From assembly GCA_030608005.1 (NCBI GenBank), contig JAUWIX010000011.1:1-39582 (forward strand): DNA of 39,582 nucleotides, read 5' to 3'. Below the pieces are notes generated by a model. The model was not told the origin of the DNA. It did not search any database and was given only the letters and a program-made list of their open reading frames with translations. Positions 1 to 39,582 of the stretch are shown here, piece by piece (the stretch's first letter is position 1; each line of letters starts with the position of its first letter). The stretch is from Dehalococcoidia bacterium. GTDB lineage: Bacteria; Chloroflexota; Dehalococcoidia; Dehalococcoidales; BS750m-G39. The translations under genes and the position numbers were made by a program.

Positions 1-1
1 G

Positions 2-835
2 TCGGGGCGGTATATTTCTGAGGTAGATATAGCCAAGAGGGATATGGTGGTGGTGTTGGGGAGCAAAACCGCTGAAGACCTGTTTGGCAGCGATGACCCT
101 GTCGGTCAGCAGGTCAAAATGAGGGACAAACGGTTTACCGTCATCGGTGTCATGGAGTCCAGGGGTATGTCATCTTTCGGGTTTAGTTGGGATGAGATGG
201 TGATAACACCGATAACCACCTTTCAGGCCCGGCTGTTCTCCCAGACGACACCCAGCGGGGAAGACGCTGTGCAGTCAATTGTCGTACAGGTAGCCAGCGC
301 TGAGGTGATGGACGAGGTAGTAGAAGATATTGAAACCCTCCTAAGGAAGCGTCACCGCGTCGCTGCCGATGAGGATAACGATTTCGCTGTTATGAGCCTG
401 GAGCAGATGCTCGGCATATTTGAGACCATAACCCTGGCGCTAACCGTATTCCTGGGATTGATTGGTGGCATCTCCCTGCTGGTGGGCAGTATTGGTATCA
501 TGAACATTATGCTGGTTTCGGTAACCGAGCGCACCCGCGAGATAGGCCTGCGCAAGGCAATAGGCGCCAAGCGGCGGGATATCCTAATGCAATTTCTATT
601 GGAAGCCGCCATGTTGAGCTTGGTTGGAGGTGCCATTGGACTGTCCATTGCCTGGGTGGCGGCATGGGGAATCTCTCAAATCGACCTTGGTGGATTCACA
701 ATCAACGCCGTGGTCTCACCACTTATTGTAACTGTGGCGGTCTTAGTCTCAGTCTTCATTGGTCTTGCCTCTGGCATATACCCGGCAATGAGGGCAGCCA
801 GACTAAATCCTATTGACGCCTTGCACTACGGGTGA
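2..835 (+). CDS. ABC transporter permease, MacB/FtsX family (5' truncated by window edge)
   Basis: Membrane permease of a MacB-type (LolCDE-like) exporter, which works with a cytoplasmic ATPase to move substrates or drive extracytoplasmic mechanical work. The reading frame is open to the window edge before the first ATG at 44, and the in-frame residues upstream (ISEVDIAKRD) fit the family, so the N-terminus is cut off. The visible part has the end of the periplasmic core (about the first 125 residues), then the FtsX domain with three hydrophobic segments. These surround the typical stretch GIMNIMLVSVTERTREIGLR and the coupling sequence KAIGAKRRDI, which contacts the ATPase. The C-terminus (YPAMRAARLNPIDALHYG) is standard. 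The substrate cannot be inferred. The ATPase is probably encoded just upstream, outside the window. Confidence 0.93.
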   Translation, partial: SGRYISEVDIAKRDMVVVLGSKTAEDLFGSDDPVGQQVKMRDKRFTVIGVMESRGMSSFGFSWDEMVITPITTFQARLFSQTTPSGEDAVQSIVVQVASAEVMDEVVEDIETLLRKRHRVAADEDNDFAVMSLEQMLGIFETITLALTVFLGLIGGISLLVGSIGIMNIMLVSVTERTREIGLRKAIGAKRRDILMQFLLEAAMLSLVGGAIGLSIAWVAAWGISQIDLGGFTINAVVSPLIVTVAVLVSVFIGLASGIYPAMRAARLNPIDALHYG

Positions 836-844
836 CGGAGATTT

Positions 845-1333
845 ATGAATTGGCTTGACATAGTTATTCTGGTGGCTATAGCTATTGCCACCTTCCTCGG
901 AATGAGGATTGGGATTATTAAAGCTGCATTGACCCTGGCTGGGATAATAGTTGGCGTAATCCTGGCTGGGCGTTATTACCTTCCCCTTTCCCAGCAGCTA
1001 TCCTTTATTCCCCAGGCTAGTATAGCCAAGGTTGTTGCCTTTGCCGTTATACTAATTGGAGTGATGATAATTGCTGCTGTGCTTGCTGTGTTGTTGAAAT
1101 GGGCAGCCTCGGTGATGATGTTGGGCTGGGTCAATCGCCTCGGTGGCGCTGTCTTTGGTTTAATGCTGGGGGCGATATTCTGTAGCGCCCTTTTAGCCAT
1201 GTGGGTCAAGTTTGTCGGCATAGACGGAGCCATCGCTGAATCAACTCTGGCTCCTATATTATTAGACCGCTTCCCTATGGTGCTGGCGCTGCTTCCCGGT
1301 GAGTTTGACGCAGTACGCTCTTTCTTTCAGTGA
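845..1333 (+). CDS. CvpA family membrane protein
   Basis: A 162-aa protein with four hydrophobic helices (about residues 4-21, 28-46, 58-84, 98-120). It begins MNWLDIVILVAIAIATFLGM, which matches the start of CvpA/colicin V production family proteins. The family is widespread and sits in the inner membrane; its exact role is unsettled. The ATG lies 9 nt after the permease stop and is preceded by a GGAG site, so the two genes are probably co-transcribed. The family match is clear but no specific function should be inferred. Confidence 0.8.
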   Translation: MNWLDIVILVAIAIATFLGMRIGIIKAALTLAGIIVGVILAGRYYLPLSQQLSFIPQASIAKVVAFAVILIGVMIIAAVLAVLLKWAASVMMLGWVNRLGGAVFGLMLGAIFCSALLAMWVKFVGIDGAIAESTLAPILLDRFPMVLALLPGEFDAVRSFFQ

Positions 1334-1337
1334 TGGG

Positions 1338-1823
1338 TTATGCTTTACCTTGAAACTTCTTTCTCAGGGCTGAAGCCACATGTTTGGGGACAAGGTCATC
1401 AACATTACCTCCCAGACTAGCTACCTCCTTAAGCAAACTGGAGCTGAGAAACTGGTATTCCACCCTTGGCATTAGACAAACCAGCTCTAGCTCAGGGGAC
1501 AGCTTTTTGTTCATCATTGCCATATCAAATTCCCTCTCAAAGTCGGTAGTCATTCTCAGCCCTCGCACCATAGCCTGTGCCTTTACCCTGTTGGCAAAAT
1601 CAACGGTCAGCCCGTTAAAGGATTCCACCTCAACGTTGGGCAGGTCGGCTATCGCTTGCTTTATCAATTCCACCCTCTCTTCAGCAGTGAATAGCAGGGG
1701 CTTATTGGGGGTCTCATAGACACCGATGATTAGCTTTTCAAAAATCTTAGCTGCCCTGGTGGCGATATCAAGATGCCCGTTGGTTATTGGGTCGAAGCTC
1801 CCCGGATAGATAGCAATGCTCAA
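1338..1823 (-). CDS. coaD: Phosphopantetheine adenylyltransferase
   Basis: Catalyses the fourth step of coenzyme A synthesis, transfer of AMP from ATP to 4'-phosphopantetheine. The protein opens with the nucleotidyltransferase signature IAIYPGSFDPITNGHLDI (T/HxGH-type motif) and later has the partner motif QFLSSSLLKEVASLGG, a version of the ISSS(T/L) signature. The ORF is open back to an ATG at 1856. The better start is TTG at 1821-1823: it has an AAGGAGG site 7 nt upstream and gives 161 aa, the normal length. That TTG overlaps the rsmD stop (TTGA), so the gene is translationally coupled to rsmD, a pairing common in bacteria. It converges on the cvpA-like gene with only a few nt between stops. 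Confidence 0.95.
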   Translation of the reverse strand: MSIAIYPGSFDPITNGHLDIATRAAKIFEKLIIGVYETPNKPLLFTAEERVELIKQAIADLPNVEVESFNGLTVDFANRVKAQAMVRGLRMTTDFEREFDMAMMNKKLSPELELVCLMPRVEYQFLSSSLLKEVASLGGNVDDLVPKHVASALRKKFQGKA

Positions 1824-2374
1824 GGCTTGCCCTCCTTTTGGTATACTATAATGCAACTATCACCATGACGGCGCTCTTTTAGGGCGTGCAAGGTGGCATA
1901 GGTTGAATTTAGGGGGAGGTGGGGGGAGTGCGTTACCACTACGATTGACTCTCCCCCGACTAGTTTAGAGGTTGCCAGTTGCCGCACCAAGCTGCCTATA
2001 GATGAATCAGAATAAGGCGGGTCCATCAGTATAATGCTGTACTCCTCCTCAAGAAAGGAAATTGCTTTAGCCACACTACAGCAATAAATGTGAGCCTGGG
2101 CTGAAAGCCTTGTCTTTTCCAGATTTTGCCTGATTATACTACAACATCGTGGCTCCTGTTCAACAAAGTCAACCCAATCGGCACCGCGAGATAGAGCCTC
2201 AATACCTAGGGCTCCGCTGCCAGAGAATAAATCAAGCACCCGTGCCCAGTCACTGGCAGTAGTTTCCAGGATGGAGAAGATAGCACCCTTGACTAAATCT
2301 GTCGCTGGGCGAGTAGGAGTCCCCTTTGGCATTTTAAGTCGGTGTCCCTTTGCCTTGCCAGCAATAACTCGCAT
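1820..2374 (-). CDS. rsmD: 16S rRNA (guanine(966)-N2)-methyltransferase
   Basis: SAM-dependent methyltransferase that modifies G966 of 16S rRNA. Visible signatures are the N-terminal MRVIAGKAKGHRLKMPKG, typical of RsmD, the SAM-binding motif DLFSGSGALGIEALSRGA (about residues 48-65) and the N6/N2-methylase catalytic motif LMDPPYSD (about residues 115-122). The length of 184 aa is normal. It is the first gene of an rsmD-coaD pair. A consensus-like promoter lies directly upstream on the minus strand, followed by an AAGGCGG site before ATG. Confidence 0.95.
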   Translation of the reverse strand: MRVIAGKAKGHRLKMPKGTPTRPATDLVKGAIFSILETTASDWARVLDLFSGSGALGIEALSRGADWVDFVEQEPRCCSIIRQNLEKTRLSAQAHIYCCSVAKAISFLEEEYSIILMDPPYSDSSIGSLVRQLATSKLVGGESIVVVTHSPHLPLNSTYATLHALKERRHGDSCIIVYQKEGKP

Positions 2375-2398
2375 CAGTTCAAACCGCCTTGCTCCTGG

Positions 2399-2428
2399 AT
2401 GATAGCTAGTTCTAGCCTATATTGTCAA
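2399..2428 (-). promoter_or_regulatory. Predicted sigma70-type promoter for rsmD-coaD
   Basis: On the minus strand TTGACA (2423-2428) and TATCAT (2399-2404) are separated by 18 nt. This matches 6/6 and 5/6 of the consensus and lies about 25 nt before the rsmD ATG. The prediction is from sequence only. Confidence 0.6.
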
Positions 2429-2486
2429 TCTTCCGTACTCGTCCATATGATTAGTGACACCTCAACTTTCTGCACCTCACCCCCTT

Positions 2487-2658
2487 AGACATTTACTTAG
2501 CAACCCACTCCCTTTGTCCCCCTCCCTTACAAAGGGAGTGGGAAATTGGTTATACAAGAGAGGCTTCCCCTCTAGGGGAAGGGGGTCAGGAGGATGGGGT
2601 CAATGCCACAGAGAAACGAAATGATAATCTGTGTCACTAATCTATCTGAACTAGCTCA
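2487..2658. repeat. Dispersed GC-hairpin repeat, copy 1, plus long shared segment A
   Basis: The intergenic space between rsmD and the MBL gene holds inverted C-rich and G-rich arms (CCCACTCCC...GGGAGTGGG around a short loop), then a segment at 2562-2658 that recurs at 32011-32109 with roughly 90% identity. The shared part runs from GGCTTCCCCT to GAACTAGCTCA and includes the last codons and stop of the MBL gene. No gene is visible here. Confidence 0.8.
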
Positions 2659-3364
2659 TTTTCCTTATCAACTCTTGCACCTTGGCTGAGGCGTCTTTGG
2701 TTATTGGTCTACCATGCCCGAAGCATAGAGTGTCAAAGTCTAGCTGGGCAATCCGCCTTACCGAATCTACGGCTTGTGATAAGTCAGTGCTAACCATTTT
2801 TGGTGGCAGTCGCATCTCTTTGTGGCGCTTATTCAGGGCATCACCCACCATAAGCAGCCTCTTTTTGGGGGAGAAGAGACTGATGCTGCCCCGGGTATGT
2901 CCCGGTGTATGGATAACCTGGAGACCGCCTAGCGGGCTAAATACCTCTCCACCTTCCACTTGGATATCAACCTCGCTCGGTTGGACATAGACCAATGGCC
3001 TAGACAGGGAAAAGGGAGGGATGTGCAGTAGCTTTGTTATCACCTTGGGATAGGGTAGCTGGTTCTCATCAGCGCTTATATCAGCTTTGTGAAGGACAAC
3101 CTTTGCCGGGGTAAACCTTTTAAGTTCAGCCAATCCACCAGCGTGGTCAAGATGATTGTGAGTGAGGATAATGAGGCTTATTTCCTCGGGTGAGCGCCCC
3201 AGGCGACGAATGAAGTTTACTATATGGCGAGCGCTACCGCGAAATCCGGTGTCAATGAGGGTCAGCTCTTCCTCGGCAATCAGTATTATATTGACGCCTC
3301 TTAAGGCTATTTGATAGACATGAGGGATAATTTCCATGGTGTTTCCATTATAATACTTTGTCAT
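2651..3364 (-). CDS. MBL-fold metallohydrolase (glyoxalase II-like)
   Basis: Binuclear metal hydrolase of the metallo-beta-lactamase fold. The zinc-ligand motif THNHLDHAGG is at about residues 69-78. Further ligands are in HTPGHTRGSISLF (about 156-168), GDALN (about 174-178) and the C-terminal CFGHGRPI. The substrate is unknown; hydrolysis of a thioester, phosphodiester or lactone is possible. The 237-aa ORF begins MTKYYNGNTMEIIPHVYQI. The internal ATG at codon 10 (3337) is an equally good start, because MEIIPHVYQI is where family members usually begin and a weak GGAA lies before it. The 3' end lies inside a dispersed repeat, so the last residues (MS) may have been set by that insertion. Confidence 0.85.
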   Translation of the reverse strand: MTKYYNGNTMEIIPHVYQIALRGVNIILIAEEELTLIDTGFRGSARHIVNFIRRLGRSPEEISLIILTHNHLDHAGGLAELKRFTPAKVVLHKADISADENQLPYPKVITKLLHIPPFSLSRPLVYVQPSEVDIQVEGGEVFSPLGGLQVIHTPGHTRGSISLFSPKKRLLMVGDALNKRHKEMRLPPKMVSTDLSQAVDSVRRIAQLDFDTLCFGHGRPITKDASAKVQELIRKMS

Positions 3365-3390
3365 TTAGATAAGGTCAATAATATAGATGT

Positions 3391-3540
3391 TTGAGATTGT
3401 TTGGAACCTATCCCCCTGCCCCCTTCCCTTAGTAAGGGAAGGGGGAGTGTAAGTAAGAGAGGGGCTTTGCCCCTCTCTAAATCTCTTCCCCCTCTCCTTT
3501 CAAGGAGAGGGGGATAAAGGGGGTGAGGTTAATAGACAAT
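3391..3540. repeat. Dispersed GC-hairpin repeat, copy 2 (upstream of nuoA)
   Basis: The element runs from AACCTATCCCCCTGCCCCC to GGGATAAAGGGGGTGAGGTT, so its ends are inverted complements of each other. It contains three hairpins: CCCCTTCCCTTAG/TAAGGGAAGGGG, a 10-bp stem at 3456-3478 with a TTT loop (GAGGGGC-TTT-GCCCCTC core) and CCCCCTCTCCTTTCAAGGAGAGGGGG. No coding potential is visible. It ends shortly before the predicted nuo promoter. Confidence 0.85.
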
Positions 3541-3556
3541 CTAATGTCTAGGCCTT

Positions 3557-3586
3557 TTGCCCTCAGAAAGTCAGATGTGATATACT
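3557..3586 (+). promoter_or_regulatory. Predicted promoter of the complex I operon
   Basis: TTGCCC (3557-3562) and TATACT (3581-3586) are 18 nt apart. The -10 box is preceded by TGA, giving an extended -10 (TGnTATACT). It lies about 35 nt upstream of the nuoA TTG codon and just downstream of repeat copy 2. Confidence 0.5.
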
Positions 3587-3620
3587 AATAGCCGTTATTA
3601 TGAGGTAGGGAGGAAGATAG

Positions 3621-3992
3621 TTGCTGGCAAACTATGGCTACATCGGCTTACTTCTTGTAGTTGCCATTTTCTTTGCCGTTACCACTCTTCTTCTCCCCCT
3701 TTTTCTCAGATTTATCCACATCGTTCCCCACAAGCCCAATCCTATTAAAAGCTCTACCTATGAGTGTGGCATGGAGACCATAGGTAAGGCATGGGTTCAG
3801 TTTAATTTCCGCTATTATTTTTATGCCCTGATGTTTATCGCCCTTGATGTCCTAGTTGTTTTCCTATACCCGTGGGCGGTTGAACTAAGAAAACTGGGGC
3901 TTTTCGGCTTTATCGGGATGCTTGTTTTTACCTTCATTATTGTTGTCGGCTATATCTACGCCTGGAGGAAGAAGGTTTTGGAATGGAAATAG
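3621..3992 (+). CDS. nuoA: NADH-quinone oxidoreductase subunit A
   Basis: Small membrane subunit of complex I. It has three transmembrane helices and the conserved loop [16 protein letters not shown] after helix 1, which is the NuoA signature close to the quinone cavity. The length of 123 aa is normal. The start is a TTG with a GGAGG site 8 nt before it. The 3' end overlaps nuoB by 10 nt. It is the first gene of a nuoABCDHIJKLMN operon in which nuoE, nuoF and nuoG are absent. Confidence 0.95.
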
Positions 3993-4573
3993 GCGATGTT
4001 TATTCTAGTAGGCAGCTTGATGAGGCTGAGGGTGAGGCAATAGAGTTATTTAAGGCACACTGCCAGCAGCCTATTCTAGACCCCGATGAGTGGTTGGAAG
4101 AGGAACTCAAGCGCAATATCCTGCTAACCTCAGTAGATGCTATGCTCAACTGGTCACGGCGCTCTTCAGTTTGGCCAGTAAATTTTGGCTTGGCTTGCTG
4201 TGCTTTTGAGATGATTGCCACTGCCGCCTCTCGTTTTGATATCTCTCGTTTCGGCATGGAAATCTTTCGTGCCTCACCACGCCAGGCTGACCTGATGATT
4301 GTAGCTGGAACGCTGACCTGGAAGATGGCGCCGCAGTTAAGGCGAATCTATGACCAGATGCCTGAACCGAAGTGGGTGCTGGCTATGGGGGCATGTGCCA
4401 TTAGTGGTGGTACCTTTGCTCAATCTTATTCAGTGGTGCCAGGGGTTAACCGCATTGTCCCGGTTGATGTCTATGTGCCCGGCTGTCCCCCCCGCCCCGA
4501 AGCCCTGCTTTACGGCATAAGGATGCTACATCACAAGATATCCAAAATGAGTATCGCCACAGAAGGTAAATAG
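3983..4573 (+). CDS. nuoB: NADH-quinone oxidoreductase subunit B
   Basis: Peripheral-arm subunit carrying cluster N2, the last 4Fe-4S centre before quinone. The four ligands are visible: the adjacent pair C72-C73 in [10 protein letters not shown]138 in [10 protein letters not shown] and C168 in [10 protein letters not shown]. The length is 196 aa. About 45 residues precede the conserved core (acidic and helical, [11 protein letters not shown]), a modest extension compared with minimal NuoB. It overlaps nuoA and is followed by nuoC after 2 nt, so translation is probably coupled. Confidence 0.97.
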
Positions 4574-4575
4574 CG

Positions 4576-5016
4576 ATGACAGTAGCCCTTTCTGGTGAGG
4601 AAATAGCCAGCCAAATAGAGGAACATTTTCCAGGGAGCATTGCAGAATCTAGCCAACAAAGCCTGGTGGTGGACAAGGAGTTCCTATTAGTGGCAGCCAC
4701 TTATTTGAAGACCACACCCGGGCTTGACTTTGATTACCTCACCAGTATTACCGCTGTTGATTACTATGACTACTTTGAGGTGATTTACCAGCTAACCTCA
4801 TTACAGCATAATCACAGCCTGGTGGTGAAGACCCGATATTACGGTCGGGACAATCCCACCCTCCCCTCAGTGGTTGGTTTGTGGCAGGGGGCTGATTTTC
4901 AGGAGCGGGAGATTTACGACCTTATGGGGGTTAGTTTTGAGGGGCACCCCAATCTGAAGCGCATCTTCCTCTGGGAGGGGTTTAAGGGACATCCATTGCG
5001 TAAGGATTATTTATAA
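4576..5016 (+). CDS. nuoC: NADH-quinone oxidoreductase subunit C
   Basis: The 30-kDa subunit of the complex I connecting module. The family signature is at the C-terminus: REIYDLMGVSFEGHPNLKRI followed by GHPLRKDYL. The length of 146 aa is at the short end for NuoC, with little C-terminal extension. It is a separate protein, not fused to NuoD as in some bacteria. It follows nuoB directly. Downstream, a 267-nt repeat tract separates it from nuoD. Confidence 0.95.
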   Translation: MTVALSGEEIASQIEEHFPGSIAESSQQSLVVDKEFLLVAATYLKTTPGLDFDYLTSITAVDYYDYFEVIYQLTSLQHNHSLVVKTRYYGRDNPTLPSVVGLWQGADFQEREIYDLMGVSFEGHPNLKRIFLWEGFKGHPLRKDYL

Positions 5017-5262
5017 GGAGATTTTCTAGCAACCCATCCCCCTGCCCCCTTCCCTTACCAAGGAAGGGGGGTAAAGAAAAGGGGGGCAAAGCCCCCCTCT
5101 AAAATCTCTCCCCTTTGGAGGAGGAAAGGTTGAAGGAGAGTTAAAGAGAGGCGAAGCCCCTCTTGCAAAAAACTCCTTCCCCCTCCCTTGTAAGGGAGGG
5201 GGATATAAGGGGGAGGGTTGCTAAGTAAATATCTAAGGGGTGAGGTTAATAAATAGTTTCAT
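5017..5262. repeat. Dispersed GC-hairpin repeat, copy 3 (nuoC-nuoD gap)
   Basis: A composite element of several inverted arms. It begins AGCAACCCATCCCCCTGCCC and ends with a run reading GGGATATAAGGGGGAGGGTTGCTAAG in two overlapping parts, again with complementary ends. It holds a GGGGGGC-AAA-GCCCCCC hairpin near 5085-5100 and an imperfect GAGGC-GAA-GCCTC-type hairpin near 5145-5163. No ORF with homology is visible. The tract lies inside the operon, so it is transcribed with nuo mRNA if the operon is continuous. Confidence 0.85.
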
Positions 5263-5283
5263 TTATGAACGCTGGTTAAAAAA

Positions 5284-6387
5284 ATGGCAATTAAAACTGA
5301 ACCCTTTGTTATCAATATAGGTCCCCAGCACCCCAGCACCCACGGGGTGTTCAGGATGAGGTTGACCCTTGATGGGGAAGTCATTATAGATGTGGAGCCT
5401 ATTTTGGGCTATCTGCATCGGGGGATTGAGAAGCTGGCTGAGGGGCGAACCTACACCCAGAATATCCCTTTTACCGATAGGTTGGATTATCTGGCATCAA
5501 TGAGCAATAACCTGGCTTATGTTCTGGCAGTGGAAAAGCTGGCTGGGACTCCTGTCCCTGAGCGGGCTGAATACCTTCGGGTTATTATGGCTGAGTTACA
5601 GCGCATTGCCAGTCACCTGGTAGGTGTTGGTGCTTTTTTGAATGATTGTGGCGCTTTTATGACTCCCTTCCTATATATGTTCCGGGAGAGGGAAAAGATT
5701 CTAGACCTGTTTGAGATGGTCTGTGGTCAGCGGCTAACCTACAACTATATGCGGGTGGGGGGCATTAGCCAAGACGTTCCTGAAGAGTTTCTACCGGCGC
5801 TCAAAAAGTTTGTCCTGCAGATGCCGGGTTTCATTGATGAATATGACCAGCTTCTGGCTGAGAATGAGATATTGCTGGCTCGTGCCAAGGGTGTAGGCAT
5901 TCTGCCTAGGGAGCTAGCGATAAACACCTCTGCCAGTGGTCCGGTGCTCCGTGCCAGCGGGGTTAAATGGGATATTCGTAAGGCAGACCCCTACTCTATC
6001 TATGACCGCTTTGAGTTTGATATACCGACTGGCAATTTTGGTGACTGCTATGACCGTTACCGGGTGAGAATTCAAGAGATGAGGCAGAGCGTGCGCATCT
6101 TAAAACAGGCTATGGAGCAGTTGCCTCAGGGTGAGGTGAGAAGCGATGTGCCCCATCTAATCCGCCCACCTGTTGGTGAAGCCTATGGGCATATTGAAGC
6201 CCCCAAGGGTGAGCTTGGCTTTTATCTGGTGTCAGATAATTCTATTGCTCCCTATCGCTTTCACATCAGGGCGCCAACCCTAATCAACCTGACTGCTCTG
6301 CGGGACATGATGATTGGCTGGAAGGTGGCTGATGCCATAATTATCTTTGGCAGCATTGATATTTGCCTAGCCGAGGTGGATAGATAG
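5284..6387 (+). CDS. nuoD: NADH-quinone oxidoreductase subunit D
   Basis: The 49-kDa subunit, which forms the quinone-binding cavity with NuoB and derives from the large subunit of NiFe hydrogenases. The quinone-site motif GPQHPSTHGVFRM lies at residues 13-25. LHRGIEKLAEGRTYTQNIPF follows at about 45-64, and the C-terminus ends SIDICLAEVDR, as in other NuoD proteins. The hydrogenase-type metal-binding cysteines are absent, as expected. The length of 367 aa is normal. The start is ATG at 5284 and the upstream Shine-Dalgarno site is weak. Confidence 0.97.
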   Translation: MAIKTEPFVINIGPQHPSTHGVFRMRLTLDGEVIIDVEPILGYLHRGIEKLAEGRTYTQNIPFTDRLDYLASMSNNLAYVLAVEKLAGTPVPERAEYLRVIMAELQRIASHLVGVGAFLNDCGAFMTPFLYMFREREKILDLFEMVCGQRLTYNYMRVGGISQDVPEEFLPALKKFVLQMPGFIDEYDQLLAENEILLARAKGVGILPRELAINTSASGPVLRASGVKWDIRKADPYSIYDRFEFDIPTGNFGDCYDRYRVRIQEMRQSVRILKQAMEQLPQGEVRSDVPHLIRPPVGEAYGHIEAPKGELGFYLVSDNSIAPYRFHIRAPTLINLTALRDMMIGWKVADAIIIFGSIDICLAEVDR

Positions 6388-6399
6388 TGGCAGTAAATT

Positions 6400-6606
6400 T
6401 CCTAGCACCCGCACCCCCTTTATCCCCCTCTCCCTCAAGGGAGAGGGGGGGGAGACGAGAATAAGAGGGGCTAGCGCCCCTCTTAGACACCCTGAAAAGG
6501 AGGTAAATGCTAAAGGGAGAGTCAAAGAGAGGCGAAGCCTCTCTTATACAAAAATGTCCCCTTCCCCTTGTTAAGGGGAAGGGGACAAAGGGGATAGGGT
6601 TAATAA
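6400..6606. repeat. Dispersed GC-hairpin repeat, copy 4 (nuoD-nuoH gap)
   Basis: It starts with a CCCCCTCTCCCTCAAGGGAGAGGGGG arm pair and contains a GAGGGGC-TAGC-GCCCCTC hairpin. At 6525-6545 there is a 9-bp stem with a GAA loop (GAGAGGC-GAA-GCCTCTC core). It ends with CCCCTTCCCCTTGTTAAGGGGAAGGGG and the terminal AAAGGGGATAGGGTT. That terminal purine run falls 8 nt before the nuoH ATG and probably serves as its Shine-Dalgarno site. Confidence 0.85.
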
Positions 6607-6609
6607 AGA

Positions 6610-7734
6610 ATGTCTATATTTAATCCCAGCTTGAATCTATTTAATTGTTATTTAGAAGCATTGCCCCCTGACTGGCCAGGAGGGTTTTGGCTTCATTTGG
6701 GACTTTTTGTGGTTATTATCCTAGCTTTTGTTCTAGCTATGATTATGGGATTTATCTGGTTTGAGCGACGAGGCATAGGGCGTTTTCAGGTGCGTCTCGG
6801 TCCCAACCGGGTTGGACCCTTTGGCCTTCTTCAGCCAGTGGCTGATGCTATTAAGATATTGATTAAGGAGGACATTATCCCGGCTAAAGGTGATAAGTGG
6901 GTTCATTGGCTGGCTCCAGTGGTTGCTTTTGTCCCGGCATTGATGATTTTTGCCGTGGTGCCATTCCAGGATGGGGCGCTACTGGCTGACCTAAATATAG
7001 GCATCCTTTATGTGGTAGCTATTAGCTCGGTTAGTGTGGTCGGGATATTTATGGCTGGGTGGGGTTCCAATAATAAATTCTCCCTTATCGGTGCCATGCG
7101 CACTGTAGCCCAGGCAGTGAGCTATGAGATTCCGGTGGTGCTTTCCATTATCGGTGTGGTGTTAATCGCTGGTTCTCTATCTATGAATGAGATTGTAAAG
7201 GCACAGAGCATACCATTCATCTTATTGCAGCCATTGGGCTTTCTTATCTACTTTATTGGCGCTTGCGCCGAGATTAATCGCACCCCCTTTGACCTTCTGG
7301 AGGCTGAATCAGAGATTGTGGCTGGTTATCACACCGAATACTCAGGGATGAAGTTTGCCCTGTTTTACCTGGTGGAATACACAGAAGTCCTGGCTGTCTC
7401 AGCCATAATTACTACCCTTTTCCTTGGTGGCTGGAGAGGACCGGTGTTGCCCCCCGTCCTGTGGTTTTTAATTAAGGTGGTTGCCGTATTTTTCCTCATT
7501 TTTTGGGTGAGGAGCACCATACCACGCATCAGAGTGGACCAACTGATGGCATTTGCCTGGAAGTGCCTACTACCTCTAGCTTTGATTAACCTGTTTATCA
7601 CTGGCATAGAGGTGGTAGTCTTGCCTGAAGCTCTACCCTGGACAATTATATTTTTGAACCTGGCTATAATGGCGGTATTGATAGTTTTATGGTCTAAATT
7701 TTTCCGTTTAGGAGGGGGAAGGGTTGAGGTTTGA
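6610..7734 (+). CDS. nuoH: NADH-quinone oxidoreductase subunit H
   Basis: Membrane subunit that joins the peripheral and membrane arms and forms part of the quinone channel. It is 374 aa with about eight hydrophobic helices. Signatures include the family motif RRGIGRFQVRLGPNRVGPFG (about residues 55-74) and the loop EINRTPFDLLEAESEIVAGY (about 221-240), whose acidic residues are conserved. The ATG at 6610 follows the repeat-derived AAAGGGG. The 3' end overlaps the next gene by 11 nt. Confidence 0.97.
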   Translation: MSIFNPSLNLFNCYLEALPPDWPGGFWLHLGLFVVIILAFVLAMIMGFIWFERRGIGRFQVRLGPNRVGPFGLLQPVADAIKILIKEDIIPAKGDKWVHWLAPVVAFVPALMIFAVVPFQDGALLADLNIGILYVVAISSVSVVGIFMAGWGSNNKFSLIGAMRTVAQAVSYEIPVVLSIIGVVLIAGSLSMNEIVKAQSIPFILLQPLGFLIYFIGACAEINRTPFDLLEAESEIVAGYHTEYSGMKFALFYLVEYTEVLAVSAIITTLFLGGWRGPVLPPVLWFLIKVVAVFFLIFWVRSTIPRIRVDQLMAFAWKCLLPLALINLFITGIEVVVLPEALPWTIIFLNLAIMAVLIVLWSKFFRLGGGRVEV

Positions 7735-9613
7735 AAGGTATGGTATTGGCATAGCCAAAGGCATGGCGTTAACCCTTAAGCACCTGTTTCGCCAGCCGAT
7801 TACTACACAATACCCTGAAGAGAGGCTTACTACCTCTCGGCGGATTAGGGGTAATGAGCTTGTCTGGGATAAGGAACGATGCACTGGCTGTGCCACCTGT
7901 GCCAAGAGCTGCCCTCAGGGTAGCATTGAGATTATAACCTCCAAAAATGGGGGCAACGGTTTAGTCATTGCCCCATGTAGTCAGGCATGTCCTGCTGGTG
8001 TGAATATACCTCGTTATATTCGCTTCATTGCCGATGGCAACCCTGCCGCAGCAGTAGCTGTCATTCGGGAGAAGGTTCCTTTCCCAGCGGTGCTTGGTCG
8101 CGTCTGTGTTCATCCTTGCGAGGCTAATTGCCAACGGACTCAGCTTGATGACGCTATTGCCATCAGGGTGCTTAAACGGTTTGCCACTGAGCATGATTCT
8201 GGAGCATGGAAAGTAAACTCTAAGGTTGCTCCGACCACCGGTAAGCGTGTTGCCATTATTGGCTCAGGTCCAGGGGGACTAACCGCAGCCTACTATCTGG
8301 CTAAGCTTGGTCACTCGGTAACCGTCTTCGAAAAATTACCTGAGCCAGGGGGCATGATGCGAGTTGGTATCCCTGAGTATCGGCTGCCAACGGACATACT
8401 CAGGGCTGAGATTGAGGAGATAAAAAGCGTTGGCGTTGATATAAGGACAAATACTGAAGTAGATTCCCTAGACAGGCTCTTTGAGCAGGGTTATAAGGCT
8501 ATCTTTTTAGCTATCGGGGCGCACCAGGGCATCAGGCTGGGCGTTGAGGGAGAGGATAGCCCCAGGGTGATGGAATGTGTTTCCTTTTTGAGGGATGTGA
8601 ATTTGGGCAAAGAGGTAAGACTTGGAGATAGAGTAGCTGTTATCGGTGGTGGTAACGCAGCTATAGATTCGGCACGAACTGCCTTGCGGCTTGGAGCTAA
8701 AGATGTGACTGTCGTCTATCGGCGGACTCGGGTTGAGATGCCAGCTAGCCCTGAAGAAATTGACACCGCTGTCGCTGAGGGAGTGAAAATCTACTTCCTG
8801 GCGGCGCCATTAAGAATTGTTAGTCAAGATGGTGAGCTACAGTTAGAGTGTATTCGCATGCAGTTGGGTGCCATAGATGCCAGCGGCAGACGGCGACCTG
8901 AGCCAATCAAAGGCAGTGAGTTTACCATGAGCTTTGATAATATTATAGCCGCTATTGGTCAGCGCCCAGAGATTCCCGCTCAGTTTGGATTAAGTATTGG
9001 TCGAGGAAATGCAATTCAAATTGACACTGACACCTTTGCCACCGAGAGGGAAGGTGTTTTTGCTGGCGGCGATGCCGTGAGTGGACCAGCTTCGGTCATT
9101 GAGGCAATTGCTGCCGGAAGAAGAGGGGCAATCTCTATAGACAAATATTTAGGTGGCACTGGGATGATTGATGAAACATTGGCTCCACCTGATGAGAAGG
9201 TAACCCCGCTCACCAGAACTGAAAAGGGGCGGCGGCCCCAAATACCCTCCCTCTCGCTTAAACAGCGGATTAGTAGCTTTGCTGAGGTAGAGCTTGAGCT
9301 CAGTGAGGAGATGGCAACTAAGGAGGCGAAACGGTGCCTAATGTGTGACCTTGCCTATCTAGTAGAGAAGTTCGAGGTGGATATCGGGCGCTGTATGTTT
9401 TGTGGCTTGTGCGTGGAGGCTTGCCCCCATCATGCTTTGTTTATGGGTTATGCCTACGAGCTGGCAAGTTATCGGCGAGGTGAACTGATATTGAGTAAGG
9501 AGGACTTGTTGCCATCGGATGAGAGAAAGCCCAGTGGTTATGCCCGCCCCAAAGTTGAGGCAACCTTACCTCGGCAGACTTTACTTCTTGATAGGGATAA
9601 GGTGAGAAAGTGA
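7724..9613 (+). CDS. NuoI with a nested GltD/NfnB-type FAD-NAD(P)H oxidoreductase domain
   Basis: A 629-aa ORF in the nuoI position. Residues 1-83 are the NuoI N-terminal half: GMALTLKHLFRQPIT, then a 4Fe-4S motif C53-x2-C56-x2-C59-x3-C63-P. Residues 552-600 are the NuoI C-terminal half: second motif C557-x2-C560-x2-C563-x3-C567-P, then YELASYRRGELILSKEDLL. Between them, about 84-546, is a whole glutamate synthase beta-chain-like module. It has CSQACP (C85, C89), CVHPCEANC (C128, C132, C136), the FAD site GSGPGG (180-185), the pyridine-nucleotide site IGGGNAA (307-313), the YRRTR patch (332-336) often seen with NADPH, the FAD-closing GVFAGGDAVSG (444-454) and a final CLMC (538-541). It starts at TTG after GGAGG and overlaps nuoH and nuoJ. 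The inference is that it passes electrons between NAD(P)H and the N6 clusters in place of NuoEFG. An assembly artefact is unlikely, as the frame is continuous. Confidence 0.93.
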   Translation: MRFERYGIGIAKGMALTLKHLFRQPITTQYPEERLTTSRRIRGNELVWDKERCTGCATCAKSCPQGSIEIITSKNGGNGLVIAPCSQACPAGVNIPRYIRFIADGNPAAAVAVIREKVPFPAVLGRVCVHPCEANCQRTQLDDAIAIRVLKRFATEHDSGAWKVNSKVAPTTGKRVAIIGSGPGGLTAAYYLAKLGHSVTVFEKLPEPGGMMRVGIPEYRLPTDILRAEIEEIKSVGVDIRTNTEVDSLDRLFEQGYKAIFLAIGAHQGIRLGVEGEDSPRVMECVSFLRDVNLGKEVRLGDRVAVIGGGNAAIDSARTALRLGAKDVTVVYRRTRVEMPASPEEIDTAVAEGVKIYFLAAPLRIVSQDGELQLECIRMQLGAIDASGRRRPEPIKGSEFTMSFDNIIAAIGQRPEIPAQFGLSIGRGNAIQIDTDTFATEREGVFAGGDAVSGPASVIEAIAAGRRGAISIDKYLGGTGMIDETLAPPDEKVTPLTRTEKGRRPQIPSLSLKQRISSFAEVELELSEEMATKEAKRCLMCDLAYLVEKFEVDIGRCMFCGLCVEACPHHALFMGYAYELASYRRGELILSKEDLLPSDERKPSGYARPKVEATLPRQTLLLDRDKVRK

Positions 9614-10101
9614 TAGGACTTGACATTGCCTTTTGGGTATTAGCTATAGTAGGTATAATAGCCGCTTTAGCTGTGGTTTTGCTTAGTGATGTTTTCCGAG
9701 CCGCTCTTTCTCTGGTTGTTTGCTTCCTGGCTGTGGCTGGAATCTATATCACCCTCAGTGCCGACTTTTTGGCAGCAGTGCAGGTTCTGATTTATGTTGG
9801 TGCCATATCTGTGTTGATTATCTTAGCCATTATGCTGACCAGAGAGGTTCAGCGGGGTAGTCCTTCCAATAGGCTCCGAATTCCGGCTTTCCTTGTTGCC
9901 ATATTATTCTTAGGGGGAATGGCTTTTGCCATGCTTAATACCACGTGGCAGGTATCGGTAGCCCCACCCCTGGAGCCTACTACATCTGCCCTTGCCGGAC
10001 TGCTTTTCGGTGAGGGCGGTTTTATCCTGCCAGTGGAGATTGCCGCTATCCTGTTGTTAGCCGCCATCTTAGGGGCTATCGTCTTGGTTAGGGAGAAGTA
10101 A
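9610..10101 (+). CDS. nuoJ: NADH-quinone oxidoreductase subunit J
   Basis: Membrane subunit of complex I, 163 aa, with five hydrophobic helices. The third includes ADFLAAVQVLIYVGAISVLI, the NuoJ signature that carries the flexible (pi-bulge) helix. It begins at a GTG that overlaps the previous stop (GTGA), preceded by AAGGTGAG. It is followed 3 nt later by nuoK. Confidence 0.95.
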   Translation: MIGLDIAFWVLAIVGIIAALAVVLLSDVFRAALSLVVCFLAVAGIYITLSADFLAAVQVLIYVGAISVLIILAIMLTREVQRGSPSNRLRIPAFLVAILFLGGMAFAMLNTTWQVSVAPPLEPTTSALAGLLFGEGGFILPVEIAAILLLAAILGAIVLVREK

Positions 10102-10104
10102 ACT

Positions 10105-10416
10105 ATGGCTGTAGGTTTAGAACATTATCTTATACTATCCGCCGTTCTGTTCTCTATCGGGCTATATGGGGCTCTGGCTAAACGCAATGCCATTATTATC
10201 CTAATGTGTATCGAGCTTATGCTCAATGCGGTGAACATCGCTATGGTTGCCTTCTCCCGGTATATTGTGCCCTTACTGCTGACGGGGCAGGTGTTTGTTA
10301 TTTTCATTATGGTAGTGGCGGCAGCCGAGGCAGCCGTTGGCTTAGCCATAATAATATCTATTTATCGTAGCCGTGAGACGATAGACGCCACCAAAATCGA
10401 TTTGATGAAGTGGTAA
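10105..10416 (+). CDS. nuoK: NADH-quinone oxidoreductase subunit K
   Basis: A 103-aa membrane subunit with three helices. It contains the two membrane glutamates in MCIELMLNAVNIAMVAFSR (helix 2 region) and AAAEAAVGLAIIISIYR (helix 3), which form part of the central proton pathway. Length and motifs are typical of NuoK/MrpC-type subunits. The ATG is preceded by GGGAGAAG. A 379-nt repeat tract follows before the next gene. Confidence 0.96.
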   Translation: MAVGLEHYLILSAVLFSIGLYGALAKRNAIIILMCIELMLNAVNIAMVAFSRYIVPLLLTGQVFVIFIMVVAAAEAAVGLAIIISIYRSRETIDATKIDLMKW

Positions 10417-10424
10417 TTTGGATT

Positions 10425-10790
10425 TTTTAAGGAGGTAGTGTAGAGGGGCTCTGCCCCTGTTTAATGGTAACCCTATCCCCTTAATCCCCTTCCCCTTGTC
10501 GAGGGGAAGGGGAGGAATGAGTAAGAGAGGCTTCCCCTCTCTATAACTCTTCTGAATTTGGGATAGCAATAGGGAGTTTAAGAGGAACGGAGTTCCCCAA
10601 TACCTAATCGGGGAGTCCAGGAGGGGCGAAGCCCCTCTCAAGAAAACACCCTCCCCCTCTCCTTTGGGGGAGGAGAGTTAAAAAGAAGATTGGTCTAACA
10701 GGGAGTCGGAGAGGGACGAAGTCCCTCTCGAAAAAACTCCTCCCCCCTCTCCTTTGAAGGAGAGGGGGATACAGGGGGTGAGGTAGAAAC
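10425..10790. repeat. Dispersed GC-hairpin repeat, copy 5 (nuoK downstream; composite)
   Basis: This is the richest tract. It holds hairpins AGGGGC-TCT-GCCCCT (10444-10458), GGAAC-GGA-GTTCC (10584-10596), GAGGGGC-GAA-GCCCCTC (10621-10637) and GAGAGGGAC at 10709-10717 pairing with GTCCCTCTC at 10721-10729 across a GAA loop. It also has C-rich/G-rich arm pairs, among them AACCCTATCCCC near 10469-10480 and GGGGGTGAGGT at the end. The different stems keep their pairing with different bases. No gene is visible in these 366 nt. Confidence 0.85.
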
Positions 10791-10795
10791 TCGAT

Positions 10796-10990
10796 ATGTG
10801 GGTAGAGGTTAAAAAAGCAGATAGCTTAAAGGGGGCTGAGAAGTGGAAGGAACTGTTTGAGGGTGAGGGGATACCCACCCGCATCCTGCCCGTCTCTGGT
10901 GAGCCTCCGGGCAGGGAAATAGCTACCTATTCTATCCTTGTGCCCAAGGATAGGGAGCATATTATACAGGAGGTATTGAGGAAGCTGTAA
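10796..10990 (+). CDS. Small soluble protein, possibly DUF2007-like, between nuoK and nuoL
   Basis: A 64-aa protein with an alternating beta/alpha pattern. It starts MWVEVKKADSLKGAEKWKEL, has EGEGIPTRILPV in the middle and ends REHIIQEVLRKL. The shape fits small DUF2007-type proteins, which have one ferredoxin-like fold with an XGIP turn, but this is pattern recognition and not a firm match. Its TAA stop overlaps the nuoL ATG (TAATG), so nuoL translation is probably coupled to it. That argues it is a real gene and not part of the repeat. No cysteines or membrane segment are present. It may be an accessory or assembly factor for complex I, but that is a guess from position only. Confidence 0.65.
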   Translation: MWVEVKKADSLKGAEKWKELFEGEGIPTRILPVSGEPPGREIATYSILVPKDREHIIQEVLRKL

Positions 10991-12885
10991 TGCCGTATCA
11001 ACTGGTCTGGCTTATTTTTCTACTGCCATTTTTCTCGTTTGCTATAATATCGCTATTCTTTAGACCTTTCCTGAACCATAAGCCCAAGCTGGGTGGCTAT
11101 ATCACTATCGCCTCTCTCACAGCTTCTCTCGGTCTGTCAGTCTGGGCCTTAATGGAGGTGATGGCTGCCCCTGGTCATGAGCTACCGATACCTGATATCA
11201 ACTGGGTGATTATTGAGGGTGGGATTACTATTCACTTGGGGCTAATGGTTGATTCACTGACGGCGGTGATGCTCATTGTGGTTAGTTTGGTCAGCCTGAT
11301 GGTGCAGATTTACTCCCAGGGTTATATGGCTGGAGACCCGGGTTATCACCGCTACTTTGCCTTTATGTCACTGTTTACCGGCTCAATGTTGGCTTTAGTT
11401 CTGGCTGACAATCTACTTTTTATGTATGTGTTCTGGGAGATGGTTGGCTTGTGCTCTTATCTACTTATCGGCTTTTGGTTCCATCGTCCGGCGGCGGCTA
11501 ACGCTGCTAAGAAGGCGTTTATTGTTACCCGGCTTGGTGACTTCGGCTTTCTGGCGGCTATCCTGCTCCTGTTCTTTAACACCGGGACCTTTGATATTGC
11601 TGAACTCCATTCACTGGCTATAACCGGAGCCCTGGCAGGCACAACCCTTACCTGGGCGGCTATTGGCATCTTTTCTGGTGCCGTGGGCAAGTCAGCCCAG
11701 TTCCCGCTCCATACCTGGCTGCCTGATGCTATGGAGGGTCCGACCCCGGTTAGTGCCTTAATCCATGCCGCCACTATGGTAGCTGCTGGTGTCTTTCTGG
11801 TTGCCCGTTGCTATCCCCTCTTTTCCCACTCAGTTGAGGCATTAACTACGGTGGCGGTCATCGGTGGCTTTACTGCTATTTTTGCCGCTACTATGGGGCT
11901 GGTAATGACCGATATTAAGCGGGTTCTGGCTTATTCAACTATCAGCCAGCTTGGCTATATGATGCTGGGGCTGGGTACTGGCGGCATAGCCATTGGTATC
12001 TTCCACCTGTTTAATCATGCCTTCTTCAAGGCGTTACTATTTCTCGGGGCGGGTAGTGTCAATCATGCCACCGGAACCTTTGATATACGAGAGATGGGCG
12101 GACTGCGCAAGTTTATGCCCTGGACTTATGCTACCTTTGTTATTGCCTCGCTGAGCATTGTTGGCATCTGGCCCCTTTCTGGGTTCTGGAGCAAGGAGGA
12201 GATATTAGCCAGTTCCCTGGGGAGCCAGCCAATCTTATTTTATCTAGCCATGCTCACCGTATTTATGACCGCCTTCTATATGTTCCGGGTGGTGTTTTTA
12301 ACCTTCGGTGGCAAGTATCGTGGGGGTGGTTCAGAGGCTCATGGCAAGCCTCACGAATCGCCATCGGTTATGGTTATGCCTATGGTAGTCCTGGCTGTCC
12401 TGGCAGTAGTTTCTGGTTTTTGGAATGTCACCGGAGGCTTTGGGCAGTTTCTGGGTCATGGCGAGACGCATAGTTTCGCCCAGGGCTTCTTTGGTATCTT
12501 AACCCACCCCCTACCCTGGCTGTCACTGATACTGGCTGGTCTGGGCATTCTTTTAGCCTATGCCATCTACAGTGTTAAATGGCTATCGGCAGAGCGCATC
12601 GGCAGCATGTTCAAGCCACTATATACCTTATTCTACAGGAAATACTGGTTTGATGAGCTCTATGAGAATGTTTTTGTGGGCAAGGCTTTGGTCGGTGGAT
12701 TATTCGCTGGTCTTCAGGTATTTGACACCTACGGTGTTGACGGGGCAGTAAATGGGGTAGCCAGCGCCACTGTAGCTGGGGGCAGGGCTATCAGGAAGGC
12801 ACATACCGGGCAACTCCAGCTCTATGGTTTGTTCATTGGCATAGGTATTCTGGCTATTATTCTTTGTTTGTATTTCTTTGGGTAA
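10990..12885 (+). CDS. nuoL: NADH-quinone oxidoreductase subunit L
   Basis: Antiporter-like proton-pumping subunit at the distal end of the membrane arm. It is 631 aa with about 16 hydrophobic helices. Signatures include the helix-5 glutamate in FWEMVGLCSYLLIGFWF, the helix-7 lysine region GKSAQFPLHTWLPDAMEGPT and the LIHAATMVAAGVFLV segment. The C-terminal third contains the long lateral helix region typical of NuoL. The start codon is coupled to the preceding small ORF. Confidence 0.97.
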   Translation: MPYQLVWLIFLLPFFSFAIISLFFRPFLNHKPKLGGYITIASLTASLGLSVWALMEVMAAPGHELPIPDINWVIIEGGITIHLGLMVDSLTAVMLIVVSLVSLMVQIYSQGYMAGDPGYHRYFAFMSLFTGSMLALVLADNLLFMYVFWEMVGLCSYLLIGFWFHRPAAANAAKKAFIVTRLGDFGFLAAILLLFFNTGTFDIAELHSLAITGALAGTTLTWAAIGIFSGAVGKSAQFPLHTWLPDAMEGPTPVSALIHAATMVAAGVFLVARCYPLFSHSVEALTTVAVIGGFTAIFAATMGLVMTDIKRVLAYSTISQLGYMMLGLGTGGIAIGIFHLFNHAFFKALLFLGAGSVNHATGTFDIREMGGLRKFMPWTYATFVIASLSIVGIWPLSGFWSKEEILASSLGSQPILFYLAMLTVFMTAFYMFRVVFLTFGGKYRGGGSEAHGKPHESPSVMVMPMVVLAVLAVVSGFWNVTGGFGQFLGHGETHSFAQGFFGILTHPLPWLSLILAGLGILLAYAIYSVKWLSAERIGSMFKPLYTLFYRKYWFDELYENVFVGKALVGGLFAGLQVFDTYGVDGAVNGVASATVAGGRAIRKAHTGQLQLYGLFIGIGILAIILCLYFFG

Positions 12886-13262
12886 GGAGATTTTTTAGCA
12901 ACCTATCCCCCTGACCCCCTTCCCTTACTAGGGAAGGGGGAGTGAAGGGAAGAGAGGGGGCTTTGCCCCCTCTCTAAAGACTCTTCTCCTTGGGGGAGAA
13001 AAGGTTGAAGGAGAGTTAAAGAGAGGCGAAGCCTCAAAATATGTTATAAGGAGTCCCCTCGAATATAGGGAGTTTTAGAGGGGCGAAGCCTCTCTAAGGG
13101 CAATCCCTCCCCTTTGGAGGAGAAGGAGGTTAATCTAACAGGGTGTCAGAGAGGGGCGAAGCCCCTCTTCAGAAAAAATCTTCCCCCTCCCTTGTAAGGG
13201 AGGGGGATAAAGGGGGAGAGTTGGTAGGTAAATATTTAGGGGTGAGGTTGATAAACAATTTT
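12886..13262. repeat. Dispersed GC-hairpin repeat, copy 6 (nuoL-nuoM gap; composite)
   Basis: It starts AGCAACCTATCCCCCTGACC and ends GGGATAAAGGGGGAGAGTTGG with a further GGGGTGAGGTTGATAAAC. Hairpins include an 11-bp stem at 12951-12975 with a TTT loop, GAGGC-GAA-GCCTC (13023-13035), an imperfect GGGGC-GAA-GCCTC form near 13077-13096 and GAGGGGC-GAA-GCCCCTC (13151-13167). No gene is visible in this 377-nt stretch, which otherwise only separates nuoL from nuoM. Confidence 0.85.
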
Positions 13263-13279
13263 TATAGGAGTCAGCACAG

Positions 13280-14764
13280 TTGGACTTTAATTATCTAACA
13301 ACCATAATATTTCTGCCATTAGCGGGGGCAATTATAGTTGCCTTTGTGCCTAATCTTCACCACAAGGTGATTAAGTGGATTTCTGCTATCTTTACCTTTG
13401 TTCCGCTGGCGCTGTCCATCTATCTCTTTGCCATTTTTGACCGGTCGGTAGGGGCGATTCAGTTTGAGGAAAAGCTTTCCTGGATTCCTACCATTAACGC
13501 TCACTACCACCTGGGCGTCGATGGCTTGAGCCTGCCCCTGGTAATATTGATGACCTTCCTTGGTTTCCTGGTGGTTCTCATCTCGTGGAAGATTGACTTA
13601 AGACCCAGGGAGTATTTTGCCTGGCTACTGCTTTTGGAAACAAGCATTCTGGGGGTATTTTGCTCCCTTGACCTGCTTTTGTTCTTCCTCTTCTGGGAGA
13701 TAGAGGTTATCCCGATGTATTTCCTCATCTCCATCTGGGGGACAGGCAGGAAGGAATACTCGGCGATAAAGTATGTGGTTTACACTTTATTTGGCAGTGC
13801 TATGATGCTGGCTGGCATTCTTAGCCTGTATTTCGCCACCGGCAGCCTCAGCATGGTAGATATAGCTCAGACTGGGCTTGCCACATTCACGGCGGTTATT
13901 CCAGTGGCGGCCATCTTCTTCCTACTGCTCACCGGCTTTGCCATTAAACTTCCTGTTTTCCCGCTGCATACCTGGTTGCCTGATGCCCATACTGATGCCC
14001 CCACCGCAGTGAGCGTGGTGCTGGCTGGGGCACTGCTTAAGATGGGCGGCTACGGGATGATTCGACTGTGTGTAACCATTTTCCCACAGGTTGCCCAACA
14101 ATATGCGCCCTTATTGGTGGCATTTGCTATAGTTAGTGTTCTCTATGGGGCGGCGGTAACCTTAAGGCAGACCGACCTGAAGCGGCTGATTGCATATAGT
14201 AGTATCAGCCATATGGGCTATGTGCTTCTGGGCATTTTCGCCTTAGGTCAGGTGAGTTTGGTGGGGGCTACCCTGCAGATGTTCAGCCACGGCATTATCA
14301 CCGGGCTCCTGTTTGCTATGGTAGGTCTGGTGATGCACAATGCTGGGGAGCGAGACCTGAGAAAGCTTGGCGGTCTGGTGAGGCAGATGCCGATTATTGC
14401 CGTCGTCTTCTCCATAGCTGGATTGGGTGCTTTAGGGTTGCCTACCACCAGTGGCTTTGCTGCCGAGTTTCTGGTCTTTGTCGGTAGTTTTACCAGCACC
14501 GTTGTTTCCGGAATTCAGGTTTACACTATCCTTGGTGTGCTGGGTATCGTTATCACCGCCGGCTATATTCTTTGGATGCTACAGCGGGTGTTCTATGGTC
14601 CGGTGCTGGAGAAGTTCAACGGAGTCAAGGACGCTGATATTCTGGAGAGGGTATATATGTTTGCCTTTGTGGCGGTGATTATGCTGGTCGGCATCTACCC
14701 GGCAATTCTAACCGATGTTATTAAGACAGGCATTATGCCTATAATGGGCTTATTAGGTGCTTAA
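13280..14764 (+). CDS. nuoM: NADH-quinone oxidoreductase subunit M
   Basis: The second antiporter-like proton-pumping subunit, 494 aa with about 14 hydrophobic helices. Key motifs are LFWEIEVIPMYFLISIWG with the conserved helix-5 glutamate, and IKLPVFPLHTWLPDAHTDAP with VVLAGALLKMGGYG after it (helices 7-8). The start is TTG at 13280, about 9 nt after a TAGGAG site that lies just past the preceding repeat. It is followed 12 nt later by nuoN. Confidence 0.97.
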   Translation: MDFNYLTTIIFLPLAGAIIVAFVPNLHHKVIKWISAIFTFVPLALSIYLFAIFDRSVGAIQFEEKLSWIPTINAHYHLGVDGLSLPLVILMTFLGFLVVLISWKIDLRPREYFAWLLLLETSILGVFCSLDLLLFFLFWEIEVIPMYFLISIWGTGRKEYSAIKYVVYTLFGSAMMLAGILSLYFATGSLSMVDIAQTGLATFTAVIPVAAIFFLLLTGFAIKLPVFPLHTWLPDAHTDAPTAVSVVLAGALLKMGGYGMIRLCVTIFPQVAQQYAPLLVAFAIVSVLYGAAVTLRQTDLKRLIAYSSISHMGYVLLGIFALGQVSLVGATLQMFSHGIITGLLFAMVGLVMHNAGERDLRKLGGLVRQMPIIAVVFSIAGLGALGLPTTSGFAAEFLVFVGSFTSTVVSGIQVYTILGVLGIVITAGYILWMLQRVFYGPVLEKFNGVKDADILERVYMFAFVAVIMLVGIYPAILTDVIKTGIMPIMGLLGA

Positions 14765-14776
14765 AGGAGCAAGCTT

Positions 14777-16237
14777 TTGAATCTTGAGCTATTTTTACCA
14801 GAGCTAACTCTGGCTGCCTTTGCCATAATAGTAATCCTGCTTGACCTTGTTATCCAGCGGAAGGGGTGGCTGGTGGTGGTCAGCCTAGCTGGCGTTGTGG
14901 TGGCTGCTGGTTTCACCATAATTATGTGGGGTGGCAGCTCACAGGCTATCTTCAACAATATGCTGGCAGTGGATAACTTCGCTCTGTTCTTCAAGCTGCT
15001 ATTCTTAGCCATCGCCGCCCTGGTTATTCTAGCCTCTGTGGATTATGTATCTAAGTTTACTCGCTTTCAGGGCGAATACCACGCCCTGGTGCTCTTATCT
15101 GCCTTAGGCATGATGCTGATGGCGGCTACCGCCGAGTTAATCTCTATCTATATTGCTTTGGAGCTGACCAGTATATCGTTATATGTTCTCGTTGGCTTTC
15201 TCAAAGACCCCAAGTCAACCGAAGCCTCGCTCAAGTATCTGTTGCTGGGGGCGGTAGCCTCGGCAGTCCTGCTCTTTGGTATGGCGCTGGTCTTTGGCTT
15301 TACCGGCAAGACACAGCTAGGGGAGATTGCCCAGGCTATTCAGGCGCTGTCGTTATCAGGTGTTCTAGCCAGTCCGGGGCTTATCTTGGGCATAGTGTTG
15401 ATGATAGCCGGCTTCGGCTTTAAGATTGCGGCTGTCCCCTTCCACATGTGGGTGCCCGATGTTTACGAGGGGGCACCCACACCCATAACTGCCTATCTCT
15501 CGGTAGCCAGTAAGGCTGCTGGCTTTGCCATTATCCTGCGGGTGTTCTATTCCGCCTTTGGGCTTCCCCAGTGGCTGAGCCTGGACTGGGGGATGCTCTT
15601 TGCTGTGCTGGCTGCTATCGGCATGACCCTGGGTAATGTAGTGGCTATTCCCCAGACCAATATCAAGCGTATGTTAGGTTACTCCAGCATAGCCCAGGCT
15701 GGCTACCTTATGGTAGGACTGGCTACCGTGGGCTTCTCTCCGGCGGCAGATATTGTCGGGAGAAGCAGTCTCCTTTTCTTCCTTGCCAGCTATGCCCTGA
15801 CTAACCTTGGCGCCTTTACTGCCATTATTGCTATCTCCAACAAGCTTGATAGCGACTTAATTCAAGACTATTCAGGCATGGGCAAGCGGGCGCCGCTGCT
15901 GGCTTTAGCTCTGACCCTGTGCCTTATCTCCCTTATTGGTCTGCCGCCGGCCGCCGGGTTTATGGCTAAGTTCTATATCTTTAGCGGGGCGGTGCAGCAT
16001 GGCTTGCTGTGGCTGGTGGTTATTGCTGTGATAAATAGCGTAATATCCGCCTACTACTATCTCAGGGTGGTAAAGGTAATGTGGCTTGGCGAGCCAGCCT
16101 CCGAGGAGAAGGTACCCTCTTCTGGAGCCCTGAGATTGGCTCTATCCCTCTCCTGTCTGGGCGTCCTGCTACTTGGCATTATCCCCGGCTATATAATGAA
16201 GCTCGCTGAAGTAGCAGCCAAGATGTTCGTTTTCTAA
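14777..16237 (+). CDS. nuoN: NADH-quinone oxidoreductase subunit N
   Basis: The third antiporter-like subunit, 486 aa and rich in membrane helices. Signatures are YIALELTSISLYVLVGFLKD, with its conserved glutamate, and FKIAAVPFHMWVPDVYEGAP followed by SVASKAAGFAIILR. It begins at TTG after AAAGGAG. It is the last gene of the nuo operon and converges on the methyltransferase gene, with stops overlapping by 4 nt (16234-16237). Confidence 0.97.
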   Translation: MNLELFLPELTLAAFAIIVILLDLVIQRKGWLVVVSLAGVVVAAGFTIIMWGGSSQAIFNNMLAVDNFALFFKLLFLAIAALVILASVDYVSKFTRFQGEYHALVLLSALGMMLMAATAELISIYIALELTSISLYVLVGFLKDPKSTEASLKYLLLGAVASAVLLFGMALVFGFTGKTQLGEIAQAIQALSLSGVLASPGLILGIVLMIAGFGFKIAAVPFHMWVPDVYEGAPTPITAYLSVASKAAGFAIILRVFYSAFGLPQWLSLDWGMLFAVLAAIGMTLGNVVAIPQTNIKRMLGYSSIAQAGYLMVGLATVGFSPAADIVGRSSLLFFLASYALTNLGAFTAIIAISNKLDSDLIQDYSGMGKRAPLLALALTLCLISLIGLPPAAGFMAKFYIFSGAVQHGLLWLVVIAVINSVISAYYYLRVVKVMWLGEPASEEKVPSSGALRLALSLSCLGVLLLGIIPGYIMKLAEVAAKMFVF

Positions 16238-16881
16238 TCCGAGAATGGTTTCTTAAATCTCGCTGTATAATTCCACAAATTACCCAGACTGGCGTCCAGA
16301 ACAAATCCTTCACGCTGGCATATTTTGACCGTTGTCGAGCGCAGGGGATAATCTGGGTCAGGCAAGAGTTCGGTTACCGCCAGTATTCCGCCCGGCTTTA
16401 AGACCCTTCTTATTTCTCGTAGTGCCCTGCCTCTATCAGGTATTTCCTGAAGTACGGTTACCATATATACCAGGTCAAGTGCCCCGTCTTCAAATGGCAG
16501 TTCATAAGCGCTGGCTTGTTTCAGCTCAATATTTCTTATACCCTGATTTTCTGCTTTAGCCAGTTTACGTTCTAGCTGCTTTAACATCGCCGGTTGGATA
16601 TCAACGGCATAGACTTTACCCTCTTCACCCACTGCCCTGGCCACAAAGAGGGTAAAGGCGCCACTGCCACAGCCGAGGTCCATTACTGTCATACCCTGCT
16701 TAATGCCGCTCCGCTCAATTAACTTATCCGGTGGTTGCCGCCAGCGTCTTAGGTCGCTATCAAGGAATCGTCCAATGAAAGCTGGAGCCGGGAAGTGCCA
16801 CAGCTTTCTCACTATGCGGAGAGCCACAAGATAGAAAAGCAAACTGCCTAGAACTATGAGTATGACTTTTACTGCTGTCAT
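16234..16881 (-). CDS. Class I SAM-dependent methyltransferase, membrane-anchored (UbiE/MenG-like)
   Basis: The protein has an N-terminal hydrophobic segment (about residues 5-22), then a Rossmann methyltransferase domain. SAM-binding motif I is VMDLGCGSGAFTLFVARAVG. Motif II carries YAVDIQPAML, and later motifs read FEDGALDLVYMVTVLQEIPD and EIRRVLKPGGILAVTE. The arrangement resembles UbiE/MenG and small-molecule methyltransferases, but no specific substrate can be assigned. The ORF is open to a TTG at 16896. The ATG at 16881 is preferred because GAGGA sits 6-7 nt before it, giving 215 aa. Its neighbour is nuoN, so a quinone methyltransferase role is conceivable but unsupported. Confidence 0.82.
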   Translation of the reverse strand: MTAVKVILIVLGSLLFYLVALRIVRKLWHFPAPAFIGRFLDSDLRRWRQPPDKLIERSGIKQGMTVMDLGCGSGAFTLFVARAVGEEGKVYAVDIQPAMLKQLERKLAKAENQGIRNIELKQASAYELPFEDGALDLVYMVTVLQEIPDRGRALREIRRVLKPGGILAVTELLPDPDYPLRSTTVKICQREGFVLDASLGNLWNYTARFKKPFSD

Positions 16882-16935
16882 TTCCGTCCTCAGCAATCAA
16901 TTATAGGTGATATTCCTTGAGATGGGCAATGGTTA

Positions 16936-17215
16936 TCTTTGAGATTGTTTAGCAAGCTTTTCTTTCCCACCCGCCCACCCAGAATCGTCTCTGGGGGCTT
17001 TAGCCCCCAAACCCCCATTTTTTAATTATATCTGGGCTATAGTCTGTCTCTCCCCCCTTTAAGTTTCTATTAGGTAACCCTAACCCGCTTTGTCCCCTTC
17101 CCCTTAACAAGGGGAAGGGAAAGTAATTCATTTAAAGGGGCGAAGCCCCTCTAAGACACCCTGTCGGATTAATCCCCTTCAACCTTCCCCTGATAAACGG
17201 CTCCTTCCCTGATTG
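16936..17215. repeat. Dispersed GC-hairpin repeat, copy 7 (degenerate) and spacer
   Basis: The gene-poor stretch between the methyltransferase and RmuC genes. It contains AACCCTAACCCGCTTTGTCC, the CCCCTTCCCCTTAACAAGGGGAAGGG hairpin and AGGGGC-GAA-GCCCCT (17136-17150). The opening GAGATTGTTTAGCAA is shared with other copies. A TATAAT at 17226-17231 could be the -10 of the downstream RmuC gene, though no good -35 box is seen. No gene is visible. Confidence 0.75.
16992..17023 (+). terminator. Hairpin with T-run, possible intrinsic terminator
   Basis: TGGGGGCT-TT-AGCCCCCA is a perfect 8-bp stem at 16992-17009. It is followed after 8 nt by TTTTTT (17018-17023). The orientation would stop plus-strand transcription running on from nuoN. 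The gap between stem and T-run is longer than usual, so confidence is low. Confidence 0.35.
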
Positions 17216-17279
17216 ATTTATGATGTATAATGGGGTTAGGTAGCCACTAGAAAGCTAATAAACCGGGTTGGAGGTGGTG

Positions 17280-18245
17280 ATGGAAATTGTGATTATTGTT
17301 CTTCTGGTGATTTTAGTTGGCTTCTTTGTTTGGGATAGGCTACGAGCAAGTCAGAGGTGGAAAGAACAAAGCGACACTCTAGCGAAAACAGTGGGAGAAA
17401 GAATAGCTGATACCACCAAAGTGTTCGGAGAGGTTAAAGAAAAATTAGGAGAACTTACACAAAGAACGGCGCAAATCCAAGAAGTTGGTAAGGATATCTC
17501 CAGCCTACACGATATCTTACGTGCACCAAAATTTAGAGGTGGTTTTGGTGAACTCATGCTGGAGAGATTACTAGCTGATATTCTACCGCGTGAGAACTAT
17601 TCACTCCAACATAGGTTTCGGAGTGGCGAGACGGTAGATGCAGTTATTCGAATTGGTGGAAATCTAGTCCCCATTGATTCCAAGTTCCCTTTAGAAGATT
17701 TTGAGCGAATAACTAAGGCAGAGTCTGAAGAGGAGCAAGTAGCCTTACGAAGGCAATTTACCCGCACTATTAAAAAGCATATTGATGATGTAACCAAATA
17801 TATACTACCTGATGAAAATACATTTGACTTTGCCCTTATGTATATACCTGCAGAAAACATTTATTATGAGACCATACTCCGTGGTCAAGCTGAAGAAAGT
17901 GAGATATATTCCTACTCCCTCCAAAAGAGGGTTATCCCGGTTTCACCGAATAGCTTTTATGCCTATTTACAGGTTATTATACTAGGACTAAAAGGGTTAC
18001 ATATTGAGAGTGCCGCACGCGAAATCTTGGGACATCTGGGGCGTCTGCAAGGTGACCTTAATGATTTTCAAGAAGACTACGCCACATTGGGTGGACATAT
18101 TCGACATGCGGCAACAAAGTATGATGACGCTGCAAGAAAGTTGACAAGACTCGGTGATAAGCTACAAGTTGTAGGTGAAACTCCTATAGAGAAACTACCT
18201 GAAGGTGAAACAAAGACACATGATGAAGGGATAGATAGCCAGTGA
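17280..18245 (+). CDS. rmuC: DNA recombination protein RmuC family
   Basis: The protein has an N-terminal membrane helix (about residues 2-18), then a short coiled-coil region (roughly residues 20-75). The conserved RmuC nuclease-like domain follows, with FRGGFGELMLERLLADILP, VDAVIRIGGNLVPIDSKFP and FDFALMYIPAENIYYETIL. RmuC proteins limit inversions at short inverted repeats in Escherichia coli and contain a PD-(D/E)XK-like fold. The protein here, about 321 aa, is shorter than the E. coli form because the coiled coil is brief. ATG at 17280 is preferred over the upstream TTG at 17268 because GGAGGTG lies just before it. A protein linked to inverted repeats is notable in a genome region so rich in them, but no functional link is shown. 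Confidence 0.9.
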   Translation: MEIVIIVLLVILVGFFVWDRLRASQRWKEQSDTLAKTVGERIADTTKVFGEVKEKLGELTQRTAQIQEVGKDISSLHDILRAPKFRGGFGELMLERLLADILPRENYSLQHRFRSGETVDAVIRIGGNLVPIDSKFPLEDFERITKAESEEEQVALRRQFTRTIKKHIDDVTKYILPDENTFDFALMYIPAENIYYETILRGQAEESEIYSYSLQKRVIPVSPNSFYAYLQVIILGLKGLHIESAAREILGHLGRLQGDLNDFQEDYATLGGHIRHAATKYDDAARKLTRLGDKLQVVGETPIEKLPEGETKTHDEGIDSQ

Positions 18246-18352
18246 ACCGAACCAGGGGCTTTGTTAATCTGAATAGGTTTAAGTCGGGCAGGGCGATTAA
18301 AAAGCTCTCCAAGGCTTTATATGGGAGGCGTAAAAAGAGGGTCAAGAAATGA
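18242..18352 (+). CDS. Small basic peptide ORF (36 aa), coupled to rmuC
   Basis: A GTG start overlaps the rmuC stop (GTGA). The encoded peptide, MNRTRGFVNLNRFKSGRAIK followed by KLSKALYGRRKKRVKK, is strongly basic (14 Lys/Arg of 36) and predicted soluble, possibly nucleic-acid binding. Its TGA overlaps the next ATG (ATGA). Coupling on both sides supports translation, but no homology is recognised. Confidence 0.45.
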   Translation: MNRTRGFVNLNRFKSGRAIKKLSKALYGRRKKRVKK

Positions 18353-18447
18353 ATGAACAACGACTCCGTATCCTGTATATCTTGCTGGGAATTAGTATCC
18401 TTATCCTCTGTGTCGGCATTGCCCTCCTCCTTATGCATGCATGCTGA
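18349..18447 (+). CDS. Single-helix membrane microprotein ORF (32 aa)
   Basis: ATG at 18349 overlaps the preceding stop. The peptide MNEQRLRI is followed by about 20 hydrophobic residues (LYILLGISILILCVGIALLL) and a short MHAC end. It is a single predicted transmembrane helix with a positive N-terminus. No family is recognised. Coupling and composition suggest a real small membrane protein. Confidence 0.45.
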   Translation: MNEQRLRILYILLGISILILCVGIALLLMHAC

Positions 18448-18476
18448 GAATGAACCAGTTTAAAAGGAGGTAAACA

Positions 18477-18680
18477 ATGAGCTGGCTTGGTGATAAGACG
18501 GAAAGGTTCAGGCATGTGCCTAACCCCTACTTCGCCACGCACATTACCGCTAAGTTCCTCGCTGGGGTAGGGCTGGGTCTGCTATTTGCTATCTGGCTGC
18601 CACTATGGACGGGCTGGATATTCATCGTTGCCGCTTTGCTAATAGCCATACCAAGTGTTAGGATTGTTCTGGGGAAATGA
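18477..18680 (+). CDS. Small two-helix membrane protein
   Basis: A 67-aa ORF with a strong AAAGGAGG site before ATG. The first 25 residues are polar (MSWLGDKTERFRHVPNPYFA), followed by two hydrophobic helices (about residues 26-44 and 46-64). The family is not recognised. It lies between the 32-aa membrane ORF and a larger membrane protein, so this stretch may be a small membrane-protein operon following rmuC. Confidence 0.65.
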   Translation: MSWLGDKTERFRHVPNPYFATHITAKFLAGVGLGLLFAIWLPLWTGWIFIVAALLIAIPSVRIVLGK

Positions 18681-18699
18681 AATTACGAGGTGAGAGGAA

Positions 18700-19380
18700 G
18701 TGAAGGGGAAATTGAGCTGGCCCATATTCTGGGCATTGGTAGGAGTTTTCATTGTAATAGCGTGTGTCTTTTCCATTCCAGCATTTAGAGACTTACTCAT
18801 GGGTTTTCCTTTTATTATCATTTCTGGGTCTATTTTCCTTTTACTAGGTGTGGCATTGATAGTTTTAACTGTGAGGGAAAAAGTGGGAGGAACGCTTAAG
18901 AAGCTCTTTCTATTGACCGGAGCTTCCTCTGCAGGATTTTTCGTCAGTATCCTTTTGCACAATTTCATTTATGGTCTGTTTATTCACTTTTTGGGTGCAG
19001 ACTTTTGGGACAGAATTGGTTTAGGAGACGAGCCTGTCTTCTTCATCATCGCTGTCTTTGTATGCCCACTAGGGTTCTTAGTCGGAGTTGTGGGTAGTAT
19101 ATGGCTGTGGTCTGTTCTGGAGCCCAAGGATGCAATGAATGCCAAAGGTGCTGAGATACCAACTGCATGGTTTTCTATTATACCTATTGCGGGCTATATC
19201 TGGTGGTGGGGGTTTTGCAAGGGTGTCAAAATGGTTACCGATGGGAGGATGAGTGCTGTTGGAGCTTTTTGCTTGGCCTTTTTTCTTGGCATAGTGGGTA
19301 TGGTTATTATCCGAGTTATTATTCGGGGTGCACTACATAATGTTACCCACGATATAACCCCAAGCCCCGTATCATCTTAG
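18700..19380 (+). CDS. Multi-pass membrane protein of unknown function
   Basis: A 226-aa protein with about six hydrophobic segments (near residues 8-26, 32-54, 68-90, 110-140, 160-174, 184-210). The C-terminal part, IPTAWFSIIPIAGYIWWWGF with GALHNVTHD downstream, loosely resembles DUF4234-type membrane proteins that have a Trp-rich turn between two helices. The start is GTG at 18700 after GAGGTGAGAGG. No enzymatic motif is visible. A predicted promoter for the next gene follows it, so it probably ends the transcription unit. Confidence 0.65.
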   Translation: MKGKLSWPIFWALVGVFIVIACVFSIPAFRDLLMGFPFIIISGSIFLLLGVALIVLTVREKVGGTLKKLFLLTGASSAGFFVSILLHNFIYGLFIHFLGADFWDRIGLGDEPVFFIIAVFVCPLGFLVGVVGSIWLWSVLEPKDAMNAKGAEIPTAWFSIIPIAGYIWWWGFCKGVKMVTDGRMSAVGAFCLAFFLGIVGMVIIRVIIRGALHNVTHDITPSPVSS

Positions 19381-19400
19381 GTGATGGTCACACTTTAGCC

Positions 19401-19429
19401 TTGACACCTCAAAGGGGCAATGTTACACT
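19401..19429 (+). promoter_or_regulatory. Predicted promoter upstream of nadK
   Basis: TTGACA (19401-19406) and TACACT (19424-19429) are separated by exactly 17 nt, about 50 nt before the nadK ATG. The -35 is a perfect consensus and the -10 matches 4/6. Confidence 0.55.
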
Positions 19430-19477
19430 TCCTTTGCCCTCAGAAGCGATGCTTTTATTGTTATTACAAAGCGAATT

Positions 19478-20317
19478 ATGGCTATGAAAAGGGTTGGTAT
19501 TCTTTATCACCCGATGATTGAGGTTGCCCATACCCTGGCTGAGGAATTACAGGATTTTTTAACTGCCAGAGGTGTCTCTGTTTGGCTATGCTCTGCCTGG
19601 GAAGGGGAGGAGGCTAAGTCTCAGGTGAATGATACCGATTTAATTCTTAGTATCGGTGGCGATGGTACTATTCTGCGGGCGGCTCAGGTGGTGGTTCCGG
19701 GGCAAACCCCTGTTACCGGGATAAATCTGGGCAAGCTTGGCTTTATGACCGAACTCAGTGCCGAAGAAGCTAGAGATAAGCTGCCCGCTTTGCTTGAGGG
19801 GAAGGGCTGGCTCGATGAGCGGGCTATGCTTGAGGCAGAGCTTGGTGCCACTGAGTCTGAGCCATCCCGCACCTTTTATGCCCTAAACGATGTAGTGGTG
19901 GCAAGGGGAGCAGTAGCTCGGGTAGTCTATATAGAGGCCAGCATTGATGGCGAGCCACTGACCACCTATAAGGCTGACGGCGTTATTGTGGCTACTGCCA
20001 CTGGCAGCACTGGCTATTCATTGGCAGCCGGCGGTCCCATCCTCCATCCCCAGGCTAAGGAGTTTTTGCTGCTACCTATATTGCCTCACCTTAGTTTGGC
20101 TTACACCGTGGTATTACCAGCTACCGCAGTAGTCAGGCTACGCCTTACTACCGCCCATCAGGCGACACTGAGCATTGATGGTCATATAAATTTACCACTC
20201 AGTAGTGGTGCTGTTATTACCGTAAGGCATAGCTCTAATACCGGTCGTTTTTTAAGAATTCATCCTGAAGCCGCTTTCTATGGCTCTCTGGAGCAAAAGC
20301 TGAAAGGGAAACAGTAG
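19478..20317 (+). CDS. nadK: NAD kinase
   Basis: Phosphorylates NAD+ to NADP+ with ATP or polyphosphate in the cytoplasm. The signatures are complete: the GGDGT motif in LILSIGGDGTILRAAQ (about residues 56-71), INLGKLGFMTEL, ALNDVVVARG and the conserved TATGSTGYSLAAGGPI loop (about 173-188). DGHINLPL follows near the C-terminus. The length of 279 aa is normal. The ATG at 19478 has no clear Shine-Dalgarno site; codon 3 (ATG) is an alternative. It heads a + strand run with an ArgA-like acetyltransferase 1 nt downstream and a NUDIX hydrolase. Its product NADP(H) is the likely partner of the nested NuoI module. Confidence 0.95.
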   Translation: MAMKRVGILYHPMIEVAHTLAEELQDFLTARGVSVWLCSAWEGEEAKSQVNDTDLILSIGGDGTILRAAQVVVPGQTPVTGINLGKLGFMTELSAEEARDKLPALLEGKGWLDERAMLEAELGATESEPSRTFYALNDVVVARGAVARVVYIEASIDGEPLTTYKADGVIVATATGSTGYSLAAGGPILHPQAKEFLLLPILPHLSLAYTVVLPATAVVRLRLTTAHQATLSIDGHINLPLSSGAVITVRHSSNTGRFLRIHPEAAFYGSLEQKLKGKQ

Positions 20318-20318
20318 G

Positions 20319-20789
20319 TTGAAGGTGGAAAAAGCCAGAATCAGAGATGTCCCTCAGATGCATCAGTTAATTAACTACTTTGCTGATAGGGACGAGATGC
20401 TGCCTCGCCCATTGAGCGAGTTATATGAAAATATCAGGGATTGTTTTGTCGTTAGGCAGGGCGAGCGGGTGGTTGCCTGCGCATCACTGCATGTTTTTTG
20501 GTCAGACCTGGCTGAGATAAGGTCAATGGCGGTAGCTGAGGATAGCCAGGAACAGGGCATTGGCGCTCAACTAGTGAAAGCTTGTCTCAGGGAGGCAGAG
20601 GAGCTTGGAATTGCCACCATCTTTTGCCTGACCTACAAGCCAGCCTACTTTGAGAAGTTTGGCTTTTCTCAGGTGGATAAAATGGAGCTGCCAAGAAAGA
20701 TCTGGACTGACTGTTACCGCTGCCCTAAATTCCCCAACTGTGATGAGGTAGCCCTTGTCCGTCAACTAAAGTTGCCAGCATCTGGCTGA
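20319..20789 (+). CDS. GNAT N-acetyltransferase, short ArgA-like
   Basis: A 156-aa GNAT-fold protein resembling the stand-alone amino-acid N-acetyltransferases (N-acetylglutamate synthase, first step of arginine synthesis) of anaerobic bacteria. Visible features are the start VEKARIRDVPQMHQLINYFA, the acetyl-CoA loop EDSQEQGIGAQLVKACL (Q-x-x-G-I/x-G pattern), YKPAYFEKFGF and the C-terminal cysteine cluster DCYRCPKFPNCDEVAL, which recurs in this ArgA group. It begins at TTG, 1 nt after nadK. The substrate assignment is by similarity; another amino acid or a protein could be acetylated. Confidence 0.78.
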   Translation: MKVEKARIRDVPQMHQLINYFADRDEMLPRPLSELYENIRDCFVVRQGERVVACASLHVFWSDLAEIRSMAVAEDSQEQGIGAQLVKACLREAEELGIATIFCLTYKPAYFEKFGFSQVDKMELPRKIWTDCYRCPKFPNCDEVALVRQLKLPASG

Positions 20790-20806
20790 AATCATAGGAG
20801 TTCAAA

Positions 20807-21352
20807 TTGGCTGAGGAAAAGACGCTATCCAGCCGACTAGTCTATGAGGGGCGAGCGGTAAGGCTGCGGGTTGATACTGTTAGGATGCCCAGTGGCAGGG
20901 AGACCACGCGGGAGATTGTGGAGCATAGCGATTGTGTAGCTATTATAGCCATTGACGATAAGGATAACATCCTGCTGGTCAATCAGTTTCGCAAGCCGGT
21001 GGAGAAGGAGCTACTGGAGATACCGGCAGGTGGTATTGAACTTGGCGAGGACCCGGTGGATTGCGTTCGCCGTGAGTTGCGTGAGGAGACGGGCTTCCTT
21101 CCCCAAAAAGTGGAGCGGTTGGGTGGCTTCTACTCCTCTCCTGGTTACTGCACAGAATACCTTTATCTTTATCTGGCTACTGACCTTGTTCACAGCCCAC
21201 TTCAGGCTGAGGATACTGATAGTATCAGATTAATCCCGGTGCCGCTGGTTCAGATTCCCGGTCTTATTAGTTCAGGCTCCATTTGTGATGCCAAAAGCAT
21301 CGCTGGGCTGCTTATCTTCCTTGAGTATCAGAAATCAGCCAGGTTCGTCTAG
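20807..21352 (+). CDS. NUDIX hydrolase, ADP-ribose pyrophosphatase-like
   Basis: Hydrolyses a nucleoside diphosphate linked to another moiety, probably ADP-ribose. The Nudix box is visible as GGIELGEDPVDCVRRELREE followed by TGF (about residues 75-97), preceded by VNQFRKPVEKELLEIPAGG, typical of the ADPRase branch (including the AGG strand). The length of 181 aa is normal. It starts at TTG 17 nt after the acetyltransferase, with a TAGGAG site. It converges on the HIT gene with overlapping stops. Confidence 0.88.
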   Translation: MAEEKTLSSRLVYEGRAVRLRVDTVRMPSGRETTREIVEHSDCVAIIAIDDKDNILLVNQFRKPVEKELLEIPAGGIELGEDPVDCVRRELREETGFLPQKVERLGGFYSSPGYCTEYLYLYLATDLVHSPLQAEDTDSIRLIPVPLVQIPGLISSGSICDAKSIAGLLIFLEYQKSARFV

Positions 21353-21675
21353 AGCCTTCGCCCACCGATAAGGTGCAGGTGGAGGTGAGGTACTAGCTGT
21401 CCGCTTTCCTCACCGCAGTTTATCACCAGCCGATACCCACTCTCAGCAACACCCTCCCTTTTTGCCAGTTGGTTGGCAATACCTACCATGTGTCCGACAA
21501 GGGATAAGTCCGCTTGGGATAGGTGGACAAGGGAAGAGATATGCCTTCTCGGGATAATAATCAGGTGCACTGGTGCCTGCGGCTTAATATCGTGGAAGGC
21601 AATTACTTCTTCATCCTGATAAACAATGTCGGTGGGGAGCTTGCCTGATACAATCTGGCAGAAAATGCACTCCAT
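21349..21675 (-). CDS. HIT family (histidine triad) nucleotide-binding protein
   Basis: A 108-aa protein of the HinT type, which hydrolyses purine nucleoside phosphoramidates or related adenylates. It begins MECIFCQIVSGKLPTDIVYQ and ends with the catalytic triad motif HLHLHLIGG. The reading frame is open much further upstream (to 21816), but ATG at 21675 has an AGAGGAG site and the usual HIT N-terminus. The earlier codons also overlap the fumarase beta gene. It is the last gene of the long minus-strand operon. Confidence 0.92.
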   Translation of the reverse strand: MECIFCQIVSGKLPTDIVYQDEEVIAFHDIKPQAPVHLIIIPRRHISSLVHLSQADLSLVGHMVGIANQLAKREGVAESGYRLVINCGEESGQLVPHLHLHLIGGRRL

Positions 21676-21685
21676 TTTTTCTCCT

Positions 21686-22243
21686 CTATTTCCTCCCCCT
21701 CTGGTATTTGGCTTTGCCCTGTTCAAACAGGTCTTCCTCGTAAATATCGTTGGCGACAATAGCCGGGAAGCTCTCCACGGTGAGTCGCAGGATAGCCTCA
21801 GCTCCCAAATCCTCATAGGCTATGACCTCCACCTGTTTAATGCATTTATGTAGTAAAGCGCCAGCGCCTCCTATAGTGGCTAAATAAACGGCTTTATGCT
21901 TCTTGATAGCCTCTCTTACTTGTTGGGAGCGGTTTCCCTTGCCAATCATGGCTCTAATGCCGGCGGCGATAAGGCGGGGGGTATATATATCCATACGGCT
22001 GCTGGTGGTGGAACCGGCTGAGCCAATAATCATACCTTCTCTGGCTGGGGATGGTCCCATATAATACAGCGTTTGCCCCTTGAGGTCGAAGGGCAATTTG
22101 TCTCCCCTATCCAGGGCTTGGCTCAGTCTCTGATGAGCCGCATCCCTGGCGGTATAGATAACCCCAGAAATCAGGACCCTGGTGCCTACGGTCAGTTTTT
22201 CTATTATTTCAGCCTCAATTGGTGATATAATATTTTTTATCAA
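21686..22243 (-). CDS. Fumarate hydratase class I, beta (C-terminal) subunit
   Basis: The smaller subunit of a two-subunit iron-sulfur fumarase that interconverts fumarate and malate. The 185-aa protein shows GTRVLISGVIYTARDAAHQR, YYMGPSPAREGMIIGSAGST and TSSRMDIYTPRLIAAGIRAM, all family signatures. It begins at TTG (22243), whose Shine-Dalgarno-like run AGAGGGGATAGGG is the end of a dispersed repeat. It follows the alpha subunit gene after about 57 nt and precedes the HIT gene by about 10 nt. Confidence 0.93.
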   Translation of the reverse strand: MIKNIISPIEAEIIEKLTVGTRVLISGVIYTARDAAHQRLSQALDRGDKLPFDLKGQTLYYMGPSPAREGMIIGSAGSTTSSRMDIYTPRLIAAGIRAMIGKGNRSQQVREAIKKHKAVYLATIGGAGALLHKCIKQVEVIAYEDLGAEAILRLTVESFPAIVANDIYEEDLFEQGKAKYQRGRK

Positions 22244-22291
22244 CCCTATCCCCTCTATCCCTTTCCCCTTATCAAGGGGAAGGGAAACTAT
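22242..22291. repeat. Dispersed GC-hairpin repeat, copy 8 (short, abuts fumarase beta start)
   Basis: A single CCCTTTCCCCTTATCAAGGGGAAGGG hairpin with the terminal AACCCTATCCCC. On the minus strand the terminus reads GGGGATAGGGTT, and the last TTG overlaps the predicted start codon of the fumarase beta gene. Confidence 0.8.
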
Positions 22292-22300
22292 AGTTCCCCT

Positions 22301-23146
22301 TTACAGTATGGTCTCTTGGTGGCGAGCACTATGGCATTGAAGATTAACTGCTACCGGTAGGCTAGCAATATGGGTCGGCATAACCTCGGCATGAACTGCC
22401 AGGGCGGTAGTTCTACCGCCAAAGCCCAGCGGACCAATGCCTAAATCATTGACTCTACTCAGAATCTCTTTCTCCAGCTCAGCAATCTCAGGGTCAGGGT
22501 TCGGCTCGGCTACCTTTCGCAGTAGTGCCTTCTTCGCCAGTAGCATTGCCTTTTCCCCGGTCGCCCCTATGCCGAGACCGATAATTAACGGGGGGCAGGG
22601 GTTACCCCCAGCCTCGTCAACTGTTCTCACTACCAGGTCGATAATGCCTTGCCTGCCATCACTGGGCTTGAGCATAGCCAGCCGACTCATGTTCTCAGCA
22701 CCGCTTCCCTTGGGCATAACCGTAATTTTTAGCCGGTCGCCGGGGACTATCTCAGTGTGAATAACGGGAGGGGTATTATCTTTGGTGTTTTTTCTGGCAG
22801 AGAAGGGTTGGCTAACTACTGATTTGCGCAGGTAGCCTTGGATGTAGCCCTGGCGCACTCCTTCTTCAACTGCGGCACATAGGTCACCGCCAGTAATATG
22901 AATTTCCTGGCCTATTTCTAAAAAGACTATTGCTGTGCCACAGTCCTGACATAGAGGCAGGCGCTCCTCTTCGGCAATCTGAGCATTCTCTATAAGCTGG
23001 CTTAATACTTCTCTTCCCAGCGGGGACTCCTCCGTCTGCTGGGCTTGTTTGAGCGCAGCTAATACATCCTCTCCCAGCACAAAGTTTGCCTCTTGACAAA
23101 GCCGGGCTACAGCTTGAGTAATAGAACTCGTTTCAATCTCTCTCAT
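22301..23146 (-). CDS. Fumarate hydratase class I, alpha (N-terminal) subunit
   Basis: The catalytic 4Fe-4S subunit, 281 aa. The three probable cluster ligands are C66 in LPLCQDCG, C184 in GGNPCPPLIIG and C271 in VNLQCHSARH. Other signatures are MPKGSGAENMSRLAML and GIGATGEKAMLLAKKALLR. Together with the beta subunit it forms an oxygen-sensitive class I fumarase, as expected for an anaerobe. It is preceded by a repeat tract, which separates it from the GIY-YIG gene. Confidence 0.95.
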   Translation of the reverse strand: MREIETSSITQAVARLCQEANFVLGEDVLAALKQAQQTEESPLGREVLSQLIENAQIAEEERLPLCQDCGTAIVFLEIGQEIHITGGDLCAAVEEGVRQGYIQGYLRKSVVSQPFSARKNTKDNTPPVIHTEIVPGDRLKITVMPKGSGAENMSRLAMLKPSDGRQGIIDLVVRTVDEAGGNPCPPLIIGLGIGATGEKAMLLAKKALLRKVAEPNPDPEIAELEKEILSRVNDLGIGPLGFGGRTTALAVHAEVMPTHIASLPVAVNLQCHSARHQETIL

Positions 23147-23153
23147 TAGTTTT

Positions 23154-23312
23154 TATTAGGTAACCCTATCCCCTTTATCCCCTTCCCCTTATCAAGGGGA
23201 AGGGGAAGTAGTTTTTTGGAAGGGGCGAAGCCCCTCTTTAACTCTCCTTTAGTATATACCCCTTCAAGGGGGAGTGGGAAGTAGTTTTTTGGAAGGGGCG
23301 AAGCCCCTTCCC
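23154..23312. repeat. Dispersed GC-hairpin repeat, copy 9, with internal tandem duplication
   Basis: It begins AGGTAACCCTATCCCC and contains CCCCTTCCCCTTATCAAGGGGAAGGGG. A 30-nt unit including AAGTAGTTTTTTGGAAGGGG and its GCGAAGC hairpin is present twice, about 73 nt apart (around 23205 and 23278). The second stem is GGAAGGGGC pairing with GCCCCTTCC (23291-23311); the first has a different lower stem. No gene is visible. Confidence 0.85.
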
Positions 23313-23376
23313 ATTACCCTATGATGAATCTTGATATTATGCTTATCTCAATTCCTAGTATAGAAGGTGCAAATGG

Positions 23377-23793
23377 TCAATGTTCCTTCGACCTGTACAA
23401 AGAGAATTGCGGTTTTAGCACTGCTTTTGCAAATCCTTCTCTCATTTCTCGTTCACGATAATCAGGAACGGCATCAAAGCGCACAGCACAGAACTTCCTT
23501 AAATAGTTTTTTGCTGCAAGCAAGTCCTTTGCCCGCCCGTGGTTAATAAGTGCTGCTTTGATTGGGGAAGCACTTTTGTCGCCTTGAAGTTGCGTATAAA
23601 CTCTTTGTGAAAGCTTGCTTGAGAGGCCGGTATAAACAATCTCTTCGTCTCCCTGCGAGAAATCTGAAATAAAGTAGATACCTCCCTCTGAAGTGAGGGA
23701 AGAAGGCGAAATAGAATCGAATTTAACTGGTTGTCGGCTAAGAACATCCTCGAGCCATTTTGTTAGGTAAAATATTCTCTGAAAATCAACCAC
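23377..23793 (-). CDS. GIY-YIG domain protein
   Basis: A 138-aa protein with the features of a stand-alone GIY-YIG nuclease fold: GIY at residues 38-40, YTG at 54-56 (the YIG position), an arginine in LSQRVYTQL (R64), a glutamate in MREGFAKAVLKPQF (E119) and the KP-type closing segment. The role is unknown; members include nucleases and DNA-processing enzymes. The ORF is open to ATG at 23811. GTG at 23793 is preferred because AAAGGAGG lies 6-7 nt before it. That site falls inside a remnant of a malate dehydrogenase gene. Its presence inside a central-metabolism operon is unusual. Confidence 0.7.
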   Translation of the reverse strand: MVDFQRIFYLTKWLEDVLSRQPVKFDSISPSSLTSEGGIYFISDFSQGDEEIVYTGLSSKLSQRVYTQLQGDKSASPIKAALINHGRAKDLLAAKNYLRKFCAVRFDAVPDYREREMREGFAKAVLKPQFSLYRSKEH

Positions 23794-23911
23794 AGCTAAC
23801 CTCCTTTTCATTAAGCATTGTCTTCACCAGCTCTTGCACTGCCCCACCCGACTTAGCCAGGGCTGTCTTCTCCTCGGTGGTTAGCTCCAGCTCTATTATT
23901 TTCGGTTTATC
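23786..23911 (-). pseudogene. Remnant of malate dehydrogenase C-terminus
   Basis: After the malic enzyme stop, a different minus-strand frame reads KIIELELTTEEKTALAKSGG then AVQELVKTML up to TGA at 23786. This matches the C-terminal helix of lactate/malate dehydrogenases (IELxLTxEExxxLxxSxxAVxxL pattern). No start codon or upstream part of the enzyme is present. The most economical reading is that an mdh gene once stood between icd and the fumarase genes, was lost or replaced by malic enzyme, and left this tail. The alternative is a chance frame of a lost small ORF. Confidence 0.6.
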
Positions 23912-25262
23912 TGTCTGGGACAGGGGGGATTAGACCTGCTTTCATCAGGGTGCTAACTGTCTCCCTGGCTCCTTTAATCATCTTTTCTGCCTGCTTGGTC
24001 AGCTCTTCACGGCTCAGCTTTTCTTGAGCCACTCCCTGTTCTATGGCCTTCAGCCCCACCGCTACTGCCTCCCTGATAAACACCTCCCATTCCCCCATGG
24101 TGGGGATAATATAATCCTCATTTATCCCGCGCTCCTCGGCGCACTTGGCTAGCTCGTAAGCAGCAGCGAGGCACATCCCCTCGGTAATAGTTCTGGCTCT
24201 GACATCTAGGACACCGCGGAAGATGCCAGGGAAACCGATGGAGTTATTCACCTGGTTGGGGAAGTCTGACCTTCCTGTAGCTACAATCCTGACTCCAGCC
24301 TCTTTAGCTTCCCATGGCCAGATTTCGGGAACGGGGTTAGCACAGGTGAAGGCGATGGCATCCTTGGTCATGCCTCTCATCCATTCTGGCATGATGGTAC
24401 CCGGTCCCGATTTGGATAGTGCAATACACACATCGGCTCCCTTTAAAGCCTCGGGGATTCCCCCGCTTCTCTTCTCTGAGTTGGTTCTCTGACACAGCTC
24501 CCACTTGTAAGGATTCCCAGCCTGCTTCTCCTCAAGGTCAGCTCTACTGCTATGGAGGATAGACTTGCTATCTACAAAGATAGTGTTTTCTGGCTTAAAA
24601 CCATCGGCGAAAAGGAGCCTTGATATGGCAATATTGGCTGCTCCCACCCCGATAAAGGTGAGTTTCACCGTTTCCTTCTTCTTGCCGACAATCTTTAAGG
24701 CATTAAGTAGCCCAGCCAAGGTAATAACAGCCGTCCCCTGCTGGTCATCATGCCATACTGGGATATCCATTTCCTTTCGCAGGGTATCTAGAATATAGAA
24801 GCACTTGGGGGTAGAGATATCCTCCATGTTGATACCGCCAAAGGAGGGTTGAAGCCACTTCACTGCCTGAATTATCTCATCGGGGTTCTTAGTATCGAGG
24901 CAGATAGGTACTGCATCTATCCCACCTAGGTACTTAAACAGAAGCGCCTTGCCCTCCATTACTGGCAGGCTAGCCTCGGCGCCAATATCACCCAGACCAA
25001 GAACCCTGGTGCCATCGGAGACCACGGCTACGGTATTCCACTTATTGGTAAGCTGGTAGACCTTTTCCTTGTCTGCCTTTATCGCCTTACACGGTTCAGC
25101 CACACCGGGGGTATACCAGATAGCAAGGTCGTTAAGATTACGAATCACGCATTTGGGGACAATTTGTATCTTCCCCCGGTAAAATGGATGTAGCTTCATG
25201 GCATCCTCTGCTGGCTTATGTGCTTTAGCTAAAAGTGCTTCTTCACTTTCCTTCTTGGGCAT
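23907..25262 (-). CDS. Malic enzyme (malate dehydrogenase, oxaloacetate-decarboxylating)
   Basis: Converts malate to pyruvate and CO2 with reduction of NAD(P)+. The 451-aa protein has the malic N-terminal domain, with [11 protein letters not shown] (catalytic tyrosine), [20 protein letters not shown] (catalytic lysine region) and [10 protein letters not shown]. The Rossmann domain has [20 protein letters not shown], and [20 protein letters not shown] follows. It belongs to the short bacterial MaeB/SfcA-like group without a phosphotransacetylase domain. Its start overlaps the icd end by 20 nt. The 3' end abuts a malate dehydrogenase remnant. Cofactor preference cannot be read with confidence. 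Confidence 0.95.
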
Positions 25263-26346
25263 GACTTTCCCTCAGTTTTTCAATTACAGCGTCGGCCACC
25301 TGTGAGGTGCCTACTACCTGGGCATTGGGTATATTGGGTTTCATATCGTAGGTGACGTTCTTGCCTTCGGCAATAACCTGGGCTACGGCTTTTTCCAGTC
25401 TGTCAGCGGTTTTCATCTCACCAAGGTGGCGGAGCATCATCATCCCAGAGAGCATCATTGCCATTGGGCTGACCTTATTTTGCCCCGTATATTTAGGAGC
25501 ACTGCCGTGTGTTGGCTCAAAGACAGCTAGGTCATAGCCCAAATTAGCTCCTGGGGCTACCCCCAGTCCGCCCACCAGCCCAGCGCATAGCTCAGAGATA
25601 AAGTCGCCGTAAAGATTAGGCAGAACCAGCACATCAAATTGCTGTGGTCTTAGCACCAATCGCATACACAGGGTATCCACAATTACATCATCAAATTCAA
25701 TATCAGGGTAATCCTTGGCAACCTCCCTGGCAATAGCCAGGAATAGCCCATCGGAGAATTTCATGATATTGGCTTTATGCACAGCGGTTACCCTTTTTCT
25801 TCGGTGAGCACGGGCATAATCAAAGGCGAACCTGACAATCCTCCGGCTACATGTCTCGGAAATCATTTTTAGGCTGAAGCCAGAATCCTCCCTGACTGCA
25901 TTTCCCGTTGTCTCTGAGATTAGTTCTAGCAGCCTCACCGTCTCCGGGGCTCCTTCCTCAAACTCAATGCCACTGTAGAGGTCTTCAGTATTCTCTCTCA
26001 CCACTACAATATCTACATCTTTAAATGGGGAGGGGACACCGGGGTAGGTTTTACATGGGCGGAGACAGGCATAAAGGTCTAACCCCTTGCGCAGGGCTAC
26101 ATTAACGCTTCTAAAACCAGAGCCTACCGGCGTGGTAACTGGTCCCTTAAGGGCGACCTTGTTTTTCCTAATTGACTTAAATATGTAATCAGGAAGGGGT
26201 GTGCCGAACAAATCCTGGGCGCCATCGCCGGCATAGGCTAAATCCCAGTGGAAGGCGACCCCAGTGGCTTCCAGAACCCTCCTGGCAGCTTCGGTTACCT
26301 CAGGTCCTATCCCATCGCCCGGGATAAGGGTAACATTGTAAGCCAT
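25243..26346 (-). CDS. icd: Isocitrate dehydrogenase (beta-decarboxylating dehydrogenase family)
   Basis: Oxidatively decarboxylates isocitrate to 2-oxoglutarate. The 367-aa protein has LIPGDGIGPEVTEAARRVLE, VVRENTEDLYSGIEFEEG and NLYGDFISELCAGLVGGLGV, typical of the short IDH/IPMDH family. Coenzyme determinants are mixed. HGSAPKYTGQNKV has the Lys-Tyr pair that NADP-dependent E. coli IDH uses, and VTYD keeps the later Tyr, but the position equivalent to E. coli Arg395 is Pro (YDMKP). Homoisocitrate or isopropylmalate dehydrogenase is less likely in this context, next to aconitase-type and fumarase genes. The start has AAGGAG 7-8 nt upstream. Confidence 0.88.
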   Translation of the reverse strand: MAYNVTLIPGDGIGPEVTEAARRVLEATGVAFHWDLAYAGDGAQDLFGTPLPDYIFKSIRKNKVALKGPVTTPVGSGFRSVNVALRKGLDLYACLRPCKTYPGVPSPFKDVDIVVVRENTEDLYSGIEFEEGAPETVRLLELISETTGNAVREDSGFSLKMISETCSRRIVRFAFDYARAHRRKRVTAVHKANIMKFSDGLFLAIAREVAKDYPDIEFDDVIVDTLCMRLVLRPQQFDVLVLPNLYGDFISELCAGLVGGLGVAPGANLGYDLAVFEPTHGSAPKYTGQNKVSPMAMMLSGMMMLRHLGEMKTADRLEKAVAQVIAEGKNVTYDMKPNIPNAQVVGTSQVADAVIEKLRESHAQEGK

Positions 26347-26375
26347 CAGCTTATCTCCTTACGTCAATTCATAGG

Positions 26376-26870
26376 TTATAGTTTGAAGTCACCATACTTT
26401 TTAATATAGGGGATGAGCCCACCTTCATTGAGGATATGAAGCATGACCTCAGGGAGCTTGCCGAAGGTGAGCTGGTTTGCCCTGGTTATATCATTGACTG
26501 TGCCCCTTGCCAGGTCTACCTCCAGCTCATCCCCATCATCAATATTATCGGTATTACATATTAACACTGGGAGTCCCAGATTGATAGCGTTTCTAAAAAA
26601 TATTCGAGCTACTGATTTAGCCAGTATAGCATTGACCCCCACCATTTTTATGACCAGAGGGGCGTGCTCCCGACTGGAGCCAAGACCAAAGTTATTGCCG
26701 GCAACTATGAAGTCCCCAGCCTTCACCCTGGAAGCAAAGGTAGGGTCGGCATCTTCCAGGACATGTTTTGCCAGCTCAGGGAGGTTGCTTCTGAGATGAG
26801 CCAGACGCCCGGGCGTAATATGGTCGGTTGAGATGTTATCGCCAAATTTGAAGGCTTTCCCTCTGAGCAT
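26376..26870 (-). CDS. Aconitase/3-isopropylmalate dehydratase-type small subunit
   Basis: The swivel (LeuD-like) subunit, 164 aa. Signatures are GKAFKFGDNISTDHITPGRL at the N-terminus and IVAGNNFGLGSSREHAPLVI (about residues 54-73), the active-site loop of this family. It follows the large subunit directly (TAG then ATG). Because icd is the next gene, the pair most likely isomerises citrate to isocitrate, although isopropylmalate or homoaconitate isomerisation cannot be excluded from sequence. Confidence 0.9.
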   Translation of the reverse strand: MLRGKAFKFGDNISTDHITPGRLAHLRSNLPELAKHVLEDADPTFASRVKAGDFIVAGNNFGLGSSREHAPLVIKMVGVNAILAKSVARIFFRNAINLGLPVLICNTDNIDDGDELEVDLARGTVNDITRANQLTFGKLPEVMLHILNEGGLIPYIKKYGDFKL

Positions 26871-28124
26871 CTACATCACCTCTCTGGGGTCGGTGATTTC
26901 ACCGGTTAAAGCAGTAGCCGCCGCCGTAGCTGGGCTGCCCAGATAGATAAAAGCCTCAGGATTACCCATCCGACCTTTAAAGTTTCGGTTAGCCGTGGAT
27001 AGGCAGAATTCCCCATCACCCAGCACTCCTTGATGGAGACCAAGGCAAGCCCCACAGCCTGGTGGCAGGATAATAGCTCCAGCTTCAACCAGGGTGTGGA
27101 TATAGCCCGCCCTAATAGCTGTTAGCAAAACCTGTGGCGAAGCCGGGGCAACTATAAGCCTGGTCTCGGGATGGCGTCTCTTCCCTTTCAACGTATCAGC
27201 CACTATAGCTATATCCTCCAGCCGTCCGTTGGTGCAGGTACCAATAAATACCTGCTGGATTTTAGTTCCCTTAAGCTCTCTTGCCAGAGCAACATTATCT
27301 ACATTATGGGGCTTGGCTACCGTAGGCTCCAGAGCAGCTAAATCAAAATTGATAGTTTTTTCATAGCTAGCATCCCTGTCAGCAAACATAGGTTGGTAGT
27401 GGTCGCCTCGCCCCTGTGAGCTTAGATAACCCTCGGTGATTCTATCAGCGGGGAAAAGCCCCACCTTAGCCCCAGCCTCTACTGCCATATTAGCTATGGT
27501 AAAACGCTCTGACATGCTCATATTGTCCATCCCATCACCGCCGAACTCCAGCGCTTTGTATGTAGCGCCATCGGCGCCAATAGTCCCGATAAGGTGAAGG
27601 ACAAAGTCTTTAGCCTCAACACCATGGGGGAACTTTCCTGAGACCATTATCTTAATGCTCTCCGGCACTCGGAACCAGGTCTTACCTAGACCGAAGGCAA
27701 TAGCTACATCCGAGGAGCCCATTCCGGTAGCAAAAGCAGCCAGAGCACCGGCGGTTACCGTGTGTGAATCAGCACCAACGATTACATCCCCTGGTTTAGC
27801 CAGAGATTCAGCCACAATTTGGTGGCAAATGCCCTCACCGACATCATAGATAAGGCAGCCAGTTTGTTGGGCAAACTGGTGTAACAGTATGTGGTCGTTT
27901 GACATCCCACGATTAGGACTGGGAGCAGCATGGTCAAGAAACAAAATGGTCTTCTCTGGGTTAGCCAGACGTTCAAAGCCGCAGGCCTGAAATTGCCTTA
28001 TTGTCAGTGGTCCGGTAGTATCCTGGGCAAAAACCAGGTCCACCTGGGCAATAACAATATCTCCTGACCGGGCATCACTTCCAGACTTTTGGCTCAGTAT
28101 CTTCTCAGCTAATGTCTTACCCAT
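26871..28124 (-). CDS. Aconitase/3-isopropylmalate dehydratase-type large subunit
   Basis: The 4Fe-4S subunit of a split aconitase-family hydro-lyase, 417 aa. Cluster ligands are C297 in IGTCTNGR and C357 and C360 in LPPGCGACLGLHQG. GADSHTVTAGALAAFATGMG (about residues 117-136) is the typical substrate-loop signature. The length fits the LeuC/HacA-like group and not the single-chain aconitases. Operon position between the biotin-carboxyltransferase genes and icd points to a role in citrate metabolism. The ATG is preceded by GTGAGG. Confidence 0.9.
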   Translation of the reverse strand: MGKTLAEKILSQKSGSDARSGDIVIAQVDLVFAQDTTGPLTIRQFQACGFERLANPEKTILFLDHAAPSPNRGMSNDHILLHQFAQQTGCLIYDVGEGICHQIVAESLAKPGDVIVGADSHTVTAGALAAFATGMGSSDVAIAFGLGKTWFRVPESIKIMVSGKFPHGVEAKDFVLHLIGTIGADGATYKALEFGGDGMDNMSMSERFTIANMAVEAGAKVGLFPADRITEGYLSSQGRGDHYQPMFADRDASYEKTINFDLAALEPTVAKPHNVDNVALARELKGTKIQQVFIGTCTNGRLEDIAIVADTLKGKRRHPETRLIVAPASPQVLLTAIRAGYIHTLVEAGAIILPPGCGACLGLHQGVLGDGEFCLSTANRNFKGRMGNPEAFIYLGSPATAAATALTGEITDPREVM

Positions 28125-28166
28125 GGGGGCCTCACTATGCAGGCTATTGCTCGCTCTATCGGATAG

Positions 28167-30044
28167 CTAGCCGATTACAGCCAGAACATCGTCTCTGGCT
28201 ACTTTATCGCCATTGGCGAAGTTTATGGCTTTAACCTGTCCGCTAACTGGGGTAGTTATAGCGTTAGCCATTTTCATCGCTTCCAGGATAACCACCACAT
28301 CATTAGCCTTGACCTCATCGCCTATCTCTACCTCATAACGTATTATTATACCTGGCATTGGGGCGATAATAGCTGTCTCTTTGGCTTTGGCTACTGCTGG
28401 CGGTGGTGGTGCCTTTTCTTTAACCTCTTCAACTGGTTTAGCAAGCGGTGGCGCCACAGCGGGCGCAGTTGGTGGTGGAGCACCAACTGCCTCCACTCCT
28501 ACACTATAAACCTCATCGCCAACATAAACATTAAACATTCTAACGCTCGCTCCCTTTGCTGGAGCTTCTTTCTCTGCCAACTTACCTGCTTTTGCCTTAG
28601 CAATCAGCTCGTCTTCATGCCTTATATCCTCTAAAGTCTTTGGTTTTGTTTCAGGAGGTGGTGTCTCTAGACCATATTTCCATCTCAAGAAGCGTATCCC
28701 GGTATCGGGGTAAAGGGCATAGATGAGCACATCGCCTATATCTTTAGCAATATCTTTGGTAGCCTCTTTAGCCTTGTCCAACTCTGGCTCTAGTATATCA
28801 GCAGCTCGGCAGGTAATGGGTGTCTCTCCCCGCTGGTACCCCTTGAGTGCTATTTTCTGAACCTCTGGGTCAATGGGGGCTGGGGGTTTGCCGTATAGCC
28901 CATAAACATAATCCCTAACTTGGCGCGACATTAGTTTATATCTACCAATGAGAACATTTTGAACTGCCTGAATGCCTACAATCTGGCTGGTGGGGGTAAC
29001 CAGGGGTGGGTAGCCTAGCTCCTTTCGCACTCGTGGTAGCTCGGCATAGACCTCTTCAATTCTATCCAAGGCGCCAACTTCTCGTAGTTGGGCTACTAGA
29101 TTAGTGGTCATGCCTCCAGGAATCTGGTGCATCAGCACCCCGGTATCAATGACCGCCATTCGGGTGGTATCCAGAAAATCCCGATACTTGGGGGCTATAG
29201 ATTCAATATATTGCCCCAATTTGAATAGATGAGCTAAATCAAGCCCGGTGTCTCTGGGCGTTCCCTGAAGGGCAACCACAATAGGCTCAATAGCTGGTAG
29301 GGAAGAGCGCAGGGCGAAGGGAGCCAAAGCGGTATCAATAATATCTACCCCAGCCTCAATAGCCTTGAGGCAGCTCATCAGCCCCATGCCACTGGTGTGG
29401 TGGGTATGGAGCTGCACCGGAATCTTTAGCGCTTTCTTGAGTGCCTTAATTAGCTCATAGGCATCGTCGGGGGACATAAGACCAGCCATGTCCTTGATGC
29501 ACAGGCTATCAGCCCCCATGTCTTGAAGGATAAGCGCTTTATTGACATAATAATCAATGTTATATACCGGGCCTCCCAGTTTTGGCTCAGTAAGGGAGTA
29601 GCACAGTGAAAGCTGGGCATGTTTACCACACTCCTTGATTGCCTTGAGGCTGGTCTCAAAATTACGCTCATCGTTCACGGCATCAAAGACCCTGAAAATG
29701 TCAATACCCACTTCAGCGGCGTGATACACGAAGGCAGTAACCACATCGTCGGCGTAGTTGCGGTAGCCCACCAGGTTCTGTCCTCTGAGCAGCATCTGGA
29801 GAGGGGTATCGGGCATCAGCCTTTTAAGGATGCGAGGTCTTTCCCAGGGGTCTTCATTGAGGAATCTGGTGGGAACATCAAAGGTGGCACCACCCCACAC
29901 CTCCATGGAATAAAACCCCGCCTTGTTCATCTCCTCGGCGATGCCTTCCATATCCTCAGTTCGCATTCGCGTCGCCAGTGAGGATTGATGTCCATCACGG
30001 AAGGTAACATCGGTGATTTTTAATGGGTTCCCTGTCATCTCCAT
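28167..30044 (-). CDS. Biotin-containing carboxyltransferase: pyruvate carboxylase subunit B / transcarboxylase 5S + biotinyl domain
   Basis: A 625-aa protein. Residues about 8-280 are the DRE-TIM barrel of pyruvate/oxaloacetate carboxyltransferases (TDVTFRDGHQSSLATRMRTE near the start, with the metal-ligand sequence QLHTHHTSGMG). PYC_OADA-type domain follows up to about 465, then a Pro/Ala-rich linker (about 520-550) and a C-terminal biotinyl domain whose EAMKM motif places biotin on K591. With the upstream MmdA-like gene it forms the parts of a methylmalonyl-CoA:pyruvate transcarboxylase (5S plus 1.3S here in one chain). Alternatives are pyruvate carboxylase B, with a biotin carboxylase encoded elsewhere, or oxaloacetate decarboxylase alpha. 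No biotin carboxylase or sodium-pump beta subunit is in the window. Confidence 0.88.
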   Translation of the reverse strand: MEMTGNPLKITDVTFRDGHQSSLATRMRTEDMEGIAEEMNKAGFYSMEVWGGATFDVPTRFLNEDPWERPRILKRLMPDTPLQMLLRGQNLVGYRNYADDVVTAFVYHAAEVGIDIFRVFDAVNDERNFETSLKAIKECGKHAQLSLCYSLTEPKLGGPVYNIDYYVNKALILQDMGADSLCIKDMAGLMSPDDAYELIKALKKALKIPVQLHTHHTSGMGLMSCLKAIEAGVDIIDTALAPFALRSSLPAIEPIVVALQGTPRDTGLDLAHLFKLGQYIESIAPKYRDFLDTTRMAVIDTGVLMHQIPGGMTTNLVAQLREVGALDRIEEVYAELPRVRKELGYPPLVTPTSQIVGIQAVQNVLIGRYKLMSRQVRDYVYGLYGKPPAPIDPEVQKIALKGYQRGETPITCRAADILEPELDKAKEATKDIAKDIGDVLIYALYPDTGIRFLRWKYGLETPPPETKPKTLEDIRHEDELIAKAKAGKLAEKEAPAKGASVRMFNVYVGDEVYSVGVEAVGAPPPTAPAVAPPLAKPVEEVKEKAPPPPAVAKAKETAIIAPMPGIIIRYEVEIGDEVKANDVVVILEAMKMANAITTPVSGQVKAINFANGDKVARDDVLAVIG

Positions 30045-30099
30045 CGGATTGTTTCCTTCTAGTTGAAATTATTTTTAGTTAGATTAAGGTTTATCCCTT

Positions 30100-30258
30100 T
30101 CACCCAATAGTTAGATTCTCGCCCTTGAAGATACTCCACCGATTGGCTTTTGTTTGGGGCTCGACCCTGGGAGTTACTGGAGGGGGTTGTTGCTCTGTCT
30201 GGATATAGGCGGTGATAGCACCCATGATAGCAGCGGTTAACTTCCTTTTGTCCTCCAT
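30100..30258 (-). CDS. Small carboxylase/decarboxylase accessory subunit (MmdE/OadG C-terminus-like), 52 aa
   Basis: An unlisted small ORF between the two carboxyltransferase genes: MEDKRKLTAAIMGAITAYIQ, then a proline-rich linker (PPPVTPRVEP), then RWSIFKGENLTIG. An amphipathic AAI/AxxAYI helix followed by a short W-x-x-x-(G) tail is the pattern of the small delta/epsilon or OadG-type linking subunits of methylmalonyl-CoA and oxaloacetate decarboxylases. In those enzymes the subunit holds the biotin and carboxyltransferase subunits together. There is no membrane helix. The ATG follows GGGGGAGGAT. Position, spacing (about 18 nt after the upstream gene, 55 nt before the next) and composition support it. 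Confidence 0.6.
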   Translation of the reverse strand: MEDKRKLTAAIMGAITAYIQTEQQPPPVTPRVEPQTKANRWSIFKGENLTIG

Positions 30259-30276
30259 ATCCTCCCCCTTGCCGCT

Positions 30277-31830
30277 TTACAGTGGAATATTCCCGTGTTT
30301 TTTTTGCGGGCGGGTGCTATCACTGGGGTTCTCAAGTGTCTCCAGCGCCCTGATTAGCTTAGGACGGGTTAGCCTCGGGTCGATGACATCATCAATATAA
30401 CCCCTGGCTGCAGCTATATAAGGGTTAGCAAACCTCTCTTTATACTCGCTAACCAGTTCCTGCCGTGTTTCATCTGGGTTATCTGCTTTGGCTATAGCCT
30501 GTTTAAAGATGATATTTACTGCTCCTTCTGGTCCCATAACCGCAATCTCAGCGGTAGGCCAGGCATAGTTAATATCGCCACGCAGATGCTTACTGCTCAT
30601 CACGATATAGGCTCCCCCGTAAGCCTTGCGAGTAATGACAGTAACCTTGGGCACTGTGGACTCAGCGTAGGCATAGATAAACTTGGCACCATGCCTGATG
30701 ATACCACCCTCCTCCTGCTTGGGGCCGGGCATAAAGCCGGGGACATCAACGAAGCTGACCAATGGAATGTTAAAAGCGTCGCAGAAGCGAACAAATCTAG
30801 CTCCCTTAACTGAGGCTTTGATATCAATAATTCCCGCCATATAAGCTGGCTGCTGGGCTACAATCCCCACTGGTTTGCCATCCAGTCGGCCAAAACCAAC
30901 AATTAAGTTGGGGGCAAAGTTCCGGTGAACCTCCATAAAGTCACCGTTATCTACCACGCTAGTGATTATCTGCTTCATATCGTAAGATTTTTTGGGCTCT
31001 TCAGGTATGATGTTAAGCAGGTTCTCATCTGTCCTGGCGGGGTCATCAGTAGGCGTTACGGTGGGCAGGTTATCCCTATTGTTCTGGGGTAGAAAGCTCA
31101 ACAGGCGGCGCACCATCTGGAGGCACTCTGGCTCATTCTCAGCGATGAAGTGAGCCACGCCGCTCTTCTCGGCATGAGTCTTGGTTCCCCCCAGCTCTTC
31201 ATGACTTATGTCTATACTGATAACTGCCTTGATTACATCAGGACCGGTGATGTACATCTGGCTTATACCCTTCACCATAAAGACAAAATCGGTTATAGCC
31301 GGGGAATAGACTGCTCCACCAGCAGAGGGTCCCACTACTACCGACAGCTGTGGTATAACCCCTGAGTACCAAGTGTTACGCAGGAGTATTTCACCTACGC
31401 CATAGAGACTCATTACTCCTTCTTGGATGCGCGCCCCACCTGAGTCCCATATGGCAATTATAGGTGCTCCCTTTCTAACGGCTAAGTCCATAACCTTGCA
31501 GATTTTCTGGGCGCTTACCTCAGATATTGTTCCACCAAACACGGTGAAGTCCTGAGAGTAGATAAAAACAATTCTGCCGTCAATCTTGCCTGAGCCGGCA
31601 ACTACGGAATCACCCAGGTATTTTTGCTCAGCCAATCCAAATTCGGTAGCCCGGTGAATGATAAAGTGGTCTAGCTCGTCAAAGCTGCCCGGGTCGAGAA
31701 GAAGGTCAATCCTCTCTCTGGCGGTTAGCTTACCCTTGGCATGCTGTTGCTGGATGCGCTTTTCGCCACCTCCAGCCCTTGCCTGTTTCTCAAGCTCGGC
31801 TAATCTAGCCAGTTTATCTTGCATCGTCAT
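30277..31830 (-). CDS. Acyl-CoA carboxyltransferase, MmdA/12S-type (methylmalonyl-CoA decarboxylase alpha / propionyl-CoA carboxylase beta)
   Basis: The enzyme transfers the carboxyl group between biotin and an acyl-CoA, probably propionyl-CoA/methylmalonyl-CoA. About 517 aa in two crotonase-like halves: ARERIDLLLDPGSFDELDHF near the N-terminus, WDSGGARIQEGVMSLYG and VVGPSAGGAVYSPAITDFVF in the first half, and FVDVPGFMPGPKQEEGGIIR with RKAYGGAYIVMSSKHLRGD in the second. ATG at 31830 (MTMQDKLARL) is preferred over the TTG at 31854. It heads a long minus-strand operon and has a predicted promoter with an operator-like palindrome. Confidence 0.92.
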   Translation of the reverse strand: MTMQDKLARLAELEKQARAGGGEKRIQQQHAKGKLTARERIDLLLDPGSFDELDHFIIHRATEFGLAEQKYLGDSVVAGSGKIDGRIVFIYSQDFTVFGGTISEVSAQKICKVMDLAVRKGAPIIAIWDSGGARIQEGVMSLYGVGEILLRNTWYSGVIPQLSVVVGPSAGGAVYSPAITDFVFMVKGISQMYITGPDVIKAVISIDISHEELGGTKTHAEKSGVAHFIAENEPECLQMVRRLLSFLPQNNRDNLPTVTPTDDPARTDENLLNIIPEEPKKSYDMKQIITSVVDNGDFMEVHRNFAPNLIVGFGRLDGKPVGIVAQQPAYMAGIIDIKASVKGARFVRFCDAFNIPLVSFVDVPGFMPGPKQEEGGIIRHGAKFIYAYAESTVPKVTVITRKAYGGAYIVMSSKHLRGDINYAWPTAEIAVMGPEGAVNIIFKQAIAKADNPDETRQELVSEYKERFANPYIAAARGYIDDVIDPRLTRPKLIRALETLENPSDSTRPQKKHGNIPL

Positions 31831-31878
31831 TGGAGTTCCCAATCTCTGAACCAAGTTTGAATGATATAGATATCAATA

Positions 31879-31908
31879 ATCATATCATATTGGCTATGAT
31901 ATAGGCAA
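31879..31908 (-). promoter_or_regulatory. Predicted promoter of the carboxyltransferase-TCA operon
   Basis: On the minus strand TTGCCT (31903-31908) and TATGAT (31879-31884) are 18 nt apart, with TGA just before the -10 (extended -10). The distance to the preferred ATG at 31830 is about 50 nt. Confidence 0.5.
31883..31901. promoter_or_regulatory. Operator-like inverted repeat within the promoter
   Basis: TATCATA-TTGGC-TATGATA is a perfect 7-bp inverted repeat with a 5-nt centre. It occupies the spacer and the edge of the -10 of the predicted promoter, which is a typical repressor position. The regulator is unknown. Confidence 0.45.
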
Positions 31909-31924
31909 GTTTAGCTAGTAAGTG

Positions 31925-32109
31925 TTTATCCCCCTCTCCCTCAAGGGAGAGGGGGATAAGAAGAAAGAGGGGGCGAAGCCCCCTCTTTGACTCCCTATAA
32001 TATGTTTGGGGGCTTCCCCTCCAGGGGAAGGGGGTCAGGGGGATGGGGTCAATGCTGAAGAGAAACGAAACATGATAATCTGTGTCACCTATCTATCTGA
32101 ACTAGCTCA
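31925..32109. repeat. Dispersed GC-hairpin repeat, copy 10, plus long shared segment B
   Basis: It begins TTTATCCCCCTCTCCCTCAA with the matching GGGAGAGGGGGATAA arm. An 11-bp stem with a GAA loop lies at 31964-31988 (AGGGGGC-GAA-GCCCCCT core). The segment 32011-32109 is the second copy of the sequence at 2562-2658, ending GAACTAGCTCA. No gene is visible. It separates the divergently transcribed mmdA-like and folP genes. Confidence 0.85.
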
Positions 32110-32163
32110 GTCCAGCTAGTAACAGTGGCAAAAGGGTGCTACAATATCGGTAGGATTTGAGCC

Positions 32164-33000
32164 GTGGAAAATCAATCGCCATTAGCTACTACCCGCTGTG
32201 GGGGCATTGAGTTCAGGTGGAGGGTGCGAACCTATGTTATGGGAATCCTGAACCTCAGCCCAGATTCCTTCTCTGGGGACGGGCTGGGTGATAATATCCA
32301 GGCTGCTGTAGCTCAGGCAAAGCGCTTAGTTGATGATGGAGCAGATATTATAGATATCGGTGGTGAGTCCACTCGTCCCGGCTCGCAGCCGATATCGGCT
32401 GATGAGGAGCTGAGGCGAGTGATACCAGTTATTGAAAGGTTATCCGGTGAGCTATCAGCGCCATTAAGTATAGACACCTATAAGTCGGCGGTAGCCAGTC
32501 GGGCAGTGAAGGCTGGTGCCAGGATGATTAACGATGTCTGGGGGTTAAAACGGGACCCTGAGTTAGCCCGGGTAGCTGCTGAGGCAGGTGTGCCTATTAT
32601 CCTGGTGAGCAACCAGCAAAATGCTGTCCGTTGTGATATAATAGCCGAGGTCATTTCCAGTTTGGAGAAAAGCATCGAGCAGGCTACTGAGGCTGGGGTA
32701 GCTTGGCAGAATATTATCATTGACCCCGGCATTGGCTTTGGCAAGAGCCCAGAGCAGAATCTGGAGGTTATTCAGCGCTTGACTGAACTCAGGTTTCTAG
32801 ATAGACCAATTTTGCTCGGAACCTCTCGTAAATTTATGCTCAGTCAGCCGTTTGACCAGCGCCTGGAGGCGACAGCAGCTACAGTAGCCATTGGCATTGC
32901 CCATGGTGCTGACATGGTGCGGGTTCACGATGTTCGGCAGATGGTGCGAGTATGTCGCATGAGCGATGCTATTACACGAAGGAGGCAAATTGGGGATTAA
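32164..33000 (+). CDS. folP: Dihydropteroate synthase
   Basis: Condenses 6-hydroxymethyl-dihydropterin pyrophosphate with p-aminobenzoate in folate synthesis. The 278-aa TIM-barrel protein has the signatures VMGILNLSPDSFSGDG, DDGADIIDIGGESTRPGSQP and IIIDPGIGFGKSPEQNLEVI. It starts at GTG with AGGA about 9 nt upstream. It is the first gene of a folP-folK-queD run and overlaps folK by 11 nt if folK starts at TTG 32990. Confidence 0.95.
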   Translation: MENQSPLATTRCGGIEFRWRVRTYVMGILNLSPDSFSGDGLGDNIQAAVAQAKRLVDDGADIIDIGGESTRPGSQPISADEELRRVIPVIERLSGELSAPLSIDTYKSAVASRAVKAGARMINDVWGLKRDPELARVAAEAGVPIILVSNQQNAVRCDIIAEVISSLEKSIEQATEAGVAWQNIIIDPGIGFGKSPEQNLEVIQRLTELRFLDRPILLGTSRKFMLSQPFDQRLEATAATVAIGIAHGADMVRVHDVRQMVRVCRMSDAITRRRQIGD

Positions 33001-33487
33001 ATTGGTAACAGCATACCTTGGTCTTGGCTCAAATCTGGGAGACCGCCAGGATAATCTAGATAGGGCGTTAGCCTTTCTAGCGCAGAGGCTGCGATTGGAA
33101 AAGGTTTCCTCCATGTACGATTCTGAGCCGGTAGGCAATGTTGAGCAGCCTCGTTTTCTTAACTTGGTGTGCCAGGTCAACACCAATCTATCCTCCACGG
33201 CATTACTTGCTCTGGCTAAGGGCATTGAGTCTAAGCTGGGAAGGGGAGCTGGTGCCTCTGATGCCCCTCGCACTATTGATATAGATATCCTGTTTTATGG
33301 TGACCAGGTTATTGAAACCCCGGAGCTGGTTATTCCTCACCCCAGGCTGACCGAGAGGGCATTTGTTCTTGTTCCCTTAGTCGAGATTGTTCCTGACCTG
33401 GTGCATCCAGTAAATGGCAAAACGGTTAGGGAGTTGTTGAAAGCGGCGAAAGAGGTTCAGGGCGTATTTAAGTGGGAGGGTGCCTGA
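32990..33487 (+). CDS. folK: 2-amino-4-hydroxy-6-hydroxymethyldihydropteridine pyrophosphokinase
   Basis: Transfers pyrophosphate from ATP to hydroxymethyl-dihydropterin, the step before FolP. Signatures are AYLGLGSNLGDRQDNLDRAL at the N-terminus and RTIDIDILFYGDQVIETPEL followed by IPHPRLTERAFVLVPLVEI. TTG at 32990 is preferred because GAAGGAGG lies 4 nt before it and the resulting 165 aa begins just ahead of the first strand. The ORF also has an in-frame ATG at 32966. Confidence 0.94.
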   Translation: MGIKLVTAYLGLGSNLGDRQDNLDRALAFLAQRLRLEKVSSMYDSEPVGNVEQPRFLNLVCQVNTNLSSTALLALAKGIESKLGRGAGASDAPRTIDIDILFYGDQVIETPELVIPHPRLTERAFVLVPLVEIVPDLVHPVNGKTVRELLKAAKEVQGVFKWEGA

Positions 33488-33492
33488 GGCGA

Positions 33493-33864
33493 GTGTATCA
33501 GGTATCTGTAGAGCAACATTTTGATGCCGCCCATTTTCTGAGGGGTTATCGGGGCAAGTGCGAGGCATTGCACGGGCATCGCTTCCGGGTAGTGGTAAGG
33601 ATAGAATCCTCCGGCGTTGATGACATCGGCATAGCCTATGATTTCAGGGAGCTAAAGCAGCACTTAGCTGATGTTATATCCAGGTTTGACCATACCTGCC
33701 TCAATGATGTGCCACCTTTTGACCAAATAAATCCCTCTTCAGAGAATATCGCCACTACCATCTATAAAGAACTCAAGCTGAAATTGGCTGGAGCCCAGGT
33801 CTCAATCGTCTGCGTAGAGGTATGGGAATCTCCGCAGACTGGAGTAATATACACTCCTGACTAA
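33493..33864 (+). CDS. queD: 6-pyruvoyl-tetrahydropterin synthase family protein (QueD-like)
   Basis: Pterin-modifying enzyme of the PTPS/QueD family. In bacteria these usually convert dihydroneopterin triphosphate to carboxytetrahydropterin for queuosine, or serve folate synthesis. Zinc-binding histidines are seen in EQHFDAAHFL and LHGHRF, with the catalytic cysteine in GKCEALHGH. EVWESPQTGVIY is near the C-terminus. The frame is open from GTG 33472; GTG 33493 gives the usual MYQVSVEQHFDAAHF start, but the choice is uncertain. Location next to folP-folK could also mean it supplies the folate pathway (PTPS-III type). Confidence 0.85.
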   Translation: MYQVSVEQHFDAAHFLRGYRGKCEALHGHRFRVVVRIESSGVDDIGIAYDFRELKQHLADVISRFDHTCLNDVPPFDQINPSSENIATTIYKELKLKLAGAQVSIVCVEVWESPQTGVIYTPD

Positions 33865-34044
33865 TCACGCTTGGTCTGGCGGCAATAGATTAGGGATGCT
33901 ATCCACGATAGGGTAGTGCTGAGCGCACCTGGGGCAGTAAAGGGAGCCAGTAGTTACCTCTTGCTCATTCTCCTCCTCCACGGTTAATTCCAGCTCCCCC
34001 TTACACACCGGACAGGCAAGAATATCCATCAAGTCTTTTTTCAT
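33865..34044 (-). CDS. Trm112-like zinc-ribbon small protein (59 aa)
   Basis: An unlisted short ORF: MKKDLMDILACPVCKGELEL with CPxC, then an acidic linker, then LYCPRCAQHYPIVDSIPNLL with a second CPxC. This is the Trm112/YcaR (UPF0434) pattern of one zinc ribbon followed by YPIxDGIPxLL. Eukaryotic and archaeal Trm112 activates methyltransferases; bacterial partners are less clear. Its ATG overlaps the stop of the upstream TIR-like gene (ATGA). It converges on queD with adjacent stops. Confidence 0.85.
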   Translation of the reverse strand: MKKDLMDILACPVCKGELELTVEEENEQEVTTGSLYCPRCAQHYPIVDSIPNLLPPDQA

Positions 34045-34931
34045 AGTATTGTTTCAATTGCCTTTTTCTGCTCTATTACTAATTCCTTAAACTTATATTG
34101 CTTTTCTATAACGTTCTTAAGACTTTTTATTAACCATGCCTCTACCATCTCTGCGTCAGATTCCCAAAGTGATAGCTGGTCATTGATTGATATTAACCAA
34201 TCCATGCGCTTCTCTGCTGCTTTATAGAAGGTTTCACCAGCATCTATATATCTACTAACTACAAGCATTTCCACAGCTACATGGCGACAGCGACTCGTAA
34301 CATATGATCTAGATTTTCCCTCCTTCTTCTTCTTGGCATTTTCGTTACAGGTATTTACTGCCTCCTCTAAGACCTTCGTATTGCGTTCAATCTCAGAGAG
34401 AAGAGCATCCAATCTTCTCAGCGATTCATCACGTATAAGAATCTGATGAAGCGTTCCCCGTCCACCAATAGTTTCGAGCACATGGCTATCAGGCAAGTCC
34501 GGATTATTAAGGCAGTCATTAATAGCTTCATGAAACTGCTTTGTGAACTCCTGCATTTTTAGATGGTCTTTAGGGAAATAAAATAAAGTTCCTTTACCAC
34601 CTATGTCAAAGGGTAAATCTGTCCCATCCTCTGCAATTGTTATTGTACCGTGCTTAAAGCTTTGACGAACTCCTAGTTCCCAATAGACATTAGGATTCGC
34701 ATCTGTAAGGTCAGCCACCACAATAGGTGTCGTAATTAAGTCTTTGATAATTTGCCGCACGATATCACCTCTGAGTGGAGCTGAACGTTCAGCTATCAGT
34801 GGGTGCTCCGATTCAATTAATGGCTTAATGAATGTTTCGTAATGTTTAGTCCAATATTCTTTTGTATGTTTCTCGCCAGTCTTTGAGAATGGCATAATCA
34901 CAAAGCACTTTTGCTTAGCTTCTGACGCCAT
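34041..34931 (-). CDS. TIR/nucleoside 2-deoxyribosyltransferase-like domain protein
   Basis: About 296 aa. The N-terminal half starts KCFVIMPFSKTGEKHTKEYW, then RGDIVRQIIKDLITTPIVVA and DLTDANPNVYWELGVRQSFK. This order (CFVIMPF, VVADLT, NPNVYWELG with the probable catalytic glutamate) defines a family of nucleoside deoxyribosyltransferase/TIR-like folds that act on nucleotides such as NAD and often occur in bacterial immunity or signalling. The C-terminal half (about 160-296) is mostly helical with a lysine-rich patch (AKKKKEGK) and no recognised domain. ATG at 34931 is preferred; TTG at 34937 is possible. An extended -10 promoter precedes it. An antiphage role is inference only. Confidence 0.72.
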   Translation of the reverse strand: MASEAKQKCFVIMPFSKTGEKHTKEYWTKHYETFIKPLIESEHPLIAERSAPLRGDIVRQIIKDLITTPIVVADLTDANPNVYWELGVRQSFKHGTITIAEDGTDLPFDIGGKGTLFYFPKDHLKMQEFTKQFHEAINDCLNNPDLPDSHVLETIGGRGTLHQILIRDESLRRLDALLSEIERNTKVLEEAVNTCNENAKKKKEGKSRSYVTSRCRHVAVEMLVVSRYIDAGETFYKAAEKRMDWLISINDQLSLWESDAEMVEAWLIKSLKNVIEKQYKFKELVIEQKKAIETIL

Positions 34932-34963
34932 GACCAATCGCCCCCTTAGTACCTTTTATTAGA

Positions 34964-34972
34964 ATTATACCA
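34964..34972 (-). promoter_or_regulatory. Extended -10 promoter element for TIR-like gene
   Basis: The minus strand reads TGGTATAAT, a perfect -10 hexamer with the TGn extension, about 33 nt before the preferred ATG. No good -35 box is seen. Confidence 0.45.
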
Positions 34973-35007
34973 CTAACTCCTTTTCTACTGTAGCCTTTTA
35001 AGTTACC

Positions 35008-35036
35008 TTGTCTTTTTGACTGGCCTATACTACAAT
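35008..35036 (+). promoter_or_regulatory. Predicted promoter for flavin-binding protein gene
   Basis: TTGTCT (35008-35013) and TACAAT (35031-35036) are separated by 17 nt, about 29 nt before the ATG at 35065. It is divergent from the TIR-like gene promoter. Confidence 0.4.
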
Positions 35037-35064
35037 CCAGTTAATAATAAAAGGAGGCGTTTAT

Positions 35065-35430
35065 ATGGCGAAGCTAAGTGAAGAGGCTAAGAAGATGATT
35101 GGTGAGTTTGGTTCGGCGCTGATAGCTACCGCTAGCAAAGAAGGGAAGCCAAATGTCTCGGTCAAGGGGTCATTTCGGGTTCTTGATGATGAGCATGTCG
35201 TCTTTGCCGATATTGCTTCACCACGGACTATGGCTAACCTGAGGGAGAACCCACAACTTTCGGCGATAGTCTTTGACCCCTCTACTCGCAAGGGCTGCCG
35301 AATCTGGGGAAGGGCGGAGATTCTGGATAGTGGCGACCTGTTTGATTCTATGTCGGCGGAATTTACCGCTATGAGGATGAAGGTCAAGCACCTGGTTAAG
35401 GTCACCGTGGAAGAGGTGGCAACCTTTTAG
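35065..35430 (+). CDS. Pyridoxamine 5'-phosphate oxidase-family flavin-binding protein
   Basis: A 121-aa split-barrel protein. The start AKLSEEAKKMIGEFGSALIA and the following TASKEGKPNVSVKGSFRVL plus ENPQLSAIVFDPSTRKGCRI are typical of small FMN- or F420-binding proteins in the PNPOx-like clan. No substrate is evident; it need not act on pyridoxamine. ATG has AAGGAGG upstream. It is 44 nt ahead of the next small membrane protein gene. Confidence 0.82.
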   Translation: MAKLSEEAKKMIGEFGSALIATASKEGKPNVSVKGSFRVLDDEHVVFADIASPRTMANLRENPQLSAIVFDPSTRKGCRIWGRAEILDSGDLFDSMSAEFTAMRMKVKHLVKVTVEEVATF

Positions 35431-35474
35431 GCGATTTCAGCTTTTGAAATGCTTTTAGACCATAAGGAGGGGAC

Positions 35475-35873
35475 ATGATTGAGCGCGTTCATGAGCATAT
35501 TATTACAGAACTCCAACAGAATGCACGCACGGACACGATTTTTATCGTCACTGCGATTCTTCTTAACCTAGTGGTTCTCGCTGTTAATTCTATAATCGCT
35601 GGTGGGGATGAGACTTTTACTACTATCGTGATGTTCCTGTTTGTTTGTCTATTGGTAGTGGTCAATCTCGTGGTAATATTTGGGTTGCTAAAAGGAAAGC
35701 AAACAAGGTTAAAGCTGATAAATGGGCTGCTGAAGATGTACAAAGACCAGGGTGTAGAAGGGTATTATGATGCATCTCTTTTGACCAATTACAATACTAG
35801 ATACAATCTCTTTATTCTCGCAGTCGTTTTTATAGGCGTGATAGCTATTGTTGTACCCTTCATCATCAGATAG
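35475..35873 (+). CDS. Three-helix membrane protein of unknown function
   Basis: A 132-aa ORF after a good AAGGAGGGG site. Hydrophobic helices lie at about residues 21-41, 48-72 and 112-131. Between helices 2 and 3 is a cytoplasmic-looking stretch (KGKQTRLKLINGLLKMYKDQ). No family is recognised, though small helical-plus-TM proteins like this occur beside nucleotide-signalling genes (SLATT-like shape); that comparison is weak. After its stop, a shifted frame stays open for 30 codons (to 35951) and reads YVDSNDDLKSRDEAVEILG, so the C-terminus could be frameshifted. Confidence 0.55.
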   Translation: MIERVHEHIITELQQNARTDTIFIVTAILLNLVVLAVNSIIAGGDETFTTIVMFLFVCLLVVVNLVVIFGLLKGKQTRLKLINGLLKMYKDQGVEGYYDASLLTNYNTRYNLFILAVVFIGVIAIVVPFIIR

Positions 35874-35978
35874 CAGTGCCTTGATCCTTTTATATGTTGA
35901 CTCAAATGATGACCTTAAATCTCGCGACGAAGCCGTTGAGATACTTGGATAACTACAATACTCAGCAGAGGTGCAAAA

Positions 35979-36431
35979 ATGGACGAGAAAGCTGCAATAG
36001 ATAAGGCGCTTTATAACATCTTTAAAAGTATTGACGACTTGCGAAAGACGTTCCCACAAAAAGCTTTCACCATTGATGGACGCCTAGTTGGAGACGTAGG
36101 TGAAGTAATTGCGACCTTATACTACGATGTTAAACTTCATACTGTTCAACAAGCAGACCATGATGGTGAAAGTTCAGACGGCAGAAAAGTACAAATTAAA
36201 GCTACTTTCAAAGATTCCCTGACATTTAGAACAATACCTGACTATTACTTGGGTTTAAAGCTGTTTCCGGACGGACGATATGAAGAAATCTACAATGGTC
36301 CTGGTCGGATAATTTACCAGCATTACAAACACAGAAAAGGAATTGGTGAGAAATTACTCTCCTTTCCGATAGTTGGACTCAAAAAACTTTCAGTATTGGT
36401 TTCTCCTACCGACCGTATCAAGAAGCGTTAG
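35979..36431 (+). CDS. Hypothetical protein with PD-(D/E)XK nuclease-like motif (DUF6998-like)
   Basis: A 150-aa protein. The core reads DGRLVGDVGEVIATLYYDVK with a glutamate at 42, then GESSDGRKVQIKATFKDS with D67, Q72 and K74, an E...D-x4-Q-x-K arrangement like PD-(D/E)XK nucleases of restriction or repair type. IPDYYLGLKLFPDGRYEEIY follows. It resembles the family I recall as DUF6998, of unproven activity. AGAGG lies 7 nt before ATG. AT-rich composition and neighbours (TIR-like gene, terminator, tRNA-like remnant) suggest an acquired gene. Confidence 0.6.
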   Translation: MDEKAAIDKALYNIFKSIDDLRKTFPQKAFTIDGRLVGDVGEVIATLYYDVKLHTVQQADHDGESSDGRKVQIKATFKDSLTFRTIPDYYLGLKLFPDGRYEEIYNGPGRIIYQHYKHRKGIGEKLLSFPIVGLKKLSVLVSPTDRIKKR

Positions 36432-36508
36432 ACAATAAGACCTATTCGATACGCCTTCACGCGTTCAGTTCATCAACAATAGATGATTCTTTCTGTTAGC
36501 AAAAACAG

Positions 36509-36547
36509 AAAAAGCTCCTGGTCCCTGTTAAGGATTGGGGGCTTTTT
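36509..36547. terminator. Bidirectional intrinsic terminator-like hairpin
   Basis: AAAAAGCTCC (36509-36518) pairs with GGGGGCTTTTT (36537-36547) in a 10-bp stem with one or more G-T pairs and an 18-nt loop. A-tract and T-tract on opposite sides would allow termination in both directions between the nuclease-like gene (+) and the FAD oxidase gene (-). Confidence 0.6.
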
Positions 36548-36559
36548 AGCTTCAAAAAT

Positions 36560-36625
36560 TGGTAGCGGGGACAGGAATCAAGCCAACCACCTTTGGGCTG
36601 CGGGAGCCAAGTAAACAGGAGCGCC
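36560..36625 (-). other. Degenerate tRNA-3'-end-like sequence
   Basis: On the minus strand the sequence ends GTCCCCGCTACCA and is preceded by GGCTTGATTCC, which looks like a T-arm (canonical GGTTCGATTCC) with two substitutions. The matching 5' acceptor and a proper anticodon arm are not found, so this is at most a tRNA fragment or relic. Such fragments can mark integration sites. A plus-strand ORF here (VAGTGIKPTTFGLREP) is of the kind commonly mis-called over tRNA 3' ends. Confidence 0.3.
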
Positions 36626-36653
36626 CCTTGACGCCTGGACTGGATGCCCTATA

Positions 36654-38255
36654 TTACGACTTTACAATTTTAGGCCCTTCCCAGTCCTTTAACGGCCTCA
36701 TCCACTCAGCCCGTTCTACGAATTCGTCGTGGGCTAGGGGCTTTGGCGGGTGGGAAATAAAGTTGGGGTCAAACTCGTTCTTTATTGCTAACAGCCATTT
36801 ATGGTAATTTGGCCCATATGCCGGCCCGGTCAAATAGAGGGGCTGGTGTGGACCCAAGAGGGCGGTATAATAGCGCTTTCTTATGTTTTCCTTCGCTGTT
36901 TCTACATAAAACTGGTCAACTCGGTCGGTATCTTCATCTGGGTCCCAGTAGATAAGAAACTCGGAGTAACCCTGATGACCCAGCTCAAAGCTCTGAAACC
37001 AACCAGTGTCACCATAGTCAGGCATAAGCGGAGGTGTGAAACCTCTCTTTAGCTTAGCATAGTTTTCCCCTTGGCTTATTGCATGCTCAAGCGTTTCTAT
37101 GATGTATTCCACAGAGATATATCCACCGCACATCAGCCACATCCCGGCTGAGTCTGCATTCTTGAACCAGGACTCGTCTGTTGGTCGGGTCCTACGAGCT
37201 TCGCCTCCGAGCTCCTTAATTATATCCATCAATACTCGCTCCTCATATTCAAGCTGCTCCTCCGAAGTAAACCCTATGAGCAATATGCGGAGAATGTGGA
37301 AATTGCTGACCGTCTCCTCGCTTTCTTTTGACCAGAGTTCCCAGAACTCCTCTTTCGACTTTGCCCTGGCAATTGCTCGCCAAAACAGGGGCACCTTAGT
37401 CGCTCCAGCTCCTATCTCTGCTTTTGCCATCTCATACATAGCTTGCTTCATGGCATCCTTGCCCGGCATAGTAAAATTGATCCACTTTATTCTCTTTGGG
37501 GGAAGCTGGAGAGTAGTACTTGGCGAAATACCTGTCGGCTCAAGTCTCTCAGGCTGGAATGGCAGAAGCTTTATAGCTATTTTAGTTACGATTCCGAGGA
37601 ATCCTCTGTGCCCGATAAAACCCCGTAGTAATCCCCGAAGGTCTGGCCCCGGTCCCTCGCCCCAGAAAGGGTCGTCTTGGAAAGCCAGCGAACCTAACCT
37701 AACCAATTCGCCATCTGGCAAAATAAGCTCAGTCCCCAATATTCGCCGGTGGGGTAGACCAACTCGGTAGCTAAGGGGCGACCAGCCGTCGCCTATCATG
37801 TTGGCGACAGCGGATACCTGCGCCCCCCCACCTCCAACAACAATATACAGCCCCCTCTTCATCGCCTCTTCTTGGAGTTGTGAATAAATAATCCCGGGAC
37901 CAACAAAAGCATAGAGATGCTTCTCATCAATCTCAAAATCGGTCATCCTCTTTAGGTCTATGAGTAGAGCGTCGAAAACATGGGGGTGGGAGCGGGCACC
38001 ATAAAATCCGGTGCTATATGGAACGAATGGAATCTTATAGCGGTTACAAACCTTGACTATTTTCTGGACCTCTTCCGTAGTCCGCGGCATAATGACACAG
38101 CCCGGCAGCTTAGTCATTACTCTCTCATACCCCAGGCCACACTCATATCCTCCTGGTCCAGCCCTGTAACCCTCACAAATTACCGGGTCAGCCGAAATAT
38201 ACTCATGACCCACAATAGATTCCAGTACTTTATATGCTTCTTGGGATATAGCCAT
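36654..38255 (-). CDS. FAD-binding oxidase/dehydrogenase (GlcD / 4-cresol dehydrogenase-like)
   Basis: A 533-aa flavoprotein of the PCMH/VAO superfamily. The FAD-binding half has VIMPRTTEEVQKIVKVCNRY, PFVPYSTGFYGARSHPHVF, VGPGIIYSQLQEEAMKRGL and IGDGWSPLSYRVGLP. After a GLLRGFIGHRGFLGIVTKI stretch comes the cap and substrate domain, and the end reads IKNEFDPNFISHP. Members oxidise hydroxy acids, phenols or alcohols. The arrangement directly before a CCG-domain Fe-S protein resembles a GlcD-GlcF electron-transfer pair feeding the quinone pool. The substrate is not predictable; aromatic or hydroxy-acid compounds are plausible. It starts at ATG 38255 after AGGAGG, 11 nt after the Fe-S gene. Confidence 0.85.
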   Translation of the reverse strand: MAISQEAYKVLESIVGHEYISADPVICEGYRAGPGGYECGLGYERVMTKLPGCVIMPRTTEEVQKIVKVCNRYKIPFVPYSTGFYGARSHPHVFDALLIDLKRMTDFEIDEKHLYAFVGPGIIYSQLQEEAMKRGLYIVVGGGGAQVSAVANMIGDGWSPLSYRVGLPHRRILGTELILPDGELVRLGSLAFQDDPFWGEGPGPDLRGLLRGFIGHRGFLGIVTKIAIKLLPFQPERLEPTGISPSTTLQLPPKRIKWINFTMPGKDAMKQAMYEMAKAEIGAGATKVPLFWRAIARAKSKEEFWELWSKESEETVSNFHILRILLIGFTSEEQLEYEERVLMDIIKELGGEARRTRPTDESWFKNADSAGMWLMCGGYISVEYIIETLEHAISQGENYAKLKRGFTPPLMPDYGDTGWFQSFELGHQGYSEFLIYWDPDEDTDRVDQFYVETAKENIRKRYYTALLGPHQPLYLTGPAYGPNYHKWLLAIKNEFDPNFISHPPKPLAHDEFVERAEWMRPLKDWEGPKIVKS

Positions 38256-38266
38256 AATTTACCTCC

Positions 38267-39562
38267 TTAACCTGAGATTGCTGCCAGAATGAGTTCCGAA
38301 ATGTCAAGCACCTTCAAGTTCTCTGAGTTCTTTCTAACGGCTTGGGCAAAATTGTCCTTGCACCAAGGGCATGCCGATACAACAGCCTCAGCACCTACTT
38401 CCTTTACCTCCTCTAACCTTTGCTCTGCCGCCCATAGAGCAAAATCTGGGAAGGCTTCTTTTGTCCCCCTCCCCGCTCCACAACAAAAAGCATTTTCTCT
38501 CTTCCGCGGCATTTCTACCAGCTCCACCCCAGGGATAGAGCTTAAAATATCCCTCGGCGGCTGATAAACACCATTAGTGCCACGCCTACGCTCTAGAGTT
38601 GGACTCACCATTCCCCATTGTCCACGCTCCCCTTCCCATGGTATCCATGGCTCACTAAGTCGGCTCAAGCTGCAGGAATCGTGGTAGGTCAGTCGTAAAT
38701 CAACGCGATTGGTGAGCTTGAGAGTTCCTTTTTTAATCAGTTCATCCACATACTCTACAAGGTGCACCACCTTGAAACCCAAATCGACAGTTGAAATGTT
38801 GAGCATCTTGGGATAATCAACCTTCCACATTCGGTAGCATTCCGCACAACTGGTTAGGACGGTGGTTGCCCCTGTTTTCTTAATTGCCTCAATATTGCGC
38901 TGAGCCAATTTTCTCGCTTCATCTATCATACCCACAGAATAGAGCACATTACCACAACACCACTCATCCGGCATGAGCATAAAGGGAGTGCCCGAAGCAT
39001 TTAGTATTTTCACTGTTGCCTGGGCTATCTCAGGGTGTGAGTAAGAAGCAGAGCAGCCCACAAAGTAAAGCACATCAGCCTTCGGCGAAGGATTGATTCC
39101 CTCAGGAAGCCATTTTGTTCGATTTTCATGAGGTGCCCCGAAACGATTATGATTTGTCGATATATTTTGGGCCACCTTTTTGTGTTCAGGCATAGGGCCT
39201 TTGCCGTCTTTTACTGCTTTTACTCTGAGTGCCTCAAGGGTGAGCTCTATTTCTAGATCAAGATTGCGCTTGCAACCAACGTCGCAGGCACCGCAGAGAG
39301 TGCAGGCATAAAGTATCTTTAGGAGTTCATCCGAGTAGTCCAGTCTGCCTTCAGTCATTGCCAGCCCAATCCTCATCTTGCCATAAGCGCCATAAGAGTC
39401 AAACAAATACCTGGTGGCGCTAGGGCATCTGGTGCTGAACTTTACCCCCGGCATGTATATGTGGTCCACCCAGGTGCATCCCTTACATTTGATGCACCGG
39501 CTCATATCAAAGATAAAGTTATCTATTTGCGTTACATCCAGTGCTACTTTCCCTTTAAGCAT
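38267..39562 (-). CDS. (Fe-S)-binding oxidoreductase subunit with two CCG domains (GlcF/HdrD-like)
   Basis: A 431-aa protein. The N-terminus has two ferredoxin-type clusters: C23-x2-C26-x2-C29 with the fourth cysteine only at C46 (RCPS), an unusual 16-residue gap, and the normal C87-x2-C90-x2-C93-x3-C97. Two CCG domains follow, with C170, C202-C203 and C239-x2-C242, then C297, C360-C361 and C398-x2-C401. These are as in heterodisulfide reductase HdrB/HdrD and glycolate oxidase GlcF, where they bind non-cubane clusters and pass electrons to membrane carriers. The gene begins at ATG with AAGGAG upstream and precedes the FAD oxidase in the same operon. An operon promoter is likely beyond the window edge. 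Confidence 0.88.
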   Translation of the reverse strand: MLKGKVALDVTQIDNFIFDMSRCIKCKGCTWVDHIYMPGVKFSTRCPSATRYLFDSYGAYGKMRIGLAMTEGRLDYSDELLKILYACTLCGACDVGCKRNLDLEIELTLEALRVKAVKDGKGPMPEHKKVAQNISTNHNRFGAPHENRTKWLPEGINPSPKADVLYFVGCSASYSHPEIAQATVKILNASGTPFMLMPDEWCCGNVLYSVGMIDEARKLAQRNIEAIKKTGATTVLTSCAECYRMWKVDYPKMLNISTVDLGFKVVHLVEYVDELIKKGTLKLTNRVDLRLTYHDSCSLSRLSEPWIPWEGERGQWGMVSPTLERRRGTNGVYQPPRDILSSIPGVELVEMPRKRENAFCCGAGRGTKEAFPDFALWAAEQRLEEVKEVGAEAVVSACPWCKDNFAQAVRKNSENLKVLDISELILAAISG

Positions 39563-39582
39563 CTTCGCTCTCCTTAGAAGCA

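Follow-up and report, generated by a model that had tools for sequence, protein, structure and literature searches.

A dispersed intergenic repeat of a Dehalococcoidia genome with two potential intrastrand DNA triplexes and third strands that co-vary with the hairpin arms

We consider it probable (roughly three chances in four) that the hairpins of the DNA analyzed here are parts of a dispersed intergenic repeat of two potential antiparallel purine-motif intrastrand triplexes, and that the thing maintained is a three-strand DNA fold. The window, a stretch of 39,582 nt, is contig 36 of a draft genome of 1.12 Mb (87% complete) from a Dehalococcoidia bacterium, and by its NuoL the genome falls close to Dehalococcoidales records. 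Each hairpin (B) was found to be half of a unit of about 100 nt, the other half being a polypyrimidine/polypurine palindrome (A), as in GGGAGTTTTA-B-linker-CCCCCTCTCCTT..AAGGAGAGGGGG-ATAA-AGGGGGTGAGGTT, and the units stand alone, form inverted pairs, or follow the order A-B-A. As predicted, a class I unit would consist of a 5' third strand, a purine arm, a GAA-capped loop and a pyrimidine arm, and the class II unit after it of a pyrimidine arm, a loop, a purine arm and a third strand, with the third strand lying 3 nt from its duplex in both classes. Whenever the strand becomes single during replication, repair or transcription, the hairpin would fold and the G-rich third strand would settle into its major groove. 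Paired substitutions in the arms would then be one facet of the maintained three-strand fold.

The survey covered 572 kb, about half of the genome, in stretches picked mostly around matches and with simple ORFs as gene calls. This yielded 113 B hairpins and 131 A palindromes, nearly all of them between ORFs, and 77 of the 113 hairpins carried a GAA loop. Arm subfamilies are few (GAGGGGC, GAGAGGC, GAGGGAC, GAAGGGG and GGGGGC). A search of the 1.12-Mb genome for the exact 17-mer GAGGGGCGAAGCCCCTC gave 26 occurrences, its reversed-pattern control gave 0, and a 15-mer core was present in 23 of 41 genomes searched, this one included. The exact class I sequence is not spread across the phylum: it was detected among 301 sampled genomes in this genome only, and a single exact sequence is therefore a poor probe.

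The observation that carries the triplex reading is a purine tract 3 nt from the purine arm that is the mirror image of that arm, with G opposite G and A or T opposite A. The third strand is specific to the arm subtype: GAGGGAC goes with AGGGAGT, GAGAGGC with GGAGAGT and GAAGGGG with GGGGAAG. On the B hairpins this tract lies on the 5' side behind a 3-nt spacer, with GGAGAGT preceding AGAGAGG in 12 of 13 cases, AGGGAGT preceding AGAGGGA in 4 of 6, and GGGGAAG, GGGGTAG, AGGGTAG or similar preceding GAAGGGG in 12 of 15 hairpins; the spacers that the arm bases adjoin are variable. The neighboring palindromes behave likewise, GGAGAGGGGG going with GGGGGTGAGG, and the tail of an A palindrome mirrors its purine arm, each A being faced by T or A (AAGGAGAGGGGGA/AGGGGGTGAGGTT, AAGGGAGGGGGA/AGGGGGAGGGTT, AAGGGGAGAGGGA/AGGGTGAGGGGTT, AAGGGGAAGGGGA/AGGGGATAGGGTT). 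Genome G024 has additional arm types that were met in no other genome here, GGGAAGAGGG with GGGAGATGGG and GGAGAAGGGG with GGGGATGAGG. The strand order is that of purine-motif intrastrand triplex elements (PMC4666352), third strand-purine-pyrimidine in class I and pyrimidine-purine-third strand in class II. A matching third strand was found in 116 of the 131 A palindromes of the 572 kb, nearly always at 3 nt, and 62 of the 113 B hairpins matched in at least 6 of 7 triads; the B hairpins that lacked a third strand by this test make up almost half and include those at 23291 and 31964.

In shuffle and permutation tests, the antiparallel placement of G over G-C and of A or T over A-T exceeded what composition gives. 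Distinct class II arm and tail pairs averaged 9.20 of 10 triads versus 8.49 with the tails shuffled, a high baseline that G-rich tracts reach by composition alone (8.5/10), and none of 2000 shuffles scored as high. The same test gave 0/2000 each in G001, G002 and G015, a genome of another family, and was weak in the small samples from G029 (226/2000), G024 (160/2000) and G038 (41/2000). For class I, a fixed-spacer test gave 6.20 of 7 triads versus 5.13 shuffled (0/5000), with Fisher p values of 1.9e-9, 2.4e-11 and 9e-11 for individual triads; a shuffle that included strands lacking a third strand was uninformative (5.19 versus 5.08). Elsewhere, the class I test gave 0/5000 in G002 and 1/5000 in G001, the latter becoming 141/5000 once collapsed to distinct pairs. 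Copies move as cassettes, which leaves about 8 independent arm types in class II and 4 in class I. When each arm type was reduced to one row, with modal tails picked by eye, class II matched in 77 of 80 triads, a value reached by 2 of 40320 permutations, and class I in 28 of 28, reached by 1 of 24. Sixteen double elements have different arms on their two sides, and here a tail fitted its own arm better in 28 comparisons, worse in 1 and equally in 3. These elements rule out that the third strand is just a terminal inverted repeat.

Within the window, several copies lie between nuoK and nuoL. On the plus strand, a class I unit at 10700..10728 has the third strand AGGGAGT (10700-10706), spacer CGG, arm AGAGGGAC (10710-10717), loop GAA (10718-10720) and pyrimidine arm GTCCCTCT (10721-10728), contains GAGGGAC-GAA-GTCCCTC (10711-10727), and matches in 7/7 triads. 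It is followed by a plus-strand class II unit at 10743..10784 with 10/10 triads (palindrome CCCCCTCTCCTTTGAAGGAGAGGGGG at 10743-10768, spacer to 10772, third strand AGGGGGTGAGGT at 10773-10784). Two further plus-strand class I units, each with 6/7 triads, lie at 10610..10638 (third strand GGGGAGT at 10610-10616, spacer CCA, arm GGAGGGGC, loop GAA at 10628-10630, arm GCCCCTCT, containing GAGGGGC-GAA-GCCCCTC at 10621-10637) and at 10571..10596 (third strand AGGGAGT at 10571-10577, spacer TTA, hairpin GGAAC-GGA-GTTCC at 10584-10596). A class II unit at 10469..10513 has its purine strand on the minus strand, with palindrome TCCCCTTCCCCTTGTCGAGGGGAAGGGGA at 10485-10513, third strand AGGGGATAGGGTT (minus, 10481-10469) and 9/10 triads. 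Elsewhere on the plus strand, the class I unit at 6516..6544 (third strand GGAGAGT at 6516-6522, spacer CAA, GAGAGGC-GAA-GCCTCTC at 6527-6543) scores 7/7, and the A-type palindrome TGTCCCCTTCCCCTTGTTAAGGGGAAGGGGACA at 6555..6587 scored no class II third strand in the automatic test. A class I unit at 5135..5163 (plus) combines the third strand GGAGAGT with a GAGAGGC/GCCCCTC hairpin at 5146 that holds one uncompensated A.C mismatch, and the plus-strand class II unit at 5178..5219 (arm CCCCCTCCCTT..AAGGGAGGGGG) has the matching third strand AGGGGGAGGGTT and 10/10 triads. The outward-facing double element at 3404..3530 uses both strands, with a minus class II (third strand GGGGGATAGGTT) and a plus class II (third strand AGGGGGTGAGGTT) around the B hairpin GAGGGGC-TTT-GCCCCTC at 3459-3475, and each third strand is fitted better by its own arm than by the opposite one. 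Three more plus-strand units were found at 13067..13095 (class I, third strand AGGGAGT, hairpin GAGGGGC/GCCTCTC at 13078 with one uncompensated G.T, 6/7 triads), 13140..13168 (class I, third strand AGGGTGT, hairpin GAGGGGC-GAA-GCCCCTC, 6/7) and 13182..13222 (class II, CCCCCTCCCTT palindrome, third strand AGGGGGAGAGTT, 9/10). The plus-strand hairpins at 23291..23311 (GGAAGGGGC-GAA-GCCCCTTCC) and 31964..31988 (AAAGAGGGGGC-GAA-GCCCCCTCTTT, containing AGGGGGC-GAA-GCCCCCT at 31968-31984) are two-strand copies in which a third strand was not found.

Two other repeats were encountered inside the units. At about 9 sites, which differ in arm type, the spacer that separates the purine arm from the third strand contains a hairpin repeat of about 36 nt (CGGGTTCCCAGGAAAATCRAAGATTTTTCTGGGTGC), itself mostly flanked by TAAAG on both sides (L119, L133, L189, L192 and L194 in this genome; L149, L175, L187 and L232 in relatives). 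A repeat beginning GTCATTGCGAGGAGCG lies within the loop of A palindromes at L116 17197, L131, L164 (G002) and L213 (G015), and the flanks common to its copies suggest one long-loop variant.

The hairpins themselves were the starting point of the earlier note, and the six that it had named from the sequence alone were all found at their positions. Its observation that pairing is kept while the bases differ also held: when hairpins were collected with the left arm as the only query and the right arm left free, the right arms nearly always paired. Watson-Crick pairs made up 83% over 24 distinct arm combinations versus 70.5% when the right arms were redealt as wholes (highest value in 2000 shuffles, 79%). 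Departures of the left arm from GAGGGGC were compensated in 18 of 23 cases, although the compensated changes cluster in few subfamilies and independent events are fewer than copies. The GCGAAGC loop forms an exceptionally stable DNA mini-hairpin, and this stability would fit a role in DNA.

Paired changes of this kind could also arise with no selection for structure at all, through template switching (quasipalindrome correction and loop inversion) together with conversion among the dispersed copies; the mirror tract would then be a relic of subfamily history. Template switching between inverted repeats is known to cause loop inversion and arm homogenization (PMC8604942, PMC8794818), it can generate compensatory changes (PMC8794818), and GAA/TTC spacer flips have been documented in yeast (PMC8604942). 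Loop inversion and arm homogenization between relatives were both found here. Of 8 orthologous hairpins that could be compared, 5 have an inverted loop (GAA versus TTN), the best case being the plus-strand B hairpin AGGGGGC-TTT-GCCCCCT at 12955..12971, where G001 and G008 have GAA in orthologous copies whose flanks are 100% and 91% identical; elsewhere the flanks agree less well, and an element may have been replaced. At L119 1580 and 5676, A arms and tail are swapped together between this genome and G002 with the neighboring B unchanged, as conversion between copies would give. Arm covariation by itself is therefore weak evidence for a maintained structure, since the loop flips between orthologous copies indicate template switching, and stem covariation can be mistaken for selection on RNA if template switching is not controlled for. 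Thus, the earlier claim that paired substitutions are the mark of selection was correct as to the kept pairing and too strong as to its cause. As a full account of the repeat, we nevertheless regard these copying processes as unlikely: simple template switching copies reverse complements, not mirrors, and does not predict that each arm type should have its own mirror third strand. The co-variation of the third strand with both arms, which the earlier note missed while correctly reporting the arm pairing, is stronger evidence for a maintained structure than the arms are. Template switching at the folded DNA would also contribute, through arm homogenization and loop flipping.

Mobilization as REP/IS200-type ends by an HUH (Y1) transposase would agree with the high copy number of intergenic palindromes, the frequent GAA loop, and insertions that are missing from relatives. 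Orthologous gaps are empty in relatives at window 5016-5283 and 6387-6609, L125 6114, L192 8749 and L194 12305; with respect to MITE criteria, such empty sites are present and a target-site duplication is not clear. However, a search for the Y1 family (PF01797) found no match in this incomplete genome (E up to 1) or in 22 of 23 motif-bearing genomes, also incomplete; the HUH proteins for which the earlier note had suggested a binding test are, as far as the Y1 type is concerned, not supported here. REP/BIME/REPIN elements with their RAYT (Y1) proteins are similar as short extragenic palindromes in mosaic clusters and both orientations, but they are defined without a third-strand layout, and we consider this origin improbable.

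A G-quadruplex motif with a complementary C-rich arm, in place of a triplex, appears comparably improbable. The CTTCCCC class does carry four G-runs (GGGGAAGGGGATAAAGGGGATGGGG), and such motifs are able to switch between triplex and G4 (PMC8044849). Class I units, however, have just two long G-runs, those of most other class II types are broken, and a G4 does not need the mirror placement of A and T.

Least credible, and in our judgment very improbable, is that the repeats are RNA hairpins that act on mRNA of the nuo operon, through its processing, stability or termination, as the earlier note had considered: hairpins do lie between co-directional nuo genes, but B density in the 572 kb was 1.6 per kb alike in tandem (63 in 38.3 kb), divergent (26 in 16.1 kb) and convergent gaps (9 in 5.7 kb), a T-run followed only 3 of 44 stems, no Rfam family matched the repeat, and RNA is stated to be unable to form purine-motif triplexes (PMC4666352). 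Selection on the transcript strand should tolerate G.U and not A.C, and the counts show otherwise, with 16 G.T versus 23 A.C on the GAA strand (this genome and relatives) and 7 G.U versus 11 A.C on the transcript strand of tandem gaps. An intrinsic terminator or 3' mRNA hairpin was rejected on the undepleted divergent gaps and the few T-runs. Regulation specific to nuo was rejected as well, orthologous nuo gaps being empty or otherwise filled in relatives; G004 and several public relatives had zero repeats in the nuo gaps examined. Of the proposal that the active form is single-stranded DNA as well as RNA, the DNA part is the better candidate and the RNA part found no support. The purine strand of triplex units is mostly on the coding strand of the flanking genes in tandem gaps of this genome (class I, 26:5 regions; class II, 31:10). 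This bias points to selection against triplexes on the template strand or to insertion in a preferred orientation, and it leaves some room for a transcript-level effect.

The nuo gaps also contain small reading frames. The nuoK-nuoL interval (window 10416-10989) ends in a small ORF, MWVEVKKADSLKG..., at 10797-10989, and similar ORFs were seen in L036, L038, L040 and several family members. In the nuoL-nuoM gap of G001 (L156/L143), an ORF that resembles an HNH endonuclease by eye adjoins the repeats and is missing in this genome, and the same gap of G005 (L146) holds an uncharacterised ORF of about 115 aa flanked by repeat copies.

The intrastrand triplex interpretation has its closest parallel in the PIT/BoxC/TM_ECO repeats of E. 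coli and relatives (Hoyne and Maher; Holder et al. 2015, PMC4666352), which are likewise intergenic, present in tens to hundreds of copies and sometimes in inverted pairs, flanked by genes without a common function, and built in the class II order of pyrimidine, purine and third strand with a 3-nt second loop and a G/C-rich antiparallel purine motif. They differ in belonging to another phylum and in showing no strand bias, whereas the repeat described here has the coding-strand bias, several arm types, every one with a third strand that matches it, and a GAA-loop class I joined to class II. The TM_ECO/BoxC consensus CCCTCNCCC-N3-6-GGGNGAGGG-N3-GGGNGAGGG gave 0 exact matches in this genome. We propose that the composite of class I and class II is a new variant of PIT/BoxC-like triplex repeats. 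The G4/triplex motifs of Methanomicrobiaceae (PMC8044849) are also intergenic repeats with the G-rich strand 5' of its C-rich partner; they are archaeal and were shown in vitro to adopt an antiparallel triplex or a G4 fold, and the available part of that report describes neither a class II partner nor a diversity of arm types. Quasipalindrome template-switch hot spots (PMC8604942, PMC8794818) share arm homogenization and GAA/TTC spacer inversion, but account for the arm changes and not for the mirror third strand. No earlier report of three-way covariation between arms and third strand was found in a limited literature search.

By CD and NMR, a class II motif of this layout was seen to give stable triplexes in vitro. 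The related E. coli motif has a melting temperature of 70-82 C and stops polymerase in vitro, but DMS footprinting in vivo showed no stable triplex and no clear signal (PMC4666352). In the cell, triplexes may form transiently in the repeat at forks or repair gaps and would pause polymerases, stalling or redirecting them, and such pauses could supply the template switches visible as loop flips; the copies may persist mainly as self-propagating repeats. It is also conceivable, at somewhat less than even odds, that natural selection maintains the intrastrand triplex, in which case arm types that changed repeatedly together with their third strand would be evolutionary evidence for triplexes acting in living cells. 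Many arm types, each with its matching third strand, provide comparative evidence that is testable by swaps of arms and third strands. Finally, the window contains a second, longer repeat tail, GGGGTCAATGCTG.GGAGAAACGAAAC..., whose copies at 2562-2621 and 32011-32070 are 92% identical over 60 nt.
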